A stretch of 64,000 bases of DNA from Moheibacter lacus (GTDB lineage Bacteria; Bacteroidota; Bacteroidia; Flavobacteriales; Weeksellaceae): the NCBI RefSeq assembly GCF_014042165.1, contig NZ_JACDZE010000001.1, forward strand, positions 518,595 to 582,594. The letters run 5' to 3'. How positions within the stretch are numbered: position 1 is the stretch's first letter; every line of letters starts with the position of its first letter. The translations under genes were made by a program, and so were the position numbers. The notes beneath the pieces were generated by a model. It worked only from the letters and a program-made list of their open reading frames with translations. It had not been told where the DNA came from and searched no databases. Shown here piece by piece: positions 1 to 64,000 of this stretch.

Positions 1-17
1 GAGTCCTGTTCCCGCTA
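1..17 (+). tRNA. 3' end of a tRNA gene, probably tRNA-Met, cut by the window edge
   Basis: The first bases read as the end of a T-loop (GAGT), the 3' strand of a T-stem (CCTGT), an acceptor 3' strand (TCCCGCT) and discriminator A. No CCA is encoded; CTA follows. Met identity is inferred from the downstream remnants, which share this 3' end and still carry a CAT anticodon. The 5' part lies outside the window. Confidence 0.75.
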
Positions 18-24
18 CTAAGTA

Positions 25-54
25 GGAGACTTTTGAAAAAAAGTCTCCTTTTTT
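25..54 (+). terminator. rho-independent terminator after the tRNA
   Basis: A perfect 10-bp stem (GGAGACTTTT with AAAAGTCTCC) around a GAAA loop is followed by six T. It lies directly behind the tRNA end and forms the start of the first 118-bp unit. Confidence 0.8.
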
Positions 55-65
55 ATTTCAATTAG

Positions 66-723
66 TACCCGTTTGGATCATATCCGACGTAGCCGACACA
101 GGTTCCCCCGATGCGTCGGGGCTGTTCCCGCTACAAAAGCAAGAGAGTTTAGAAATAGATTCTCTTTTTTTATTTCAATTTGTAGCACGTCGGGCTCATA
201 TCCGCCGCGGCGGACACAGGTTCCCCCGAAGTATCGGGGCTGTTCCCGCTACAAAAGCAAGAGAGTTTAGAAATAGATTCTCTTTTTTTATTTCAATTTG
301 TAGCACGTCAGGCTCATATCCGCCGAGGCGGACACAGTTTCCCCCGAAGTATCGGGGCTGTTCCCGCTACAAAAGCAAGAGAGTTTAGAAATAGATTCTC
401 TTTTTTTATTTCAATTTGTACCACGTCGGGCTCATATCCGCCGCGGCGGACACAGGTTCCCCCGATGCGTCGGGGCTGTTTCCGCTACAAAAGCAAGAGA
501 GTTTAGAAATAGATTCTCTTTTTTTATTTCAATTTGTAGCACGTCAGGCTCATATCCGACGTAGCCGACACAGGTTCCCCCGATGCGTCGGGGCTGTTCC
601 CGCTACAAAAGCAAGAGAGTTTAGAAATAGATTCTCTTTTTTTATTTCAATTTGTAGCACGTCGGGCTCATATCCGCCGAGGCGGACACAGGTTCCCCCG
701 ATGCGTCGGGGCTGTTCCCGCTA
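66..723 (+). pseudogene. Six broken tRNA-Met 3' halves, one per array unit
   Basis: Remnants lie at about 66-133, 184-251, 302-369, 420-487, 538-605 and 656-723. Each keeps the 5' strand of an anticodon stem, a loop with CAT, ACAGG of the T-stem, CTGT, and TCCCGCTA of the acceptor end. The acceptor 5' strand and nearly all of the D-arm are missing. The anticodon-stem 3' strand is replaced by one palindrome and the T-loop by another, so none can fold as a working tRNA. In unit 1 the anticodon stem reads TTTGG before ATCATAT, so that copy may derive from a different CAT tRNA. The match was made by eye. Confidence 0.7.
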
Positions 724-730
724 CAAAAGC

Positions 731-1241
731 ACTATTTGGATAATATTGAATCCGGAACAAAAGGCAGAAGTAACGAAGTAATCATAGCTATTGAGAATAA
801 TGGCATGAGAAACTTATTTTAATCTAAAAAATTCGAACACTTACTGTATTGAATTTAACCCATTCTCCACAAAAAAATGTGACCTTTTAAAATAACCTGT
901 GTCAAAACTGTAGAGTTGTGAATGAATTAAATTTTAGTTAGTACCGACATTTGTTTTTTAATTCTAATTAGAGTCATAAGGCTTTAAATTAGCCCCCATC
1001 TCAGAGAGAGACAAAAGATTCTTAGCATACAACTTCAATAAATGTCAAATTTTTGGCTGTATCCCTGTGGATGCAGCCATTTTATTTTGGACTGATTTAA
1101 AAATCTGTTCAACTCTTCTATTTTTTATTTAACTAATTATCAATTGAGTAAAAAATAAATATGTTAAAAATACACCTTTTTTTGTGACCCGGATATATTA
1201 TCGGTGTCAAAAGAATGAAAGCCAAATAAGCAAGCTTTGGT
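731..1241. other. Gene-free stretch after the tRNA array
   Basis: No convincing gene is visible here. A short frame runs out of the last array unit to a stop at about 822 and reads HYLDNIESGTKGRSNEVI then IAIENNGMRNLF. It has no start of its own and may be the tail of a lost gene. A terminator-like hairpin at 1055-1078 suggests that a short transcript could end there, but I recognise no RNA family. Confidence 0.5.
1055..1085 (+). terminator. Terminator-like hairpin in the gene-free stretch
   Basis: GGCTGTATCC and GGATGCAGCC pair with one G-U wobble around a CTGT loop and are followed by ATTTTATTTT. No gene ends just upstream, so it may end an unannotated RNA. Confidence 0.5.
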
Positions 1242-2015
1242 ATGAAAATAATGATAAATAAAAATCGGTTTCGTTTCGTGAGTAATAGGCAAAATGTTTT
1301 GCCCAATGCTCCGTTCTTCCCAAACGAATATGTAGAAGTAAATTCCCATATTTTAAACGGATTGACCGATGGCTCAAAATCAATTGAAAATTCTATCGAA
1401 TTGCTTCAAAATTTTTATAACTTAGGAATCCGAAATATCCTATGCACTTTCCGTGTTTCAGATGGAGATTTGGATCATCAAACTTCCCGTACGTACGCTT
1501 GGTTTGAAAGTTTAAAAAAATGGGCTAACCAAGATCAACACCTGAAAAACCTCACTCTAAATCTGTCGGCTGTTTATGTCCTGGATGACCGTTTTCCGGA
1601 AATTTCACAAAAAGGAAAACTTCAATCCTACCAAAACAAATGGGTATTTTTGGAACTTCCCCAGTCCGGTTCCCTTTCAGATTGGAAAAAGCTCATCGGC
1701 CAATTACGTCAACAAGGGTATAACCCTATTCTAACTCAAACCGAAAGGAACCGGTGTTTTCATCATGACTTAGCTCAATTTTTTGAGCTAAAGTCAACCG
1801 GTTGTTTCTTTCAAATCGGACTGGATTCTTTCACAAAAGAGGAAGATCTGACCGCAAACACCATTTCTCACTGGCTTTTACGAAACCATTTGGTCGATTT
1901 TATCACTACCGATTTTTATGCTCCTAACCAATTTTATTTTATACCTAACTTAACCCAAACACCTTTTTTTAAAGAATCATTGGATCCAATGATTCGAAAA
2001 ACAAAATTCAACTGA
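1242..2015 (+). CDS. Degenerate CpsB/YwqE-like PHP-family protein, probably not an active phosphatase
   Basis: The 257-residue protein follows the layout of the manganese-dependent tyrosine phosphatases CpsB/YwqE of the PHP fold. The N-terminal DxHxHILPGxDDG motif appears as EVNSHILNGLTDG, the later HPERN motif as TQTERN, and the C-terminal SDAHN motif as TTDFYA. By eye, most metal ligands are gone: first His to Asn, TPH to TFR, the Glu of the GxE motif absent, HPER His to Gln, and the last His to Tyr. The frame is intact and of normal length, so it looks like a maintained pseudoenzyme rather than decay. No capsule genes lie nearby. A second ATG three codons in is an alternative start. Family assignment rests on motif order and spacing. 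Confidence 0.6.
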   Translation: MKIMINKNRFRFVSNRQNVLPNAPFFPNEYVEVNSHILNGLTDGSKSIENSIELLQNFYNLGIRNILCTFRVSDGDLDHQTSRTYAWFESLKKWANQDQHLKNLTLNLSAVYVLDDRFPEISQKGKLQSYQNKWVFLELPQSGSLSDWKKLIGQLRQQGYNPILTQTERNRCFHHDLAQFFELKSTGCFFQIGLDSFTKEEDLTANTISHWLLRNHLVDFITTDFYAPNQFYFIPNLTQTPFFKESLDPMIRKTKFN

Positions 2016-2028
2016 AAGGTTGATCAAA

Positions 2029-2060
2029 AAAGGGAACCAAATCAGGTTCCCTTTATTTTT
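2029..2060. terminator. Bidirectional terminator between convergent genes
   Basis: AAAGGGAACC and GGTTCCCTTT form a perfect stem with a six-base loop, with A-rich sequence before and T-rich sequence after. It can end the PHP-like gene on the plus strand and serS on the minus strand. Confidence 0.85.
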
Positions 2061-2067
2061 TCTATAC

Positions 2068-3339
2068 TCAATTGATTAAATCAAATCCTGTATAATTCCT
2101 TATTTTTTCCGGAATTTTTATACTCCCGTCTGCCTGTTGATGATTTTCCAATATGCACGCCATGATACGCGGTAATGCCAATGCACTTCCATTTAACGTA
2201 TGGCAAAACTCGTTTTTACCTTCATTATTTTTAAATCGCAACTTTAATCGATTGGCTTGAAATGTTTCAAAATTGGAAACTGAACTCACCTCCAACCATT
2301 TTTCTTGTGCCGCAGAAAAAACCTCAAAATCATAGGTCATCGCCGACGCAAATCCGGTGTCACCACCACATAAACGCAAAATTCGATATGGTAATTCCAG
2401 ATCTTCCAATAACCCTTTTACATGATCCACCATCGTTTCCAATGCCGCATAAGAATTTTCCGGCTTTTCAATGCGCACGATTTCTACTTTTTCAAATTGA
2501 TGCAGTCGGTTCAATCCTCGAACATCCTTTCCATAACTTCCGGCTTCGCGACGGAAACAAGGCGAATAAGCCGTGAGCTGTATAGGCAATTGACTTTCGT
2601 TCAATAGTTCATCGCGATAAATATTGGTTACCGGAACTTCAGAAGTTGGAATCAAGTACAAATTATCTTCGTTTACAAAATACATTTGTCCTTCTTTGTC
2701 CGGCAATTGTCCGGTCCCATAACCGGAAGCTTCGTTCACCATAAACGGCGGAATGATTTCCGTATATCCGGCTTCCGTATTTTTATCGAGGAAATATTGG
2801 ATCAAAGCGCGCTGTAACCTCGCTCCTTTTCCTATGTAAACCGGAAATCCCGCGCCGGTAATTTTTACGCCCAATTCAAAGTCTATCAAATTGAATTTTT
2901 TAGCCAATTCCCAGTGAGGAATCGCATCTGTTTTGGGACTTGCATCTCCATTTGTAAAAACGATTTCGTTGTCCTCTGCAGTTACACCAGCCACTACTTT
3001 TTCAGAAGGAACATTTGGGATTTGGTACAACATGGATTTTAAACTCTCTTCGTATTTCACGAGTAAATCCTGTGCTTCTTTGATTTGCGTTTTTTGTTCC
3101 GCCGTTTTTTCTTTTAAAACATTTGCTTCATCGGCTTTTCCTTGTTGAAACAATTGTCCGATTTCCTTCGACAATTTGTTGGATTCTGCTAGTAGGTTAT
3201 CCAGTTCAAATTGGGTTTTACGGCGAAGTTCGTCCATATTTAAAACTTCGTCCACCAATTCCAATTGTTTGAAATTCCTCTTTTTCAGTCCTTCGATGAC
3301 TTTTTCTTTGTTTTCCTGAATAGCAGATACAACTAACAT
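2068..3339 (-). CDS. serS: Seryl-tRNA synthetase
   Basis: This cytoplasmic class II aminoacyl-tRNA synthetase charges tRNA-Ser with serine. The 423-residue length is normal. Residues of roughly 30-105 form the long charged antiparallel coiled-coil arm that grips the tRNA. The catalytic core has class II motif 2 (FRREAGSYGKDVRGL) and motif 3 (GSALALPRIMACILENHQ). The ATG start lies 16 bases below a TAAATTTG box, giving a very short leader. The gene is transcribed alone and is convergent with the PHP-like gene. Confidence 0.97.
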   Translation of the reverse strand: MLVVSAIQENKEKVIEGLKKRNFKQLELVDEVLNMDELRRKTQFELDNLLAESNKLSKEIGQLFQQGKADEANVLKEKTAEQKTQIKEAQDLLVKYEESLKSMLYQIPNVPSEKVVAGVTAEDNEIVFTNGDASPKTDAIPHWELAKKFNLIDFELGVKITGAGFPVYIGKGARLQRALIQYFLDKNTEAGYTEIIPPFMVNEASGYGTGQLPDKEGQMYFVNEDNLYLIPTSEVPVTNIYRDELLNESQLPIQLTAYSPCFRREAGSYGKDVRGLNRLHQFEKVEIVRIEKPENSYAALETMVDHVKGLLEDLELPYRILRLCGGDTGFASAMTYDFEVFSAAQEKWLEVSSVSNFETFQANRLKLRFKNNEGKNEFCHTLNGSALALPRIMACILENHQQADGSIKIPEKIRNYTGFDLIN

Positions 3340-3354
3340 TTCTTTATTTTTTTC

Positions 3355-3362
3355 ACAAATTT
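3355..3362 (-). promoter_or_regulatory. -7 box of serS
   Basis: TAAATTTG on the minus strand matches the Bacteroidota -7 consensus TAnnTTTG. I see no clear -33 TTTG at the usual distance. Confidence 0.5.
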
Positions 3363-3407
3363 AGACATAAGAGATTATATGATAAACATCTGATCTCAGA
3401 ATATTTT

Positions 3408-4118
3408 TTATTTCAAATCCGGTCTTGTGGGACGAACTTCGATTTTGCTCGGTAAAGTTCTCGGATTCATTTTCAAAAGATCCAACACCAATTCCCCGAT
3501 GTCTTCAGGTTGGATTTTCCATTTGTCAGAATCGCTTGGAACATGGTTATTAAAATTGGTAGCGACAGAACCCGGCATGATGGTCGAAACTTTTATATTG
3601 TACTTTCTCAAATCCAACATCGCAGCTTGTGTAAATCCAACAACGCCAAATTTCGTTGCATTGTAACCTGCACCGTTTTCAAAAAAATTGGTTCCTGCCA
3701 AACTCGCCAAAGTGATGTAATAACCTTCAGCCTTTTTCAATTCTTCCACACTCGCTTTTAAAGTATGAAAAACACCTGTTAAGTTGGTGTCAATCATCGC
3801 ATTCCATTCGTCCAAAGACAATTCGTCCACCGGAGCAAAATTCCCCAATCCTGCATTGGCCAAAACCACATCCAATTGACCGAAATGATTTTTGATTTGC
3901 TCTATTGCATTGATTTCGTCCTGAAAGTTGGTCACGTCTGACTGAATGCCTATGATTTTAGACTCATCATCCAAACTCGCTGCTGCTTTCTGTGCGTCTT
4001 CTAACTTTCTTCCACTTATGGCAACACGCATTCCGGCATCTAGCAAAACCTTTGCAGTTCCAAGTCCTATTCCTTTTGTTCCGCCTGTGATATAGGCTAC
4101 TTTATTTTTTAAATTCAT
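3408..4118 (-). CDS. Short-chain dehydrogenase/reductase (SDR)
   Basis: This 236-residue NAD(P)-dependent oxidoreductase has the classical SDR layout. It shows the cofactor-binding motif TGGTKGIG near residue 10, LANAGLG near 88, the catalytic Ser in ITLASLAG, and YNATK near 150. The substrate cannot be told from the sequence. It follows the antiporter gene after 22 bases on the same strand and is probably co-transcribed with it. I infer no shared function. Confidence 0.88.
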   Translation of the reverse strand: MNLKNKVAYITGGTKGIGLGTAKVLLDAGMRVAISGRKLEDAQKAAASLDDESKIIGIQSDVTNFQDEINAIEQIKNHFGQLDVVLANAGLGNFAPVDELSLDEWNAMIDTNLTGVFHTLKASVEELKKAEGYYITLASLAGTNFFENGAGYNATKFGVVGFTQAAMLDLRKYNIKVSTIMPGSVATNFNNHVPSDSDKWKIQPEDIGELVLDLLKMNPRTLPSKIEVRPTRPDLK

Positions 4119-4140
4119 ATTTATTGATTTTTATTGATTT

Positions 4141-5403
4141 TTATTCGATTTCGTCTGTATTGATTTTTTCCGCTTTTTTTTCTTCTTTAACTGAAAACCC
4201 GATGGTTCCGATCATCATCACCAACATCGACCCCAAAATTACGACCAATAAAACTTTTTCGTTGATGGCTTTGCTTTGAAATTGAAATTCAGGAACGGAT
4301 TGTAATTGCCAAAAAAGCAAAATGGTAATCAATCCACGTGGTGAGAAGAAAATCAAAGCTTTGGAATGATTTCTTTCAATTAAAAGCATATAAACCGCAC
4401 GGATCAAAAGAATCGCTCCAACAATGATTCCGCCATTCATAAAATCTTCCACATCATAATAATTTCCAAATGTGATGGAAAAACCAAAGAGCAAAAAGAA
4501 AAATGTACGGACTAGAAAAGTCGATTCTGCGGTGATCAAATGAAATTCGTTTAGGGAATTTCCGGCTCTTAAAAAATGACGGTTGAGCAAAATAAATTTT
4601 GGAAATAATGTTTTGGAATTCCCTAAAAACACACCAAAAATAAATATCGTCACCAGCAGCGGCAAGTGATAGTATTTTCCAACTGCATAAAAAATCATCA
4701 AAATAGAGATGATCAAGAAAAACTTTACTTTATGGTTCAATCTTCCCATGAGTTGGAATAAAACCCAAACCAATAATCCTGAAAAGATGATGATTCCTAT
4801 AATTTTTAAAACCAAAAATCCTAATGAACTTATGCTGACCAATGGTTGATGGCTAGTGAATTGTTCCAAACAATAATTGAAAAACATGATCCCGATTATA
4901 TCTGAAAATGTAGATTCGTAAGTCACAAAATCCTGATCGTTTTTTCCCAATGCCGTGGCGCTTGGTATCGCAACCGAGCTACTGATCACGGAAAGCGGAA
5001 TCGCATTTAAAACTGAAGCTTCCCATCCCATGTCCATATAATTCATAAAAATGGTTGTTAAACCCGCAGTTGTCAACAACAAAAGCATGAAAGCCGATAA
5101 AAAACTTTTATAAATTAAGGTTAATTTTTCTCGGTTTACTTCTAACTCCAATGCTCCTTCCAGAACAATCAATACTAAACCAACAGTCCCCATGAAAGGG
5201 ATGATCTGGTTCAAATATTTGATTTCGTAACCCCAATAATCTGCTGCTGCACGACAAATCACACCTGTCAACATCAACAATATGACTGATGGAAATTTGG
5301 TCTTCCTAGCAAATAAATCAAATAAATAGGAAAAAACGATTAAAACCGAAATCAGTACGATAAGGTATTGGCTGTTGATCATAGGCAACACGATTGAGCA
5401 CAT
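4141..5403 (-). CDS. Cation:proton antiporter, CPA family (Na+/H+ exchanger type)
   Basis: This is an inner-membrane protein of 420 residues with about 11-12 hydrophobic helices and a short charged C-terminal tail. It resembles Na_H_Exchanger (PF00999) proteins, including the N-terminal pair of helices followed by ARKTKFPSVILLMLTGVI. No C-terminal RCK/TrkA domain is present. The likely role is sodium or potassium export against protons for pH and ion balance. A second ATG seven codons in (at 5382, MINSQYL) fits the start of the first helix better and may be the real start. A TATATTTG box lies upstream. Confidence 0.82.
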   Translation of the reverse strand: MCSIVLPMINSQYLIVLISVLIVFSYLFDLFARKTKFPSVILLMLTGVICRAAADYWGYEIKYLNQIIPFMGTVGLVLIVLEGALELEVNREKLTLIYKSFLSAFMLLLLTTAGLTTIFMNYMDMGWEASVLNAIPLSVISSSVAIPSATALGKNDQDFVTYESTFSDIIGIMFFNYCLEQFTSHQPLVSISSLGFLVLKIIGIIIFSGLLVWVLFQLMGRLNHKVKFFLIISILMIFYAVGKYYHLPLLVTIFIFGVFLGNSKTLFPKFILLNRHFLRAGNSLNEFHLITAESTFLVRTFFFLLFGFSITFGNYYDVEDFMNGGIIVGAILLIRAVYMLLIERNHSKALIFFSPRGLITILLFWQLQSVPEFQFQSKAINEKVLLVVILGSMLVMMIGTIGFSVKEEKKAEKINTDEIE

Positions 5404-5422
5404 CAGAAATGCACAGTTAGAA

Positions 5423-5430
5423 CAAATATA
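5423..5430 (-). promoter_or_regulatory. -7 box of the antiporter-SDR unit
   Basis: TATATTTG on the minus strand matches TAnnTTTG and lies 20 bases above the upstream ATG. Confidence 0.5.
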
Positions 5431-5467
5431 TCAATTTAGAAATAATGCTAACCTTGCAAGAATGGCA

Positions 5468-6235
5468 CTAAAAATTTGGTTTTCTTTTCTCCAGAAATGC
5501 CGCTACACCTTCTTTAAAATCTTTTTCGTCAAATAATTCTCCAAAAGCCTTGATTTCAGCATCAAAACCTTTGTCCGTATCACTCAAATTGATGACTTGA
5601 ATCGCTTTTTCAATTGCGGTCGATGAATTGGAAATAATTTTTGAAGCAATGGTTTTGGCTCTTTCGATCAATTCGGATTGAGGAACGACTTCATTGACCA
5701 AACCCATTTCATAAGCGCGATTTGCAGTGATCATTTCTGCCGTAAAAATCATTTGGGCAGCTCTTCCTTTCCCAATCAATTTAGGCAATCTTTGCGTTCC
5801 GCCATATCCCGGAATCAATCCCAAAGTAACCTCCGGAAGTCCCAATTTTGCGTTTTCAGAAGCAATACGAAAATGTGCCGACATCGCCAGTTCCAATCCT
5901 CCTCCTAGCGCAAAACCGTTTATCGCTGCAAGAATGGGTTTAGGGAAATTTTCCACTTTATTGAAAACATCATTTTGACCTTTTGCAGCCAATTGCTCTC
6001 CTTGCTGACCATTGAAATCACTGAATTCTTTGATATCCGCACCGGCAACAAATGATTTCTCTCCACTCCCTGTTAAAATGATGGTTCTGATTGCATCATT
6101 TTCTCTCGCCCCATCCAAAAATTGACTGATATCTTCCAGCAATCCTTTATTGAGCGCATTCAATGATGCAGGTCGATTTAAAGTTACAACCGCTATTTTA
6201 TTTTCTATTTCAACTAATAAATTTTCAAATTCCAT
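5468..6235 (-). CDS. Enoyl-CoA hydratase/isomerase family protein (crotonase)
   Basis: This 255-residue crotonase-fold enzyme acts on acyl-CoA thioesters, most likely hydrating 2-enoyl-CoA in fatty-acid beta-oxidation. The oxyanion-hole segments AGADIKEF and INGFALGGGLELA are present. Both catalytic glutamates of true hydratases are visible, in GGGLELA and in LPEVTLG, so activity is likely. The C-terminal KEGVAAFLEKRKPNF is typical of the family. It stands alone here, not beside thiolase or acyl-CoA dehydrogenase genes. Confidence 0.9.
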   Translation of the reverse strand: MEFENLLVEIENKIAVVTLNRPASLNALNKGLLEDISQFLDGARENDAIRTIILTGSGEKSFVAGADIKEFSDFNGQQGEQLAAKGQNDVFNKVENFPKPILAAINGFALGGGLELAMSAHFRIASENAKLGLPEVTLGLIPGYGGTQRLPKLIGKGRAAQMIFTAEMITANRAYEMGLVNEVVPQSELIERAKTIASKIISNSSTAIEKAIQVINLSDTDKGFDAEIKAFGELFDEKDFKEGVAAFLEKRKPNF

Positions 6236-6336
6236 TTCTCTAATTTGTTGTAAAATAAGCGATATTTTTTAAGAAATCCCATTCTACGTAGAAAAAGCAT
6301 TTTGAAAACAGATTCAAAACATTGACCTGAATTAAC

Positions 6337-6344
6337 TACCTTTG
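6337..6344 (+). promoter_or_regulatory. -7 box of the PF10136-type membrane protein gene
   Basis: TACCTTTG lies 20 bases before the ATG and matches TAnnTTTG. The crotonase gene is divergent, so this intergenic space carries promoters both ways. Confidence 0.55.
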
Positions 6345-6364
6345 CTTTTGAATTTTATCATTCT

Positions 6365-8338
6365 ATGAATTTGGATACAGTCTTTATCTTAGAAAATAAA
6401 TCTGATAAAAAGTTTCTTTCCGGCCTATTTCGGAAGGCAAAAAAAAACTACCCTGACATCATTGCATTCATTGACACACTGACACTTAAGTTAGAGGTAG
6501 ATGACAATTTTCACAACCGATTTTTAACCGAAATTCACGAAGTTTTTCAAGGCGTTCGGTTCATCAAATACCTGACAACTTCAGGTTTGATGCAAGAGAA
6601 TTCTTTCTTTTCCCTCATTCGAACCAAAATCTATGAAGTCATCCTTCCGGAAATCGAAGATGACCAAACGCTGACCTCGATCATCAACGATTTATTTTAC
6701 CAACAATCCAACTTTAAAAATTTCAAACTGATTCCAAAAGATCGTTGGGAAAGATTTTATTCGGCTCTTTTTAGAAAATCAGAAAATGGTGAAATCAATT
6801 CGCTTCGCAAAAATCTCAGAAATCAAATCATCGAATCCATCAATATCTTGATGGACCGAATCAGCGGCGGATTTTCTGACAATGAGATGATGCGGTATCG
6901 TCCTCCCGGAGAATATGGAAAAACACCGTTTTATAAATTGTCCATCGACATCCGGAACATCATCGAAAATCCGGACAATCCTTTCGACATGTTGGAAATA
7001 CGCCAATCCATCAAAAGTTGCAGCATTTACTCCAACGATATTTTGACCCAAAAGGACAACAAAGGAATTTCCCTGAAAGTCACGGTAAAAATCAACCGGA
7101 TCATTCAAGAATTGCAACGACTTCAGGAAATTGTAAAAAATTTAAATGATTTAAAAGGAGATGCCTCAATCGTTACTTTTTTCTCCAATGCATCCAAAAT
7201 GTGGGCAGAATACTATTCGCCTCGAAATTGGCTTTCCAAACAGGTTTCCGCTACGGTTTACTTGGTCACCTTTTTAGCGACTTATCACAACGGGAGAACA
7301 GGTGAGAAATACATAACCACAACTGCGAAAGAATACATTCGATTATTTTTAACGGCATGTGGAGGCGGTTTGATCGTTGCGGTTTGTTGTTACGTCAAAC
7401 TTTGGGCAGGCCATATCGACAATATGTCACCATTTTCAAAGGCATTTCTATTTAGTGTGAATTATGCAATAGGATTTTCGGCAATCTATCTTTTTCATAT
7501 GACGCTTGCGACCAAACAGCCTGCCATGACGGCTTCCTTGATTGCACATACTTTAAAAAACGATGACAACAGCAAAGACATCAATTACTCCGAATTTTCA
7601 AGATTATTTGCCCGACTCAGCCGAAGTCAATTCATTGCATTTCAGGGAAATGTCATCGCCAGCTTTGTACTTTGTACTTTGATTTTTTGGTTGTTCCGAT
7701 ATGTTTTTGGATGGAAAGTGATGAGCGTCAGCGAATCCTTAAAATACTGGGACGAAATGGCTTACATGGATCCCAAAATATTTTGGTTTGCTTCTATCGC
7801 AGGATTTTTTCTATTTGTTTCCGGATTAATTTCTGGACTGGTGATCAATAATCAACGCTATAACAACACACCAAATCGGGTTTACCATCATCCATTTTTA
7901 AAGAAATTTCTTCAGGAAAGTAAAAGAAAAAAGTTCGCATCATGGTTTGAAAAAAATTATGGGGGGCTGATTGGAAACGTCGTTTTTGGTTTCATGATGG
8001 GATCTGCATTTTTAGTAGGTGATTTTTTAGACATCCACTTTGACATCCGTCACATCACTTTTGCAGCAGGAAATTTGGCGATGGGAATGGCGGGTATCGA
8101 CTATGGTGGCATCACTTACCTTACGATTTTTACGGCAATTGCTTCCGTTTTTTTAATCGGAAGTTTCAATTTTTTTGTAAGCTTCTTGCTGTCATTGGTT
8201 TTGGCAATGCGTTCCAATTCCATTCCGATTCACAATATTTTCTACATGTTTTGGGCGGTTTTCAAAGAATTTTTGAAAAATCCTTATAAATTTTTCTTTC
8301 CTCCCTTATTTAGCAAAAAGAAGAAAATCATTTCTTAA
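6365..8338 (+). CDS. Large membrane protein of the 'site-specific recombinase' family (PF10136-like)
   Basis: This 657-residue protein resembles proteins labelled site-specific recombinase (gonococcal Gcr type, PF10136). The first 300 or so residues are soluble and helical, with the segment DRWERFYSALF. From about residue 315 on there are roughly seven membrane helices, ending in a basic KKKKII tail. The motif YNNTPNRVYHHPFL between helices is typical of the family. No tyrosine or serine recombinase catalytic motif is visible, and many membrane segments make a recombinase role doubtful. The name is inherited from annotation; the true function is unknown. It has its own promoter box. Confidence 0.7.
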   Translation: MNLDTVFILENKSDKKFLSGLFRKAKKNYPDIIAFIDTLTLKLEVDDNFHNRFLTEIHEVFQGVRFIKYLTTSGLMQENSFFSLIRTKIYEVILPEIEDDQTLTSIINDLFYQQSNFKNFKLIPKDRWERFYSALFRKSENGEINSLRKNLRNQIIESINILMDRISGGFSDNEMMRYRPPGEYGKTPFYKLSIDIRNIIENPDNPFDMLEIRQSIKSCSIYSNDILTQKDNKGISLKVTVKINRIIQELQRLQEIVKNLNDLKGDASIVTFFSNASKMWAEYYSPRNWLSKQVSATVYLVTFLATYHNGRTGEKYITTTAKEYIRLFLTACGGGLIVAVCCYVKLWAGHIDNMSPFSKAFLFSVNYAIGFSAIYLFHMTLATKQPAMTASLIAHTLKNDDNSKDINYSEFSRLFARLSRSQFIAFQGNVIASFVLCTLIFWLFRYVFGWKVMSVSESLKYWDEMAYMDPKIFWFASIAGFFLFVSGLISGLVINNQRYNNTPNRVYHHPFLKKFLQESKRKKFASWFEKNYGGLIGNVVFGFMMGSAFLVGDFLDIHFDIRHITFAAGNLAMGMAGIDYGGITYLTIFTAIASVFLIGSFNFFVSFLLSLVLAMRSNSIPIHNIFYMFWAVFKEFLKNPYKFFFPPLFSKKKKIIS

Positions 8339-8365
8339 ATTTTCTATTCCAACTCAAAAAAATAA

Positions 8366-8408
8366 TTTGGAAATCAATTTATTTTACATTTACTTTGTAC
8401 TTCAAAGT
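8366..8408 (+). promoter_or_regulatory. Promoter with embedded palindromic operator, site 1 of 3
   Basis: TTTG at 8366 and tTACTTTG at 8390 stand about 20 bases apart, as in Bacteroidota promoters. ACTTTG (8392) and CAAAGT (8403) are inverted arms of a 17-bp palindrome ACTTTGtacTTCAAAGT that overlaps the -7 box. A bound repressor would block it. The same palindrome recurs at 9724 and 10596. Confidence 0.7.
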
Positions 8409-8415
8409 TCTTTAT

Positions 8416-9090
8416 ATGAATTCAAATCCTCAAGATCAACTCAAAGAAATTCGCTCATTGATGGAGCGCAGCACCAGGTTTATGTCTTTAAGTGGCTGGA
8501 CGGGAATTATGGCTGGAATATATTCGCTCATCGGTGCTGTTGCTGCTTATTTTGTGATTTTTAAAATGAATTTCATTTCGACAATTTCTACAACAGAAAT
8601 TGAAACCTACGGTTCCGGCCGCCCGATTCATTATAATTATTCGAATGGATTATTTGAATTGGCTTCAGATAAAAATCTTTTGCTTTTTTTGATCGCATTT
8701 GCTGTGATTTTCCTTTCTGCAACGACCGCATTTTACCAATCTTCCGTTCAAGCCAAAAAACAAGGTGTTAAACTTTGGAACTCCACTACGAAACGATTAT
8801 TTGTTCAAGTTGCCATTCCGTTGGTGACAGGAGGACTGTTCTGCTTTGCTTTGCTGTATTACGGAAATGCAGGACTGATTGCACCTGCGATGTTGATTTT
8901 CTACGGACTTGCTTTATTAAATGGAAGCAAATACACCTTAAAAGAATTTCATTCGTTGGCGCTGTGCGAAATTGCTTTAGGATTAATTTCCTTGTTTTTC
9001 ATCGGATACGGTTTGTATTTTTGGGCGATGGGATTTGGAATATTGCATATCATTTACGGCATTTTGATGCATAAAAGATACAACAGATGA
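8416..9090 (+). CDS. Integral membrane protein cotranscribed with a winged-helix regulator
   Basis: The 224-residue product has a soluble N-terminus (MNSNPQDQLKEIRSLMERS) and about five or six membrane helices. No catalytic motif is visible and the function is unknown. The start is ATG at 8416 just after the operator; a frame extension upstream would run into the promoter. Its stop overlaps the start of the regulator gene by 4 bases (ATGA), so the two are translationally coupled. Such pairs of membrane protein and small winged-helix protein are, as far as I know, common in Flavobacteriia. Confidence 0.75.
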   Translation: MNSNPQDQLKEIRSLMERSTRFMSLSGWTGIMAGIYSLIGAVAAYFVIFKMNFISTISTTEIETYGSGRPIHYNYSNGLFELASDKNLLLFLIAFAVIFLSATTAFYQSSVQAKKQGVKLWNSTTKRLFVQVAIPLVTGGLFCFALLYYGNAGLIAPAMLIFYGLALLNGSKYTLKEFHSLALCEIALGLISLFFIGYGLYFWAMGFGILHIIYGILMHKRYNR

Positions 9091-9377
9091 GTATCATCGA
9101 CGGACTAAATAAAAATTTTGAAAACCGTGTACGGCTTGGGTTGATGTCGGTATTGATGGTCAACGACTGGATCGATTTCACCGAAATGAAGGAATTGCTC
9201 GACGTAACGGACGGCAATCTGGCGAGTCATTCGTCTGCCCTCGAAAAAGCCGAATACATCGAAGTCAAAAAAGAATTTGTCGGCAAAAAACCCAAGACTT
9301 CGTATCGGGTAACGCAAAAAGGACGTGCTGCTTTTCAAGATCATTTGGCGGCATTAGAGAAATTATTAGGGAATTGA
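9087..9377 (+). CDS. Winged-helix transcriptional regulator (HTH_34 type)
   Basis: This 96-residue protein is one winged-helix domain of the PF13601 kind: NRVRLGLMSVLMVNDWIDF, a recognition helix region with TDGNLASHSSALEKA, and a wing with TSYRVTQKGRAAFQDHL. It has no sensor domain, so a partner such as the coupled membrane protein may signal to it. It probably binds the palindrome ACTTTGnnnTTCAAAGT found before its own operon and before two nearby genes. That link is an inference from proximity and shared sites. Confidence 0.85.
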   Translation: MSIIDGLNKNFENRVRLGLMSVLMVNDWIDFTEMKELLDVTDGNLASHSSALEKAEYIEVKKEFVGKKPKTSYRVTQKGRAAFQDHLAALEKLLGN

Positions 9378-9383
9378 TCTTAG

Positions 9384-9707
9384 ATGTTAGAGAAAATTAA
9401 ACTTTCAAATATGAACAGAATTCAAAAAAACAAACGCTTAGTTGTCATTTTATCCTTGGCAGCTGTAATCCTGAGCCTTCCTCTCATCGCGATGCAATTT
9501 ACTTCCGAAGTAAACTGGAACGGGTCTGATTTTCTGATCATGGGAATTCTACTTTTCGGAACGGGAATCCTTTGTGAAATTATTTTACGAATGGTAAAAA
9601 CGCCGAGACAACGACTGATTTTTTGTGGAATGGCAATTTTTTCTTTTCTAGTAATATGGGCAGAAATGGCGGTTGGAATATTTAATTCACCTATAGCCGG
9701 AAGTTAA
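9384..9707 (+). CDS. Small membrane protein, third gene of the regulator operon
   Basis: The product has 107 residues from the first ATG, or 98 from an ATG at 9411 (MNRIQKNKR), which would give a more typical basic N-terminus. It has three hydrophobic helices and a central VNWNGSDFLIMG segment. The regulator ends only 6 bases upstream of the first ATG, so it belongs to the same operon. I recognise no named family; similar small proteins of unknown function occur in flavobacteria. Confidence 0.7.
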   Translation: MLEKIKLSNMNRIQKNKRLVVILSLAAVILSLPLIAMQFTSEVNWNGSDFLIMGILLFGTGILCEIILRMVKTPRQRLIFCGMAIFSFLVIWAEMAVGIFNSPIAGS

Positions 9708-9723
9708 AAAAATTTAAAAATCA

Positions 9724-9740
9724 ACTTTGAAATTCAAAGT
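9724..9740 (+). promoter_or_regulatory. Palindromic operator, site 2 of 3
   Basis: ACTTTGaaaTTCAAAGT ends three bases before the ATG of the metallophosphoesterase gene. Its arms are identical to those at sites 1 and 3. Confidence 0.65.
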
Positions 9741-9742
9741 AT

Positions 9743-10591
9743 ATGAATCGAAGAAATTTTATTAAGAAATCCTTTTTAGGAACGATTGGTTTGGGTGTAG
9801 TCGGTGGAATTTACAGTTGGCAGATAGAGCCGTTTTGGGTGGAATTTATAAAAAAGAAAATGCCCGTTGTCAACTTGCCGGAAAACCTCATCGGAAAAAC
9901 CATGATGCAGTTTAGCGATTTACATATCGGTGACCGATTTGATTACAATTTCATCATAGAATCTTTTGAGAAAGCAAAGGCATTTGCTCCCGACTTTGTG
10001 GTATACACCGGTGATTTTGTAAATTATGAATCACCCGAACAATTGGATCAATTGGAAGAAGTGCTTCCCTATTTTGTTAAAGGAAAATTGGGAACAATCG
10101 GTGTTTTGGGCAACCACGATTATGGTAAAAATTGGTTGGAAAATGAGGTGGCCGACGAAATCGCAACTCAATTGGAATCCATCGGAATTCAAATTCTCCG
10201 AAACGAAAAAACGGAAGTTTCAGGTTTGGATATCATAGGAATCGACGATTATTGGTCCATGAAATTTGATGCGGAAAAAGCCATGAGAAATTACGACTCC
10301 AGAGCTGCCACCGTCGTTCTATGCCATAATCCGGATGTTTGCGATTTGACAATTTGGAATAACTATCGAGGTTGGATTTTGTCGGGACATACACATGGCG
10401 GTCAAGTCAAAGCTCCATTTCTTCCGCCGTTTCTTCTTCCGGTAAAAAATCGGAGATATTCGGCAGGTGAAATTGATTTAGAAGATGGGCGCACGCTTTA
10501 CATAAACCGGGCTTTGGGTCATCTGCATCAGATTCGATTTAATGTACGACCGGAAATAACGGTATTCACATTGGAACAAAAAATTTTATAA
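9743..10591 (+). CDS. Membrane-associated metallophosphoesterase, YkuE/YaeI type
   Basis: This 282-residue calcineurin-like phosphoesterase has all metal motifs: FSDLHIGD (DxH), TGDFVNY (GDx), GNHDYG (GNHD), LCHNPD (His) and SGHTHGGQV (GHxH). An N-terminal MNRRNFIKKS with a following hydrophobic stretch looks like a twin-arginine signal or signal anchor, placing the domain outside the cytoplasm. Related YkuE and YaeI enzymes act on phosphodiester or pyrophosphate bonds near the membrane; the substrate here is unknown. An operator copy directly before the ATG puts it in the same regulon as the winged-helix operon. Confidence 0.9.
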   Translation: MNRRNFIKKSFLGTIGLGVVGGIYSWQIEPFWVEFIKKKMPVVNLPENLIGKTMMQFSDLHIGDRFDYNFIIESFEKAKAFAPDFVVYTGDFVNYESPEQLDQLEEVLPYFVKGKLGTIGVLGNHDYGKNWLENEVADEIATQLESIGIQILRNEKTEVSGLDIIGIDDYWSMKFDAEKAMRNYDSRAATVVLCHNPDVCDLTIWNNYRGWILSGHTHGGQVKAPFLPPFLLPVKNRRYSAGEIDLEDGRTLYINRALGHLHQIRFNVRPEITVFTLEQKIL

Positions 10592-10595
10592 TTAC

Positions 10596-10612
10596 ACTTT
10601 GCTTTTCAAAGT
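10596..10612 (+). promoter_or_regulatory. Palindromic operator, site 3 of 3
   Basis: ACTTTGcttTTCAAAGT lies 18 bases before the ATG of the Coq4-like gene. The overall consensus from the three sites is ACTTTGnnnTTCAAAGT. Confidence 0.65.
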
Positions 10613-10630
10613 TCTTTTAAATAAAAAATT

Positions 10631-11110
10631 ATGAACCTTCGATTAAAATTTATGTTGTGGCTGTACGATTGGTCACAGGTAGTTTACGCCAAAGTTTTCA
10701 AACGCAATAAAAAAGCTTGGGGCATTTCCAAATCCGAACTTTTATCATTTCCCGAAGGATCTCTCGGAAGAGCATTGGGAGAGTTCTACCAAACCAAAGG
10801 ATTTGATGTGATGCCCAAACTGGAAAACCACGATGTTTTCCACATCCTGACCGAAACCGGAACAGAAATCCAAGACGAAATCGCGATGCAATATTTATTG
10901 TTTGGAAACGGAAAACGGAGTTTGTATCTATTTTCCATGATCGGAATCGGGACGGTTTTGTATCCGGAATTTTTGAATTATTATGTCAAAACCTATTATA
11001 AAGGAAAATCTTTTGCGAAATTCCACGACACGGAATTCAAGGAGTTTTTGGACATTTCCGTCCTCTATTTGCGTAGCTCGATACGCTCAGCTCATTATTT
11101 GTTTGTTTAA
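10631..11110 (+). CDS. Coq4-family protein with a C-terminus formed by a dispersed repeat
   Basis: The 159-residue protein carries the Coq4 signature HDxxH-x11-E exactly (HDVFHILTETGTEIQDE, near residues 80-96). Coq4 proteins bind a metal and serve quinone biosynthesis in eukaryotes and proteobacteria; in this menaquinone-type phylum the role is unclear. After KEFLDIS the last 14 residues come from a repeat (TTGCGTAGCTCGATACGCTC at 11070) that is not protein-like, so the native end has probably been replaced. It carries the shared operator, hence the same regulon as the metallophosphoesterase. Confidence 0.75.
   Translation: MNLRLKFMLWLYDWSQVVYAKVFKRNKKAWGISKSELLSFPEGSLGRALGEFYQTKGFDVMPKLENHDVFHILTETGTEIQDEIAMQYLLFGNGKRSLYLFSMIGIGTVLYPEFLNYYVKTYYKGKSFAKFHDTEFKEFLDISVLYLRSSIRSAHYLFV
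11070..11092. repeat. Dispersed palindromic repeat read into the end of the Coq4-like gene
   Basis: The core GCGTA-gctcga-TACGC is a short hairpin, followed by TCAGCTC. It lies inside the last codons of the Coq4-like frame and forms its stop-proximal residues. Confidence 0.5.
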
Positions 11111-11114
11111 CCCA

Positions 11115-11147
11115 AGACCTTCCAGGTTTTGAAAACCTGGAAGGTCT
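11115..11147. repeat. 33-bp near-perfect palindrome
   Basis: AGACCTTCCAGGTTTT and AAAACCTGGAAGGTCT are perfect inverted arms of 16 bp around a single G. It is followed by GAATTTG, not a long T run, so it is more likely a mobile palindromic repeat than a simple terminator, although it could end the Coq4-like transcript. Confidence 0.75.
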
Positions 11148-11210
11148 GAATTTGTTCATTTACTAGGAAACAAGGATTACATTTTCGTGTTGCGTAGTGG
11201 TAAATTTTAA

Positions 11211-11269
11211 CCACAAAGTTTCACAAACCTGTCTGCCGACAGGCAGAGAAGATACAAAGGACACAAAGT
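11211..11269. repeat. CACAAAG-type repeat split by a small palindrome
   Basis: CCACAAAGTTTCACAAA and GATACAAAGGACACAAAG are two parts of a short-period CACAAAG repeat. A palindrome CCTGTC-TGCC-GACAGG plus CAGA at 11228-11247 interrupts it. The same repeat type at 55498 is split by a different palindrome. Confidence 0.55.
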
Positions 11270-11325
11270 CTTTTTTCTTTGATTTCAATTAACCGTCCGG
11301 CTATGGCTATTGTTTTAATTTAAAC

Positions 11326-11333
11326 TAACTTCG
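11326..11333 (+). promoter_or_regulatory. -7-like box of the DedA gene
   Basis: TAACTTCG resembles TAnnTTTG with one change and lies 17 bases before the ATG. Confidence 0.35.
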
Positions 11334-11350
11334 CAGCAAAATTTTTTACA

Positions 11351-12010
11351 ATGGAAATGATCCAATCCGTTATCGATTTTATTTTGCACATAGACCAGCA
11401 TTTGGAATATTTTATCAATACGTATGGCTATTGGATTTATGCGATTTTGTTTTTGATCATTTTTGTCGAAACAGGTGTGGTTGTGATGCCTTTTTTGCCG
11501 GGTGATTCATTGCTTTTCGCGGCCGGAATGTTAGCCGCACAACCAAATGAACTCAACGTTTGGGTCGTCATCGTTTTACTGCTCATTGCGGCGGTTTCAG
11601 GCGATTCGCTGAATTATTCCATCGGAAAACGATTTGGGATGAAGGTCACCCAAGTCAAGATTTTTGGAAAACAATTCGTCCAACAAGAGCACATTGATAA
11701 AACCCATTCGTTTTACGAAAAATACGGAAGCAAAACCATCGTCATCGCGCGTTTCGTGCCGATTGTCCGTACGCTTGCGCCTTTTGTAGCGGGAATCGGG
11801 CGTATGAGTTATAAAACTTTCATTACGTATAACGTACTTGGAGCGATTCTTTGGGTCGTGGGCGTGACTTTAATCGGATACTTTTTGGGAAATATTCCGA
11901 TCGTAAAAGAGAATTTCTCCAAAGTAGTCATCGGAATCATCATCGTTTCGATTTTGCCGATTGTGTACGAATTTATCAAAGAAAAATTCTTCAATAAAGA
12001 AGTTTCATAA
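11351..12010 (+). CDS. DedA-family membrane protein
   Basis: This 219-residue inner-membrane protein has the DedA/SNARE-associated (PF09335) layout: ETGVVVMPFLPGDSLLF early on, a soluble stretch, then ARFVPIVRTLAPFVAGIGRM and two further helices. DedA proteins work in lipid-carrier or phospholipid flipping and in proton-dependent membrane homeostasis. The conserved acidic residue in the first motif and the Arg residues in the second are present. Its stop overlaps the stop of the convergent GNAT gene by 6 bases. Confidence 0.92.
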   Translation: MEMIQSVIDFILHIDQHLEYFINTYGYWIYAILFLIIFVETGVVVMPFLPGDSLLFAAGMLAAQPNELNVWVVIVLLLIAAVSGDSLNYSIGKRFGMKVTQVKIFGKQFVQQEHIDKTHSFYEKYGSKTIVIARFVPIVRTLAPFVAGIGRMSYKTFITYNVLGAILWVVGVTLIGYFLGNIPIVKENFSKVVIGIIIVSILPIVYEFIKEKFFNKEVS

Positions 12011-12460
12011 AACCTTTTCAAAACATACACTGCTCTCCACATCCTTGTATGGACCATAGTTGGGGATGATTTGATATTGGGATTTTGTGTATAAACCTAC
12101 TGCATCAACCATATCTTTTCCGGTTTCGAGAATGGATTTAACATATCCCAATTCTTTTGCCCAGATTTCCAATTCCTTTAAAACCAAAGATGCAATTCCT
12201 TTTCCTCTGAATGCCAAAGGGACAAACATTCGTTTGATTTCAACAACTCCAGTTTCGACTTCTTTACATGCGCCACAACCTACAACCCTATCATTTTCAT
12301 ACACCAAAACCACATGATGCAACTTTTCAATTTGGTTGAATTGCACAAAAAAATCGTTATTCTCACCATTTCGGATAGCCAAATACGCATCCAATTCGGC
12401 AACCAAACGGACAAAATCCGGATTTTCTGAAGTGGTTCTTTTGATTTGAAAAAAATTCAT
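12005..12460 (-). CDS. GNAT-family N-acetyltransferase
   Basis: The 151-residue protein has the GNAT fold: the beta strands leading to EIKRMFVPLAFRGKGIASLVLKELE include the acetyl-CoA pyrophosphate loop RGKGIA, followed by GLYTKSQYQIIPNYGPY near the end. The family moves an acetyl group from acetyl-CoA to an amine; the acceptor is unknown. It is transcribed toward and slightly overlaps the DedA gene. Confidence 0.88.
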   Translation of the reverse strand: MNFFQIKRTTSENPDFVRLVAELDAYLAIRNGENNDFFVQFNQIEKLHHVVLVYENDRVVGCGACKEVETGVVEIKRMFVPLAFRGKGIASLVLKELEIWAKELGYVKSILETGKDMVDAVGLYTKSQYQIIPNYGPYKDVESSVCFEKVL

Positions 12461-12493
12461 AATTGATTGAATTGTATAGATTTAGAAACATTT

Positions 12494-12608
12494 CGTCAGT
12501 TCGAGTAATTTTTTGAAATAAAATGAAGAAAAATTGTATTGAGAACCTTTTATTTAAAATCCTATTTTCGATACAATATCGGTTTCACCAAGATTACTCA
12601 AATTGACG
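12494..12608. repeat. Degenerate long inverted repeat, MITE-like
   Basis: The outer arms CGTCAGTTCGAGTAA (12494) and TTACTCAAATTGACG (12594) match at 13 of 15 positions. Inner arms ATTGTAT (12535) and ATACAAT (12571) pair as well. The element fills most of the space between the GNAT and HAD genes and encodes nothing. It looks like a decayed palindromic intergenic element. Confidence 0.6.
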
Positions 12609-12626
12609 GATTTTACGCTCTTACCA

Positions 12627-13226
12627 TTAAAGCATTCCAAATTCATCCAATTTCGCTTTCAAATCTTCCGGATTGATAAAATGAATCGTTTCGATTCCAA
12701 ACTGCCGTGAAGCTTCTACATTCTTTAAATTATCATCGATGAATAGACAATTTTCCGGTTTCAAATTAAATTTCTCCATCATCCGTTCAAATATCTTTTC
12801 GTCGGGTTTAATCAATCTCTCTTTTCCCGAAACCAAAATCCCATCAAATACTTGAAAAAATTCGAAACGATCCAATGCAATCGGAAAAGTTTCGGCCGAC
12901 CAATTGGTCAATCCATACATTTTGTACTTCTTTTTCAGTTCGAAAAGAATATCTACGGTTTCATGGATGGCGTCCTTCATCATCGTTTCCCATTGGCCAT
13001 AATACATTCTGATTTCTTTTTCCCAGTCCGGATGTTGTGCAACCAAAAGCTCCGTTGCCTCAGCCAAACTTCGACCTCGATCTTGTTCTATGTTCCATTC
13101 GTCGGTACAAATATTTGCAAGAAACCATTCCATTTTTTCATCGTCCTGAAAATAGTCACGGTAAACATAACGCGGATTCCAATCGACCAACACGCCGCCG
13201 AAATCAAAAATGATGGTATCGATCAT
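12627..13226 (-). CDS. HAD-superfamily hydrolase, YihX-like
   Basis: This 199-residue phosphatase has motif I IIFDFGGVLVDWN (Asp nucleophile; the second acidic position is Gly as in YihX-type enzymes), motif II LTNWS, motif III Lys in LIKPDEKIF, and motif IV FIDDNLKN. The cap inserts between motifs I and II. Substrates in this subgroup are sugar phosphates or flavin-like phosphates; none can be named here. Its start overlaps the stop of the upstream crotonase gene by 4 bases (ATGA). Confidence 0.88.
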   Translation of the reverse strand: MIDTIIFDFGGVLVDWNPRYVYRDYFQDDEKMEWFLANICTDEWNIEQDRGRSLAEATELLVAQHPDWEKEIRMYYGQWETMMKDAIHETVDILFELKKKYKMYGLTNWSAETFPIALDRFEFFQVFDGILVSGKERLIKPDEKIFERMMEKFNLKPENCLFIDDNLKNVEASRQFGIETIHFINPEDLKAKLDEFGML

Positions 13227-13981
13227 TTCGATTTGAATTTTAATAAAGTTTCTTTTGTAAAGTCCGAAAGCACCAATCGGCCGCTCATCTCAGCGCGTTG
13301 TTCCATCAATTTCGGTAGATGATCTGTTCCTTGCCAAAATATAGATTTCAAATCGCGCATGGCTTCAAGGCTGTAGACCGATAAATTTCGTGCAAAGCTC
13401 AACGTTTCTTCTTCACAAGTTTTAGCATCTGCATAAACATGGTTGTAAATACCTTTTTCTTTCAACCATTGCGGTGATTTCCATTCGGTCGGATTCATGG
13501 TCATCTCGGAGAATGCAGTGATTCCAATTTTTCTGGTAATCGCAGGTTCGATGACAAACGGGCCGATTCCGATGGACAATTCGCTCAATCGGGCAGCTGC
13601 ATTTTCGTCCGCCAATGCATAATCACAAGCCGAAGCCAATCCAACTCCACCTCCCACGACTTTTCCGGTGATGCAACCCACGATGAATTTCGGACAACGA
13701 CGCATCGCCAAAATCACGTTGGCAAAACCGAGAAAGAATTTTTTTCCTTTGGAGAATTCATCTATGGTCAACAATTCGTCAAATGAAGCGCCGGCACTGA
13801 AAACCTTATCTCCTTCACTTTTTAAAATGATGATTTTCACTTCATCGTTTTGACCCAAATCGTCGATCATACGGATCAATTCATGCAATTGTGTGCTTGG
13901 AAACGAATTGCTTTTGGGATGGTGAAATTCGATGGTTGCGATACCATGTAAAATATCAGATTTTATGTAGTAAGATTCCAT
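13223..13981 (-). CDS. Crotonase-family protein lacking one catalytic glutamate
   Basis: The 252-residue protein has the crotonase fold with FSAGASFDEL and TGKVVGGGVGLASACD. The Glu of GGGLELA in true hydratases is Gly here, while the second Glu is present in LSELSIGIG. The loss suggests an isomerase or other acyl-CoA reaction rather than hydration. It is translationally coupled to the HAD gene, which may act in the same pathway. The divergent crotonase at 5468 keeps both glutamates. Confidence 0.85.
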   Translation of the reverse strand: MESYYIKSDILHGIATIEFHHPKSNSFPSTQLHELIRMIDDLGQNDEVKIIILKSEGDKVFSAGASFDELLTIDEFSKGKKFFLGFANVILAMRRCPKFIVGCITGKVVGGGVGLASACDYALADENAAARLSELSIGIGPFVIEPAITRKIGITAFSEMTMNPTEWKSPQWLKEKGIYNHVYADAKTCEEETLSFARNLSVYSLEAMRDLKSIFWQGTDHLPKLMEQRAEMSGRLVLSDFTKETLLKFKSK

Positions 13982-14017
13982 ATTTATCGTTAATGGGTTA
14001 AACTTAGAAATTAATTT

Positions 14018-15043
14018 TTAATTTTCAGAATCGTAGTACAATTTATAGAATTTTTTCCCTTCCTCATCTGTTCCCTGCTCTATTCTTTTGCGATCTCCGT
14101 GTACATAAATATGGAAATTTTTATCGAGTTTGATGATGCTTTTGAAGAATCTGGCTTGTTTTTTCACTGCATTTTTGGAAATTTCGAAGTGATCATTTAC
14201 GTCAACTTCATAGACTTCTTCAAATCGTTTTTTATAATCATCAAAACTTTGTTTCAATTCGTCTTGGACCAAAACATTTTCGGCAAATTCATTGATCTCA
14301 AATGTATCGGCTTCTTTGAAGAATTTCATGGTATTGTTCAACAAATCAACCTGATCGACTTTACTCACTTCAAATTCCTCCGGCAGTTTGTCCATCACAT
14401 AACTTTTGCAAAGGTTGAGAGTGTTTTCCGTATCGAAATATTCGTTTTTAAGTTGGGTTACTTGAAGAAATTCATCATTCCAAATCCCAAATTCTTCACC
14501 TTTTGAATTGTCCACAGAAGCCACTACATAGCCATCTTCCTTTTCAGCATTAAAAATCAAACAACCTTTGTCTAATTTTGAAAGAAGAATTCCTTGTTCT
14601 GACCAAATTTTATAGGCATTTTCGTCGGGTTGGGTTTTCAGAAAATTATGTTTCGTTTCAGATTTAAAAATCCCAACTACCCGAACGTTTTCACCTTCCA
14701 ACAAAGCATCTGGAAAGAAAACGACAAATAGTTCACCTCCTTTCACTTTTGGATGATGACTGGCTTTAAACAGGTGTTCTGCAAAAATGACCGATTGGGT
14801 AAAAAGTTGGGTTGGATCTTCAAATATTTTCTGAATCCCTTCAAAAACCGGATTTTCTTCTTTTTTAAAGTGGAAATATTCTTCGGTTTTAAAAGGTTTC
14901 ATGAAGAAATTGTACAGCGTATCTGTGAGTTCAGGTGGATAGAAAGTCAAAGTTTTGGACAGGTGGATTCCTTCTTCCGCAGCTCGGTTTCCAACGCGGT
15001 GGATCACGAGATCAAATGTTTCTTCTGGATTTACAAAATGCAT
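14018..15043 (-). CDS. Nucleoid-associated protein, NdpA/YejK family (PF04245)
   Basis: The 341-residue protein matches NdpA-like proteins: an N-terminal VIHRVGNRAAEEGIHLS, a central FVVFFPDALLEGENVRVVGIFKSE, and a highly charged C-terminal half. E. coli YejK is found with the nucleoid; its exact role is unclear. The protein is soluble with no signal peptide. It seems to be a single gene, upstream of and separate from the crotonase-HAD pair by 36 bases on the same strand. Confidence 0.8.
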   Translation of the reverse strand: MHFVNPEETFDLVIHRVGNRAAEEGIHLSKTLTFYPPELTDTLYNFFMKPFKTEEYFHFKKEENPVFEGIQKIFEDPTQLFTQSVIFAEHLFKASHHPKVKGGELFVVFFPDALLEGENVRVVGIFKSETKHNFLKTQPDENAYKIWSEQGILLSKLDKGCLIFNAEKEDGYVVASVDNSKGEEFGIWNDEFLQVTQLKNEYFDTENTLNLCKSYVMDKLPEEFEVSKVDQVDLLNNTMKFFKEADTFEINEFAENVLVQDELKQSFDDYKKRFEEVYEVDVNDHFEISKNAVKKQARFFKSIIKLDKNFHIYVHGDRKRIEQGTDEEGKKFYKLYYDSEN

Positions 15044-15164
15044 AGAATTGTATTGAATTGAATGGGCGAAATTAGATTTCTTCTTTCAAATTAAAAAACT
15101 TTGGACCAAGGAATTTCATTTCAAAAAAAACCTATTTAACGGTTTAGGAAATAAAAAAAATGAT

Positions 15165-15172
15165 TAGTTTCG
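15165..15172 (+). promoter_or_regulatory. Possible -7 box of the large T9SS cargo gene
   Basis: TAGTTTCG resembles the consensus TAnnTTTG with one change. It would give a leader of about 100 bases before the ATG at 15278. Confidence 0.3.
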
Positions 15173-15277
15173 CATCATCTAATTTCCTATTCCTAAATAG
15201 ATTATTACCTAATTATTCCTAAGTCTTTTTGTCCGAGAAGACCCATTTTTATTGAATTAATTTTAAAAGACAGGAAT

Positions 15278-18200
15278 ATGAAGTGCCTTCGATTTATTGC
15301 TTCAACCCTTTTATTTGGATTTGGTTATCTAAATGTTTGTGCGCAGGATTTCACTGCTGAGGTAGAGAATGATTATCTCAAAAATTCTTTTGAAAAGTCT
15401 GTACAGGAGATTTCAAATGAAGAAATTCAGACCCAACTTACGCAAAATTTTCAATTCAATCAAGCTTACTTAAGAGCACCTAATAGCTATATTTATGACC
15501 CGGAACTAGCCGAAAACAATCAGTATGCAGGATTGAAAATTCCTGTTACCAAAGCATTTGCTGTTTGGGAAAGCACAGACTGGTTCCTTAATCAACCCCT
15601 CAACACCAATCGTACCCTCTCTGCTTATGCCTATTGGGAAGACGTTCCGGGTCTTATTCAAAAAGTCGAAATTGAAACCGCAACTGAAATTGAGAATTCG
15701 AAAATCATCGTCAAAGTGAATCCGAAAAAAGGGGAAGGAAATGCATTGATTTCTTTGCATTTAGGCTCAAATGGAAATTCGAAAGATCCGGTTGTTTGGA
15801 GTTGGCACGTTTGGGTAACAGACGATCCTTCAAATGGAGTGGTTTACAGTCAAGGAATCGAGACGGACAAAGCCGGAAATCTTTTTGAGGCTAAATATAT
15901 GGACCGAAACCTTGGTGCTGTTCACAATGAAATCAATGGAGACAATTGGCACAAAACCGCCGGACTCATGTACCAATGGGGACGCAAAGATCCAATCCCA
16001 CCTTTGGTTCATAAAGATTATACTTTTTATGAAATCAGCGGATTGATCGGCATCGTCCGTAACCGTGAAGAAGGCTCTAGAAGCACCAAACTTCCTGAAT
16101 ACATACGACCCTTTGAAAACATCACCCAAAACTTGCGTCTTTCTGTAAAAAACCCATTGGTTTATTTGTTAAACAATGATACCGGAACTTGGTTTTCGTC
16201 TGAACAGTATAAAGTAAACCATTCTGATCCTGCCAACATCATCACTTGGGATTTATGGGGTGATAATTACCGTGGCGGTAATTCCAATGCTGACAGTAGC
16301 GATTCCGATAAAAAAAATGACAGCCGCTCTTACGAAAACAAATCGCCTTACGACCCTTGTCCAAACGGATGGCGAATTCCATCTTATATGGGACGAACCA
16401 CTACCAACAACAGACATGCGCCTTGGGGAAGAAAAAACAGCGGTGGAAATGATGATACAAATCCGTCAAGAAGTGATTTTCTCCCTACTTCTCGCAACAT
16501 ATCTGCATTGGATGTTAAAATCCACAGCGGTTTGGGGATGGATTTTACCGGTTCTACTGATACCGGTGGAAACTCTCGGGATATCGGCGTCATCCCTATG
16601 ACCGGATATTATGTAGCCTATACTAACAATGGATACCCAAGAGTTGTTTACCAAGATGAAAATGCTATTGCAGCTTTTTGGACGGCGACTTATAGTCTGG
16701 GAGGCGCGAGATACATGCGTTTGGTTAGCGACCCTCAAAGACCTGACATTGGGGTGTTTGGATTGAATCAAATCATGGTCAACCAAACTTCTACCAGTAT
16801 GGAAGCCATGCCTATCCGATGTATGGAAGACCCAAATTTGTCCATTATAGGAAATTTTGAAACCGAATATATTCCGGCAACTAAAACTTATTTTACGGAT
16901 GGATTGCATAATCCGAACAGCTATATCATCAATGGAGAAACGGAAATTCTGATTCCGGTAAACAAAGCTTTTTCTTCTTATGAACAATTGTTTCCGGAAG
17001 AAGATACCCTTCCAAATGATCAATTGGTAGCCAATGTTTATTGGACAGACAATGCTGATTTGGTGCAAACCATCCAAATCGTCAATTCAAGTGGTGATCA
17101 TAGAAATGACTTCATACGCGTTCAATTGGAGTCAGGACAAAAAGGAAATGCGGTCATTTCACTTCATAATGGCTCAATTTCCAATCCGGTTTATTGGAGT
17201 TGGCATTTATGGTCGGTTGCAGATGAAATTCAAGAAATCACTTATGTCAACCAAAACGAACTAAGTGCTACCCATCATTTTGTCCATGCAACCGGAAATG
17301 AAAATCCGGTGTTGACCACGACTTTTATGGACAGAAATTTGGGAGCCATCCATGATCTCCCATTCGAAATTATATCCAATCCAAATTCACAAGAACTGCA
17401 AAATCAAGTAAAACATTCAGGAGGACTTCATTACCAGTGGGGCAGAAAAGATCCGATTCCTTCTTTCCAATTGGTCGGGGGCGAATCTTATGAAGTATTT
17501 GTAGGCGAATCCATTCAATCCAATGGAACGCCAAATTTCTCTTCATTGAATCAATTGAATTATCTCGAACAATTTACTGAAGTTTACTCCAGCTATAGAA
17601 TGGCTTCAGGATTGGTCAGTGGTGACACCAAATATACTGAAGCCGACAAAATCATCCAATATTCGGTCAACCATCCTTTTACCTTTTTACACAAAGGAAC
17701 CACCAACCCAACAGACTGGATTTCAGGGGAATTGAATTTAAAAGCGGACAGATGGGGGCATGGAGAAGGAAAATCCATTTATGACCCTTGTCCTGCCGGA
17801 TGGCGAGTCCCAGACACATTTAAAGTTTATGAAAACGGAAGAGGAAGTTCACCTTGGTACAATGGAAAAAAATTGGGTTCATTACAGGGAAATCCTCAAT
17901 TCTTAAACAGTCATTATGGCGGTCAGTATTTCCAATATGACAATCAATCCATCGGTTGGTTTTTTGCAGATGAAGATTATTCGATCGGACATTTCCCAAC
18001 GACAGGGATCATCGGTAAATTCTCCCCGAATTCTATAGGTGGAAATAACATTTCACAATCCATAACAGGCGTATGGACGGCTGCGCACACCCAACAATTA
18101 AAAGGTTTGGCACTTGCCATGTCCATAGGTAAAGTATCTGGCTCTGATCAAAAGGTCATTGCGACGGGCAATATTTCTCCGGCTTTCGGGCTTAACGTTC

Positions 18201-18517
18201 GCTGCGCTAAAGATGAAGTCCGGTATGATGGAACGGTAGGGCAAGACTACTTCAAATTTGACAAACTAAGTAATTCAAAAACGTTCACTGAGGAAGAAAT
18301 CCAATTTTTCCCCAATCCGGTTAAAGACATTTTGAATATTTCATCAGAGGCAGATTTTCAAATCGAAATCTACGATGTACAAGGAAGAATGGTAAAAAAA
18401 GGAAAATTTATCAACCAAAAAATCGACCTAAGTTCATTGAACAAGGGAATTTACATCGGATTATTGACACAAGAAAACACCTCGGAAATCACCACAATTA
18501 AAATCATCAAAAAATAA
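15278..18517 (+). CDS. Large T9SS-secreted protein with two FISUMP-like modules
   Basis: The 1079-residue protein has a Sec signal peptide (about residues 1-22, ending VCAQ), two homologous modules (about 60-530 and 540-1005) and a T9SS type A sorting tail starting FFPNPVKDILNIS. Each module begins with a small beta domain ending in WSWHxW, then has a (T/Y)MDRNLGAxH motif, YQWGRKDPIP, YDPCPxGWRxP, and a closing RCxxD. These motifs are typical of Fibrobacter succinogenes major paralogous (TIGR02145/PF09603) domains, whose function is unknown. The protein is predicted to be exported by T9SS and attached to or released from the cell surface. A terminator follows it. Confidence 0.85.
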   Translation: MKCLRFIASTLLFGFGYLNVCAQDFTAEVENDYLKNSFEKSVQEISNEEIQTQLTQNFQFNQAYLRAPNSYIYDPELAENNQYAGLKIPVTKAFAVWESTDWFLNQPLNTNRTLSAYAYWEDVPGLIQKVEIETATEIENSKIIVKVNPKKGEGNALISLHLGSNGNSKDPVVWSWHVWVTDDPSNGVVYSQGIETDKAGNLFEAKYMDRNLGAVHNEINGDNWHKTAGLMYQWGRKDPIPPLVHKDYTFYEISGLIGIVRNREEGSRSTKLPEYIRPFENITQNLRLSVKNPLVYLLNNDTGTWFSSEQYKVNHSDPANIITWDLWGDNYRGGNSNADSSDSDKKNDSRSYENKSPYDPCPNGWRIPSYMGRTTTNNRHAPWGRKNSGGNDDTNPSRSDFLPTSRNISALDVKIHSGLGMDFTGSTDTGGNSRDIGVIPMTGYYVAYTNNGYPRVVYQDENAIAAFWTATYSLGGARYMRLVSDPQRPDIGVFGLNQIMVNQTSTSMEAMPIRCMEDPNLSIIGNFETEYIPATKTYFTDGLHNPNSYIINGETEILIPVNKAFSSYEQLFPEEDTLPNDQLVANVYWTDNADLVQTIQIVNSSGDHRNDFIRVQLESGQKGNAVISLHNGSISNPVYWSWHLWSVADEIQEITYVNQNELSATHHFVHATGNENPVLTTTFMDRNLGAIHDLPFEIISNPNSQELQNQVKHSGGLHYQWGRKDPIPSFQLVGGESYEVFVGESIQSNGTPNFSSLNQLNYLEQFTEVYSSYRMASGLVSGDTKYTEADKIIQYSVNHPFTFLHKGTTNPTDWISGELNLKADRWGHGEGKSIYDPCPAGWRVPDTFKVYENGRGSSPWYNGKKLGSLQGNPQFLNSHYGGQYFQYDNQSIGWFFADEDYSIGHFPTTGIIGKFSPNSIGGNNISQSITGVWTAAHTQQLKGLALAMSIGKVSGSDQKVIATGNISPAFGLNVRCAKDEVRYDGTVGQDYFKFDKLSNSKTFTEEEIQFFPNPVKDILNISSEADFQIEIYDVQGRMVKKGKFINQKIDLSSLNKGIYIGLLTQENTSEITTIKIIKK

Positions 18518-18536
18518 TTTCCCCTCATTATATGCT

Positions 18537-18571
18537 GAAACGTCGGAGCATGTCTTCGGCGTTTCTTTTTT
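18537..18571 (+). terminator. Terminator of the large T9SS cargo gene
   Basis: GAAACGTCGGAG and CTTCGGCGTTTC pair over 12 positions with two G-U wobbles, followed by six T. Confidence 0.85.
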
Positions 18572-18592
18572 ATCATAGAAATTCAAAATAAA

Positions 18593-18619
18593 AAAACGCT
18601 CGATAAAATCAAGCGTTTT
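18593..18619 (-). terminator. Terminator of tRNA-Arg
   Basis: On the minus strand AAAACGCTTGA and TCGAGCGTTTT form a stem around TTTTA, followed by a T run. It lies directly downstream of the tRNA. Confidence 0.85.
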
Positions 18620-18627
18620 AAAAGTGG

Positions 18628-18701
18628 TGACCTCGACAGGATTCAAACCTGTAACCTTCTGAGCCGTAATCAGATGCGCTATTCAGTTGCGCCACGAGGC
18701 C
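18628..18701 (-). tRNA. tRNA-Arg (anticodon ACG)
   Basis: The minus strand folds as a full cloverleaf of 74 bases: acceptor GGCCTCG with CGAGGTC (one G-U), D-stem GCGC/GCGC, anticodon stem TCTGA/TCAGA with loop TTACGGC, and T-arm ACAGG/CCTGT with loop TTTGAAT. The anticodon ACG reads arginine CGN codons after A34 deamination. CCA is encoded (18625-18627), unlike the tRNA end at position 17. Confidence 0.95.
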
Positions 18702-18764
18702 TTAAAATTGGATTGCAAATATACACATTCTTTCTTTTTTCACCAAATTCCTTAAATTGCAATC

Positions 18765-19826
18765 ATGAAATATTTGCATATTTTTTGGATTTCGACTTTA
18801 TTTCTCGTTGGATGCAACCAACCCAAAAAGGTTATCAATGAAACAGTTGGAACTGAATTAAAATTTTCGACTCAAATATCAATTGAGGAAAAAAATGGGG
18901 AAATTCAAATAAAATCGGGTGGAAAAACCACGATTTTTGACACAGAAGACTTACCAATTGCTACTGCAATGGTAGTTCCGGCGGCTGTCAATTCCTATAT
19001 GGACGTACTCGGATTGGCTGAAAAAATCAAAGGTGTCAGTGAACCGGACTATATTTATAATGAAAAAATACAATCATTGATCCAACAAAAAAAAATTGAA
19101 ATCATTGGGAATTTTAATGAGTTGGATATTGAAAAGATATTGATGAACAAACCCGATATTTTCATTTCTACTTCCAATCCAAATCTCGCAAAATTCCATG
19201 CTCAATTAGAATCCGAAGGAATTAAAATCATTTACATCGACGAATATTTAGAAGAAAGTCCAATCGGAAAAGCCGAATACCTGAAAGTTTTCGGGAAGTT
19301 ATTTGGTAAAGAAAAAGAAGCCAATCAATTGTTTCAAGAAGTTGAACGTAATTATATGGAAATCCAAAATACGATTGGAAAACAGAAAAAAAATGCTCCA
19401 AAAATATTGTCCAATCAAATGTATGGTGATATTTGGTATTTGGCAGGTGGAAAAAGTTATCAAGCCAATCTTATAAAAGATGCCGGTGGGAAATATATTT
19501 GGGAATCTGACGAAAGCTCAAGAACGCTCAACCTTTCGTTTGAAACAGTTTTTGAAAAAGCGCATGATGCTGATATATGGGTCAATGCTGGCGATTTCGA
19601 CTCAAAAGCTGAGCTATTGGCCAGCTACCCAAATTACGCATGGTTTTCGGCCTTCAAATCAGGAGAAATTTACAATTGGAGCAATAGAAAATCTCAGACT
19701 GGCGCCAACGATTATTTCGAAATGGGGACTGTACGTCCGGACTGGATTTTAAAAGATTTGGCTGCGATTTTCCATCCGGAATTGTTTCCCGGCCATGAGC
19801 TTTATTTCTATAGGAAGTTGGAATGA
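18765..19826 (+). CDS. ABC-type substrate-binding lipoprotein (Peripla_BP_2: iron, haem or cobalamin)
   Basis: The 353-residue protein begins with a lipoprotein signal peptide ending LVGC, so it is lipidated at Cys17. The rest fits the PF01497 fold of BtuF/FhuD-type binding proteins: VVPAAVNSYMDVLGLAEKIKGV, the KPDIFISTSNP segment, and YFEMGTVRPDWILKDLAAIFHPE near the end. It would catch a metal chelate in the periplasm for import. No permease or ATPase gene lies beside it, so its partners are elsewhere. Confidence 0.85.
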   Translation: MKYLHIFWISTLFLVGCNQPKKVINETVGTELKFSTQISIEEKNGEIQIKSGGKTTIFDTEDLPIATAMVVPAAVNSYMDVLGLAEKIKGVSEPDYIYNEKIQSLIQQKKIEIIGNFNELDIEKILMNKPDIFISTSNPNLAKFHAQLESEGIKIIYIDEYLEESPIGKAEYLKVFGKLFGKEKEANQLFQEVERNYMEIQNTIGKQKKNAPKILSNQMYGDIWYLAGGKSYQANLIKDAGGKYIWESDESSRTLNLSFETVFEKAHDADIWVNAGDFDSKAELLASYPNYAWFSAFKSGEIYNWSNRKSQTGANDYFEMGTVRPDWILKDLAAIFHPELFPGHELYFYRKLE

Positions 19827-20043
19827 TTAAGTTAATTCATCTTTTTCATCCACACCAAATATTTAGAACGTTATCGAAATTTTAGGTGTAATTATTAGAA
19901 TTGAGAATAAAAAATTTCTTGAGATGAACTATCACCAAAACAGAACCATAGAAATATACTTCGCACCTACAGATTTCGCTCGATCCCCTTTGACTTAAGG
20001 GTCAATAGCAAAACCCGACGCAAAGCATCAAGGAATTTATAGA

Positions 20044-21063
20044 TTAAAACAACTCCGATTTAAACTGTTCCAAAAATCGGATGTCATTTTCCGTATACAT
20101 GCGGATGTCACCGATTTGGTACAACAACAAAGCGATTCTTTCAATTCCCATTCCGAAGGCAAATCCGGTGTATTCTTCCGGATCGATATTGACGTTTTTC
20201 AATACATTTGGATCGACCATTCCGCAACCCATGATTTCCAGCCAACCGGTTCCTTTGGTCATGCGGTAATCGGTTTCGGTTTCCAATCCCCAATACACAT
20301 CCACTTCCGCACTCGGTTCCGTAAATGGAAAATAAGATGGTCGCAAACGGATTTTGGATTTCCCAAAAAGTGCTTCCGTAAAATAACTCAAAGTTTGGCG
20401 CAAATCGGCAAAGGAAACGTCTTTGTCGATGTACAAACCTTCGATTTGGTGAAACATCATGTGTGAACGAGCGGAAATTGCTTCGTTACGGTACACACGT
20501 CCCGGTGATAAAATTCGGATGGGTGGTTCGTTGTTTTCCATGTACCGAATCTGAACCGAAGAAGTATGCGTGCGCAAAACTACGTCCGGTGATTGTTCGA
20601 TGAAAAACGTATCCTGCATATCTCTCGCCGGATGGTATTCCGGAAGATTTAAGGCGGTAAAATTATGCCAATCATCTTCGATTTCAGGACCGTCAGAAAG
20701 CGTAAAACCGATACGGGAAAAGATCTCTACGATTCTATTTTTCACACTATTGATCGGATGCCGAGATCCCAATTCAAATGGCTCGCCTGGACGGGTCAAA
20801 TCCGTTTCTGATTGGGTTGTATTGGTATTTTCAAAAGCCGCTTTATAAGAAGTAACTTTATCATTTACAATCGTTTTCAACTCATTTAAGATTTGACCAA
20901 AATCCTTTTTTTCTTCATTTGGCACCGATTTAAATGCCACAAACAAATCATTTAAAATTCCTTTTTTTCCTAAATATTGGATACGAAAAGCTTCCAATTC
21001 GGCAGGGGTTTTGGGTGAAAAGACTTTGGCTTCTTCTATGTGTTTTTTGATTTGATCAATCAT
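20044..21063 (-). CDS. pheS: Phenylalanyl-tRNA synthetase alpha subunit
   Basis: The 339-residue class II catalytic subunit pairs with PheT to charge tRNA-Phe. It has the N-terminal coiled coil, [14 protein letters not shown], motif 2 around [20 protein letters not shown], and motif 3 [20 protein letters not shown]. No pheT lies adjacent, as is usual in this phylum where pheS and pheT are often separate. A TAAATTTG box lies 23 bases above the start. Confidence 0.97.
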
Positions 21064-21085
21064 TTGAATCGGTAATTTAGAACTG

Positions 21086-21093
21086 CAAATTTA
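21086..21093 (-). promoter_or_regulatory. -7 box of pheS
   Basis: TAAATTTG on the minus strand matches TAnnTTTG; a TTTG lies 16 bases further upstream (21113-21110). Confidence 0.5.
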
Positions 21094-21109
21094 ATTTTTC
21101 CTATTGAAA

Positions 21110-21147
21110 CAAAAAACTTTGGCACAATCTAGAATTGAACCAAAGTT
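21110..21147 (-). terminator. Terminator of the acpP-pyk operon
   Basis: On the minus strand AACTTTGG and CCAAAGTT form an 8-bp stem with a 17-base loop, followed by TTTTTTG. It lies just downstream of pyk. Confidence 0.7.
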
Positions 21148-21167
21148 AATTTGATTTATTATAATTT

Positions 21168-22610
21168 TTAAACCGTTGTCAATCGAACGGTATTGGTCAT
21201 TCCTTTTTCAAAAACCGGCATGGCATTTAGATTGATGACATAATCACCTAACTCTACATAGCCAAATTCCATAGCCAATCGATTGACGTCAATGACGGTT
21301 TCATCTGTACTTTTATTGACCGGATTATAGTACATGGCTTTCACGCCCCAAAGGAGATTTAACCTCCTCACGATGTGTTTATTAGGCGTGTAAACCAAAA
21401 TATAAGCAATCGGACGGTAAGAAGAAATTTGAAATGCGGTATAACCCGAATAAGTCAAAGTTGAAATCGCCTTTGCACCGGTTAATTTGACCATTTCAGA
21501 TGCGTTATAGCAAATGATTTTGGTAACAAATCGATCGTTTTTATTGTTGGGTTTTAAGGTTGGAACATTGATCAATTCCGAATCTTCTACACGTTGGAGG
21601 ATTTTGGTCATGGTTTCAATTACCTGCACCGGATATTTTCCTACGGAGGTTTCTCCGCTCAACATCACGGCATCTGCACCATCAAAAACAGCATTGGCCA
21701 CATCGTTTACTTCAGCACGAGTTGGTGTCAAACTGGTGATCATGCTTTCCATCATCTGTGTTGCAACGATGACCGGAATTCTACGCAACTTGGCTTTTGC
21801 GATGAGCATTTTTTGGTTTTGAGGCACAACTTCCATCGGCATCTCCACTCCTAAATCTCCGCGAGCTACCATCAAACCATCTACAACTTGAATGATTTCG
21901 TCAATATTTTCAAGGGCTTCCGGTTTTTCAATTTTTGCGATGATCGGAATTTTATAATCAGCCTCGGAGTCGATTAATTCTTTTAAATCCATCACGTCCT
22001 GAGCCGTTCTCACAAAAGAAAGTGCAATCCAATCCACACCTTTACTGATGGCGAATTTCGCATCTTCAATATCTTTTTCAGTCAATGCGGGAAGCGAAAC
22101 TTTGGTGTTGGGCAAATTCACGCCTTTTTTTGAAGAAAGCGGACCTCCTTGGATCACTTCTGCTTTTACTTCGTCTTTTTTATTGGTTTCTATCACGCGA
22201 AGCACCAATTTCCCATCATCAATTAAAATATTTTCACCAACTTTTACATCGGTTGGAAATTTTTGATAGGTCATGTAAGCCCTTTCTTTATTTCCGATCA
22301 TTTTTTCATTGGTAAACGTAAAAATATCACCCGCAGAAAGGATCACTCCTTCTTCCATCACACCGATTCTAAGTTTTGGTCCTTGTAAATCGGCCAAAAT
22401 CGCCGTGTTATATCCGTATTTTTCATTTAACTTAAGGATGAGTTGGATGTTGCGCTCAACGATCTCATAATCGGCATGCGAAAAATTAATCCGAAAAACA
22501 TCTACTCCTTTGTCCATCATTTCGCGAAGTCTTTCTTCACCATCTGTAGCAGGCCCAAGGGTGGCTACTATTTTCGTCTTCTTTAGATATTTTGGATTGT
22601 AATATTGCAT
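21168..22610 (-). CDS. pyk: Pyruvate kinase
   Basis: This glycolytic enzyme turns phosphoenolpyruvate and ADP into pyruvate and ATP. The 480-residue protein starts with KIVATLGPATD, has the FRINFSHAD substrate loop, the family signature IIAKIEKPEALENIDEI with the catalytic Lys, and MVARGDLGVEMP. The C-terminal domain is full length. It is the last gene of the leftward operon, 17 bases after the IPExxxVDY-family gene. Opposed by pckA further right, it sits at the PEP-pyruvate branch. Confidence 0.97.
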   Translation of the reverse strand: MQYYNPKYLKKTKIVATLGPATDGEERLREMMDKGVDVFRINFSHADYEIVERNIQLILKLNEKYGYNTAILADLQGPKLRIGVMEEGVILSAGDIFTFTNEKMIGNKERAYMTYQKFPTDVKVGENILIDDGKLVLRVIETNKKDEVKAEVIQGGPLSSKKGVNLPNTKVSLPALTEKDIEDAKFAISKGVDWIALSFVRTAQDVMDLKELIDSEADYKIPIIAKIEKPEALENIDEIIQVVDGLMVARGDLGVEMPMEVVPQNQKMLIAKAKLRRIPVIVATQMMESMITSLTPTRAEVNDVANAVFDGADAVMLSGETSVGKYPVQVIETMTKILQRVEDSELINVPTLKPNNKNDRFVTKIICYNASEMVKLTGAKAISTLTYSGYTAFQISSYRPIAYILVYTPNKHIVRRLNLLWGVKAMYYNPVNKSTDETVIDVNRLAMEFGYVELGDYVINLNAMPVFEKGMTNTVRLTTV

Positions 22611-22627
22611 TTTAAGTATTTTTTAGG

Positions 22628-23083
22628 TTAAAAAATTAATCTATTAATGGTTTTTATACCGTCGGTTTCCAATTCGCTGATCAATTGTATGAAATTATTT
22701 TCATCAAAAGGCAATTCTTCAGAAGAATCACCGCTAACTTTCAGTAAAAAATTATATTGTTTATAGGCTTGGATCAGAACAGGCGTCACATCAAATAACG
22801 TGGACAAATTTCCGAAATTATCGGTAGAATTCAAGGAATAAGATGCATTTTTAATGATATGATAATATGTTCCGGTTTCCAAATTTTCCCATTCAAACAC
22901 AGGGAAATAGGTGATTTGGTTTTCAATCACCACATCCAAATCTGCACATCTGATAAATTGGGTTTCAAAACTTCTATTGATGTGATAGACCATTTGCGCT
23001 GGGTCGGCATAAGCGGACACCAGTCCGTAGAGCTGAAAATCGATGAATTCAGCTTCGTCCAATAATAGAGTTTTAATGGCCAT
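22628..23083 (-). CDS. IPExxxVDY-family protein with a degenerate name motif
   Basis: The 151-residue protein lies between rnc and pyk, the usual place of the IPExxxVDY family in Bacteroidota. It has the typical early FIDFQLYGLVSAYADPAQMVYHIN and a late hydrophobic YNFLLKVSG. At the position of the family motif it reads IQAYKQYNF, so the signature is lost while the flanking pattern is kept. Function is unknown. Its ATG directly follows the rnc stop (TAAATG). Confidence 0.7.
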   Translation of the reverse strand: MAIKTLLLDEAEFIDFQLYGLVSAYADPAQMVYHINRSFETQFIRCADLDVVIENQITYFPVFEWENLETGTYYHIIKNASYSLNSTDNFGNLSTLFDVTPVLIQAYKQYNFLLKVSGDSSEELPFDENNFIQLISELETDGIKTINRLIF

Positions 23084-23845
23084 TTAAACCGCGTTTTCCA
23101 TTTTATTTTGCAGAAAATAGTAGGCTCTTTTTGAAGCATTTTCTTCTGCTCGTTTTTTTGAAGTCCCCCTCCCTTTTGAAATTACTTTTTCATTTAGCCT
23201 AACCACCGAAACAAAAACGATTAAATCCTCGGCGTTGTCTTCTTCAAATGTATTGAAACTCAATTTGTTTTTTGTTTTTTGCCCCCATTCGAGAATCAGA
23301 CTTTTGTAGCTGGAAATGGTTTTTTCCAGTTTTTCCATATCGAAATGTTTGTCGATGATTTTGGTAAAAATGAATTTGGCAGTGGTATCAAAACCCTTGT
23401 CCAAATAAACAGCACCGATCAGGGCTTCTACCAAATCACCATTTATATCTTCACCTAAATTAGGATTCCCTGCCGGATGAAGTCTTTTGACAAGTTGCAT
23501 CTGTTTTCCTACGCCGTTTAATTGGCTTCGCGAAACAATTTTGGATCGCATTTTTGTCAAATAACCTTCTTGTTTATCGGGTGCTTTTTCAAAAATAAAG
23601 ACTGATATAATCAATCCAAGTACTGCGTCACCTAGAAATTCGAGTCGTTCAAAGTTGACATCGTTTCCATTTTCGTCTTTCACTTGGGCGGATCGATGAA
23701 CAAATGCTTTTTTGTAAATTGCCAAATTGAGGGGTTTGAAACCGAGAATTTTGGTCAGAAATCTTTCAAGTTCAGGATCTTCTGCTGTATACTTGCGATC
23801 GTTCTTTTTCGAAAAATTTCTTTTGAATTTATCCCAAAACAGCAT
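23084..23845 (-). CDS. rnc: Ribonuclease III
   Basis: RNase III cuts double-stranded RNA, including rRNA precursors. The 253-residue protein has the signature ERLEFLGDAVLGL near residue 67, a second acidic cluster GDLVEALIGAVYLDKG, and a C-terminal dsRNA-binding domain ending GRGTSKKRAEENASKRAYYFL. It follows fabF after 8 bases, the fab-rnc order common to many bacteria. Confidence 0.96.
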   Translation of the reverse strand: MLFWDKFKRNFSKKNDRKYTAEDPELERFLTKILGFKPLNLAIYKKAFVHRSAQVKDENGNDVNFERLEFLGDAVLGLIISVFIFEKAPDKQEGYLTKMRSKIVSRSQLNGVGKQMQLVKRLHPAGNPNLGEDINGDLVEALIGAVYLDKGFDTTAKFIFTKIIDKHFDMEKLEKTISSYKSLILEWGQKTKNKLSFNTFEEDNAEDLIVFVSVVRLNEKVISKGRGTSKKRAEENASKRAYYFLQNKMENAV

Positions 23846-23853
23846 AATCTGAT

Positions 23854-25101
23854 TTAGATTTTTCTAAACACAACGCAAGCATTATGACCTCCAAAACCAA
23901 ACGTATTACTCATCGCCACATTTACCTCCCTTGTAACAGCTTGATTAAATGTAAAATCCAATTTCGGGTCTAAATTTTCATCATCTGTAAAATGATTGAT
24001 GGTAGGTGGGACTATATCATGCATAATAGCGCCAACTACTGACAATGCTTCTATTGCTCCGGCAGCACCAAGTAGGTGACCGGTCATCGATTTAGTAGAA
24101 TTGATCTGAATATTATAGGCCTTTTCTCCAAATAATTTTTGAATGGCTTTTGATTCGGCAATATCACCCAGTGGAGTTGATGTTCCATGCATGTTGATAT
24201 GATCCACTTCTTCCAAACCGATTTGGGCATCTTCAAGTGCATTTTTCATCACATTATAAGCACCCAATCCTTCCGGATGTGGAGCAGTTAAATGGTGAGC
24301 GTCGGCAGACATTCCACCACCTATAAATTCTGCATAAATCTTGGCTCCTCTTGCCTTTGCATGTTCGTACTCTTCCAAAATCACAACGCCACTTCCTTCT
24401 CCCATAACAAAACCATCACGGTCTTTATCAAAAGGACGAGAAGCTGTTTTTGGGTCGTCATTTCTAACAGATAGAGCATGCATCGCATTAAACCCGCCTA
24501 TACTCGCTGCTGTAACAGCCGCTTCAGAACCGCCACTGACGATGACATCTGCTTTTCCAAGTCGGATGAGCATCAAAGCGTCAATAAAAGCATTGGTAGA
24601 AGAAGCACAAGCCGATACTGTCGTATAATTAGGTCCCATAAATCCATATTCCATAGAAATATGACCTGGCGTAATATCTGCAATCATTTTAGGAATAAAA
24701 AAAGGATTGAATCGAGGCGTACCGTTTCCGGTTGCATAATTGGAAACCTCTTCTTCAAAAGTTTTGATCCCACCTATTCCGGATCCCCAAATCACACCAA
24801 CGCGTTGTTTGTTGACATTGGATTCAAGGATTCCACTATGGGCAACCGCTTCACGGGCTGCCACTATCCCCAATTGACCACACCGGTCCATCTTTCTCGC
24901 TTCTTTGCGATCAAAATGATCCTCTGCATTGAAGTTTTTCACCTCACAAGCAAATTGGGTTTTAAACATTTGGGCATCGAACAGGGTAATGGGTGCTGCT
25001 CCACTTACGCCATTGGTCAATGCATTCCAGTACTCCTGAAAGTTATTTCCAATGGGTGTGAGCGCACCTATACCTGTTACTACAACTCTTTTTAATTCCA
25101 T
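23854..25101 (-). CDS. fabF: Beta-ketoacyl-ACP synthase II
   Basis: FabF elongates fatty acids by condensing malonyl-ACP with acyl-ACP. The 415-residue protein shows the catalytic triad: Cys165 in VSACASSTNAF, His in NMHGTSTPLGD and His in SMTGHLLGAAG. The start VVVTGIGALTPIG is typical. It sits 24 bases after acpP, whose product carries its substrates. Confidence 0.97.
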   Translation of the reverse strand: MELKRVVVTGIGALTPIGNNFQEYWNALTNGVSGAAPITLFDAQMFKTQFACEVKNFNAEDHFDRKEARKMDRCGQLGIVAAREAVAHSGILESNVNKQRVGVIWGSGIGGIKTFEEEVSNYATGNGTPRFNPFFIPKMIADITPGHISMEYGFMGPNYTTVSACASSTNAFIDALMLIRLGKADVIVSGGSEAAVTAASIGGFNAMHALSVRNDDPKTASRPFDKDRDGFVMGEGSGVVILEEYEHAKARGAKIYAEFIGGGMSADAHHLTAPHPEGLGAYNVMKNALEDAQIGLEEVDHINMHGTSTPLGDIAESKAIQKLFGEKAYNIQINSTKSMTGHLLGAAGAIEALSVVGAIMHDIVPPTINHFTDDENLDPKLDFTFNQAVTREVNVAMSNTFGFGGHNACVVFRKI

Positions 25102-25125
25102 ACAATTGGAAAAAGGATGAAGGAA

Positions 25126-25362
25126 TTATTTATTTAAATCTTCAATATATTGAACGGCTTGTCCAACTGTTGAAATTTTCTCTGCTTGGTCGTCTGGGAT
25201 TTGAATGTCAAATTCTTTTTCAAATTCCATGATTAATTCTACTGTATCCAAAGAATCAGCTCCTAAATCATTAGTAAAGCTTGCTTCTAAAGTTACTTCA
25301 CTCTCATCAACGCCTAATTTATCAACGATGATCGCTTTTACTCTTGATGTAATGTCAGACAT
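25126..25362 (-). CDS. acpP: Acyl carrier protein
   Basis: The 78-residue acidic carrier holds growing fatty acids on a phosphopantetheine arm at Ser37 in [14 protein letters not shown] chose ATG at 25362 (MSDITSR); a longer frame begins with TTG inside the promoter region and adds residues not seen in ACPs. It is the first gene of the acpP-fabF-rnc-orf-pyk operon. Confidence 0.97.
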
Positions 25363-25392
25363 AATTATTGTTTTAATTGTTTTTTGATTTGG

Positions 25393-25420
25393 CAAAAATA
25401 AAAAACTTTACATAAAGTTT
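25393..25420 (-). promoter_or_regulatory. acpP promoter with adjacent 18-bp palindrome
   Basis: TATTTTTG (25400 to 25393, minus strand) matches the -7 consensus. Two bases upstream, AAACTTTA-CA-TAAAGTTT (25403-25420) is a perfect palindrome with 8-bp arms, placed between the -7 and -33 regions. This is where a repressor of fatty acid synthesis genes would bind. Confidence 0.55.
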
Positions 25421-25616
25421 TGAAAAATTATAATGCAAACATAATGAACTGTTCTATCATATCAAACTAATCATTTGGTATTTATTGATTTAAAACCCCA
25501 ACTTACATAAAAATAACTTCTTAACAAATCGAATATTCTTCACAATAAATCAAAAGAGGTTATAATTATCTGATGAATATCATTATTTTTACCAATTCTA
25601 GAAACCACTAATTTTC

Positions 25617-25624
25617 TAATTTTG
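25617..25624 (+). promoter_or_regulatory. -7 box of pckA
   Basis: TAATTTTG matches TAnnTTTG and lies 36 bases before the pckA ATG. It overlaps a TTG that would extend the frame, which argues for the internal ATG as start. Nothing else is recognisable in the acpP-pckA space. Confidence 0.45.
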
Positions 25625-25660
25625 GTGTCGAAACGCAAACTTAAAAACAAACAAATAGCT

Positions 25661-27265
25661 ATGAAAAACAGCAATGTAATCCGGGAACTTCATGAACTTG
25701 GCATTAAAGGAGATCATGAAGTCGTTTATAACCCGACTTTCGAAGAGCTTTTCAAAGCCGAAATGTCCGAAAAAAACACTGGATTCGAAAAAGGAATTGT
25801 TTCTGAATTGGGAGCCGTGAATGTAAAAACAGGCGTTTTTACAGGTAGATCTCCCAAAGATAGGTACATCGTCCAAGATGAGATCACAAAAGATACCATT
25901 AACTGGGATGGAAAAGTAAACTTACCCACTACGCCGGAAATTTTTTCACATTGTAAAAATTTGGTAGTAGATCAATTGGCCAAATCCGACAAATTATACG
26001 TTGTAGATGCTTTTTGTGGAACCAACCCTGATACCCGATTGAAAGTTAGGTTCATCATGGAGGTAGCATGGCAAGCTCATTTTGTAACCAACATGTTCAT
26101 CCGCCCATCCAATTATGAATTGGAAAATTTCGGAACACCGGATTTTATCATCATGAATGGCTCTAAAACTACCAATCCAGATTGGGAAAGTCAAGGACTA
26201 CATTCTGAAAATTTTGTCATGTTCAATTTGACAGAAAAAATCCAGATCATCGGTGGAACTTGGTATGGTGGTGAAATGAAAAAAGGAATGTTTGCCATCA
26301 TGAATTATTATCTTCCACTCAGAGGAATTGCTTCTATGCATTGTTCCGCAAACGTGGGAGAAGAAGGTGACGTTGCCTTGTTTTTCGGTCTTTCAGGAAC
26401 CGGTAAGACTACGCTTTCTGCTGACCCTAAACGCTATTTGATCGGAGATGATGAGCATGGTTGGGATGATGAAGGTGTATTTAATTTCGAAGGCGGATGT
26501 TATGCAAAAGTGATCGATTTAAGCGAAGAAAAAGAGCCAGACATCTATCGCGCTATCAAAAGAGATGCTTTGCTAGAGAATGTTATGGTAAAAGACAATG
26601 GCGAAATTGATTTTACAGACGGTTCTATTACTGAAAACACCCGTGTTTCTTATCCGATTTATCATATCAACAAAATTGTCCTTCCTTCCAAGGCCGGACA
26701 TGCTAAAAAAATTATCTACCTTTCTGCTGATGCGTTTGGCGTTTTGCCTCCGGTTTCGATCTTAAGCGATGATCAGGCTCAGTATCATTTTTTATGTGGA
26801 TACACGTCTAAATTGGCTGGAACAGAACGAGGAATCACAGCACCTCAACCATCCTTTTCACCGGCATTTGGTGAAGCATTTTTGACGCTTCATCCGACGA
26901 TGTATTCTAAAACGCTCATCAGCAAAATGAAAGAACATAACGCCAAAGCTTATTTGGTCAACACAGGTTGGAATGGTACCGGAAAAAGGATTTCGTTAAA
27001 AGATACCCGAGCTATCATTGATGCTATCATCGATGGTTCAATTGACGCTGCTCCAAAAACGAAAATTCCGGTATTAAATTTGGAAATCCCTACCAAACTT
27101 CCAAACGTATCAGAAGGCATTTTAGACCCAAGAGATACTTATGGTCATGCAGCGGAATGGGAAACTAAAGCCAAAGATTTAGGTGCAAAATACATTGAAA
27201 ACTTTAAACAATATTGTGATAATCCTGAAGGAGAAAGACTAGTTCCTGCAGGGCCTCAATTGTAA
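25661..27265 (+). CDS. pckA: Phosphoenolpyruvate carboxykinase (ATP)
   Basis: PckA turns oxaloacetate and ATP into phosphoenolpyruvate, CO2 and ADP, the entry step of gluconeogenesis. From ATG at 25661 the protein has 534 residues, normal for the family. It shows [17 protein letters not shown], the kinase-1a P-loop [13 protein letters not shown], the metal-binding [11 protein letters not shown] and [14 protein letters not shown] 13 codons upstream lies in the promoter and is unlikely. It is monocistronic with a strong terminator. Confidence 0.97.
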
Positions 27266-27283
27266 AATAAAATAGATTTAGAG

Positions 27284-27305
27284 CCCGAAACAAGTTCGGG
27301 ATGAC
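27284..27305. repeat. CCCGAA/TTCGGG palindromic repeat with GATGACA tail
   Basis: CCCGAA-acaag-TTCGGG is followed by ATGACA. It resembles the CCCCGA-nnnn-TCGGGG palindromes in the tRNA array and shares its tail with the repeat at 41482. Confidence 0.6.
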
Positions 27306-27319
27306 AATTTCAGCGGAAA

Positions 27320-27339
27320 CCTCGAGGCAAGCCTCGAGG
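27320..27339. repeat. CCTCGAGGC palindrome
   Basis: CCTCGAGGC-AA-GCCTCGAGG is a perfect inverted repeat without a T run. It stands next to the CCCGAA palindrome and before the pckA terminator. Confidence 0.6.
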
Positions 27340-27354
27340 AATTCTTTAGATTAA

Positions 27355-27392
27355 AAATCGTTTCAGTTGCAAAAGCTGAAACGATTTTTTTT
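27355..27392 (+). terminator. Terminator of pckA
   Basis: AAATCGTTTCAG and CTGAAACGATTT form a perfect 12-bp stem with a 9-base loop followed by a T run. Its arms also serve the minus strand poorly, so it points rightward. Confidence 0.9.
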
Positions 27393-27545
27393 ATTTAACC
27401 TAAGTTCAATATAAAAACATTAAGATTTAAGGTAGACATGAATTGGTCAAAATTCATATTTATCTATAATTCAATTTATTAAGATTTTTATGATGTCTTA
27501 TTAAACTTTTTGTCACAATTCAAAAATGACTTAAATCGAACGATG

Positions 27546-27878
27546 TTATTTATGACTTTTGATTCCGGCTTGGTGCGCAAAATTCTCTGCAAATTCGATG
27601 ATCGCACCAGCTACTTCATCCTCACTGGTCGCCCGTTGGTAAGAGTTGGCCATGGAAATGAAAATCTGGTGGTAAAACCGTTTCATGTCATCCATCGGCA
27701 TTTCTTTGGTCCATAGATCGATGCGCAATGCTTCTTTCTCCTTATCATCCCAAACCGAAATCATTGCGGCTTTTGTTTCTTGATGGTCTATTCCACCATC
27801 TGTTGCATGCCATGTCATTTTTTCCGGCACATGGTTTTCATCCAACTCTACATCTACTATGATTTGTGTTTTTTTCAT
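27546..27878 (-). CDS. gldC: Gliding motility protein GldC
   Basis: The 110-residue soluble protein starts MKKTQIIVDVELDENHVPEKM and has the GldC-typical WHATDGGI and the late EFAENFAHQAGIKSHK. In Flavobacterium johnsoniae GldC supports gliding and lies beside gldB. I chose ATG at 27878; a TTG two codons upstream is less likely. It follows gldB by 12 bases and is surely cotranscribed. How it acts is not known. Confidence 0.9.
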   Translation of the reverse strand: MKKTQIIVDVELDENHVPEKMTWHATDGGIDHQETKAAMISVWDDKEKEALRIDLWTKEMPMDDMKRFYHQIFISMANSYQRATSEDEVAGAIIEFAENFAHQAGIKSHK

Positions 27879-27890
27879 TTTCAATTTTTA

Positions 27891-28931
27891 TTAATTCTCG
27901 TATTTTTCCAATTCATCATTTGAAGTGCTTTCTTTTGGAGCATAATTCCCTTCTCCTTTTTTGGGTTTGTATTTGGAAGCTTTAAAGATCTCTTGTGTGT
28001 CTTTTTGAAGGAATTCTTTCAAAGTAATTTCAGGGTTTTCATCCAAATATTTTCGGCAAATCTGCCAGCCGACCCAAGCACCGATTCTTCCGGGAGATTC
28101 GGTTTCAATTTCATTTAAAAATTTGGAGAATGGACCCGGTTGCAAAAATCGCTCTCTGTAGGATTTATCGTTGGAAAAAATCAGGCTTTGTTCGACGAAA
28201 TAATTCCAAATATCACCTTCATTCCCTATCGCCCATTCCAATTGTTCTTTTGTATAACCAATTTTCAATTCGTCAGCAGATTTGGGTAAAAGCGCATCAG
28301 CCAAAATCAATTTTTTCCCTTCATCCACCATCATATCTACAAAAGTTTGTTTCCTCGGATCAAATGGAATGATTTCACGACCAATCGCTTTTACAACTGA
28401 TGGTGCTATGTCTTCCGGATTCATATTTTTCGCTACATATGGATAAACCCTTTCTTTCTGGTACCAACTACTGTTGCTCCCCAAAAACCCATCCAATGCG
28501 ATGAACAACATTCCCTCTTTCCTTCCATAAATCACCGGCTCGTAAATACTTTGCAATCCTGAAGAATAGGTATAAATCTGTGGCAGCATTTCTTCAGGGA
28601 AATAATGTTTGTAATAGGCAAATAAACTTTCTAATTCGTCTTGATAATTTGACTTTGCAAATGTTTTTTGAACCGAATCAAATACTGCCAATTCCGTAGT
28701 ATCTTTTCGCTGTTCTTCCCAAACTGCATTTTCTACAGAATTGTCAAAAAAGAAAGGATATTTGGACTGCAGGACATTTAAATTAACCTTTTGATCAAAA
28801 AAATCTTTGCTGATGTCTGTAAATTTCAATTCGACTTTTTCTTTTGGTAATTCCACATCCCATCGGTTTTCATTTCCACAGGAAACAACTAGAAAAACCA
28901 TCAAAATCAATAACCAATTTATTGTTTTCAT
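27891..28931 (-). CDS. gldB: Gliding motility lipoprotein GldB
   Basis: The 346-residue lipoprotein has a signal peptide ending VVSC (lipidated Cys18), then the GldB body with YPFFFDNSVENAVWEEQRKD, PQIYTYSSGLQSIY and GAWVGWQICRKYLDENP. GldB is needed for gliding in F. johnsoniae and is associated with the T9SS/gliding machinery at the cell envelope. It is divergent from nadE, a conserved flavobacterial neighbourhood. A near-consensus TAACCTTTG box (28962 to 28954) lies upstream on the minus strand. Confidence 0.93.
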   Translation of the reverse strand: MKTINWLLILMVFLVVSCGNENRWDVELPKEKVELKFTDISKDFFDQKVNLNVLQSKYPFFFDNSVENAVWEEQRKDTTELAVFDSVQKTFAKSNYQDELESLFAYYKHYFPEEMLPQIYTYSSGLQSIYEPVIYGRKEGMLFIALDGFLGSNSSWYQKERVYPYVAKNMNPEDIAPSVVKAIGREIIPFDPRKQTFVDMMVDEGKKLILADALLPKSADELKIGYTKEQLEWAIGNEGDIWNYFVEQSLIFSNDKSYRERFLQPGPFSKFLNEIETESPGRIGAWVGWQICRKYLDENPEITLKEFLQKDTQEIFKASKYKPKKGEGNYAPKESTSNDELEKYEN

Positions 28932-28980
28932 TTCGTTGAATTTTAATATTTCGCAAAGGTTAAGAAGTTGAACTAATTCT

Positions 28981-28988
28981 TATCTTTG
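28981..28988 (+). promoter_or_regulatory. -7 box of nadE
   Basis: TATCTTTG matches TAnnTTTG and lies 29 bases before the nadE ATG. Confidence 0.5.
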
Positions 28989-29017
28989 AGAAATCAAGCC
29001 ACAAATTTAAACATATA

Positions 29018-29809
29018 ATGCAGACGGAAAAAATTGTAAATCACATTGTCAATTGGTTGACTGATTATTTAAAAAATTCAAAACAAAAAGGATTTGTCAT
29101 CGGAATTTCAGGCGGAATCGATTCTGCCGTAACTTCTACACTCTGCGCCAGGACAGGCTTCCCGGTTTTATGTTTGGACATGCCGATTCATCAGGCAGAA
29201 AATCAAGTTTCCCGGGCTTGGAACCATATCGAATGGCTGAAAAAGAATTTTGAACGAATAGAAGGGAAAACCGTTCATCTTACCCCAGTTTATGATGAAT
29301 TTGTAAAGGAAGTGGAAAAATCTGAAAACGAATACAGCTACAACCTTTCACTTGCCAATTCGCGAGCGCGTCTGCGGATGACTTCGCTTTATTATTATGC
29401 CGGACTCCATGGTTATATCGTCGCCGGAACAGGTAATAAAGTGGAAGATTTCGGTGTAGGATTTTTTACCAAATATGGTGATGGCGGCGTGGACATCAGC
29501 CCCATTGCAGATTTGATGAAATCGGAAGTTTATAAAATCGCCGAATTTCTCGGCATCAATCAAGAAATTCAAAAAGCAGCTCCAACCGATGGTTTATTTG
29601 GAGACAACCGGACGGACGAAGACCAAATCGGTGCAAATTATGACGAACTTGAATGGGCGATGAAAGCGGTGGAAAAAGGGCAGATTTCAAAAGATTTTTC
29701 CGGTCGTGAGCGTGAAGTGATGGAAATTTATGAAAAACGCCATCGCGCCAATTTACATAAAATGGTTCCGATTCCAGTTTGTGAGATTCCGAAGGAATGG
29801 AAAATTTAG
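29018..29809 (+). CDS. nadE: NAD(+) synthetase, ammonia-dependent type
   Basis: NadE amidates nicotinic acid adenine dinucleotide to NAD+ with ATP. The 263-residue protein has the PP-loop SGGIDSAVT near residue 30, GTGNKVEDFGVGFFTKYGDG, and AAPTDGLFGDNRTDEDQIG. There is no glutaminase domain, so it uses free ammonia or an ammonia donor protein. It is divergent from gldB and has its own promoter box and terminator. Confidence 0.96.
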   Translation: MQTEKIVNHIVNWLTDYLKNSKQKGFVIGISGGIDSAVTSTLCARTGFPVLCLDMPIHQAENQVSRAWNHIEWLKKNFERIEGKTVHLTPVYDEFVKEVEKSENEYSYNLSLANSRARLRMTSLYYYAGLHGYIVAGTGNKVEDFGVGFFTKYGDGGVDISPIADLMKSEVYKIAEFLGINQEIQKAAPTDGLFGDNRTDEDQIGANYDELEWAMKAVEKGQISKDFSGREREVMEIYEKRHRANLHKMVPIPVCEIPKEWKI

Positions 29810-29871
29810 GTTTTAGAAATAAGAATCAAAACATTAAATTTTAGCCTTTAAATAAAAGACTTTAGTTATTC

Positions 29872-29913
29872 AAAACCCGAAAATGCAGGTTTAACTCTGC
29901 TTTCGGGTTTTTA
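29872..29913 (+). terminator. Terminator of nadE
   Basis: AAAACCCGAAAATGCAG and CTGCTTTCGGGTTTT form a long stem with one bulge, followed by further T. Confidence 0.8.
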
Positions 29914-29992
29914 AATTTACCTAGGATAGGGTATTTTATGAATAACTGAGAATAAATAAATTGGCCAAAAAATAACTTCAACATCCCCCGAA

Positions 29993-30520
29993 ATGAATCA
30001 AAAAATTTTTACGATTAAAAAGAAGTCTTTTTTTGGTATATTGATTTTCAGTTTTCTATTGGCTTCCTGTGGAACAAAGTTAACGCAGGTAAAATTTGGG
30101 AAAATTGCTACTCCCGATGTCACGATCAAGGCGGAAGACGGCTCTTTTGAACTAAAAAGCGAAGAGACTTGGGATCCACCATTTTATGCGTTGGATCAAT
30201 ATGATGTTTTACAAATGCATTATCTTGAAATCAACAAGGATATTGCCAGCCAATATGACTATGCGATTGAAAAATTAAGTGCAAAAAAAGTTCGCATCAA
30301 AACACCTTATTCTGAAAAAGAATTGTATGGTGTCATTTTATTTAACAAAGTAATGGAAAAATGCAAGTTACCCGTTACGAGAAGTTACCAAATTACGATA
30401 CCTGAAGAATATGTGCACCAAGCCATGAATGGACAAGTTTCTGTTCTTTATGAATATTATGAGTGTGCCAATTTCCCACTGAAAACTTGGGTGCTCTGGA
30501 TGAGCGATGTCCCATTCTAA
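29993..30520 (+). CDS. Lipoprotein of unknown function, paralogue 1
   Basis: The 175-residue protein has a lipoprotein signal peptide ending LLASC. The mature part has KFGKIATPDVTIKAEDGSFEL, WDPPFYALDQYDV, IKTPYSEKELYGVI and the C-terminal IPEEYVHQAMNGQVSVLYEYYEC and WVLWMSDVPF. I recognise no named family. The next gene is a clear paralogue, so the pair arose by tandem duplication. Likely at the outer or inner membrane facing the periplasm. Confidence 0.75.
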   Translation: MNQKIFTIKKKSFFGILIFSFLLASCGTKLTQVKFGKIATPDVTIKAEDGSFELKSEETWDPPFYALDQYDVLQMHYLEINKDIASQYDYAIEKLSAKKVRIKTPYSEKELYGVILFNKVMEKCKLPVTRSYQITIPEEYVHQAMNGQVSVLYEYYECANFPLKTWVLWMSDVPF

Positions 30521-30556
30521 CTAAAAAATAAATACTTAATTTAAAAACAACTCAAA

Positions 30557-31090
30557 ATGAAAAATTTCAACTACAGTAAAGCAGAATTTAGAATTAAAGC
30601 TTTCACAAAATTGATCATCGGAGGATTCATACTAACTGTATTCTTTTCTTGTGGGACAAATTTTACACCGATTAATTATGGAAATATCACTACACCGGGC
30701 GTAGAAATTACAGCAGATGATGGATCATTTTATTTGACCAGCGAAAACAGTTGGAGTCCACCTTTTCAAAGCACGGTTTCTGGCGTAGATGACATGGAAG
30801 ACATCAACAATAGAATTACAAGTCAATATGATTTTGCCATGCGGTTCAACGCAAAAAAGGTAAAGGTAAAAACCCCGTATTTAAACAAAGAATTATTTGG
30901 TGTTTTAATGCTAAATCCAGCAATTGACGGATGCGAAAACACGGCAACTAGAAGCTATCAAATTGCCATCCCTGAAGAGTATGTTCACCAAGCATTGAAT
31001 GGTCAAGTTTCTGTTTTATATGAATACTATGATTGTGGAAAATTAAATGCAAAAACTTGGATTTTGTGGTTGAGTGATGTTCCTTTTTAA
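30557..31090 (+). CDS. Lipoprotein of unknown function, paralogue 2
   Basis: The 177-residue product has a signal peptide ending VFFSC and aligns with the preceding protein along its length: NYGNITTPGVEITADDGSFYL, SWSPPF, VKTPYLNKELFGVL, IPEEYVHQALNGQVSVLYEYYDC and WILWLSDVPF. The C-terminal third is the best conserved part. It is 36 bases after the first copy and 9 before the nonapeptide-repeat gene, so the three form one transcription unit. Confidence 0.75.
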   Translation: MKNFNYSKAEFRIKAFTKLIIGGFILTVFFSCGTNFTPINYGNITTPGVEITADDGSFYLTSENSWSPPFQSTVSGVDDMEDINNRITSQYDFAMRFNAKKVKVKTPYLNKELFGVLMLNPAIDGCENTATRSYQIAIPEEYVHQALNGQVSVLYEYYDCGKLNAKTWILWLSDVPF

Positions 31091-31099
31091 TTTAATCGA

Positions 31100-31804
31100 A
31101 TGAAAAGTTTAGGCCTTTTTGTATTCGTTTTTTTCACGGCTCAATTTTCTTGGGCGCAAAACCTGTTATACCTTGAAAAAACAGGGATAAAATTTGAAGA
31201 CAAAGAACAATTACGAGATTTATACCAGCAATACAATCAATCCATATTGGTCGTTGAAGACTATATCTATCTGATTCCTTGTGAATGTGTTGCTTGCCGA
31301 AAGTTAAGTGGTGACAATGAAGGTCGAAACCTTGGAGGAGATGGTGATAACCGAAATTTCTCTGGTGATAGTAGCGACCGAAACAGTGGAGGCGACATAG
31401 ACGGGAGAAACCAAGGTGGTGAATCAGATGAAAGGGGTTTTTCTGGCGAAGGTGAAGGCAGAAATTTTGCTGGAGAATCTGGCAACCGAAACCAAGGTGG
31501 AGAATCTGGAGAGCGAAATCAAGGCGGCGATTCTAACAAAAGAAATTCCGGTGGTGATGTCGATGGAAGAAATGCTGATGGCGAAATTGAAGGAAGACGC
31601 GCAGGTGGTGAAAATGACCAAAGAAATTCTGGAGCTAAAGCGGATTTCAGAATGAACGGCGGCGAATTAAGTGCGTTTGAATGCTACAAAAAATCAAGAA
31701 GCAAATTTATTTTAAGTGGGATTCATAAAAATGCTGAAGTGTATTTTTATGATGGAACAAATTTGATAGAAGTTGATCTAAAAGAAGACTTTGTAAAGTT
31801 TTAA
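31100..31804 (+). CDS. Secreted protein with thirteen 9-residue RN-GG repeats
   Basis: The 234-residue protein has a signal peptide (cleavage likely after FSWA, residue 19), a short N-terminal domain ending in CECVAC (residues 61-66), then thirteen nonapeptides from about residue 70 to 186 of the form [SGA]-G-[DE]-x-x-x-R-[NGR]-x, and a C-terminal domain of about 48 residues. The first repeats read SGDNEGRNL, GGDGDNRNF and SGDSSDRNS. The repeat is strongly charged and glycine-rich and could form a regular extended or coil-type structure. I recognise no named family. It lies 9 bases after two paralogous lipoproteins. Confidence 0.75.
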   Translation: MKSLGLFVFVFFTAQFSWAQNLLYLEKTGIKFEDKEQLRDLYQQYNQSILVVEDYIYLIPCECVACRKLSGDNEGRNLGGDGDNRNFSGDSSDRNSGGDIDGRNQGGESDERGFSGEGEGRNFAGESGNRNQGGESGERNQGGDSNKRNSGGDVDGRNADGEIEGRRAGGENDQRNSGAKADFRMNGGELSAFECYKKSRSKFILSGIHKNAEVYFYDGTNLIEVDLKEDFVKF

Positions 31805-31827
31805 TTTGATCCTTCAAGAATTTTTAG

Positions 31828-31865
31828 TGATAGCGCGAATGGTAAATTTGCGCTATCATTTTTAG
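31828..31865 (+). terminator. Terminator of the lipoprotein-repeat protein unit
   Basis: TGATAGCGC and GCGCTATCA form a 9-bp stem with a 13-base loop, followed by TTTTTAG. Confidence 0.75.
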
Positions 31866-31883
31866 TTAGAGAACTGAATCGTC

Positions 31884-32597
31884 CTAATGGCTATGGTTCT
31901 CTCCATTGATTTCCAAACTTTCCAATGCCGGAGAAACATACGGAATATCAAGATTTAAACCTCTGAGGATAAAAAGAATCCCAAGCAACACCATCAAATA
32001 AGGTAGAAATTTTAGGATTTTTTGTCGGATTTGGAGACTGACTACATTTCCTGCAAGTACAGAAGCAAACATCAAAGGAATCGTCCCTAACCCAAAAAAA
32101 GTCATAAACAAAGCGCCTTCCCAGATTCCTCCCATCGCCATAGAACCGGTAAGCGCAGCATAAACCGCACCACAAGGTAACAATCCATTTAAAAGTCCGG
32201 TGATGTAAAGTGACGAATAATTTTTTCTTCTCAGAAATTTCCCCAAACCTGATTTGATTTGGTACATGATGCGGGCAAAGGGTTTCATCCCGAGATTTTC
32301 CGCTCCTAAATTTTTGGGTAATAGCGCAATTAAAATCATCAAAATTCCAACTCCTATGCTCAATGGATTTTGCAGTCCGGCAAAGGAAACGCTATATCCA
32401 ATGATTCCTAAAATGGAACCCAGAATTGTATATGTAGTTACACGCCCGAATTGGTACGTAAAATTTCGCAATGTAAAATCCAATTTATTTTCGGGATTTA
32501 ATCCTATGGAAAATGCAATCGGCCCGCACATCCCTACACAATGTAAACTGGAAGCGAGTCCTAAAAGAAGTGCAATTATGAGGAAGGAGCTTTCCAA
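31884..32597 (-). CDS. DsbD/TauE-like membrane protein of the cbb3 cluster
   Basis: The 237-residue protein has about six helices and the N-terminal LASSLHCVGMCGPIAFSIG typical of the PF13386 (DsbD_2, 'sulfite exporter TauE/SafE') proteins that accompany cco genes. It probably helps copper or redox handling during oxidase assembly; this is inference. The start seems to be TTG at 32597, overlapping fixH by 22 bases, because the next ATG would remove the Cys-containing first helix. It ends the leftward cco operon. Confidence 0.8.
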   Translation of the reverse strand: MESSFLIIALLLGLASSLHCVGMCGPIAFSIGLNPENKLDFTLRNFTYQFGRVTTYTILGSILGIIGYSVSFAGLQNPLSIGVGILMILIALLPKNLGAENLGMKPFARIMYQIKSGLGKFLRRKNYSSLYITGLLNGLLPCGAVYAALTGSMAMGGIWEGALFMTFFGLGTIPLMFASVLAGNVVSLQIRQKILKFLPYLMVLLGILFILRGLNLDIPYVSPALESLEINGENHSH

Positions 32598-33025
32598 TTC
32601 ACCGTTTGTTTGAGCAAATAATTCTGACCGTTTTGTTTCCAGCGGATGGAAACTTCGTATTCGCCATTTTTTAAATCGAGCGCATGCACCAATTGTTCCT
32701 TTCTGGTATTCAATTTTAACGATTGTTTGACATCCTCATCGCTGTTATTGGAACGCAAAAACCAAATTTCACCTGATTCGGGTTGGTCGTAGAAACGAAT
32801 GAGAAATCCGTTGGCTTGTTCTATGATTTCCGGTTTTTTATCAAGGGTTTTGACGCGTTGGGCGGCATCAATTTCGTCTTGGTAATGAACAGTTTTCTCG
32901 TAATAATTTTCTTCGACCATTTCGCCCATATTTCCAGCAAAAAATATAAGAGACAGTATGAATATCATAAAACTCCCCAATGCGATCATCAGGCCGTGCG
33001 CCCAAGTAAATTTAAATTTCGCCAT
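32576..33025 (-). CDS. fixH: FixH/CcoH-like protein
   Basis: The 149-residue protein has one N-terminal membrane anchor (MIALGSFMIFILSLIFFAG) and a periplasmic domain with VEENYYEKTVHYQDEIDAAQR, the FixH hallmark. FixH/CcoH is needed for assembly and stability of cbb3 cytochrome oxidase. It starts one base after the ccoG stop and overlaps the TauE-like gene. Confidence 0.9.
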   Translation of the reverse strand: MAKFKFTWAHGLMIALGSFMIFILSLIFFAGNMGEMVEENYYEKTVHYQDEIDAAQRVKTLDKKPEIIEQANGFLIRFYDQPESGEIWFLRSNNSDEDVKQSLKLNTRKEQLVHALDLKNGEYEVSIRWKQNGQNYLLKQTVNWKAPSS

Positions 33026-33026
33026 A

Positions 33027-34487
33027 TCAATAAGGTGCTGAGAAACTCGTTAAATATTCATCCAATTCTTTTCCATTTTCGTCTAAAGCCACCATCGTAA
33101 CAGGTTCTTTATAGGAGCTTACATCCGCCATCGGGATACGTACTTCCACTACTCCTTGCTGGACATTTCCTTTGGTTAAAACAATGGTGGAAGGTCCGTC
33201 TAAAACACGGATTTTACCGTCATCATGTGATTTTAATCCAAACTTCACCCTTAAGTCACCATTAGTTTTATTGTACATTGTATATTCGTAAACATTGGAA
33301 ATGCTTTCTCCTTCTATTTTGTAATTTTTCCCCGGAACATGTAAAAATTTCACTTCGACATCATTTCGACTAAATAAAAATGAATTGATTGCTACGACCA
33401 TCGCTATCAACACCAAGGTATAGGCAATCATGCGTCCGGTAAATTTAAATTTCTGTCCGGTTTCGATGTTTTCTTCAGAAGCATAGCGGATCAAACCTTT
33501 CGGCAAATTCACTTTTTCCATCACTTCATCACAAGCATCGATACAGGCAGTACAATTGACACATTCCAATTGCGTTCCGTTCCGGATGTCAATTCCGGTA
33601 GGACAAACTACCACACATTGTTTACAATCGATACAGTCTCCTTTTCCTGCCGCCTTTCTATCTTCTCCTTTTCTGAATTTCGAACGACCGGCTGTGGATT
33701 CTCCTCGTTTAAAATCATAGGCTACTATGATGGTTTTCTTATCAATCAATACGCCTTGTAGTCGACCATAAGGGCAAACCAATGTACAAACTTGTTCTCT
33801 GAACCAGGCAAAAATAAAATAGAACAATCCGGTAAAAACTATTAACCCGATGAACGTACTCCAGTTTTTATTGGGTCCTTCTTTTACCAATTCCAATAAT
33901 TCATCAGACCCGATGACATAGGCGAGAAATACATTGGCAATCAAAAAAGAAATCAAAGAAAAAATGGTCCATTTTAATAATCTTTTTCTGATTTTTTCTT
34001 CGTCCCATTCTTGTTTGGCGAGTTTCATTTGCTTAGGACGATCTCCTTCTATCCAATATTCAATTCGGCGAAAGACGTGTTCCATGAAAATGGTTTGTGG
34101 ACAAATCCATCCGCAGAAAATTCGACCATAAACCACGGTAAATAAAACGATAAATACAATCGTTGCAATCATCCCAATCGCCAAAAGGAAGAAATCCGAA
34201 GTGAAAAATGGAAAACCAAAAATGATGAATTGTCCTTTCGGAATATTGAACATAAATAACGGGTTACCATTTGGAAGCTTCACAAAAGGAGCAATTACCA
34301 AAATGGCCAACAAAAAGTAGCTTACCCAAGTTCTATACTTTGTAAATTTTCCGGAAGGTTTTTTAGGAAACACCCATTGGCGTTTTCCTTTACTATCCAT
34401 TGTACCAATGCTGGATCTAAAAGCTTCTTCCTCTTCAGAAAGTTTTGCTAAATCCTGATCTTTGATTTGAGAATCGTCCATATTCAT
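33027..34487 (-). CDS. ccoG: Cytochrome c oxidase accessory protein CcoG
   Basis: The 486-residue protein has about five helices and two ferredoxin-like clusters, CIDCKQCVVVCP and CVNCTACIDACD, plus a CTLVCPYGRLQ motif in the membrane domain. A C-terminal Ig-like domain (IG_FixG_C) lies outside. CcoG is thought to reduce copper for delivery to the cbb3 oxidase. It lies between ccoP and fixH in the operon. Confidence 0.95.
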   Translation of the reverse strand: MNMDDSQIKDQDLAKLSEEEEAFRSSIGTMDSKGKRQWVFPKKPSGKFTKYRTWVSYFLLAILVIAPFVKLPNGNPLFMFNIPKGQFIIFGFPFFTSDFFLLAIGMIATIVFIVLFTVVYGRIFCGWICPQTIFMEHVFRRIEYWIEGDRPKQMKLAKQEWDEEKIRKRLLKWTIFSLISFLIANVFLAYVIGSDELLELVKEGPNKNWSTFIGLIVFTGLFYFIFAWFREQVCTLVCPYGRLQGVLIDKKTIIVAYDFKRGESTAGRSKFRKGEDRKAAGKGDCIDCKQCVVVCPTGIDIRNGTQLECVNCTACIDACDEVMEKVNLPKGLIRYASEENIETGQKFKFTGRMIAYTLVLIAMVVAINSFLFSRNDVEVKFLHVPGKNYKIEGESISNVYEYTMYNKTNGDLRVKFGLKSHDDGKIRVLDGPSTIVLTKGNVQQGVVEVRIPMADVSSYKEPVTMVALDENGKELDEYLTSFSAPY

Positions 34488-34526
34488 TTTTCGATCCCAT
34501 TTCTAAAGTCAAAAAAATGGGAATAT

Positions 34527-35564
34527 TTATTGGGCAGAATCTTTAGGTGAAGTTTCTGTATTTTTTGTTGTTGCACCCTCATCCGTAGATGGTTCTGTAG
34601 AAGCCGAAGCCGTTGCACCGCTTTTTGCCCATTCTGAAATTAAATCTCCTTGTGGAGCTGCTCCACCTTCATTTTCAGTAACATCTGCTTCTTCTTGATT
34701 CATATGATAAACATAAGAAGCTACCTTTTCAATCGCCAAACCAGTAAGCTCACCTCTTTTACCAAATGCTCTCATCTGTGCATTGTTCGGGCTACCATTA
34801 TAGACGATATCGTAAATATTATAGAACAAACTGTCTTGTGTTTTGTTTACCCAATAGTCATCTGTTAAATTGGGACCAATTCCACCACCACCGTTTGCGG
34901 TATGACAAGTTGCACAAATTTGCTCGAAAGTTTTCTTTCCTTCTTCGATAGCTTGAGCGTCTAAATATTTATTTTTAGCACCCTCTATGGTAATATCGTT
35001 TTCCAAAATCCATTTATCCACTCTTGCTTGCTCTTTGGTGTTGAATTCTTCATACTCAACTTCAGGGTGCGCAAAATCAGTAAAACTATAGGCCAAAACA
35101 TAGACCACCATAAAAACGATTCCCATATAAAACATCGCCAACCACCACTGTGGAAGTGCGTTGTCCAACTCTTTGATTCCATCAAACCCATGATCTAGAA
35201 TAATGGCTTGTTCTTCTTCGTCTGATTGACGTTCTCTACCACTGCTGATCAATCGTTTGAAATAATTTTGTTTGGACATCACCACGTACTGCTCTTGTTG
35301 TTCAGCAGATAATTTTTTGAATTTTTGACTTTCAACTACTTTATTAATCGCATTCACGATCAGAAGCATGATGAAAGCGATCAAAATGATCCCAATAGCC
35401 ATTCCGTTTGAAAAGGTTTCCACAAAATGGTTCCAAGTATTGCTAAAAAAGCCCCAAAAACCTGTACTTCTATCAAATCCAATCGGTGTAACCATCATGA
35501 CGATTGCGATGATGGAAACCATGATAATCGGGATAAAAATTCTACCTGGCGTGCGTTGTTTCAT
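34527..35564 (-). CDS. ccoP: cbb3 oxidase subunit CcoP, mono-haem type
   Basis: The 345-residue protein has two N-terminal helices, a cytoplasmic or loop region with KFKKLSAEQQEQYV, a third helix near 140-162, then one cytochrome c domain with CATCH at 217-221 and a Met ligand in AQMRAFGK. Proteobacterial CcoP has two haem c sites; this one has one, common in Bacteroidota. A Pro/Ser/Thr-rich tail follows. It passes electrons to the CcoNO core. Confidence 0.93.
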   Translation of the reverse strand: MKQRTPGRIFIPIIMVSIIAIVMMVTPIGFDRSTGFWGFFSNTWNHFVETFSNGMAIGIILIAFIMLLIVNAINKVVESQKFKKLSAEQQEQYVVMSKQNYFKRLISSGRERQSDEEEQAIILDHGFDGIKELDNALPQWWLAMFYMGIVFMVVYVLAYSFTDFAHPEVEYEEFNTKEQARVDKWILENDITIEGAKNKYLDAQAIEEGKKTFEQICATCHTANGGGGIGPNLTDDYWVNKTQDSLFYNIYDIVYNGSPNNAQMRAFGKRGELTGLAIEKVASYVYHMNQEEADVTENEGGAAPQGDLISEWAKSGATASASTEPSTDEGATTKNTETSPKDSAQ

Positions 35565-35606
35565 TAGTCTTAATTTTTTATTTCAATCGAATTAAATCGA
35601 ATTCAT

Positions 35607-35786
35607 CTATTTTTGATCGTCTTTGTCCAAAGGCAATTCAGAATCTTCTTTGTAATAATCTTTTGGTCGGTTCCAAATAAAGTACATCAAGGCCAAAAAG
35701 AAGATCACAAATAAAAGCAAAGAAATGGTTTGCAAAATATCTGCATTTTCATAATTGGTGAAAGTATCTTTAAAATATTTTAACAT
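35607..35786 (-). CDS. ccoQ: cbb3 oxidase subunit CcoQ, small
   Basis: This 59-residue protein (MLKYFKDTFTNYENADI at the N-terminus) has a single helix ISLLLFVIFFLALMYFIW followed by NRPKDYYKEDSELPLDKDDQK. Size, helix and place between the ccoNO and ccoP genes fit CcoQ, a small stabilising subunit of the oxidase. It starts 2 bases after the ccoNO stop. Being short, it is easily missed. Confidence 0.88.
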   Translation of the reverse strand: MLKYFKDTFTNYENADILQTISLLLFVIFFLALMYFIWNRPKDYYKEDSELPLDKDDQK

Positions 35787-35788
35787 CT

Positions 35789-38065
35789 TTATTTAGCTCC
35801 TGAACCTATAATACTCGTAGTTTCTGTTTGCTCCGTCGAAATGTCCGTACCCAATCGCTGTAAATAAGCAATCAACGCAGTAATTTCACGGTCTCTTAAA
35901 GGTACGAAATCCTCGCCTTTTTCTTTGGCCTCACGGTCATATCTTTCTTTCAACTTAACATCTGCATCAAAAATGCTTGTTTCAATCGCTATCGCTTGTT
36001 TATCCATTGAAGTTGTGATACTGTCAAAGTCTTCTTCTTCATAAGGAACACCCAATTTTACCATGGTTTCCATTTTTGCTACAGTATTACTACGATCCAA
36101 TTTATTGGCAATCAACCATGGATATCTCGGCATGATGGAACCTGGTGAAGTATCCCGCGGATCCCACATGTGTTTATAATGCCATGCATCTGGATTCTTA
36201 CCACCTTGTCTATGCAAATCCGGTCCAGATCTTTGAGATCCCCAAAGGAATGGATGATGGTAAACATATTCACCCGGTTTTGAGTATTCACCATAACGTT
36301 TCACTTCATCACGGAACGGTCTGATCATCTGTGTATGACAAGCATTACATCCTTCCCTTATATACAAATCCCTACCTTCTAATTCTAGTGCTGTATAAGG
36401 CGTTACCGATGCAATAGTCGGTACGTTTGATTTCACAACTATCGTAGGAATGATTTCCACTGCTCCACCTATCGCTACCGCAACAAAAGAAAGCACTGTC
36501 ATCAAAGTAGGCATTCTCTCTAACCAAGTATGCGCTCCTTCTCCTTTTTTACGGGCAGAACTGATTTTTGCCAATGCAGGCGCTTCTGCAGCTTCATTTG
36601 GTACATATTTCCCGGTTTTGACTGTTTTCCAAACGTTGACCACCATCATTAATCCTCCGATCAAATAAAGCAATCCACCAAATGCACGCAACGGATACAA
36701 CCAATCTTTTAAGATCGTAACGGTTTGTAAGAAGTTTCCATATTTTAATGTTCCGTCTTCATTGAATTGTTGCCACATCAAACCTTGTGTCCAACCCGCA
36801 ACATACATCGGGATAACCCAGAAAAGAATACCCATCGTTCCAATCCAGAAATGTGCATTGGCCATTTTGTTTGATGCCAATTTGGTATTGAACATTCTTG
36901 GAATTAACCAATAAATCATCCCAAATAATATAAATCCATTCCAACCTAAAGTCCCTACGTGTACGTGTGCCGGAACCCAGTCGGTAAAGTGTCCGATTTT
37001 ATTTAAAGTTTTGGTCGCCAATAAAGGTCCTTCGAAAGTTGCCATACCATAACAGGTAATCGCCACTACGAAAAATTTCAAAACAGGCTCTTCTCTAACT
37101 TTATCCCATGCTCCTCTCAATGTCAACAATCCATTCAACATCCCTCCCCAAGAAGGCGCAATCAACATGATGGAAAACCCTGTTCCTACTGCTTGAACCC
37201 ACGCCGGAAGCGACGTGTACAACAAATGGTGAGGACCAGCCCAGATGTAAATAAAGATCAAAGACCAAAAGTGAACAATCGATAATTTATAAGAGAAAAC
37301 CGGACGGTTTGCTGCTTTTGGAACGAAATAATACATCAATCCCAAAATTGGTGTCGTCAATACAAATGCCACCGCATTATGACCATACCACCACTGAACC
37401 AATGCATCTTGAACACCCGCATACAATGAATAACTTTTTGGTGCAGTCAAACTCCAACTGATCGGAATCTCTAAGTTGTTGAAAATATGCAACATCGCTA
37501 CCGCTACCCATGTACCCAAATAAAACCAAATCGCCACATAAAGGTGTCTAACTCTTCTTTTGTAAATGGTTTTCAGCATATTCACACCAAAAATCACCCA
37601 AGAAAGTGCAATCAAAATATCCAAAGGCCATTCGTGCTCTGCATATTCTTTTGATGTATTGAATCCTAAAAGGAAAGTAACCAAAGACAAAACGATAAAC
37701 AACTGCCAACTCCAGAAATGCGTCCAACTCATGATGTCGCTCCCCATTCTTGCTTTTAACAATCTTTGCATGGAATAATAAGCTCCTGCAAAAAATCCAT
37801 TCCCCACAAATGCAAATACAGCAAACGTGGTATGAATCATCCTTAAACGACCAAATCCGGCCATACCATTTGTAGCGGCTAGACCGTCAATGCTCCCTCC
37901 AATCCTAGGATCGTCTGAACCAAAAATATAATCCGGTAATTCAGGGAAAAATTTCAAGGTCGCTACCAAAAAACCAAATGTGAAGGCCATAATCGCCCAA
38001 AAAATAGTAGCGTACAAAAAGTACTTTACGATTCGGTTATCGTAATTAAACGTTTGCATTTGCAT
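35789..38065 (-). CDS. ccoNO: cbb3 oxidase fused subunits CcoN-CcoO
   Basis: The protein of about 758 residues joins the haem-copper catalytic subunit CcoN (residues about 1-480, with His ligands in RMIHTTFAV, WWYGHNAVAF, AGPHHLLY and HVHVGTLGWNG) to the mono-haem subunit CcoO (about 510-758, with CNACHTQMIRPF near residue 575). The enzyme reduces O2 to water at low oxygen and pumps protons. The fusion is usual in this phylum. I chose ATG at 38065; a TTG two codons upstream overlaps ccoS. A second ATG two codons in is also possible. Confidence 0.95.
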   Translation of the reverse strand: MQMQTFNYDNRIVKYFLYATIFWAIMAFTFGFLVATLKFFPELPDYIFGSDDPRIGGSIDGLAATNGMAGFGRLRMIHTTFAVFAFVGNGFFAGAYYSMQRLLKARMGSDIMSWTHFWSWQLFIVLSLVTFLLGFNTSKEYAEHEWPLDILIALSWVIFGVNMLKTIYKRRVRHLYVAIWFYLGTWVAVAMLHIFNNLEIPISWSLTAPKSYSLYAGVQDALVQWWYGHNAVAFVLTTPILGLMYYFVPKAANRPVFSYKLSIVHFWSLIFIYIWAGPHHLLYTSLPAWVQAVGTGFSIMLIAPSWGGMLNGLLTLRGAWDKVREEPVLKFFVVAITCYGMATFEGPLLATKTLNKIGHFTDWVPAHVHVGTLGWNGFILFGMIYWLIPRMFNTKLASNKMANAHFWIGTMGILFWVIPMYVAGWTQGLMWQQFNEDGTLKYGNFLQTVTILKDWLYPLRAFGGLLYLIGGLMMVVNVWKTVKTGKYVPNEAAEAPALAKISSARKKGEGAHTWLERMPTLMTVLSFVAVAIGGAVEIIPTIVVKSNVPTIASVTPYTALELEGRDLYIREGCNACHTQMIRPFRDEVKRYGEYSKPGEYVYHHPFLWGSQRSGPDLHRQGGKNPDAWHYKHMWDPRDTSPGSIMPRYPWLIANKLDRSNTVAKMETMVKLGVPYEEEDFDSITTSMDKQAIAIETSIFDADVKLKERYDREAKEKGEDFVPLRDREITALIAYLQRLGTDISTEQTETTSIIGSGAK

Positions 38066-38067
38066 TA

Positions 38068-38229
38068 TCAATCAATTTTTTCTTTAACTTTTTTATCATC
38101 CATGAGCATTCTCACAGCCGGAGATTCGTCTTCATCAAACTGCCCCTTTTTAGCTCCCAGTAAAAATAAACCTAAAAATACTGCGGCTAGAGACACACTT
38201 GCTATTACCATTAAAATCACGATTCCCAT
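38068..38229 (-). CDS. ccoS: cbb3 assembly protein CcoS, small
   Basis: This 53-residue protein starts MGIVILMVIASVSLAAVF, one helix, then the FixS/CcoS hallmark KKGQFDEDESPAVRML and a basic tail. CcoS is needed for cofactor insertion into the cbb3 core. Its TGA stop lies 2 bases before the ccoNO ATG. It opens the operon and has the operon promoter directly upstream. Confidence 0.9.
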   Translation of the reverse strand: MGIVILMVIASVSLAAVFLGLFLLGAKKGQFDEDESPAVRMLMDDKKVKEKID

Positions 38230-38237
38230 AGCGTCTA

Positions 38238-38280
38238 CAAATGTACAATTGCAAGCGTAAAATTGTCATGATTTTGGTCA
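38238..38280 (-). promoter_or_regulatory. cco operon promoter with Crp/Fnr-like site near -40
   Basis: TACATTTG (38245 to 38238, minus strand) is a consensus -7 box, 8 bases above the ccoS start. TGA-N6-TCA at 38269-38280 (plus strand TGATTTTGGTCA) is centred about 33 bases above the box, which puts it near -40 of the expected start. This is the classic place for activation by a Crp/Fnr protein. A very similar site lies before the regulator gene at 40773. Confidence 0.6.
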
Positions 38281-38309
38281 GAGCCTATGATTTGATGGTT
38301 AATTTATAC

Positions 38310-40703
38310 TCATTCTAAATTCTTAAAAACAAATTTAGATGCAATCCTTGTGCTCAAAGTCGCAAAAATCACCACTGAAATCGAACTGATCGGCATCAAA
38401 ATAGCCGCTACAACCGGTTCTAAATTTCCGGAGATCGAAAATCCTAAGCCAACGATATTGTATAAAAAACTAATCAAAAAAGCAATCCAAATCAAGCGAA
38501 TGGCCAATTTGGAAAATCGTAAAAATTGAGGCAAATGATCAAACGCTTTGGCATCCAAAATGGCGTCACATGAAGGCGAGAAATTATTGACATCTTCTGA
38601 AATCACAACACCCACGTCACTTTGCTTTAATGCTCCGGAGTCGTTTAAACCATCTCCCAACATCAAAACTTCCTTTCCTTCATCTTGCACATTTCTTACG
38701 TAAGCCAATTTATCTTCCGGACTTTGGTAAAAAAGAAGTTGGGTTTGGATAGGAAATATCGTTTCGAGTTTTTCTTTTTCTGAATCATTATCACCCGACA
38801 AAACAGTCAAACCATAATTATCCAGCCCTTTAATTACGTTCTCCAATCCTTTTCTATAAGAATTCTGAACTATAAATTTCCCTTTAATTTGCTGGTCAAT
38901 GGAGACAAAAACCTGAGTTTGGTTCAATAACTTCGACTCTTCTGAACCTACAAATGAACGAGAGCCCAATTTGATTAATTTCCCGTTGACTACACCGTTT
39001 TGCCCTTTCCCCATTTCTTCATGGTAATCTGAAACCGGTAAAATTTCTTTTTCGTTTAAATGCTTATATAAAATTCGACTCAAAGGATGACCCGAATTTT
39101 TTAAAACCGATTGAATTTCTTTTCGTTCAATTTTCGTCAATTCTCCGCCGACGAATTCAACACCCGATTCTTGACTTTCCGTAATCGTACCAGTTTTATC
39201 CAAAATAATTTCATCCAATTTCGCCATGGATTCGATCACAGCCGTATTTTTGATATAAAATTTCTTTTCACCAAAAATCCGCATCACATTCCCCAAAATA
39301 AACGGCGACGAAAGCGCCAAAGCACATGGACAAGTGATGATCAAAATCGCTGTAACCACTTGTAAAACTTGAGTTGAATCTCTAAAATACCAAAAAACAC
39401 CAGAAGCAATTGCGATACTCAATATCGTCCAGACGAAATATCGGCTGATGGTATTGGTCAAACGATTCAAACCCGATTCTACTTTTCTGAAAGCTTCATT
39501 GTTCCAAAGCTGCGTCAAATAACTTTGGTCTACTTCTTTGATGATTTCCAATTCGAGTGCAGTTCCAGATTGTTTGCCACCTGCAAAAATCTTATCACCC
39601 GGATTTTTAGAAATTAACCTAGATTCTCCCGTCACAAAACTATTGTCAATCATGGCTTCGCCTTTGATCAAAATTGCATCAGCCGGAATGATTTCTTCAT
39701 TTCTTATAACGATGCGGTCACCAATTTTTAAATCAGCAACCAATGTGGGCTCTTCAATCCCATTTGAAATTTTCACAACCGCAATCGGATAAAAAGATTT
39801 GTAATCCCGATCAAATGCCAATGATTTATAAGTTTGTTGTTGAAACCATTTCCCGATCAACATAAAAAAGGCCAATCCTGCAATGGTATCAAAAAACCCT
39901 GGACTTATATCCAATACAATGTCGTAGGTGCTTCGTAAAAACAAAACCCAAAATCCAATTGCAATCGGTAAATCTATGTTGATGTATCGGTGTTTGATTC
40001 CCAACCAAGCCGATTTAAAATAGTCCGTCGCTGCAAAAAACATCACCGGAAGCGAAAGCAAAAACATCCCCCAACGGAAAAACTCTTTGTTTCCTTCCAA
40101 CCAAGCTTCTGGGCTCGTATTTGAAAATGGCAGCGTATATTCAGGAAAAGCCAAAAGCATGATATTCCCAAAGCAAAATCCGGCAACACCAATTTTTAAA
40201 AGCAATCCATTGTCGCGTTTGGATTCCGTTTTATCAAAAGTTTGAAGATTGATCGATGGTTTATACCCTAATTGGGTGACGAATTTGGCGATTTCACTCA
40301 ATTTGACATTTTCACTCCGATAAGAAATTTGAAGATCTTTTTTGGAGAAATTTACAGTCGAATAAATAATTTCAGGATGGATTTCATGCAAACTTTCCAA
40401 AAGCCAAACACATGAAGTACAATGAATGACCGGAATATGAAATTTCACCAGGGTTACACCATCTTCTGAGAAGTCGACTACTTTCTCGAAAATCTCAGGC
40501 GTATCCAGAAAATCAAAATGACGATTGGCTTTATCGTCCGGACGAATTCCGGCATCGCGGTTCATCGCATAGAAATTCTCTAGCCCATTTAAGTTGAGAA
40601 TTTCATAAACGGTCTTACAGCCGACACAACAAAAATTTTTTTGGTCGAAGTGTATATCTTCATCCTCTATTTTTTGACCACAATGAAAACAGCTTTCCGC
40701 CAT
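38310..40703 (-). CDS. ccoI: Copper-type P1B ATPase CcoI
   Basis: The 797-residue protein has an N-terminal Cys-rich metal site (CFHCGQK and CCVGCKTVYEIL), a heavy-metal-associated domain with HCTSCVWLLES, eight helices, the CPCALALSSPF transport motif, phosphorylation motif DKTGTIT, and the hinge GDGLNDSGAL. FixI/CcoI exports copper to the periplasm for the cbb3 oxidase. It is divergent from the Crp/Fnr gene and lies upstream of ccoS on the same strand with its own -7 box. Confidence 0.94.
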   Translation of the reverse strand: MAESCFHCGQKIEDEDIHFDQKNFCCVGCKTVYEILNLNGLENFYAMNRDAGIRPDDKANRHFDFLDTPEIFEKVVDFSEDGVTLVKFHIPVIHCTSCVWLLESLHEIHPEIIYSTVNFSKKDLQISYRSENVKLSEIAKFVTQLGYKPSINLQTFDKTESKRDNGLLLKIGVAGFCFGNIMLLAFPEYTLPFSNTSPEAWLEGNKEFFRWGMFLLSLPVMFFAATDYFKSAWLGIKHRYINIDLPIAIGFWVLFLRSTYDIVLDISPGFFDTIAGLAFFMLIGKWFQQQTYKSLAFDRDYKSFYPIAVVKISNGIEEPTLVADLKIGDRIVIRNEEIIPADAILIKGEAMIDNSFVTGESRLISKNPGDKIFAGGKQSGTALELEIIKEVDQSYLTQLWNNEAFRKVESGLNRLTNTISRYFVWTILSIAIASGVFWYFRDSTQVLQVVTAILIITCPCALALSSPFILGNVMRIFGEKKFYIKNTAVIESMAKLDEIILDKTGTITESQESGVEFVGGELTKIERKEIQSVLKNSGHPLSRILYKHLNEKEILPVSDYHEEMGKGQNGVVNGKLIKLGSRSFVGSEESKLLNQTQVFVSIDQQIKGKFIVQNSYRKGLENVIKGLDNYGLTVLSGDNDSEKEKLETIFPIQTQLLFYQSPEDKLAYVRNVQDEGKEVLMLGDGLNDSGALKQSDVGVVISEDVNNFSPSCDAILDAKAFDHLPQFLRFSKLAIRLIWIAFLISFLYNIVGLGFSISGNLEPVVAAILMPISSISVVIFATLSTRIASKFVFKNLE

Positions 40704-40711
40704 AGATTTTG

Positions 40712-40719
40712 CAAAATTA
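40712..40719 (-). promoter_or_regulatory. -7 box of ccoI
   Basis: TAATTTTG on the minus strand matches TAnnTTTG, 9 bases above the ccoI ATG. Confidence 0.5.
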
Positions 40720-40740
40720 CTTCCTTATTCAAGCGAATTA

Positions 40741-40766
40741 ACTTAAATTTGTGCTGATTTAAGTCA
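40741..40766 (+). promoter_or_regulatory. Promoter and palindromes before the Crp/Fnr gene
   Basis: TAAATTTG (40744-40751) is a consensus -7 box. ACTTAAAT (40741) and ATTTAAGT (40757) are perfect inverted 8-mers around it. TGATTTAAGTCA (40755-40766), a TGA-N6-TCA site of the Crp/Fnr kind, lies at the expected transcription start, fitting negative autoregulation. Confidence 0.6.
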
Positions 40767-40772
40767 TACCCT

Positions 40773-41477
40773 ATGTCCGATATCTTAGAAAACGTTACAA
40801 ATATCTGCGAATTATTTGAAAATCAAGAAATTCTAAAACACTTCACCAAAGAAGAACTCGCTGAATTGAGCCATGAAAAAAAGATCATTTCTTATAAAAA
40901 AGGCGATTTGATCATCGAGGAAGGTGCAACTCCCAAAGGAATTTATTATCTGGACAAAGGAACTGCCAAAATGTTCAAACTAGGGTTTAACGGTAAAGAA
41001 CAGATTTTAAGGTTCATCAAATCAGGCGACATCATCGGTTACAGGTCTATTCTATCCAAACAACCTTATGGCGCTTCTGCAACTGCGATGGAAGATACCG
41101 AAGCTTGTTTCATCCCTGAAAAATTTTTCTTGAAAGTACTGGAGCATCATCCGAAATTGGCTTTTGATATTTTACGACGTATTTCGGAAGATTTAGGCGA
41201 GTCAGCTCAAACCATCACATTTTTAGCGCAGAAAACCGTTCGAGAACGTTTGGCTGAAGTCCTACTTCTACTTGAAAAGAAATTGGGCAATGACAAAGAC
41301 GGATTTATCAAAATCTCGTTGACACGTGAAGAAATGGCCAACCTCATCGGAACGGCTACCGAGTCAGCGATTCGTCTGATTTCAGAATTCAAAGCAGACC
41401 ATCTCATCGAAGTAGAAGGCCGAAAAATCAAAATCCTAGATCACCAGAAATTGGTGAAGTTGGGGCATGTGAATTGA
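40773..41477 (+). CDS. Crp/Fnr-family transcriptional regulator
   Basis: The 234-residue protein has a cyclic-nucleotide-binding-like beta barrel (YKKGDLIIEEGATPKGIYYLDKG), a dimer helix, and a C-terminal helix-turn-helix with LTREEMANLIGTATESAIRLI. It lacks the cysteine cluster of oxygen-sensing Fnr (only two Cys, far apart), so it senses some other signal or depends on another mechanism. Divergent placement from ccoI and the shared TGATTT..GTCA sites suggest that it controls the cbb3 oxidase. Confidence 0.9.
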   Translation: MSDILENVTNICELFENQEILKHFTKEELAELSHEKKIISYKKGDLIIEEGATPKGIYYLDKGTAKMFKLGFNGKEQILRFIKSGDIIGYRSILSKQPYGASATAMEDTEACFIPEKFFLKVLEHHPKLAFDILRRISEDLGESAQTITFLAQKTVRERLAEVLLLLEKKLGNDKDGFIKISLTREEMANLIGTATESAIRLISEFKADHLIEVEGRKIKILDHQKLVKLGHVN

Positions 41478-41481
41478 TTTG

Positions 41482-41506
41482 CCCCTTCGACATGCTCAGG
41501 ATGACA
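41482..41506. repeat. Dispersed repeat with GGATGACA tail
   Basis: CCCCTTCGACATGCTCAGGA followed by TGACA lies between two genes. Its end GGATGACA matches the end of the palindromic repeat at 27284, so both may belong to one family of small intergenic elements. Confidence 0.45.
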
Positions 41507-41527
41507 GTAATTTGAAAATGAGTTGAT

Positions 41528-42007
41528 TTGAAAATATTTTCAATAATCGGATTGGGGCTTTTAATTCTTTTATTTCTCTTTCTATTTTTTTGGAAGATTG
41601 AATTATTTCCTACAAATCCATTTCGATTCAACTCAAGACCAACAATCTTATTCATCAGCATTCTCTTTTCGATTTTTGCGGTAACATTTCTTCCTGGAAA
41701 ATCGATTATAAAATCTTTCCATTTACTTTGGTTAATTCCAATTTTTTATTTGTTTTTCTTATTTACGATCAATTGGAAAATCATTGAAAAATTTGATTAT
41801 TTTTTAAGTAAGAATGTAGATTTTAAAGTAGAACAACATATTGACACTAAATTTTGGCTTTCAAATTATATCATAATTGAAAATCAAGACACTAATTTTT
41901 ATAACCAAAATTCGAATTTGGAAAATTGGTTTTCTAAAGAAGAATTAAAAAAATTGGAAGTCAGAAAAAGTCTAATTCAGAAATATTATCATTTAAGAAT
42001 GAATTAA
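41528..42007 (+). CDS. Hypothetical membrane protein with TTG start
   Basis: The 159-residue product has two or three N-terminal helices (IIGLGLLILLFLFLFFWKI and IPIFYLFFLFTI) and a soluble C-terminal half ending VRKSLIQKYYHLRMN. No ATG is present near the start; TTG at 41528 is the only plausible one, so either the start is rare or the gene has lost its 5' end to the repeat just upstream. Composition is unusually rich in Phe, Ile and Asn. Function is unknown. Confidence 0.5.
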   Translation: MKIFSIIGLGLLILLFLFLFFWKIELFPTNPFRFNSRPTILFISILFSIFAVTFLPGKSIIKSFHLLWLIPIFYLFFLFTINWKIIEKFDYFLSKNVDFKVEQHIDTKFWLSNYIIIENQDTNFYNQNSNLENWFSKEELKKLEVRKSLIQKYYHLRMN

Positions 42008-42035
42008 TTTTTAAATCTTCAAATTAGCTCATTTT

Positions 42036-43244
42036 CTAATTCTCCTCTTCAAAATACTCAAACAAAAAGTCATTGTACGGAAATCTTGTGATATGAATTT
42101 TCTTCACTTCTTCGTAAATCGTTTTGCGCAGTTCGTCCAGATTTTCTCTTTTCGTTGCGGAAATAAATAGTGTCGGGTTTTCGTTTTTCGCCATCCAAGT
42201 TCGTTTCCATTCGTCCAACGAAATATTTTCCCGTTTTACTTCCGTTAAATCATCTTCGTCTTTTTTGACATAAGAAAAATTGTCAATCTTATTAAAAACC
42301 AAAACGGTAGGCTTGTCTTTACTTTCAATTTCGTCGAGAATTTGGTTAACCGAATGGATATGATCCTCAAAACTCTCATGCGAAATATCCACCACATGCA
42401 CCAACAAATCCGCTTCGCGAACTTCATCCAAAGTCGATTTAAAAGATTCTACCAATTGCGTCGGTAATTTTCGGATGAATCCCACCGTATCGGTCAACAA
42501 AAACGGCAGATTTCCGATTACCACTTTCCGAACCGTTGTGTCCAAAGTTGCAAATAACTTATTCTCTGCAAAAACCTCTGATTTACTCAAAACATTCATC
42601 AGCGTAGATTTCCCAACGTTTGTATAACCGACCAAAGCCACACGGACTAGTGCGCCACGGTTTTTACGCTGCGTTGCCATTTGTTTGTCTATGTCTTTGA
42701 GTTTGGCTTTTAACAAGGTAATCCGGTCGCGGATGATCCGTCTATCCGTTTCGATTTCCGTTTCACCAGGGCCTCGCATCCCGATTCCACCCCGTTGTCG
42801 CTCCAAGTGTGTCCACATACGGGTCAATCTTGGCAATAAATATTCGTATTGTGCCAATTCCACTTGGGTGCGGGCGTAGGAAGTTTGGGCGCGTTGCGCA
42901 AAAATATCGAGGATCAATTGTGTACGGTCGATGATTTTCCGCTCCACCACTTTTTCAATATTTTTCAATTGTGAAGGCGTCAATTCATCATCAAAAATGA
43001 TGGTATCGATTTCATTTTCTTCTACAAATTCTTTGATTTCGTTTAGTTTCCCTGAACCGACAAAGAATTTTGAATCCGGTTTGTCCATTTTTTGGGTAAA
43101 ACGCATTTCAACTTCTGCTCCGGCCGTGTACGCCAAGAACTGAAGTTCGTCCATGTATTCTTCCAATTTTTCTTCAGGTTGTTCACGGGTTATCAAACCT
43201 ACTAAAACGACTTTTTCGTATTGTGCTTCTTTTTTTTCTAACAT
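42036..43244 (-). CDS. hflX: Ribosome-associated GTPase HflX
   Basis: HflX binds the 50S subunit and splits stalled ribosomes. The 402-residue protein has the HflX N-terminal domain (FVGSGKLNEIKEFV), the linker with RQRGGIGMRGPGETEIE, then G1 GYTNVGKSTLMN, G3 DTVGFI and G4 NKIDN. It is monocistronic with a TATCTTTG box upstream. Confidence 0.95.
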   Translation of the reverse strand: MLEKKEAQYEKVVLVGLITREQPEEKLEEYMDELQFLAYTAGAEVEMRFTQKMDKPDSKFFVGSGKLNEIKEFVEENEIDTIIFDDELTPSQLKNIEKVVERKIIDRTQLILDIFAQRAQTSYARTQVELAQYEYLLPRLTRMWTHLERQRGGIGMRGPGETEIETDRRIIRDRITLLKAKLKDIDKQMATQRKNRGALVRVALVGYTNVGKSTLMNVLSKSEVFAENKLFATLDTTVRKVVIGNLPFLLTDTVGFIRKLPTQLVESFKSTLDEVREADLLVHVVDISHESFEDHIHSVNQILDEIESKDKPTVLVFNKIDNFSYVKKDEDDLTEVKRENISLDEWKRTWMAKNENPTLFISATKRENLDELRKTIYEEVKKIHITRFPYNDFLFEYFEEEN

Positions 43245-43255
43245 AATTCAATTTG

Positions 43256-43263
43256 CAAAGATA
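43256..43263 (-). promoter_or_regulatory. -7 box of hflX
   Basis: TATCTTTG on the minus strand matches TAnnTTTG, 12 bases above the ATG. Confidence 0.5.
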
Positions 43264-43372
43264 CGAGAATTGAAATTTTTACCATTCATTATTCTTAATG
43301 TCAAATCTTGAGCATGACCAATATCAAAAAAGTCCAATCAAAGAATTAATCGAATATAAGAACTGATGTTAT

Positions 43373-43390
43373 ATTTTTGAACTAAATTTG
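43373..43390 (+). promoter_or_regulatory. Two candidate -7 boxes of the DUF2911 gene
   Basis: TATTTTTG (43373) and TAAATTTG (43383) both match the consensus before the ATG at 43418. Which one is used cannot be told. Confidence 0.4.
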
Positions 43391-43417
43391 AGAAAATAAA
43401 TTCTAAACAAATAAAAA

Positions 43418-44266
43418 ATGAAACATCTTCTTATTCTCTCGATTTTTTCATTGTTCACGCTTGGCCTAAATGCGCAAGTTTCAACTCCTCAACCCAGTCC
43501 TTCAGCGGAATTGGAGTTCAAAGTAGGATTGACAGACATTGAAATTGAATATTCAAGACCGAACAAAAATGACCGCGAAATCTTTGGCGATTTGGTTCCT
43601 TATGGAAAAATATGGAGAACCGGTGCCAACAAAAACACGACCATCGAATTCTCTGACGATGTAGTGGTAGATGGACAAACGATCAAAGCCGGGAAATATG
43701 CCATTTTCACCAAACCTGAAAAAGACAATTGGGAAATTTATTTTTATTCGGATACTGAAAATTGGGGAACACCTGAAAAATGGGACGATAAAAAAGTTGC
43801 TGCAAAAACGACAGCGAAAGCCCATAAAATACCAATGGTCATCGAAACTTTTTCTATTTCAATCGATGATTTGACTTATGATTCTGCCAAACTAAATTTC
43901 CTTTGGGACAATGTTTATGTGGAAACCAAAATCGAAGTTCCAACTGACAAAAAAGTGATGGCTTCTATCGATGCTGCAATGAAAGGATCGCCTACTGCTC
44001 AGGATTACATGGCGGCAGCCAATTATTATTTCACTACCGAAAAGGACATCAACCAAGCCAAAAAATGGTTTGATGAAGGAATGAAGTTAACCAAAGAACC
44101 TAAGTTCTGGCAATTCCGTCAACAATCTTTGATTTATGCGAAATCCGGTGATGTGAAAGGTGCAATTTCTTTGGCACAAAAATCCCTTGATGGTGCAAAA
44201 GCTGCAGGAAATTCAGATTACATCAAGATGAACGAAGAATCGATCAAAGAATGGTCTAAGAAATAA
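43418..44266 (+). CDS. DUF2911 protein with a TPR-like C-terminus
   Basis: The 282-residue secreted or periplasmic protein has a signal peptide ending GLNAQ. The DUF2911 domain (about 25-170) has VEIEYSRPNKNDREIFG-like residues (IEIEYSRP), PYGKIWRTGANKNT and AGKYAIFTKPEKDNWEIYF. A helical C-terminal part with KQ-rich repeats such as DINQAKKWFDEGMKL and DVKGAISLAQKSLDGA looks like TPR. DUF2911 function is unknown. Confidence 0.85.
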   Translation: MKHLLILSIFSLFTLGLNAQVSTPQPSPSAELEFKVGLTDIEIEYSRPNKNDREIFGDLVPYGKIWRTGANKNTTIEFSDDVVVDGQTIKAGKYAIFTKPEKDNWEIYFYSDTENWGTPEKWDDKKVAAKTTAKAHKIPMVIETFSISIDDLTYDSAKLNFLWDNVYVETKIEVPTDKKVMASIDAAMKGSPTAQDYMAAANYYFTTEKDINQAKKWFDEGMKLTKEPKFWQFRQQSLIYAKSGDVKGAISLAQKSLDGAKAAGNSDYIKMNEESIKEWSKK

Positions 44267-44322
44267 TTTGAAGGACGATTTACGAAGGATGAATTCCGAA
44301 GTAGGTACGAAACAAATAATTT

Positions 44323-44359
44323 AAAAAAGGTGGCTTCGAGAACCTCAGCCACCTTTTTT
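44323..44359. terminator. Bidirectional terminator between DUF2911 gene and trp operon
   Basis: AAAAAAGGTGGCT and AGCCACCTTTTTT form a perfect 13-bp stem with an 11-base loop. It can end both convergent transcripts. Confidence 0.9.
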
Positions 44360-44366
44360 ATTTTCT

Positions 44367-45152
44367 CTACTTTTCAAAATTAATTTTTTTATCTCTGATT
44401 GTTTTGACAAATTCTCCTATTTTTTCCGGCGAATTTTCCGCAATAAATTTCACAAAAGCAGAACCGATGATCGCACCTTCTGAAAATGCTGTTGCGGTTT
44501 CAAAAGTTTCTCTATTACTGATCCCAAATCCGACGATTTGTGGTGTTTTTAAATTCATGTTTTGAATGCGTTTGAAATAATCGGTTTGTATATCGCCAAA
44601 CGCATTTTTCGCTCCGGTCACACTCGCCGAACTCACCATATAAATAAATCCGGTTGAAATTGAATCAATTTGTCGAATTCGCTCATCGCTTGTCTGTGGT
44701 GTGATTAGAAAGACATTGACCAATGCATATTTCTCAAAAGTCGATTTGTATTCAGATTCATACACATCCAACGGCAAATCGGGAATGATGAGTCCATCGA
44801 TTCCGATTTCGGCGCATTTGGCACAAAAATTATCTACTCCAAATTGTAAAATTGGATTAAAATATCCCATGATAATCAATGGAATTTTGACCGTTTCCCG
44901 GATATTTTTCAATTGTTCAAATAAAATTTGGGTCGTCATTCCATTTTTCAAAGCTTGCGTGGAACTTGCTTGAATGGTCGGACCGTCCGCAAGCGGATCG
45001 CTAAATGGCAATCCGATTTCGACCATATCCACACCCGATTTTTCCAGATTTTCAATGATGGATTTTGTATCATTTAAATTTGGAAATCCTGCCGTGAAGT
45101 AAATGGACAATAATTTTTTATTTTCAGCTAATTTTTGATTGATTCGATTCAT
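44367..45152 (-). CDS. trpA: Tryptophan synthase alpha subunit
   Basis: TrpA splits indole-3-glycerol phosphate to indole, which tunnels to TrpB. The 261-residue barrel has the catalytic Glu in MVEIGLPFSDPLADGP and the Asp in GLIIPDLPL, and ends in a GAIIGSAFVKFI phosphate loop. It is the last gene of the operon, 14 bases after trpB, followed by a strong terminator. Confidence 0.97.
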   Translation of the reverse strand: MNRINQKLAENKKLLSIYFTAGFPNLNDTKSIIENLEKSGVDMVEIGLPFSDPLADGPTIQASSTQALKNGMTTQILFEQLKNIRETVKIPLIIMGYFNPILQFGVDNFCAKCAEIGIDGLIIPDLPLDVYESEYKSTFEKYALVNVFLITPQTSDERIRQIDSISTGFIYMVSSASVTGAKNAFGDIQTDYFKRIQNMNLKTPQIVGFGISNRETFETATAFSEGAIIGSAFVKFIAENSPEKIGEFVKTIRDKKINFEK

Positions 45153-45166
45153 TTGATTTACGATTT

Positions 45167-46363
45167 TTAAATTCCAAAATACTTGATATAAGTACTCAAA
45201 TCCTTATCTCCTCTTCCACTCAAGTTCAATACAACGATGTCTTCTTTATTCAATTGGATTTTATCCAAAGCCGCCAAAGCATGTGCGCTTTCAATTGCCG
45301 GAATGATGCCTTCTAACCTCGTCAAATTCAAACCGGCTTGCATCGCTTCATCGTCAGTTACGGCAATGAATTTGGCTCTTTTACTTTCAAACAAATGCGC
45401 ATGCATAGGCCCAACGCCCGGATAATCCAATCCTGCCGAAATCGAATAAGGCTCCGTAATCTGCCCATCATCGGTTTGCATCAAAAGGGTTTTGCTTCCA
45501 TGGATGATCCCCAATTTCCCGAGAACTGAAGTGGCAGCACTTTCACCCGAATCCGCGCCTTTTCCGGCTGCCTCCACCGCAATTAATTTCACATTTTCAT
45601 CGTCCAAATAATGGTAAAAAGCACCAGCGGCATTGCTTCCTCCACCCACACAAGCGATCATATAATCCGGGTTCTCTTTTCCTTCTTTTTCTTTCAATTG
45701 AATTTTTATTTCTTGTGAAATCACACTCTGAAATTTTGCTACCAAATCCGGATAAGGATGCGGTCCGACTACTGAACCGATGATATAATGCGTATCTACC
45801 GGATTGTTAATCCAATCTCTGATCGCTTCGTTGGTCGCATCTTTCAGGGTTTTGCTACCCGAAGTTGCGGGAATAACCGTCGCACCGAGCATTTTCATTC
45901 GGGCAACGTTTGGTGCTTGTCGGGCAATGTCAATTTCGCCCATATAGACGATACATTCCAAACCCATTAAAGCACAAGCCGTTGCTGTCGCCACACCATG
46001 TTGTCCGGCACCGGTTTCGGCGATGATACGCTTTTTTCCTAATTTTTTGGCTAAGATGATTTGACCGAGCGTATTGTTCACTTTATGTGCTCCAGTGTGG
46101 CAAAGATCCTCGCGTTTTAGATAGATTTTTGTGTTGTATTTTTCAGAAAGACGGTTCGCAAAATACAATGGCGTTGGTCGACCTACATAATCTTTCAATA
46201 GTTTCTGGAATTCGATTTGAAATCCATCTGAATCAATTATCTCCAAATAATTATTCTTCAATTCTTCAATGTTTGCATACAGCATTTCGGGAATAAAGGC
46301 TCCACCAAATTCGCCATAATAGCCATTTTTGTCAATTTGGTATTTTTTTGTTTCAGGTTTCAT
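45167..46363 (-). CDS. trpB: Tryptophan synthase beta subunit
   Basis: TrpB joins indole and serine to tryptophan with pyridoxal phosphate. The 398-residue protein has the PLP lysine in [15 protein letters not shown], the phosphate loop [12 protein letters not shown], and [12 protein letters not shown] at the start. It lies between trpF and trpA. Confidence 0.98.
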
Positions 46364-46372
46364 GTTTAAAGT

Positions 46373-46999
46373 TTATTGTTTTTTAACTTTCATCTCATTT
46401 AAAAATTCTTTGACCATTTCCACGTCTTTCAGTCCCGGACTCAATTCAAATTTACTGTTGATGTCGATGGTTTTGATTTGGGGGATTTTTTTTGAGAGAT
46501 TTTGGATTTCAAACCAATCATCCGGCGAAATTCCACCGCTTAAAATGATGTCTTTGTCTAATTGGTATTTTTCTAAAATAGTCCAATCGAATTTTTTTCC
46601 GTTGCCACCGTAATTTCCCCCTTTTGTATCCAATAAAATGGCGTCTGCATTTTGATAAATATTCATTGCCTCAAAATCAAAGCTTTCGTCTACTGGAAGA
46701 GCTTTCCAAATTTCAACTTCTGGTTGAAACTGTTTCAATTTGGCACAAAAATCATCCGATTCGTCACCGTGCAATTGAATAACTTTTAGTTGATGCGTTT
46801 TGGTTTTTTCAAGAATTTCATCTAAAGAAGCATTCACAAAAACGCCCACTTTTTTTGTTTTGGGCGAAGTTTCAATAGGTTTATCTTCATAATTTCGCAA
46901 AGAATTGGCATAAAAAATAAAACCGAGATAATCCGGTTTCAAAGCGGAAACAGCTTCGATATTCTCCCTGTATTTCATCCCGCAAACTTTTAGTTTCAT
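46373..46999 (-). CDS. trpF: Phosphoribosylanthranilate isomerase
   Basis: The 208-residue barrel enzyme does the Amadori rearrangement of phosphoribosylanthranilate. It starts KVCGMKYRENI with the catalytic Cys, has LHGDESDDF and the Asp in AILLDTKGG, and ends DINSKFELSPGLKD. Its ATG overlaps the trpC stop by 4 bases, so the two are coupled but not fused. Confidence 0.95.
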   Translation of the reverse strand: MKLKVCGMKYRENIEAVSALKPDYLGFIFYANSLRNYEDKPIETSPKTKKVGVFVNASLDEILEKTKTHQLKVIQLHGDESDDFCAKLKQFQPEVEIWKALPVDESFDFEAMNIYQNADAILLDTKGGNYGGNGKKFDWTILEKYQLDKDIILSGGISPDDWFEIQNLSKKIPQIKTIDINSKFELSPGLKDVEMVKEFLNEMKVKKQ

Positions 47000-47781
47000 C
47001 GTTCTAAATTTTGAATGAATTTTCGCGCACTCTCACCCGGATTTTCTGTTTTCATAAAATTCTCCCCGATTAAAAATCCTTGAAAACCATAATTTTTCAG
47101 CTCTTTAATCGAGTCCACATCCGAAATTCCACTTTCAGAAATTTTGACATATTCGTTTGGAATAAATTCAGCTAAACTTTTACTCGTTCCCAAATCAACT
47201 TCCATCGTTTTCAGATTTCGGTTGTTTACTCCTATCAAATCCAAACTCGGCATGATGGATTTCTCCAATTCTTCGCGGTTGTGAACTTCCAATAAAACTT
47301 CCAAATCCAATTGCTTCGCCAATTCCGAAAAAGTTTTGATTTCTTCTTTTGTCAAAACGGCCGCAATCAGCAAAATGAAATCTGCTCCCGAGGATTTTGC
47401 TTCCAGGATTTGGAATTCGTCCACGATAAATTCCTTACGCAACAACGGTAAATCGCAGCTCGCTCTCGCTATAATCAAATCCTCCAAACTTCCGCCGAAA
47501 TATTTCAAATCCGTCAAAACCGACATTCCAGCAACGCCTGCTTTTTCATAGCCTACAGCAACATCACCGACATTGGCGGTTTGATTGATCATCGATTTGG
47601 AAGGAGAGCGACGCTTAAATTCAGCAATGATTCCGCTAGTCGAATTCTTTAATTTTTGACGAATCGAAATCGTTTTTCGTTCAAATAATTTTGAATTCTC
47701 CAATTGAGAAAAAGTAATGACCGACTTTTTGAGTTCGACTTCCTTTCGTTTATCTGCAATTATTTTGTCTAAAATGTTCAT
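46996..47781 (-). CDS. trpC: Indole-3-glycerol phosphate synthase
   Basis: The 261-residue barrel closes the indole ring. It has IAEFKRRSPSK with the catalytic Lys, LRKEFIVDEFQI, EVHNREELE, GVNNRNLKT and SESGISDVDS, the complete set of active-site segments. It is separate from trpF, unlike in E. coli. Confidence 0.97.
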   Translation of the reverse strand: MNILDKIIADKRKEVELKKSVITFSQLENSKLFERKTISIRQKLKNSTSGIIAEFKRRSPSKSMINQTANVGDVAVGYEKAGVAGMSVLTDLKYFGGSLEDLIIARASCDLPLLRKEFIVDEFQILEAKSSGADFILLIAAVLTKEEIKTFSELAKQLDLEVLLEVHNREELEKSIMPSLDLIGVNNRNLKTMEVDLGTSKSLAEFIPNEYVKISESGISDVDSIKELKNYGFQGFLIGENFMKTENPGESARKFIQNLER

Positions 47782-47851
47782 TTGTTCAATATTTTCATTC
47801 GCTTAACCTCCATAGTTGATTTTCAATACGTTGATAACCTTAGAAGATAAT

Positions 47852-48847
47852 TTAATCATTCGTAATTTTAATTAATTTATCCAAAGCCATTTTCGCTTTA
47901 CTATTCAGTAAATTTTCTTTTGCCAACTCAAATCCTTCTTTTATTGAAACTCCTTTTACCATGGAAACCGCCAAACCGGCATTGGCAGCAACGACATGAT
48001 TCTGGGCTTCTGATCCTTTTCCCGAAATGATTTTTACGAAAATTTCAGAAGCTTCTTTTTGTGAATTACCACCAAAAATTTCTTCATCCAAAACTTGATT
48101 TGCACCAAAATCCGAAGGAGAAAGGACACCTTCTTTTTGGTTGGAAATAAATTTCGCATCAGTTGTAAGCGAAATCTCATCGTGACCGGAAAACGAATGC
48201 AAAATCGTATAATTTTTCTCTCCTTTTTGATACAAATAACTGTACATCCGCATCAATTCCAAATCATAAACACCGACCAATTGATTTCGAGGAAATGCAG
48301 GGTTGATCATAGGCCCCAGCATATTGAAAAAAGTTTTGACACCTAAATCTTTTCTGATCGGCGCTACATTTTTCATGGCCGGATGAAACAAGGGCGCATG
48401 CAAAAAACAAATGCCGGCCTCGTCCAAAGTTCGTTTCAAAAAATCATTATCCGCACTAAATTTCACACCTAAACTCTCCAAAACATTGCTGCTTCCACTT
48501 ACTGAAGAAACGCCGGAATTCCCATGTTTAGAAACCGGAATACCACAGGAAGCCACTACAAACGAAGCCAAAGTGGAGATGTTAAACGTATTTTTTCCAT
48601 CGCCTCCTGTACCGCAAAGATCGATGGTTTCTACACCGCCAAAATCCACTTTTTTGCATAATTCCAACAATGCATCCCGAAATCCTTCCAATTCAGCAAC
48701 CGTAATCGGACGCATCATGAAAACGGTAAGTAAAACGGCAATAGAGCTCGGATTGTACATACCTTCCGAAATCTCCACCAATAGCTGAAAGGCTTCCTCT
48801 TTGGAAAGTTGGTCGTAATGCGTGAGTTGTTGTATCGTGTTTTTCAT
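47852..48847 (-). CDS. trpD: Anthranilate phosphoribosyltransferase
   Basis: The 331-residue enzyme moves phosphoribose from PRPP to anthranilate. It has the CGTGGDGKNTFNIST phosphate-binding motif, KHGNSGVSSVSGSSNVLE, and MKNVAPIRKDLGVKTFFNML. It is separate from trpG. A 70-base gap to trpC contains nothing recognisable. Confidence 0.97.
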   Translation of the reverse strand: MKNTIQQLTHYDQLSKEEAFQLLVEISEGMYNPSSIAVLLTVFMMRPITVAELEGFRDALLELCKKVDFGGVETIDLCGTGGDGKNTFNISTLASFVVASCGIPVSKHGNSGVSSVSGSSNVLESLGVKFSADNDFLKRTLDEAGICFLHAPLFHPAMKNVAPIRKDLGVKTFFNMLGPMINPAFPRNQLVGVYDLELMRMYSYLYQKGEKNYTILHSFSGHDEISLTTDAKFISNQKEGVLSPSDFGANQVLDEEIFGGNSQKEASEIFVKIISGKGSEAQNHVVAANAGLAVSMVKGVSIKEGFELAKENLLNSKAKMALDKLIKITND

Positions 48848-48878
48848 ATCGTATTGTTTTGAATGAATCTTGACAAGG

Positions 48879-49460
48879 TTAGGAATTCACCCAATTTTCT
48901 ATCATCTTTTTTCCGTTTGGAGTCAAAATACTTTCAGGATGAAATTGGACACCACGAACATCCCATTCTCTGTGGCGCAATGACATAATCTGACCATTTT
49001 CATCAACCGATGTGATTTCCAATTCTTCAGGAAAATTCTCTTTTGAAACCACCCATGAGTGGTAACGTCCTATTTCAAAATGAGTTGGAACATTTTGAAA
49101 TAAAAGTTCGTCGTTCACTCTTACGATCGCATAGGTCGAAACACCATGGTAAACATTATCCAAATTTTCCAATTTTCCACCAAAGACTTCGCCGATGGCT
49201 TGTAGTCCAAGACAAACTCCCAAAATGCTTTTGGAGGGTGCGAATTTTTTGATGATCTCCATCATTTTACCGGCTTCAACCGGAATTCCCGGCCCAGGTG
49301 ACAACAGAATTTTATCGAATGCATTTATTTCATCCAATTCGATTTGATCATTGCGTTTCACCGTGACTTCACAATCCAATTCTTCTAAATAATGCACCAG
49401 ATTGTACACAAAAGAATCGTAATTATCGATGACTATTATTTTCTTTTTATTCGCATTCAT
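48879..49460 (-). CDS. trpG: Anthranilate synthase glutamine amidotransferase subunit
   Basis: TrpG releases ammonia from glutamine for TrpE. The 193-residue class I amidotransferase has LLSPGPGIP, the nucleophile Cys in GVCLGLQAIGE, and the His-Glu pair in GVQFHPESILT. As in other bacteria it may also serve p-aminobenzoate synthesis. Confidence 0.95.
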   Translation of the reverse strand: MNANKKKIIVIDNYDSFVYNLVHYLEELDCEVTVKRNDQIELDEINAFDKILLSPGPGIPVEAGKMMEIIKKFAPSKSILGVCLGLQAIGEVFGGKLENLDNVYHGVSTYAIVRVNDELLFQNVPTHFEIGRYHSWVVSKENFPEELEITSVDENGQIMSLRHREWDVRGVQFHPESILTPNGKKMIENWVNS

Positions 49461-49560
49461 TTTATTTGTTTTTGATGTTCGTGAATCTGCGATTTCATAA
49501 ATTTAATGTTCTTATTCTCTGCATTCTTTGCGTTTCCTCTGTTTCTCTACAGTAAATTTT

Positions 49561-49593
49561 AACTGCAAAGAGCGCCAAGTATTACGCAAAGGG
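49561..49593. repeat. CAAAG-type intergenic repeat between trpG and trpE
   Basis: AACTGCAAAGAGCGCCAAGT and ACGCAAAGGGC look like a decayed member of the CACAAAG repeat found at 11211 and 55498. It fills part of the 146-base gap inside the operon. Confidence 0.35.
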
Positions 49594-49606
49594 CATTATG
49601 ATTTAT

Positions 49607-51007
49607 TTAAATATTTTCTGCCAATTCCAATGCTTTATTTAGTGCGCCTAATTTATTATACACTTCCTGTAATTCATTTTCCGGTTTGCTTCCAGAAACA
49701 ACTCCGGCTCCTGCTTGATAATGCAAATGATGGTCTTTGCTCAAAAACGATCGGATGATAATGGCATGGTTAAAACTTCCGTCAAAACCCATAAAACCTA
49801 TGGCTCCTCCGTAAAATTCGCGGTTGATGTTTTCATATTTTTCCAGCAAAGACATCGCCATGTGTTTGGGTGCTCCTGACAAAGTCCCGGCTGGAAAAGT
49901 GTCTGCAACCACTTGAAATGAATTGATTTCTGGGCGAATTTCACCTGTTACTTTACTGACCAAATGGATGACGTGAGAGAAAAATTGAACTTCCCGGAAA
50001 GTTTCGACTTTTACGTTTTTGGCATTTCGACTCAAATCATTTCGTGCCAAATCAACCAACATCACATGTTCTGATTTTTCTTTTTCATCATTGCTCAATT
50101 TTCTGGCAAGCAAAGCATCTTCTTCGTCATTTCCGGTTCGCTTTATCGTTCCGGCAATCGGATGAATCTCCGCAATTCCTTTGTTGATAACCAATTGCGC
50201 TTCAGGAGAACTACCAAATATCTTAAAATCCCCATAATCAAAATAAAACAAATAGGGCGAAGGATTTACACTTCTCAGCGTTCGGTAAACATTAAATTCG
50301 TCTCCAGAAAATTTTTGGCTAAATCGTTTAGACGGGACAATTTGAAAAACATCTCCTCGCTGACAATGTGCTTTGCATTTTTTTACCAAATCCATGAAAT
50401 CATCATCTGAAATATTTGTCGCTGGATTACCTTGTCTTTTAAATTCAAATTCAGAAAATGATTTGATCTTCAATAAATTGGAAATTTCCTCCACGTTATC
50501 AGCCCCATCCAAACTATGACTGAAAATATAGCCTTCGTTTTTAAAATGGTTGATCGCGATAATGTTTTGATAAACTGCATAATGCAAGTCAGGAATCTCC
50601 AAATTCCCTTGTTTTTTATCCATTTCGATATCTTCAAAATATTGAACCGCATCATAATTCATGTAGCCAAAAAGTCCGTTATTGATGAATTTATGTTCGG
50701 TTTTTTCTGATTCAAAAAGGGCAGCAAAAGATTGAATTTCTGAAACAAGATTGACCGATTTATCCATCTGTATTTCTACCAATTGACCATCTGGAAACTG
50801 TTTGATGATTCGATTATTTTTCACTTTTATCGATGCGATGGGTTGAAAACAAATGTAGCTGAACGCATTTTCATTGGCATGATAATCAGAACTTTCCAAA
50901 AGTATGGAATGAGGGAATTTATCACGCAAACGCAGATAAATAGAAACCGGCGTGATGGTGTCTGCGAGTATTTTTTTGCTTTTTGTATGGAGTTTAAATT
51001 TTTTCAT
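49607..51007 (-). CDS. trpE: Anthranilate synthase component I
   Basis: TrpE makes anthranilate from chorismate. The 466-residue protein has the chorismate-binding core: GDVFQIVPSKRFSQ, the IAGTIKRTGNDEEDALL motif, EHVMLVDLARNDL and PAGTLSGAPKHMAM. I chose ATG at 51007 (MKKFKLH); an upstream TTG lies in the attenuator. The N-terminal region carries the usual tryptophan feedback site area. It is the first structural gene after the attenuator. Confidence 0.97.
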   Translation of the reverse strand: MKKFKLHTKSKKILADTITPVSIYLRLRDKFPHSILLESSDYHANENAFSYICFQPIASIKVKNNRIIKQFPDGQLVEIQMDKSVNLVSEIQSFAALFESEKTEHKFINNGLFGYMNYDAVQYFEDIEMDKKQGNLEIPDLHYAVYQNIIAINHFKNEGYIFSHSLDGADNVEEISNLLKIKSFSEFEFKRQGNPATNISDDDFMDLVKKCKAHCQRGDVFQIVPSKRFSQKFSGDEFNVYRTLRSVNPSPYLFYFDYGDFKIFGSSPEAQLVINKGIAEIHPIAGTIKRTGNDEEDALLARKLSNDEKEKSEHVMLVDLARNDLSRNAKNVKVETFREVQFFSHVIHLVSKVTGEIRPEINSFQVVADTFPAGTLSGAPKHMAMSLLEKYENINREFYGGAIGFMGFDGSFNHAIIIRSFLSKDHHLHYQAGAGVVSGSKPENELQEVYNKLGALNKALELAENI

Positions 51008-51026
51008 TTTATTCAATTTTGGGTAC

Positions 51027-51105
51027 AAAAAAAGCCCGTCGTGAAGGACAGGCTTGGTTCTATGGGATACAACAAGTTTGCTTCACTACTTTCGAAGTTG
51101 CGAAG
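51027..51105 (-). promoter_or_regulatory. trp attenuator: competing hairpins
   Basis: On the minus strand the terminator is AAGCCTGTC (51055-51047), loop CTTCAC, GACGGGCTT (51040-51032), then a T run. The antiterminator pairs GTGAAG (51086-51081) with CTTCAC (51046-51041) and CTTG (51076-51073) with CAAG (51056-51053), enclosing the terminator's 5' arm. The protector hairpin pairs CTTC (51105-51102) with GAAG (51084-51081) and ACTT with AAGT inside. GAAG is shared, so protector and antiterminator exclude each other. The layout is that of ribosome-mediated attenuation. Confidence 0.85.
51032..51055 (-). terminator. Attenuator terminator hairpin
   Basis: A 9-bp stem with one G-U wobble and a 6-base loop is followed by seven T. 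It lies between the leader peptide and trpE. Confidence 0.85.
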
Positions 51106-51142
51106 TCCACCACCAGTTGTTATTTGATACTAAATTTTTCAT
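51086..51142 (-). CDS. trpL: trp operon leader peptide with three consecutive Trp codons
   Basis: The 18-codon frame reads MKNLVSNNNWWWTSQLRK and stops at 51086. Residues 10-12 are Trp (codons at 51115-51107). A ribosome stalled there would cover the CTTC arm of the protector hairpin and let the antiterminator form. The ATG lies about 10 bases below the -7 box, so the 5' leader is very short, and no Shine-Dalgarno is seen. Three Trp codons in 18 is far above chance. Confidence 0.88.
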   Translation of the reverse strand: MKNLVSNNNWWWTSQLRK

Positions 51143-51152
51143 TTTGATTTTT

Positions 51153-51183
51153 CAAATGTAGAAATTGATTTTGAATTGGCAAA
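51153..51183 (-). promoter_or_regulatory. trp operon promoter
   Basis: TTTG (51183 to 51180) and TACATTTG (51160 to 51153) are separated by 19 bases on the minus strand. This is the best match in the window to the Bacteroidota -33/-7 promoter. Confidence 0.75.
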
Positions 51184-51185
51184 TT

Positions 51186-52859
51186 TTAATTTCCAATTTC
51201 TTCCAATTCTTCTAAATTTTTATCTTCCTTATTCCAAATCGTTTGAATCAAAATCGCAATCATAATCACCAACGCGCATCCAAATAAATTCAACCATAAA
51301 TAAGGCATCCAATCAAATTTCCAACCAATGATAACAATGACTTGCGTAAGGATCGCTGCGATAAAAACCGAATGGGACTGTATGAATTTGAAGAAAAATG
51401 CCAGAAGAAAAATCCCCAACACATTGCCGTAAAAAATCGAACCGATAATGTTCACCAATTGGATTAAATTATCAAATAAATTGGCCACGCATGCAAATAT
51501 AATGGCTAAAATCCCCCATAAAAGTGTAAACCATTTCGTAGCAGAAATATAGTGTTCATCCGATTTTTCTGATTTTTGATTTCGTTTGTACAAATCCATC
51601 GTAGTTGTCGTTGCCAAGGCGTTCAATTCGGAAGAAGTCGATGACATCGCCGCGCATAAAACCATCGCCAACAACAATCCAATCACGCCTCGCGGTAAAT
51701 AATTTAAAATAAAATGAATGAAAACGTAGTCTTTGTCGTTTGTTTCTACCTTTAAATTTTGTTCTGCAGCTGCTTTTTCGATGATTTTTTTTCCTTCTTC
51801 ACGCAAAGATTTTTCTTTTTGATTCAAAGAAATTGATTCCGAAGGATTTTGAATTCGGGTTTCAACCAATTGGCTTAAATCTGAATTGACTTTTTGATAA
51901 TCCTCTTTGTAATTTGATTCCAAAACCAATTTTTCTGCAGCTGGATTAAAATTCAACGGCGAAGGATTGAATTGGTAAAAAACAAAAACCAAAACCCCTA
52001 CCAACAAAATAAAAAACTGCATGGGAACTTTTAAAAATCCGTTCATGATCATTCCCAACTGACTTTCCCGAATGGATTTTCCCGATAAATAACGCTGAAC
52101 TTGACTTTGATCGGTTCCGAAATACGACAACGCCAGAAAAGTTCCACCGATGATGCCGCTCCAAAACGTATAACGATTGTCAAAATCAAAGGAGAAATCG
52201 AGAATGTCCATTTTCCCACTTGCTCCGGCGATTTCCAATGCATTGGAAAAATTGATATTTTCCGGTAAAGAATACAGCAAAATCCCAAATGTCGTAACCA
52301 TTCCCAGCATAATGATGGCCATTTGTTGTTTCTGGGTTACGTTGACCGCTTTTGTTCCTCCAGAAACGGTATAAATGATGACCAATGTTCCAATGATAAT
52401 GTTCAAATACGTCAGATTCCAACCCAAAACGGCCGATAAAATAATCGAAGGCGCAAAAATGGTGATTCCGGCAGAAAGTCCGCGCTGGATGAGAAACAAA
52501 GAAGCGGTTAAGGTTCTGGTTTTCAAATCAAATCGGGATTCTAAATATTCGTAAGCCGTATAAACATTGAGTTTGTGGTAAATCGGAATAAAGACCAAAC
52601 AGATAATAACCATCGCGATGGGCAATCCGAAATAAAATTGGACAAAACCCATTCCGTCGTGAAAAGCTTGTCCGGGCGTAGAAAGAAAGGTAATCGCACT
52701 GGCTTGTGTTGCCATCACTGAAAGTCCGACCGTCAGCCAATTGGAATCGTTTCCTTTGATGAAATCTTGTACATTTTTCTGACCGCGCGTTTTCCAAACA
52801 CCGTAAAAAACGATAAATGCCATCGAACCAATCAATATAATCCAATCAATTCCGTGCAT
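51186..52859 (-). CDS. Sodium:solute symporter (SSS family)
   Basis: The 557-residue inner-membrane protein has about 13 helices of the SSF fold, with the early QASAITFLSTPGQAFHDGMGF and later AMVLCAAMSSTSSELNALATT. An extra polar loop of about 70 residues (near 310-385, KLVLESNYKEDYQK onward) lies between two helices. It imports an organic solute with sodium. Its ATG at 52859 overlaps the stop of the 36-residue gene by one base (TGATG). A TTG one codon upstream is not needed. The neighbouring deacetylase suggests a sugar or sugar-derived substrate. Confidence 0.88.
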   Translation of the reverse strand: MHGIDWIILIGSMAFIVFYGVWKTRGQKNVQDFIKGNDSNWLTVGLSVMATQASAITFLSTPGQAFHDGMGFVQFYFGLPIAMVIICLVFIPIYHKLNVYTAYEYLESRFDLKTRTLTASLFLIQRGLSAGITIFAPSIILSAVLGWNLTYLNIIIGTLVIIYTVSGGTKAVNVTQKQQMAIIMLGMVTTFGILLYSLPENINFSNALEIAGASGKMDILDFSFDFDNRYTFWSGIIGGTFLALSYFGTDQSQVQRYLSGKSIRESQLGMIMNGFLKVPMQFFILLVGVLVFVFYQFNPSPLNFNPAAEKLVLESNYKEDYQKVNSDLSQLVETRIQNPSESISLNQKEKSLREEGKKIIEKAAAEQNLKVETNDKDYVFIHFILNYLPRGVIGLLLAMVLCAAMSSTSSELNALATTTTMDLYKRNQKSEKSDEHYISATKWFTLLWGILAIIFACVANLFDNLIQLVNIIGSIFYGNVLGIFLLAFFFKFIQSHSVFIAAILTQVIVIIGWKFDWMPYLWLNLFGCALVIMIAILIQTIWNKEDKNLEELEEIGN

Positions 52860-52969
52860 CAACTAAATATTTTCATTAGCAAATAAAAAAATACGATGTA
52901 AACTGCATTTACAACCAAAACCCAGGTGTAAGCAGCTTTCCATTTTAATTTGATCTCCGAATTTTTCAT
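52859..52969 (-). CDS. 36-residue single-helix membrane protein
   Basis: The short frame encodes MKNSEIKLKWKAAYTWV followed by a helix LVVNAVYIVFFYLLMKIFS. It overlaps the deacetylase stop by 4 bases (ATGA) and the symporter start by 1 base (TGATG), so translation of all three is coupled. Small single- or double-helix partners are known for some sodium symporters, and it may be one. It is too short for routine gene finding; reality rests on the overlaps and the regular composition. Confidence 0.75.
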   Translation of the reverse strand: MKNSEIKLKWKAAYTWVLVVNAVYIVFFYLLMKIFS

Positions 52970-55449
52970 TTCCCTAAAGATAAAAGATTTGCAAACAACC
53001 GATAGGCACCTGAAACACCTTCCGGCAATTCACGGAAGAAACTCAATCCAGTATAAACATAATGACCTTTTCCGTGCTGAGCAACCAGTAAACTCCCTTT
53101 CATAGCCGATTCTCCTTTGTCGTGCATCGATAAAATCAGGGTGAATTCTTTGCTCCATTTGTCCGGAAAATACAATCCGCGTTCCTGCACCCAACCTTCA
53201 AAATCTTGTTGTGTAATTTTATTCGGATAATTTAAAACCGGATGATCTGGCGCTAAAAATTTCACCTCCGAATTTTCGTTCGTCACGCGATCTCGTGAAA
53301 GTTGCAAATCATAAGGCGCTATTTCAGATGTCAAAACCTCGCGAGAAGTATTGTATTGCACTACCAAAGTCCCGCCGTTTTTTACATAATCAAACAAGAT
53401 TTTATTTTTATAAGTCAATTCAGGAATGACATTGAACGCCCGAATTCCCAATACCACTGCATCAAATGCATTTAAATATTCTTCTGTGATATAATTCGGT
53501 TGGATGATCTGCACATCGTAACCGATTTGGCGTAAACTCTGCGGAATTTCATCTCCGGCTCCCATGATGTACCCGATTTTTTCGCCTTTTTTCTGAATGT
53601 CCAATTTGGCAACTTTAGCCGATCCCGGCAAAACCACAAATTGTTCGGGTATATGCGGATAATTGATTTCTACGACTTGATTTGTTATTGTTTTTCCGTC
53701 AATTTCCACTTCGGGAATCAATTCGATTTCGCTTTTTTCGTTTGGAGGTTGCACCTCAAACCAGAAGATTTTTTCTTCGTTTTTTGCCAATTGAACCGAT
53801 TGGTTTTCTGGCGAAATCCTCCAAGCGGAATTCGCTTTCAATTTCAAATTCCCCTTAAGATTTTGACCAAAGGATTTGACTTTTACCGAAACTCTTTTTG
53901 GCTCTCCATTTCCAAACAAAATCACTTTTTCCTGTACCTGAACCGATGCTTTTGGCACAACAGTAAAGGGTTTATACACTTCGCCATCCACCGCATCATT
54001 GTATTTGTAAACGATAGGTTTTTCAAACTCTATTGAATATCCATTGATCGCAATTATAAAAGATACATTATAAGGTAATTCATTTACAGGCTTTCCTATC
54101 AAAGAATTATCAGAAACTTTATATAATCCCTGCGTCCCTTTTTCATTTAACCAATATGGATTTGAAAATGGAGAGTCTGAAGGAATTAAAAAATTTATTT
54201 CATAATTGAACTTTACATTCTCAAATAACACATCATATGGATTTAATGTTTTTTTTAAGGACGGTATTCCTACACTTCTCAACTTTAATTCTAAGTCGCT
54301 TCGGTTGATGGCTTCGATTTTCAATTGGATTTCATCCTGAATGGTTGCCGTTTGCGTATCGGAAACCGCTTCCAAATACAATCCCAAACAAGCGGAAATA
54401 ATCGTTTTGATTTCTTCCGATTTGATTTCTTTCCAATGTTCATTTTCTAATTTTTGAATCATTTGGTATGCTGAAACCAGTTCGGGAACGGATTTAGAAG
54501 GATTTTTAAAGTCAAATTCTCTTTCAACTTTCGCCAACAAATCACCAATCGGTTTTCCTCCTTTCACCCGATTCCAACTCGTGTCGATTCCTTCAAAAAC
54601 ATCTTTTTCGGGTTTTGTTCCTTTCACGATTTCTAAATATTCTTCCGAATTCCCACGCACAGCCGTGTTTCCAAAACCTTGGGATTTATGTTGGCTTCGG
54701 CTTTGTGCTGCAATTTCTTGGTTGCTCACGCCCAAAGTCGGATAAAAAGTTCCGATGTCCAATTTCATCAAATTGGTTTTGTCAACTTGATCAAATTTCT
54801 CTTGACTTCCATAAAAAAACCAAGATTGGTTCCAAAACAAACGTTTTGGCTCCCAGACAGTAACTGTCTTTAGATGTTCAGGGAAACTATTTTTATCCTT
54901 TGCCAAATCAAATGCTTCCACGCTCAACATCGCAGAACCTGTGTGGTGACCGTGTGTGGTGCCGGGCGAACGATGATCAAATCGGTTGATGATCACATCC
55001 GGCTGGAATTTTCGGATGACGTATACTAAATCGCTTAAAACTTCCTGTTTATCCCAAATCGAAAAGGTTTCGTCGGGATGTTTGGAATACCCAAAATCGT
55101 TGGCGCGGGAAAAGAATTGTTCGCCGCCGTCTATTTTCCGTGCCGCCATTAATTCTTCGGTTCGGATGACGCCCAATAATTCCCGTAATTCATTCCCGAT
55201 TAAATTCTGTCCGCCATCACCACGTGTCAACGAAATATAAGCCGTCCGTGCGTGAACGTCATTGGCAAAATAGGAAATCAGATGCGTATTTTCATCGTCA
55301 GGATGCGCTGCCACATAGAGAACCGAACCGAGAAAATTGAGTTTTTGGATGGACTCATAAATTTCTGCTGAATTGGGTTTTTTGGGTGTTTGGGCAAGTA
55401 TGAATTGATTGAAAATAAATAGAATAGCAATAAAATACGACTTCTGCAT
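52966..55449 (-). CDS. Secreted PIG-L/LmbE-family deacetylase with a C-terminal amidotransferase-like domain
   Basis: The 827-residue protein has a signal peptide ending FILAQ. The PIG-L domain (about 35-270) has the zinc motif AAHPDDE, TRGDGGQN, IRTEELMAARKIDG and the later GHHTGSAM histidines. Zinc enzymes of this family remove acetyl groups from N-acetylglucosamine-type sugars. A middle beta-rich part and a C-terminal class I amidotransferase-like domain (about 620-825, VVLGIRAFNV and VKNGGTLVVQYNTS) without its catalytic Cys follow. It opens a coupled operon with a small membrane protein and a symporter. Confidence 0.88.
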   Translation of the reverse strand: MQKSYFIAILFIFNQFILAQTPKKPNSAEIYESIQKLNFLGSVLYVAAHPDDENTHLISYFANDVHARTAYISLTRGDGGQNLIGNELRELLGVIRTEELMAARKIDGGEQFFSRANDFGYSKHPDETFSIWDKQEVLSDLVYVIRKFQPDVIINRFDHRSPGTTHGHHTGSAMLSVEAFDLAKDKNSFPEHLKTVTVWEPKRLFWNQSWFFYGSQEKFDQVDKTNLMKLDIGTFYPTLGVSNQEIAAQSRSQHKSQGFGNTAVRGNSEEYLEIVKGTKPEKDVFEGIDTSWNRVKGGKPIGDLLAKVEREFDFKNPSKSVPELVSAYQMIQKLENEHWKEIKSEEIKTIISACLGLYLEAVSDTQTATIQDEIQLKIEAINRSDLELKLRSVGIPSLKKTLNPYDVLFENVKFNYEINFLIPSDSPFSNPYWLNEKGTQGLYKVSDNSLIGKPVNELPYNVSFIIAINGYSIEFEKPIVYKYNDAVDGEVYKPFTVVPKASVQVQEKVILFGNGEPKRVSVKVKSFGQNLKGNLKLKANSAWRISPENQSVQLAKNEEKIFWFEVQPPNEKSEIELIPEVEIDGKTITNQVVEINYPHIPEQFVVLPGSAKVAKLDIQKKGEKIGYIMGAGDEIPQSLRQIGYDVQIIQPNYITEEYLNAFDAVVLGIRAFNVIPELTYKNKILFDYVKNGGTLVVQYNTSREVLTSEIAPYDLQLSRDRVTNENSEVKFLAPDHPVLNYPNKITQQDFEGWVQERGLYFPDKWSKEFTLILSMHDKGESAMKGSLLVAQHGKGHYVYTGLSFFRELPEGVSGAYRLFANLLSLGK

Positions 55450-55497
55450 TTTAGGTTTTAATTTTTATAGTGCTAAAATTAAGGTTTAAAAAATTAA

Positions 55498-55542
55498 CCA
55501 CAAAGGTCACATCCGCCGCGGCGGACACTAAGTGCACAAAGG
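55498..55542. repeat. CACAAAG repeat split by the TCCGCCGCGGCGGA palindrome
   Basis: CCACAAAGGTCAC and TAAGTGCACAAAGG are parts of a CACAAAG repeat. The palindrome at 55512-55525 with flanks A..CAC is identical to the one in the tRNA array (201-214). Confidence 0.7.
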
Positions 55543-55543
55543 T

Positions 55544-56146
55544 TTAACTTTTTGCATTCCATTCCTCATAAAACCGCTCCAAAAATTCTTCTAAATATCG
55601 ATGTCGTTCTTCAGCGATTTTTTTAGCAGAACTTGTATGCATCAAATCTTTCAATTTCAAGAGTTTATCATAAAAATGCTGAATTGTGCTCGTTTCCGGA
55701 TTTTCAGGATTCCACATTTCCCTTTCTTTGCTTCCACCATATGCAAAACAACGTGCGATTCCGATGGCGCCGATGGCATCCAGTCTGTCGGCGTCCTGAA
55801 CGATTTTGGCTTCGAGCGAAGTCGGCTGATTTCCTTTGCTGAACGAGACTTGAGAGACGATTTCGATGATTTTTTGAATGATTTCATTTGGAATTTCTAA
55901 TTCATTTAGAAAATCGGTAATCAATTCTTCTGATTTGTCTATTCCATCGTTTAATTTGTAATCACCGACATCATGCAGCCAAGCGGCCATTTCGACTAAA
56001 GATTCATCGGCATTTTCTTCTTTGGCAATTCGTTTGGCGGAATTAACTACGCGTTCTATGTGGAAATAATCGTGTCCGGTAGTTTCTCCAGTAAATTGGT
56101 TTTTTATGAATTCTTGTGCAGATTTTAAAATTTCTAATTCATTCAT
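55544..56146 (-). CDS. HD-domain phosphohydrolase
   Basis: The 200-residue protein has the HD-domain metal motif: His in DYFHIERVVNSA, AAWLHDVGDYK (HD), and a late Asp in IVQDADRLDAIGAIGIARCF. It resembles YedJ-type predicted metal-dependent hydrolases acting on nucleotides or other phosphates. Substrate unknown. It is a single gene. Confidence 0.9.
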   Translation of the reverse strand: MNELEILKSAQEFIKNQFTGETTGHDYFHIERVVNSAKRIAKEENADESLVEMAAWLHDVGDYKLNDGIDKSEELITDFLNELEIPNEIIQKIIEIVSQVSFSKGNQPTSLEAKIVQDADRLDAIGAIGIARCFAYGGSKEREMWNPENPETSTIQHFYDKLLKLKDLMHTSSAKKIAEERHRYLEEFLERFYEEWNAKS

Positions 56147-56235
56147 TTATAAAACATTAAGGCATTAGTCATTAAAATTTAGCTTTTAACATTAATAAGA
56201 TTATCTTTACGCAAAAAAAGTAAAAAACTAACACA

Positions 56236-58758
56236 ATGAAACAATTATTTACCTTAATTTTTTCCTTTCCGATTTTAAGTTTTGTAATGGGACAGGATAT
56301 TTCCCTGAATGCACCTACGCATTTAGAGGCAAAAGTTAATTCGAATCAATTCGATGATCAAATTGCGGCTTATGAAGCTTTTTGGGAAAACAGAGATCCC
56401 AATAAAAGAGGGAGTGGATTCAAACAATTTCAAAGATGGAAACAGCTCTGGATGTATGAAGTAAAAGAAGACGGAACACTTCCCACCGCTCAGGAATTAG
56501 CTCAGAGTTGGAATAACTTATTGAAGTTACAACAAAATAAGTTTACGGGTATGAACAATAGTGACTGGACTCCACTGGGGCCTTTTACTCATTCCAATCA
56601 AGGTTCTTGGAGTGCAGGACAAGGTCGTGTAAACATCAGTTTGGTTGATCCAAATGACCCAAATAAATTATTTGTAGGCACACCTGATGGCGGTCTTTGG
56701 GTTTCTCCCGATCATGGAGATTCTTGGGAGCCTTTGACTGAATATTTACCTTCTTTGGGGGTTTCCGGAATTGCGGTAGACTATAACAATTCAGATATTA
56801 TTTATATCGCGACAGGTGATGAAGATGCTTCTGACAGTTATGGAATAGGCGTTTATAAATCTGTAGATGCTGGAGCAACATGGAATCCTACTGGCGTAAC
56901 AATAGAGGGAGGAAGTTCTCTCATGGGAGAAATCTATATGCATCCTGATAATTCCAATATCTTATGGGTTGCCAGTACAGAAGGTTTATTTAAAACAACT
57001 GATGCTGGTACCTCTTGGACCAAAACTCAAGTTGGGAGGATCAAGGAAATCAGGTTAAAGCCGAACAATCCAGATGTTATTTATTTGGTGCAACAAGCAG
57101 GCACAACCATTAATTTATTGAAATCTACTGATGGCGGAAATAGTTTTTCTAATATTCAGGAATTAGCCAATTCCGGCAGAACGGTCATAGATGTAACTGA
57201 CGCTAATCCTGAATATCTCTATGTTTTGGTTTCCAACACCAACGATACTTTTAAACAATTGATGCGTTCAGCGGATTCAGGCGCAACTTTTGAAATAAGA
57301 AACAACACGACCGATATTTATGATGGAAGCCAACAGGCTTGGTTTGATCTAGCTTTGGCAGCATCTGACACAAATGCAGAAATGATTTTCACCGGAACTT
57401 TAAATGTTTGGAAGTCTACCAATGGGGGGACAACTTTCGTAAGAGGAGCGGAATGGAGTGAACCCGACGCTGTAAATTACACGCATGCGGACATTCATGA
57501 TTTAAAATTCTTCAATGATAAATTGTATGTAGGTAGTGACGGAGGAATTTTTATTTCAGATGATAACGGAGCTAGTTTTTCAGATAAAACGAAAAACGGA
57601 TTGAACATAGGTCAGTTTTACCGTATAGATGTTGCTCCTGAAACTTCATCAAAAATCGTTGGTGGTTTACAAGACAACGGCGGTTATGCTTTTGTAGACA
57701 ACAACTGGATTAACTTTTATGGGGCAGATGGAATGGATGCCGCTATCAACCCTACGAATTCCAATCTTTATTATGGTTTCATACAATTTGGGGCTAATAT
57801 GTATCGGTTCAATGCCAGTAACCCAAGTGGAAATGGCCAGTTTATGGCCAATGGACCTGAATCAGGAAACTGGATTACACCATTGGAATATGGAAGCACA
57901 AACATTATGTATGCAGGATATTCAAAACTCTATCGCTCTACCGGAGGAGCTTTTGTAAATTCTTCTTCTACAACTTTTAGTCCGAAATTAGACCATATAA
58001 GAGTAGACCCTACAGACGACAAACGAGTATTGGTGGCCAACATCAACACAGTAAGAATCGCTCAAAACCAAACCAGTTATCCACTTGATTTCACCATACT
58101 CGGTCCTCCTGCTGGTGGTTGGGGCGGATTTATAACAAGCATAGAATTCAATCAAAACAATCCAAACATTTTGTATGCATCCTCTAATAATCGGGTTTTC
58201 AAATCTATGGACAGTGGCGAAACCTGGGAAAATATTACCTATAATTTACCAGTTGACCAATCTAAATATATCGTTGCTCATCAAAAAAATTCGTTAAACA
58301 ATACAATTTATATAGCGACACGAAATGCCGTTTGGTACACAGATGACACATTGGAAGAATGGGTTTTATACAACACCAATTTGCCACACTCAAGAATTAC
58401 AGATCTAGAAATCAACACGGTAGAAGGTCATTTAGTGATTTCAACTTATGGAAGAGGGGTTTGGAGATCTCCTGTTACCGAAACCAGTTTATCTGTAGAA
58501 GAAGTTTACGGCAATGACAATAGCGCACTGATTTATCCCAATCCGGTGTCAAACGGAAAAGCTAAATTAAGTATGCTGATTGAAGAGCCTGCTGATGTGA
58601 CTATCCATTCAATTGATGGGAAATTAGTTAAAAAACGAACTTATCCTAAAATTGACAACCAAACAGATTTGGATTTCTCCGGTTTGTCAAAAGGAACCTA
58701 TGTGGTTACGATCAAATCAGAAAAACATTTGATCCGTAAAAAAGTATTGATTAAGTAA
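56236..58758 (+). CDS. T9SS-secreted VPS10/BNR-repeat protein
   Basis: The 840-residue protein has a signal peptide ending VMGQ, a linker, then repeated sialidase/sortilin-type BNR motifs such as SPDHGDSWEP, SVDAGATWNP, TTDAGTSWTK, STDGGNSF, SDDNGASF and SMDSGETWEN that form a beta propeller. The last 75 residues (IYPNPVSNGKAKLS to a basic end) form a T9SS type A sorting tail. It is exported to the surface or medium; propellers of this kind bind or cut glycans or proteins. No catalytic residues can be assigned. Confidence 0.88.
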   Translation: MKQLFTLIFSFPILSFVMGQDISLNAPTHLEAKVNSNQFDDQIAAYEAFWENRDPNKRGSGFKQFQRWKQLWMYEVKEDGTLPTAQELAQSWNNLLKLQQNKFTGMNNSDWTPLGPFTHSNQGSWSAGQGRVNISLVDPNDPNKLFVGTPDGGLWVSPDHGDSWEPLTEYLPSLGVSGIAVDYNNSDIIYIATGDEDASDSYGIGVYKSVDAGATWNPTGVTIEGGSSLMGEIYMHPDNSNILWVASTEGLFKTTDAGTSWTKTQVGRIKEIRLKPNNPDVIYLVQQAGTTINLLKSTDGGNSFSNIQELANSGRTVIDVTDANPEYLYVLVSNTNDTFKQLMRSADSGATFEIRNNTTDIYDGSQQAWFDLALAASDTNAEMIFTGTLNVWKSTNGGTTFVRGAEWSEPDAVNYTHADIHDLKFFNDKLYVGSDGGIFISDDNGASFSDKTKNGLNIGQFYRIDVAPETSSKIVGGLQDNGGYAFVDNNWINFYGADGMDAAINPTNSNLYYGFIQFGANMYRFNASNPSGNGQFMANGPESGNWITPLEYGSTNIMYAGYSKLYRSTGGAFVNSSSTTFSPKLDHIRVDPTDDKRVLVANINTVRIAQNQTSYPLDFTILGPPAGGWGGFITSIEFNQNNPNILYASSNNRVFKSMDSGETWENITYNLPVDQSKYIVAHQKNSLNNTIYIATRNAVWYTDDTLEEWVLYNTNLPHSRITDLEINTVEGHLVISTYGRGVWRSPVTETSLSVEEVYGNDNSALIYPNPVSNGKAKLSMLIEEPADVTIHSIDGKLVKKRTYPKIDNQTDLDFSGLSKGTYVVTIKSEKHLIRKKVLIK

Positions 58759-58780
58759 GAATTATATTCAATATGATAAG

Positions 58781-58814
58781 AAAGGCTGTTTCAGTAATTT
58801 AGAAACAGCCTTTT
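58781..58814 (+). terminator. Terminator of the BNR-repeat gene
   Basis: AAAGGCTGTTTC and GAAACAGCCTTT form a perfect 12-bp stem with a 9-base loop followed by TATTTTAT. Confidence 0.85.
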
Positions 58815-58871
58815 ATTTTATCAACTATCGGTCAAATTATCCTTTTTAAATCGAAATCATCTTCCAAGTCA

Positions 58872-59375
58872 TTATTTAACTTTCTCCCAATTCTGGTTCT
58901 CTCTCAACGCCAAAAACAATTGGTACAATTCTTCCAATTCAGGCGTACCCATCATTCCATAGTCCGTGATTGTCTTTTCCTTTCCACCATCATAAATGAT
59001 TTTTAAATTGGCCGTCTGAACATCAGTATACTTTACCCGATAATTATCTTGAAGCGCAGGAAAATCCATTTCGTTTAACTTTTTTAAAATGAGGTCAAAA
59101 TCATTTTCATTGATTTTACCAGTAAAAGTTCCTTCCGGGCTTGGAGAACCAAATTCTTTGCTGAAGTTAAACCGGATGGCTTCATAAACCGCCGATCGGT
59201 TTTTGTCCATCTCGATTTTAAATTGCGGACAAGTTCCGAAACAAACAGAAGTGAAATACTCTATTCGCTCGATATCGTATTTCATGTTTGAGCTTGATGC
59301 GGTTTTTTTTGTGGATTCACACGAAAATAAAAAACCCAAAATCAGCATTCCCAGAAAAAAATATTTTTTTTTCAT
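58872..59375 (-). CDS. DUF6438 lipoprotein
   Basis: From ATG at 59375 the protein has 167 residues with a lipoprotein signal peptide MKKKYFFLGMLILGFLFSC. An AAGGAA lies just before this ATG, and an upstream ATG at 59462 would bury the signal, so I prefer the shorter form. The mature part has ERIEYFTSVCFGTCPQFKIEM, the hallmark of DUF6438, and TVTDYG-like KTITDYGMMGTPELEELY. Function is unknown. Confidence 0.82.
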   Translation of the reverse strand: MKKKYFFLGMLILGFLFSCESTKKTASSSNMKYDIERIEYFTSVCFGTCPQFKIEMDKNRSAVYEAIRFNFSKEFGSPSPEGTFTGKINENDFDLILKKLNEMDFPALQDNYRVKYTDVQTANLKIIYDGGKEKTITDYGMMGTPELEELYQLFLALRENQNWEKVK

Positions 59376-59561
59376 TTCCTTAAATTTTACACAAATTAAT
59401 TCCATTTTATTTCGGTCAAGATACTTCATTTTCATAAATCTAACGAAATTCCCTACCATCATCCTAAAATTGACGTTTCCTTATATTTCTTCTTCATTCA
59501 ATTTGGTTCAAAAGTTCAATTCTACTAAAAAAGAAATAAGTTTGTGAACTAAATAAAAAAC

Positions 59562-61946
59562 GTGAAAACTTTACTGGCATTAATTTGTTTGATAATCGGA
59601 ATTATTTCATCCGCCCAAACCATCCTTGACAAAGAATCAAAACAACCTATTCCCGACGCGGAAGTAACAGTCGGAAATGCTTCTGCCATCACAGATGAAA
59701 ACGGAAATTTTTCGTTGGACATAAAAGAAGAAGATGAAATTATCATATCCGCCGAAAACTATCCGGTAGTCAAAACATCCTTAAAAAAATTTGAAAATGG
59801 GATCTATTATTTAAGTGCTCATTTTGTAGAATTGGAAAATATAGTCATTACGCCCAATCGTTGGGCAAACCAACTATCCGATTCACCCAATAAAGTAATC
59901 TCCATTTCGACTCAGGAAATTGAACTACCAAATCCACAAACCGTGGCTGATTTATTGAATGAAAAAACGGAGGTTTTTGTTCAAAAAAGCCAATTGGGAG
60001 GAGGAAGCCCTATGATTCGCGGATTCTCAACCAATCGGGTTTTGATTTCAGTGGACGGAGTGCGCATGAACAATGCGATTTTTAGAAGTGGAAACCTGCA
60101 AAATGTAATCGCACTGGATGCAAATGCCCTTCAATCGGTGGAAGTGATGTTGGGACCCGGTTCTCTCCTATACGGAAGTGATGCAATCGGTGGCGTAATG
60201 GGCTTTTATACCTTGACGCCTCAATTTTCCACTCAAGATAAATTTATGGCCAATGGTTCTTTGATGACGCGTTATTCTACTGCGAACAATGAAAAAACTG
60301 CGCATGCTCATTTTAACCTAGCGGGAAGAAAATTTTCCTCTCTTACTAGTTTTAGTTTTTCCGATTTTGACGATCTTAAAATGGGAACACACGGTCCGGA
60401 AGAATATTTGAGAAATCATTATGTAATTCGTGAAAATGGAGAGGACATTCAAGTCGACAACGAAGATCCGAGAAAACAGGTCGGAAGCGGATATGAACAA
60501 TATAACGTTATGCAAAAATTTCGGTATAAGCCCAATTCTTCTTGGGATTTGAATTATGGATTCCATTATTCCACTACTTCAGACGTTCCGCGATATGACC
60601 GTTTGATCCGTTACCGAAATGAAAATTTGCGTTCTGCCGAATGGTATTATGGTCCTCAAACATGGATGATGAACCATTTTTCAGTCGAACACAAAGCCGA
60701 AAAAGGATTTTATAATGATGTAAAACTCAATCTGGCGCATCAGTTTTTTGAAGAAAGCCGCCATGACCGGAATTTCGGGAATGAGGAAAGAACCGATCAG
60801 ACTGAAAAAGTCAATGTTTATTCGGCTAATTTGGATTTCTTAAAATTCATCAATTCAAAAAATACTTTGTATTATGGAATCGAAACCTTATTCAACAAAG
60901 TAAATTCAACCGGGAAAATCACGGATATTGTTGACGGAAATCAAGAAGAATTTTCTTCCCGTTATCCGGACGGAGCGACCTGGAATTCGTATGCGGCTTA
61001 TATTTCTTACGAATTCAAACCCATAGAAAAAATCACCATTCAAGGAGGATTACGGTACAATTATGTTTCTTCATTGTCTAAATTTAATTCGCAGTTTTAT
61101 GACTTTCCGTTTACCGAAGCCAAAATAGAAACCGGCGCTTTGACGGGAAACATCGGACTGAATTACCATCCTACCAAAAAAACGGAACTTCGCGCAGTAT
61201 TTTCAACCGGCTTCCGTGCTCCTAACATAGACGACATCGGAAAAATATTTGATTCTGAGCCCGGAGCAGTCGTCATTCCCAATCCGGATTTGGAGCATGA
61301 ATATGTTTATAACGGTGAGATCGGAATGAGTCAAAAATTGGGGAATTTTGCAAAACTGGATGTTTCTGTTTTTTATACGGATTTAAAAAATGCATTGGTC
61401 AGAAGAGATTTTACTTTAAATGGGCAGGATTCCATCGTTTATGCTGGCGAAATGAGCCGTGTCCAAGCGATTCAAAATGCGGCCAAAGCTTATGCTTATG
61501 GAGTGGAAGTCAGTTTGGAATTCTATTTCACCCAAAAATTGATGATGAAAAATTCGGTCAACTATCAGAAAGGAAAAGAAGAATTGGACAACGGAGATGA
61601 AGCTCCGCTACGCCATATTGCTCCTTTGTTGGTCAAAAGCGGAATCACCTACCAAACCAAAAAGTTCAGAACGGAATTGTACATGATGTACAACGGAGAA
61701 ATTTCCAATGCGGATTTGGCGCCATCCGAGCAAGAAAAGGACTATATGTATGCGATAGATGAGAATGGAAATCCTTATTCACCTTCTTGGTACACCTTAA
61801 ATCTCAAAGGAATTTATGATGTCAATTCTTCATTGAGCATATCAGCAGGTTGGGAAAACATGACGAATGAGCGATACAGACCTTATTCGTCCGGAATAGT
61901 TGCGGCAGGAAGCAATTTAATTTTGGCGGTGAGGTTTGATTTTTAA
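59562..61946 (+). CDS. TonB-dependent outer-membrane receptor, haem/haemoglobin-like
   Basis: The 794-residue protein begins with GTG and a signal peptide ending IISSAQ. A carboxypeptidase-like domain (about 20-90) precedes the plug (about 105-215), with GGSPMIRGFSTNRVLISVDG and VRMNNAIFRSGNLQNV, which resembles haem and haemoglobin receptors such as HmuR. The 22-strand barrel ends in LILAVRFDF with the terminal aromatic. It would import haem or another chelate using TonB energy. No ABC or haemophore genes lie next to it. No ATG is available near the start. Confidence 0.9.
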   Translation: MKTLLALICLIIGIISSAQTILDKESKQPIPDAEVTVGNASAITDENGNFSLDIKEEDEIIISAENYPVVKTSLKKFENGIYYLSAHFVELENIVITPNRWANQLSDSPNKVISISTQEIELPNPQTVADLLNEKTEVFVQKSQLGGGSPMIRGFSTNRVLISVDGVRMNNAIFRSGNLQNVIALDANALQSVEVMLGPGSLLYGSDAIGGVMGFYTLTPQFSTQDKFMANGSLMTRYSTANNEKTAHAHFNLAGRKFSSLTSFSFSDFDDLKMGTHGPEEYLRNHYVIRENGEDIQVDNEDPRKQVGSGYEQYNVMQKFRYKPNSSWDLNYGFHYSTTSDVPRYDRLIRYRNENLRSAEWYYGPQTWMMNHFSVEHKAEKGFYNDVKLNLAHQFFEESRHDRNFGNEERTDQTEKVNVYSANLDFLKFINSKNTLYYGIETLFNKVNSTGKITDIVDGNQEEFSSRYPDGATWNSYAAYISYEFKPIEKITIQGGLRYNYVSSLSKFNSQFYDFPFTEAKIETGALTGNIGLNYHPTKKTELRAVFSTGFRAPNIDDIGKIFDSEPGAVVIPNPDLEHEYVYNGEIGMSQKLGNFAKLDVSVFYTDLKNALVRRDFTLNGQDSIVYAGEMSRVQAIQNAAKAYAYGVEVSLEFYFTQKLMMKNSVNYQKGKEELDNGDEAPLRHIAPLLVKSGITYQTKKFRTELYMMYNGEISNADLAPSEQEKDYMYAIDENGNPYSPSWYTLNLKGIYDVNSSLSISAGWENMTNERYRPYSSGIVAAGSNLILAVRFDF

Positions 61947-62034
61947 GAAGATTTGTTGAGAATGAACTTAGAAGAAGCGCAGTACAGCATCCTGAGCTAT
62001 AAAACTGAATAATTTAGAATTAAATCAAGCTTCC

Positions 62035-63447
62035 TTATTCATGCTCTATGATTTGAATTCTAAATGATTTTTCCGGTAAAATGATGGAGTGTTTTTTAAC
62101 ATAAATTTTCAATACTTCATAATCTGGCAATGATTTTTGATGTTGCGCAGGAATTAAAACCGATTCAAATTGCTTTAATTTTTGGAAATTGTATTCATTC
62201 AAAGCCAATGTATAAATTTCATTCTCGTCAATGTTTTGAAACACAAGTTTCCTATTCATTTTATCCCAAGTATAAGCAAAACCGGAAACTTGAATCAGTT
62301 TTGGTTTTTCTAAAAATATTTGACTTTCTATGAATTGGATCAAATCTCTTCCTTTTATACGCACAACCACTATTTTATTCCCAAAAGGTAGAAGTGTTCT
62401 GATTTTACCCAATGTAAATTCTCCTTTTTCTACACTTTTTCTGATTCCGCTCCCATCGATTATGGCAAAATCGGATTGGTAAAATTCCCTCATGGCATCC
62501 GTTACCAAATTCCCAGCGAGTGATTCAGATTTTAAACTTTCAAATGCATCTAAATCCACTTCAAGTATCCCGATTTTATCATTCATCAATTCATCTATTT
62601 TTAACTTTTCCCTTGCCTCCCATTCCTCAAATATTTCATTTTTAGGATGTTTCTGATCCAGTGAAATGATTTCAATCTTAGGATTTTCATTTTTCGACAA
62701 TTGAATTTTTGCGGCAGTGCTCATATTTCCTGCGGTCGCAACAATCGGCGTGTTGTTTATATAATTGATCTGCGAATGGTATTCGTCAACTTCTTCTGTC
62801 AATATAATGTTGATTTCCGGAAATTTTTGAATGAGTTTTTTGTTCTTTTCCAAATCTATTTGTGATAAGACGATGATTTGATCATATTCATTTTTTGAAA
62901 CGGAATTTAGAATTTCTCCCACCGCAAGATCGATATTTTGTTGGATCAAACGCAAGTCTTTTTGTGTAGTTGAGATTTGGTCTGTAAGCGCTATCCATAG
63001 GAGTTTCAGCCCAGCTTTTTGGGTCAACAAATATTTCGGAAGATGAAGAATTGTGTTTTGATTTTGATCGATTAAATTGGAAGAGAAAAATTTCCCATTT
63101 GATCTTCCTACCAATTGACTTAAATGGTCATATCCATAATCAAATTCATGTTGTCCGAAATTGAAAATATCTACAGGAATTTGATTAAAGGCATCCACCA
63201 TCGTTTCCCCTTTGAAAATTCCGCCATATAAAACACCACCTACAAAATCACCTCCATGGATGGTGTAAGTTTCAGGTTCATCGACTTTAGATTCATCTAC
63301 CAAATACTTCAATCTGGCAATTCCACCACGACCTCCTTCTACATCATTTAGTTCATACAATTGATGCGCATCTGTAAAATAAATCAATTGAATTTGAGCA
63401 GTTGTAATAGCACTCAAAAACAAAAAAAACAAACTTAAAATTTTCAT
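62035..63447 (-). CDS. Degenerate 5'-nucleotidase/metallophosphatase family protein
   Basis: The 470-residue protein has a signal peptide ending AITTAQ and the two-domain UshA layout. The first metal motifs remain, FTDAHQ (DxH) and GGDFVGG. Others are lost: GNHEFD reads GQHEFD, the LSH His is Gln in VLSQIDL, and GGHTH is absent (ILTEEVDEYH). The C-terminal nucleotide-binding domain is kept (DGSGIRKSVEKGEFT). The catalytic metal site is thus damaged, so it may bind but not cut nucleotides. I chose ATG at 63447 rather than a TTG six codons upstream. Confidence 0.82.
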   Translation of the reverse strand: MKILSLFFLFLSAITTAQIQLIYFTDAHQLYELNDVEGGRGGIARLKYLVDESKVDEPETYTIHGGDFVGGVLYGGIFKGETMVDAFNQIPVDIFNFGQHEFDYGYDHLSQLVGRSNGKFFSSNLIDQNQNTILHLPKYLLTQKAGLKLLWIALTDQISTTQKDLRLIQQNIDLAVGEILNSVSKNEYDQIIVLSQIDLEKNKKLIQKFPEINIILTEEVDEYHSQINYINNTPIVATAGNMSTAAKIQLSKNENPKIEIISLDQKHPKNEIFEEWEAREKLKIDELMNDKIGILEVDLDAFESLKSESLAGNLVTDAMREFYQSDFAIIDGSGIRKSVEKGEFTLGKIRTLLPFGNKIVVVRIKGRDLIQFIESQIFLEKPKLIQVSGFAYTWDKMNRKLVFQNIDENEIYTLALNEYNFQKLKQFESVLIPAQHQKSLPDYEVLKIYVKKHSIILPEKSFRIQIIEHE

Positions 63448-63452
63448 TGCAC

Positions 63453-63460
63453 CAAAGGTA
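63453..63460 (-). promoter_or_regulatory. -7 box of the 5'-nucleotidase-like gene
   Basis: TACCTTTG on the minus strand ends 5 bases before the ATG. If used, the transcript would have almost no leader. Confidence 0.45.
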
Positions 63461-63522
63461 AGCAAGCCGAATTATCAGTTTGCCATTTTTTTGAAGTTAA
63501 ATCTTTCTTTTTTTTAAAAGAA

Positions 63523-63550
63523 AAATTCCCTCAAGATTTCGAGGGAATTT
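63523..63550 (-). terminator. Terminator of the partial T9SS cargo gene
   Basis: AAATTCCCTC and GAGGGAATTT form a perfect 10-bp stem; on the minus strand it is followed by TTCTTTTAAAAAAAAG, T-rich at first. Confidence 0.75.
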
Positions 63551-63562
63551 CGAATTGATCGT

Positions 63563-64000
63563 TTATTTTTTTATCCATTTTTGCGACCGGAGATTTCCAT
63601 CTGCATTTAAATAGAGGATATAAGTTCCGGGCGGTAAATGAATGAGATTTAGATTTTGGATTTTGGACGAATGGGAAAATTCGTTTTGAAATACCGTTTT
63701 ACCGGAAAGATTAAAGATTTTGAGTTCCAATTTTTTCACTGATTTCTGAAATTCAATATTTAGATTTCCGTTAGAAGGATTGGGATAAACTGCAAAAGAA
63801 TTGGCGTCAAAATCAATAGTTCCCATGGTTTCTTCATGCAATAATCCATCGCGGGTATTGCTTCCTTTGTATCCGTTTCGGAGAATTTTTGATTCGTCAA
63901 ATGGCACATTTAAATTATAGGAATTCACATACATAGAATCCACTTCAGCTCCAAAATTCAAGGTATAAGAATTGGCCGTCAGGTCCATCAAACCATCATC
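63563..64000 (-). CDS. C-terminal part of a T9SS-secreted protein, cut by the window edge
   Basis: The frame is open to the last base of the window and reads ...DDGLMDLTANSYTLNF, so the visible ATG is internal. The end carries a T9SS type A sorting tail: FAVYPNPSNGNLNIEF, LKIFNLSGKTVFQNE and LPPGTYILYLNADGN with a final KWIKK. The nature of the passenger domain cannot be judged from this fragment. Confidence 0.85.
   Translation of the reverse strand, partial: DDGLMDLTANSYTLNFGAEVDSMYVNSYNLNVPFDESKILRNGYKGSNTRDGLLHEETMGTIDFDANSFAVYPNPSNGNLNIEFQKSVKKLELKIFNLSGKTVFQNEFSHSSKIQNLNLIHLPPGTYILYLNADGNLRSQKWIKK

Follow-up and report, generated by a model that had tools for sequence, protein, structure and literature searches.

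A tandem array of palindrome-bearing initiator tRNA pieces in Moheibacter lacus and its possible link to tRNA-anchored GIY-YIG genes

The array beside the initiator tRNA gene

The window, meaning the whole 64,000-nucleotide stretch of Moheibacter lacus DNA that was analyzed (G000:C1:518595-582594), starts one base past a single N (C1:518594) in a 1.76-Mb contig. It opens with a tandem array, which TRF placed at window 6-731 (period 118, 6.2 copies, 92% matches, score 1193). With the unit borders set at the tRNA acceptor end CGCTAC, the array resolves into six units at window 19-724, one of 116 bp and five of exactly 118 bp. A sequence-only reading of this DNA had described six units with an exact 118-bp period; the number of units stands, and the exact period holds for all except unit 1. 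In every unit, a terminator-like hairpin with a T run, which that reading had rightly noted, is followed by a piece of tRNA-fMet reaching from the 3' side of the D-loop through the acceptor end. The features are as follows.

1-18, plus strand: last 18 nt of tRNA-fMet, from the T-loop to the acceptor end; contig start after the N
19-134, plus strand: unit 1, 116 bp, a variant with another, native-type terminator (hairpin 24-49) and a tRNA-fMet piece
83-96, plus strand: P1 position of unit 1, TCCGACGTAGCCGA, a poor palindrome
106-121, plus strand: P2 hairpin of unit 1, CCCCGA-TGCG-TCGGGG, in place of T-loop nucleotides after GTTC
135-252, plus strand: unit 2, 118 bp, with terminator hairpin at about 141-166, T run to about 171, then a tRNA-fMet piece
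201-214, plus strand: P1 palindrome of unit 2, TCCGCCGCGGCGGA
224-239, plus strand: P2 hairpin of unit 2, CCCCGA-AGTA-TCGGGG
253-370, plus strand: unit 3, 118 bp
319-332, plus strand: P1 palindrome of unit 3, TCCGCCGAGGCGGA
342-357, plus strand: P2 hairpin of unit 3
371-488, plus strand: unit 4, 118 bp
437-450, plus strand: P1 palindrome of unit 4, TCCGCCGCGGCGGA
460-475, plus strand: P2 hairpin of unit 4
489-606, plus strand: unit 5, 118 bp
555-568, plus strand: P1 position of unit 5, TCCGACGTAGCCGA, a poor palindrome
578-593, plus strand: P2 hairpin of unit 5
607-724, plus strand: unit 6 (the last), 118 bp, with unit-like sequence on to 731
673-686, plus strand: P1 palindrome of unit 6, TCCGCCGAGGCGGA
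696-711, plus strand: P2 hairpin of unit 6

P1 is a 14-nt segment that follows CTCATA and replaces the 3' strand of the anticodon stem and part of the variable region, with CAT kept. It has the form TCCGCC-NN-GGCGGA, a good palindrome, in units 2, 3, 4, and 6 and is poor in units 1 and 5. P2 is a 16-nt hairpin, CCCCGA-NNNN-TCGGGG, which replaces five T-loop nucleotides right after GGTTC (GTTTC in unit 3). The units had been taken for halves of tRNA-Met; they do keep CAT and the acceptor end, but they are not plain halves, since P1 and P2 interrupt them.

The intact initiator tRNA-fMet gene lies upstream of the window (C1:518212-518285), and BLAST finds pieces of it again in the units, which upholds the proposed tRNA-Met origin. 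Two units and part of a third lie between this gene and the N. Because window 1-18 equals the end of the intact tRNA-fMet, a gap in the assembly is the most likely cause of the N, and the count of units is provisional; the 18 nt are probably a contig-end overlap with the end of that gene. The earlier statement that the units follow an intact tRNA 3' end thus applies to the gene outside the window, whereas the window itself holds only these 18 nt after the N.

The five 118-bp units differ pairwise at only 3 to 8 of 118 positions, in line with the amplification suggested before. Their bases 1-50, which include the terminator, are invariant, and all 11 variable positions fall at 51-111, in the tRNA-derived part. 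Among units 2, 3, 4, and 6, two P1 palindromes and two P2 loops occur in all four combinations. Such reassortment suggests that units have exchanged sequence, or that the same mutations arose repeatedly. A plain pseudogene array, in which the 3' end of the tRNA was duplicated downstream by chance, was amplified by slippage, and is now decaying, would be tandem, nearly identical, and noncoding and would have no promoter-like box inside, as is the case here. That the P1 and P2 variants reassort while the first 50 bases are identical in five units argues against it, and further evidence on this point is given below.

ARAGORN found no tRNA, and no complete cloverleaf, in window 1-731. In an Rfam search of window 1-3000 at E values up to 1, the array had no match, tRNA included, and two chance-level matches fell outside it. 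The Bacteroidota-type -7 box has the form TAnnTTTG. It is absent from both strands of window 1-760, and one stands directly before the intact tRNA-fMet. RNA from the units would therefore require read-through past the terminators. These results bear on the idea that the array encodes small RNAs, one per terminator, acting as hairpin-bearing tRNA mimics in the manner of decoys or sponges. The units do fold into stable hairpins, one of which is intrinsic-terminator-like; however, the units have no promoter-like box, the terminators between them would starve the distal units, and the array has no Rfam match even at E values up to 1, so that we regard a small-RNA array as quite improbable. A 36-aa mechanical ORF on the minus strand (window 78-660) is repeated in five units and shows no sign of being a gene.

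Partial tRNA and 5S rRNA copies elsewhere in the genome

Of the 35 tRNA matches in the genome, 30 loci were examined, and partial downstream copies that are not neighboring tRNAs were found at 8 of them, whereas the few upstream matches were neighboring tRNAs. This one-sided distribution is a second point against a chance pseudogene array. The affected tRNAs are fMet, elongator Met, Asp, Phe, Gly(tcc), Arg(tcg), Val(tac), and Arg(tct). At the Asp, Phe, and elongator Met loci, the copies alternate with small GIY-YIG ORFs, and hairpin-bearing tRNA 3' pieces lie between the units. There are four ORF units after tRNA-Asp and two after tRNA-Phe, the second truncated; two also follow the elongator tRNA-Met, the first without the usual start codon and only the second in the ORF list. 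None of the 12 GIY-YIG matches of the genome falls in the window, and therefore the array can be no more than an ORF-less relative of a nuclease element. The sequence-only reading had described the array; the hairpins inside its units, the copies at other tRNAs, and the connection with GIY-YIG genes had escaped it.

In five of the eight affected tRNAs (fMet, elongator Met, Phe, Gly, and Arg(tcg)), a palindrome replaces the bases after GTTC; the tRNA-Asp copies retain GTTCGAGTC and have their palindromes elsewhere. The P2-stem pattern YCCCCGANNNNTCGGGG matched 12 times in the genome, always in partial tRNA copies (8 in the fMet array, 2 after tRNA-Gly, and 1 each after tRNA-Phe and tRNA-Arg(tcg)), while the reversed-pattern control gave 0 matches. 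The elongator tRNA-Met copy carries a P2 variant with the stem CTCCGA. The P2 after tRNA-Gly, with the loop CGCA, is exactly reverse complementary to the fMet P2 that has the loop TGCG. When the T-loop palindrome was searched in relatives, 1 of 59 genomes had it, namely, M. lacus itself. The P1 pattern TCCGCCNNGGCGGA occurs at 14 places in the genome, 5 of them in tRNA copies, 2 in partial 5S rRNA copies (pseudo-5S copies), and 7 elsewhere. One of these seven lies within the window at 55512-55525, where TCCGCCGCGGCGGA is flanked by CACAAAGGTCACA and CACTAAGTG.

There are three pseudo-5S copies in the genome, one on contig C9 (about 116073-116191) and two on C6 (about 278533-278651 and another about 300 bp away). 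They are on the reverse strand at both the C9 (L244) and C6 (L245) loci and are followed by a 5S-type terminator. In each, three palindromes stand in place of helices, one of them P1 or a P1 variant, and the stretches between palindromes (about 18 to 20 nt) are identical or nearly identical to 5S rRNA. The P2 stem is also present in all three, where it follows A; YCCCCGANNNNTCGGGG needs C or T before the stem and therefore leaves these copies out. In one copy, P1 is changed in both arms together (CCCGCC..GGCGGG), with pairing kept. Ahead of the C9 copy there are an intact 5S gene, a single N, and a second, identical 5S gene. None of the 12 GIY-YIG matches of the genome lies on C6 or C9, and the pseudo-5S palindrome pattern was found in 1 of 199 genomes searched, again M. 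lacus itself.

Since the pseudo-5S copies carry palindromes, the underlying process is not confined to tRNA genes, which somewhat favors a different reading, namely, that the palindromes are REP-like mobile units with a preference for hairpin-rich copies of stable-RNA genes, that the GIY-YIG protein mobilizes them in a RAYT-like manner, and that the tRNA copies are mere landing sites. As regards REP-style dispersal, 7 of the 14 P1 places are in neither tRNA nor pseudo-5S copies, and for P2 0 of 12 YCCCCGANNNNTCGGGG matches are outside RNA-gene copies. A REP-like origin would fit the occurrence of the P2 stem in both tRNA and pseudo-5S copies, the Gly P2 that looks like an insertion of the fMet P2 in opposite orientation, and the pseudo-5S P1 whose arms changed together. 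It would also fit the recurrence of a YCCCGA..TCGGGR-like stem across many taxa in the loci described below. On the other hand, all 12 YCCCCGANNNNTCGGGG matches, in a pattern limited to C or T before the stem, are in tRNA copies, and in the copies examined the palindromes take the place of tRNA sequence rather than merely adding to it. Moreover, members of one nuclease lineage from several taxa have the palindrome at the same tRNA position, which would be unexpected from loose insertion. Overall, we rate the REP-like reading as rather unlikely.

Two of the eight affected loci, Val (L007 1576-1960) and Arg(tct) (L012 reverse strand 1510-1300), have ORF-less copies of different build. By eye, an inverted repeat that pairs the terminator with the sequence ahead of the tRNA piece spans each of these units.

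GIY-YIG genes next to tRNAs in other genomes

The PF01541 GIY-YIG domain was detected in five of five proteins (E values 2e-11 to 2e-17), and the catalytic-type residues Y7, Y18, G20, R28, H32, and E64 are kept in 94 to 96 of 96 aligned rows. For the ORFs, NCBIfam gave two subthreshold matches and PHROGs none. Among proteins of solved structure, those closest in sequence are UPF0213 proteins and Slx1 (1zg2, 1ywl, and 7wme). A complete element consists of a stand-alone GIY-YIG domain gene of about 80 to 100 codons directly after (in a mirror class, before) an intact tRNA and, on the far side of the ORF, a partial copy of the tRNA in which a palindrome replaces the anticodon arm, the variable loop, the T-loop, or a neighboring stretch.

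Profile A1, built from four M. lacus proteins, retrieved 175 proteins in named genomes, and the best 80 of 175 were kept. These are mostly from Bacteroidota, with some from Ignavibacteriota, Neomarinimicrobiota, Dojkabacteria, Moranbacteria, and Portnoybacteria and one from a Verrucomicrobia bin. An intact same-strand tRNA was found near the ORF in 61 of the 80 loci (up to 500 bp upstream in 44 and up to 120 bp downstream in 17); since the queries were themselves tRNA-linked, this fraction describes the tRNA-linked family and not GIY-YIG genes at large. In 7 of the remaining 19 loci, a tRNA lies farther away or at a contig edge; it is at 520 and 744 bp in two of these and was located via Rfam in the other five. 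The last 12 of the 19 all have tRNA-like pieces, one of which (L116, a 14-nt match) is too short to count; the tRNA library for these 12 was built from the loci themselves, and with unlinked GIY-YIG loci it gave 13-nt matches in 4 of 11 and none in 7 of 11. When the same tRNA test was applied to 25 loci from M. lacus and same-order relatives, 8 passed, and 11 of the other 17 are of the unlinked type.

Of 57 loci in which the tRNA precedes the ORF, 51 have a piece of that tRNA again on the far side of the ORF, and in the mirror class the 5' part of the tRNA is repeated ahead of the ORF in 16 of 17. The mirror-class tRNAs are Pro(ggg) in ten cases, Ser in three, Asp of Dojkabacteria in two, and Asn and Ala in one each. 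A GC-rich nonterminator hairpin with a stem of at least 7 was present in 48 of 61 copy regions, and the control for this count gave 15 of 823 windows. With the threshold relaxed to a stem of at least 6, and counted without a control, a hairpin abuts a tRNA piece in 53 of 61. In many copies, the whole anticodon arm is replaced. The palindrome sits at 45|51 in five tRNA-Asn copies with both sides resolved, at 28|46 in three tRNA-Val copies, and at 27-28|45-46 in all but one of five tRNA-Pro(ggg) copies, the exception having 25|45. There is not one place per isotype, however: other tRNA-Asn copies have 14|18, 25|36, and 58|64, and tRNA-Asp copies have 38|51 or 50|59.

Of the rows counted as linked, 96 of 96 have Trp46, against 0 of 13 unlinked rows, and the figures for Ser11 are 94 of 95 and 3 of 13, where linked means every row outside the list of 13 and thus includes L086, with tRNAs on the other strand, and the 19 loci without a close called tRNA. 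In a tree of 109 proteins, two changes split the linked rows from the 13 unlinked ones (12.4 when shuffled). In a tree of 76 tRNA-linked proteins, which is based on 87 columns and has bootstraps that are not settled, isotype labels changed 25 times, against a shuffled mean of 56.5 with 0 of 200 shuffles as low. A starred branch sets off each of three groups, namely, Asp with the tRNA upstream, Pro(ggg), and fMet; members of this Asp group come from Crocinitomicaceae, Saprospiraceae, Flavobacteriaceae, and Weeksellaceae. Other labels are intermixed (Val 6 changes, Arg 4, Phe 3, and Pro(tgg) 3). The isotype structure is thus partial.

The tRNA-linked GIY-YIG ORF is under purifying selection: a ratio could be defined for 12 of 16 pairs, and these gave a dN/dS of 0.06 to 0.34. 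Two of the pairs have a dS of >1, and another rests on two substitutions. The four Asp copies of M. lacus gave 0.14 to 0.34 and the other genomes 0.06 to 0.23 in 6 of 10 pairs, with dS saturated in 4.

A search of 320 genomes of the family gave the exact fMet junction, GCTCATATCCGCC-N(0-5)-GGCGGAC, in 5, which belong to four genera (control, 0). In the four junction genomes other than M. lacus, for each of which one locus was read, a tRNA-Met(CAT) precedes the junction. In three of them (G013, G034, and G288), the junction CTCATA|TCCGCC..GGCGGA|C stands beside GIY-YIG ORFs, which lie between the tRNA and the copies and of which several are shortened or broken; of the four units in G034, three have an internal stop. 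At the G280 junction locus, a simple ORF pattern revealed no GIY-YIG ORF, and in a further genome (G014) a variant fMet junction adjoins such an ORF. With the same tRNA, the same junction, and an ORF that is present or decaying, the fMet junction ties the window array to the nuclease element better than any other single finding. It is also a third argument against the plain pseudogene array, which we consider improbable. In the fMet arrays of G034 (L248) and G013 (L247), which are possible stages toward an ORF-less array, the GIY-YIG ORFs are shortened or broken and a second whole tRNA-fMet is present.

Within the genus, occupancy is patchy. At the fMet locus, G001, G002, G003, and G004 have no copy and G005 has a decayed remnant, as judged by eye; BLAST of the units in these five relatives matched only the intact fMet gene and did not detect the G005 remnant. 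This distribution, together with the recurrence of the P1 junction at the fMet genes of other genera beside a nuclease ORF, gives no support to the earlier suggestion that the array could be the decay of a former multicopy tRNA locus. By eye, the tRNA-Asp locus is occupied in G003, has a remnant in G001, and looks empty in G002 and G005. The elongator tRNA-Met locus in G003 looks empty.

At tRNA-Asp of G004 there is no such element. Instead, a copy of the tRNA-Asp 3' end with its terminator lies about 13.4 kb from the gene. On the same contig (C7; L213 and L215), an ORF that looks by eye like a tyrosine recombinase begins shortly after tRNA-Asp, and the two features are probably those of an integrative element on the same tRNA end. 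tRNA 3' ends are classical integration sites, and the G004 copy is as expected of such an island, so att-site scars left by integrative elements were considered as the origin of the array as well. The 116- to 118-bp units, however, contain a terminator and internal hairpins; none of the ten ORFs of at least 100 aa in window 1-9000 looks by eye like a recombinase; and the mirror class duplicates the 5' part of the tRNA. An origin as att scars is hence highly improbable. Simple decay, att scars, and an RNA-only function were all rejected on the evidence given for each.

Known systems and a proposed origin

The closest likeness is to SegB of phages T4 and T6, a free-standing homing endonuclease whose GIY-YIG gene stands beside tRNA genes. 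T6 SegB cuts in tRNA genes at the preferred motif RAWTSGAAC and is required for tandem amplification of segB-tRNA segments (PMC13096335). By our own derivation, the reverse complement of this motif is GTTCSAWTY, which fits tRNA T-loops; the nucleotides that P2 takes the place of are exactly those following GTTC. Both systems combine a GIY-YIG gene beside tRNA genes with tandem amplification of tRNA and nuclease segments, and breakage inside tRNA genes, as by SegB, would be a further shared trait. In contrast to SegB, the genes are chromosomal, the ORF comprises only the catalytic domain, and partial tRNA copies with palindromes are present. Furthermore, the lineages partly track the tRNA isotype, whereas the SegB paper reports no evident isotype preference (PMC13096335).

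UPF0213 and other small GIY-YIG (URI-type) proteins and Slx1 share the domain, and its catalytic-type residues are conserved here. They differ from the linked proteins, which have Trp46 (absent in the unlinked ones) and whose genes keep a close same-strand position to a tRNA. REP/BIME sequences with RAYT resemble the element in pairing short palindromes with a small nuclease-type gene and in having ORF-less copies (PMC3733652). They differ in that RAYT is a Y1 transposase and not a GIY-YIG protein and in that the palindromes here occupy recurrent places in RNA-gene copies.

Of the features that mark homing endonucleases, we found the catalytic domain with conserved residues and the position of the gene beside a conserved gene, the tRNA, which is the putative target. 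With respect to possible horizontal spread, what is observed comprises occupied, remnant, and empty alleles in one genus, the fMet type in 5 of 320 genomes, an Asp clade in four families, and no relatives in phages or plasmids. We lean toward the view that the array derives from a tRNA-anchored, homing-like GIY-YIG nuclease element and is a form of it that lacks the ORF and has been amplified in tandem. In the mechanism we propose, the nuclease would break a tRNA gene, and recombinational repair would insert the ORF and duplicate part of the tRNA, in the common class together with the terminator. As part of the tRNA would be duplicated during repair, the host would keep one working tRNA. The palindromes would disarm the copy, such that it could be neither cut again nor converted back and would yield no tRNA. 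Recombination between copies would then expand or shrink the array, and the fMet units in the M. lacus lineage would have lost the ORF.

Several observations do not sit easily with a derivation from the nuclease element. The intact tRNA in the same cell stays uncut, which a block of recutting by hairpins does not by itself explain; it is possible that this tRNA is spared by weak activity on the occupied allele or by a target that spans the flank. As many copies, for example those of tRNA-Asp, keep GTTCGAGTC, the T-loop cannot be the target everywhere. The array has no GIY-YIG ORF, the isotype structure is incomplete, and the hairpin places in tRNA-Asn differ between lineages. Three pseudo-5S copies have the same kind of palindromes on contigs with no GIY-YIG gene. 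Finally, searches with one protein or one profile found no GIY-YIG relatives among 50,697 phage records, 72,556 plasmid records, and viral contigs.

More tentatively, and as a conjecture that is plausible rather than probable, the tRNA-linked genes could represent a distinct chromosomal module, selfish or host-serving, in Bacteroidota, Ignavibacteriota, and candidate-phyla bacteria. It would consist of a mini GIY-YIG nuclease, lineage-specialized by tRNA isotype, that adjoins a tRNA and a partial copy with a palindrome in place of one stem-loop, and the palindrome would mark the site of the nuclease. The gene could be shed while tandem hairpin-tRNA arrays persist, possibly including those of 5S rRNA. 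GIY-YIG genes beside hairpin-broken tRNA copies were not described in the open-access literature, among the matches listed (titles and starts of abstracts). If the proposal is true, it would link homing endonucleases, REP-like palindromes, and tRNA pseudogenes at genes that are among the most conserved DNA of a cell, and it would explain odd tRNA fragments in many genomes. Moreover, the position of the palindrome in each copy would predict the cut site of that nuclease lineage.

Apart from the tRNA-linked genes, the M. lacus genome has an unlinked GIY-YIG gene (L068; G000:C1:857900-858900), which is located within a long REP-like array of CTCGACTACCGCTCGA-type repeats.
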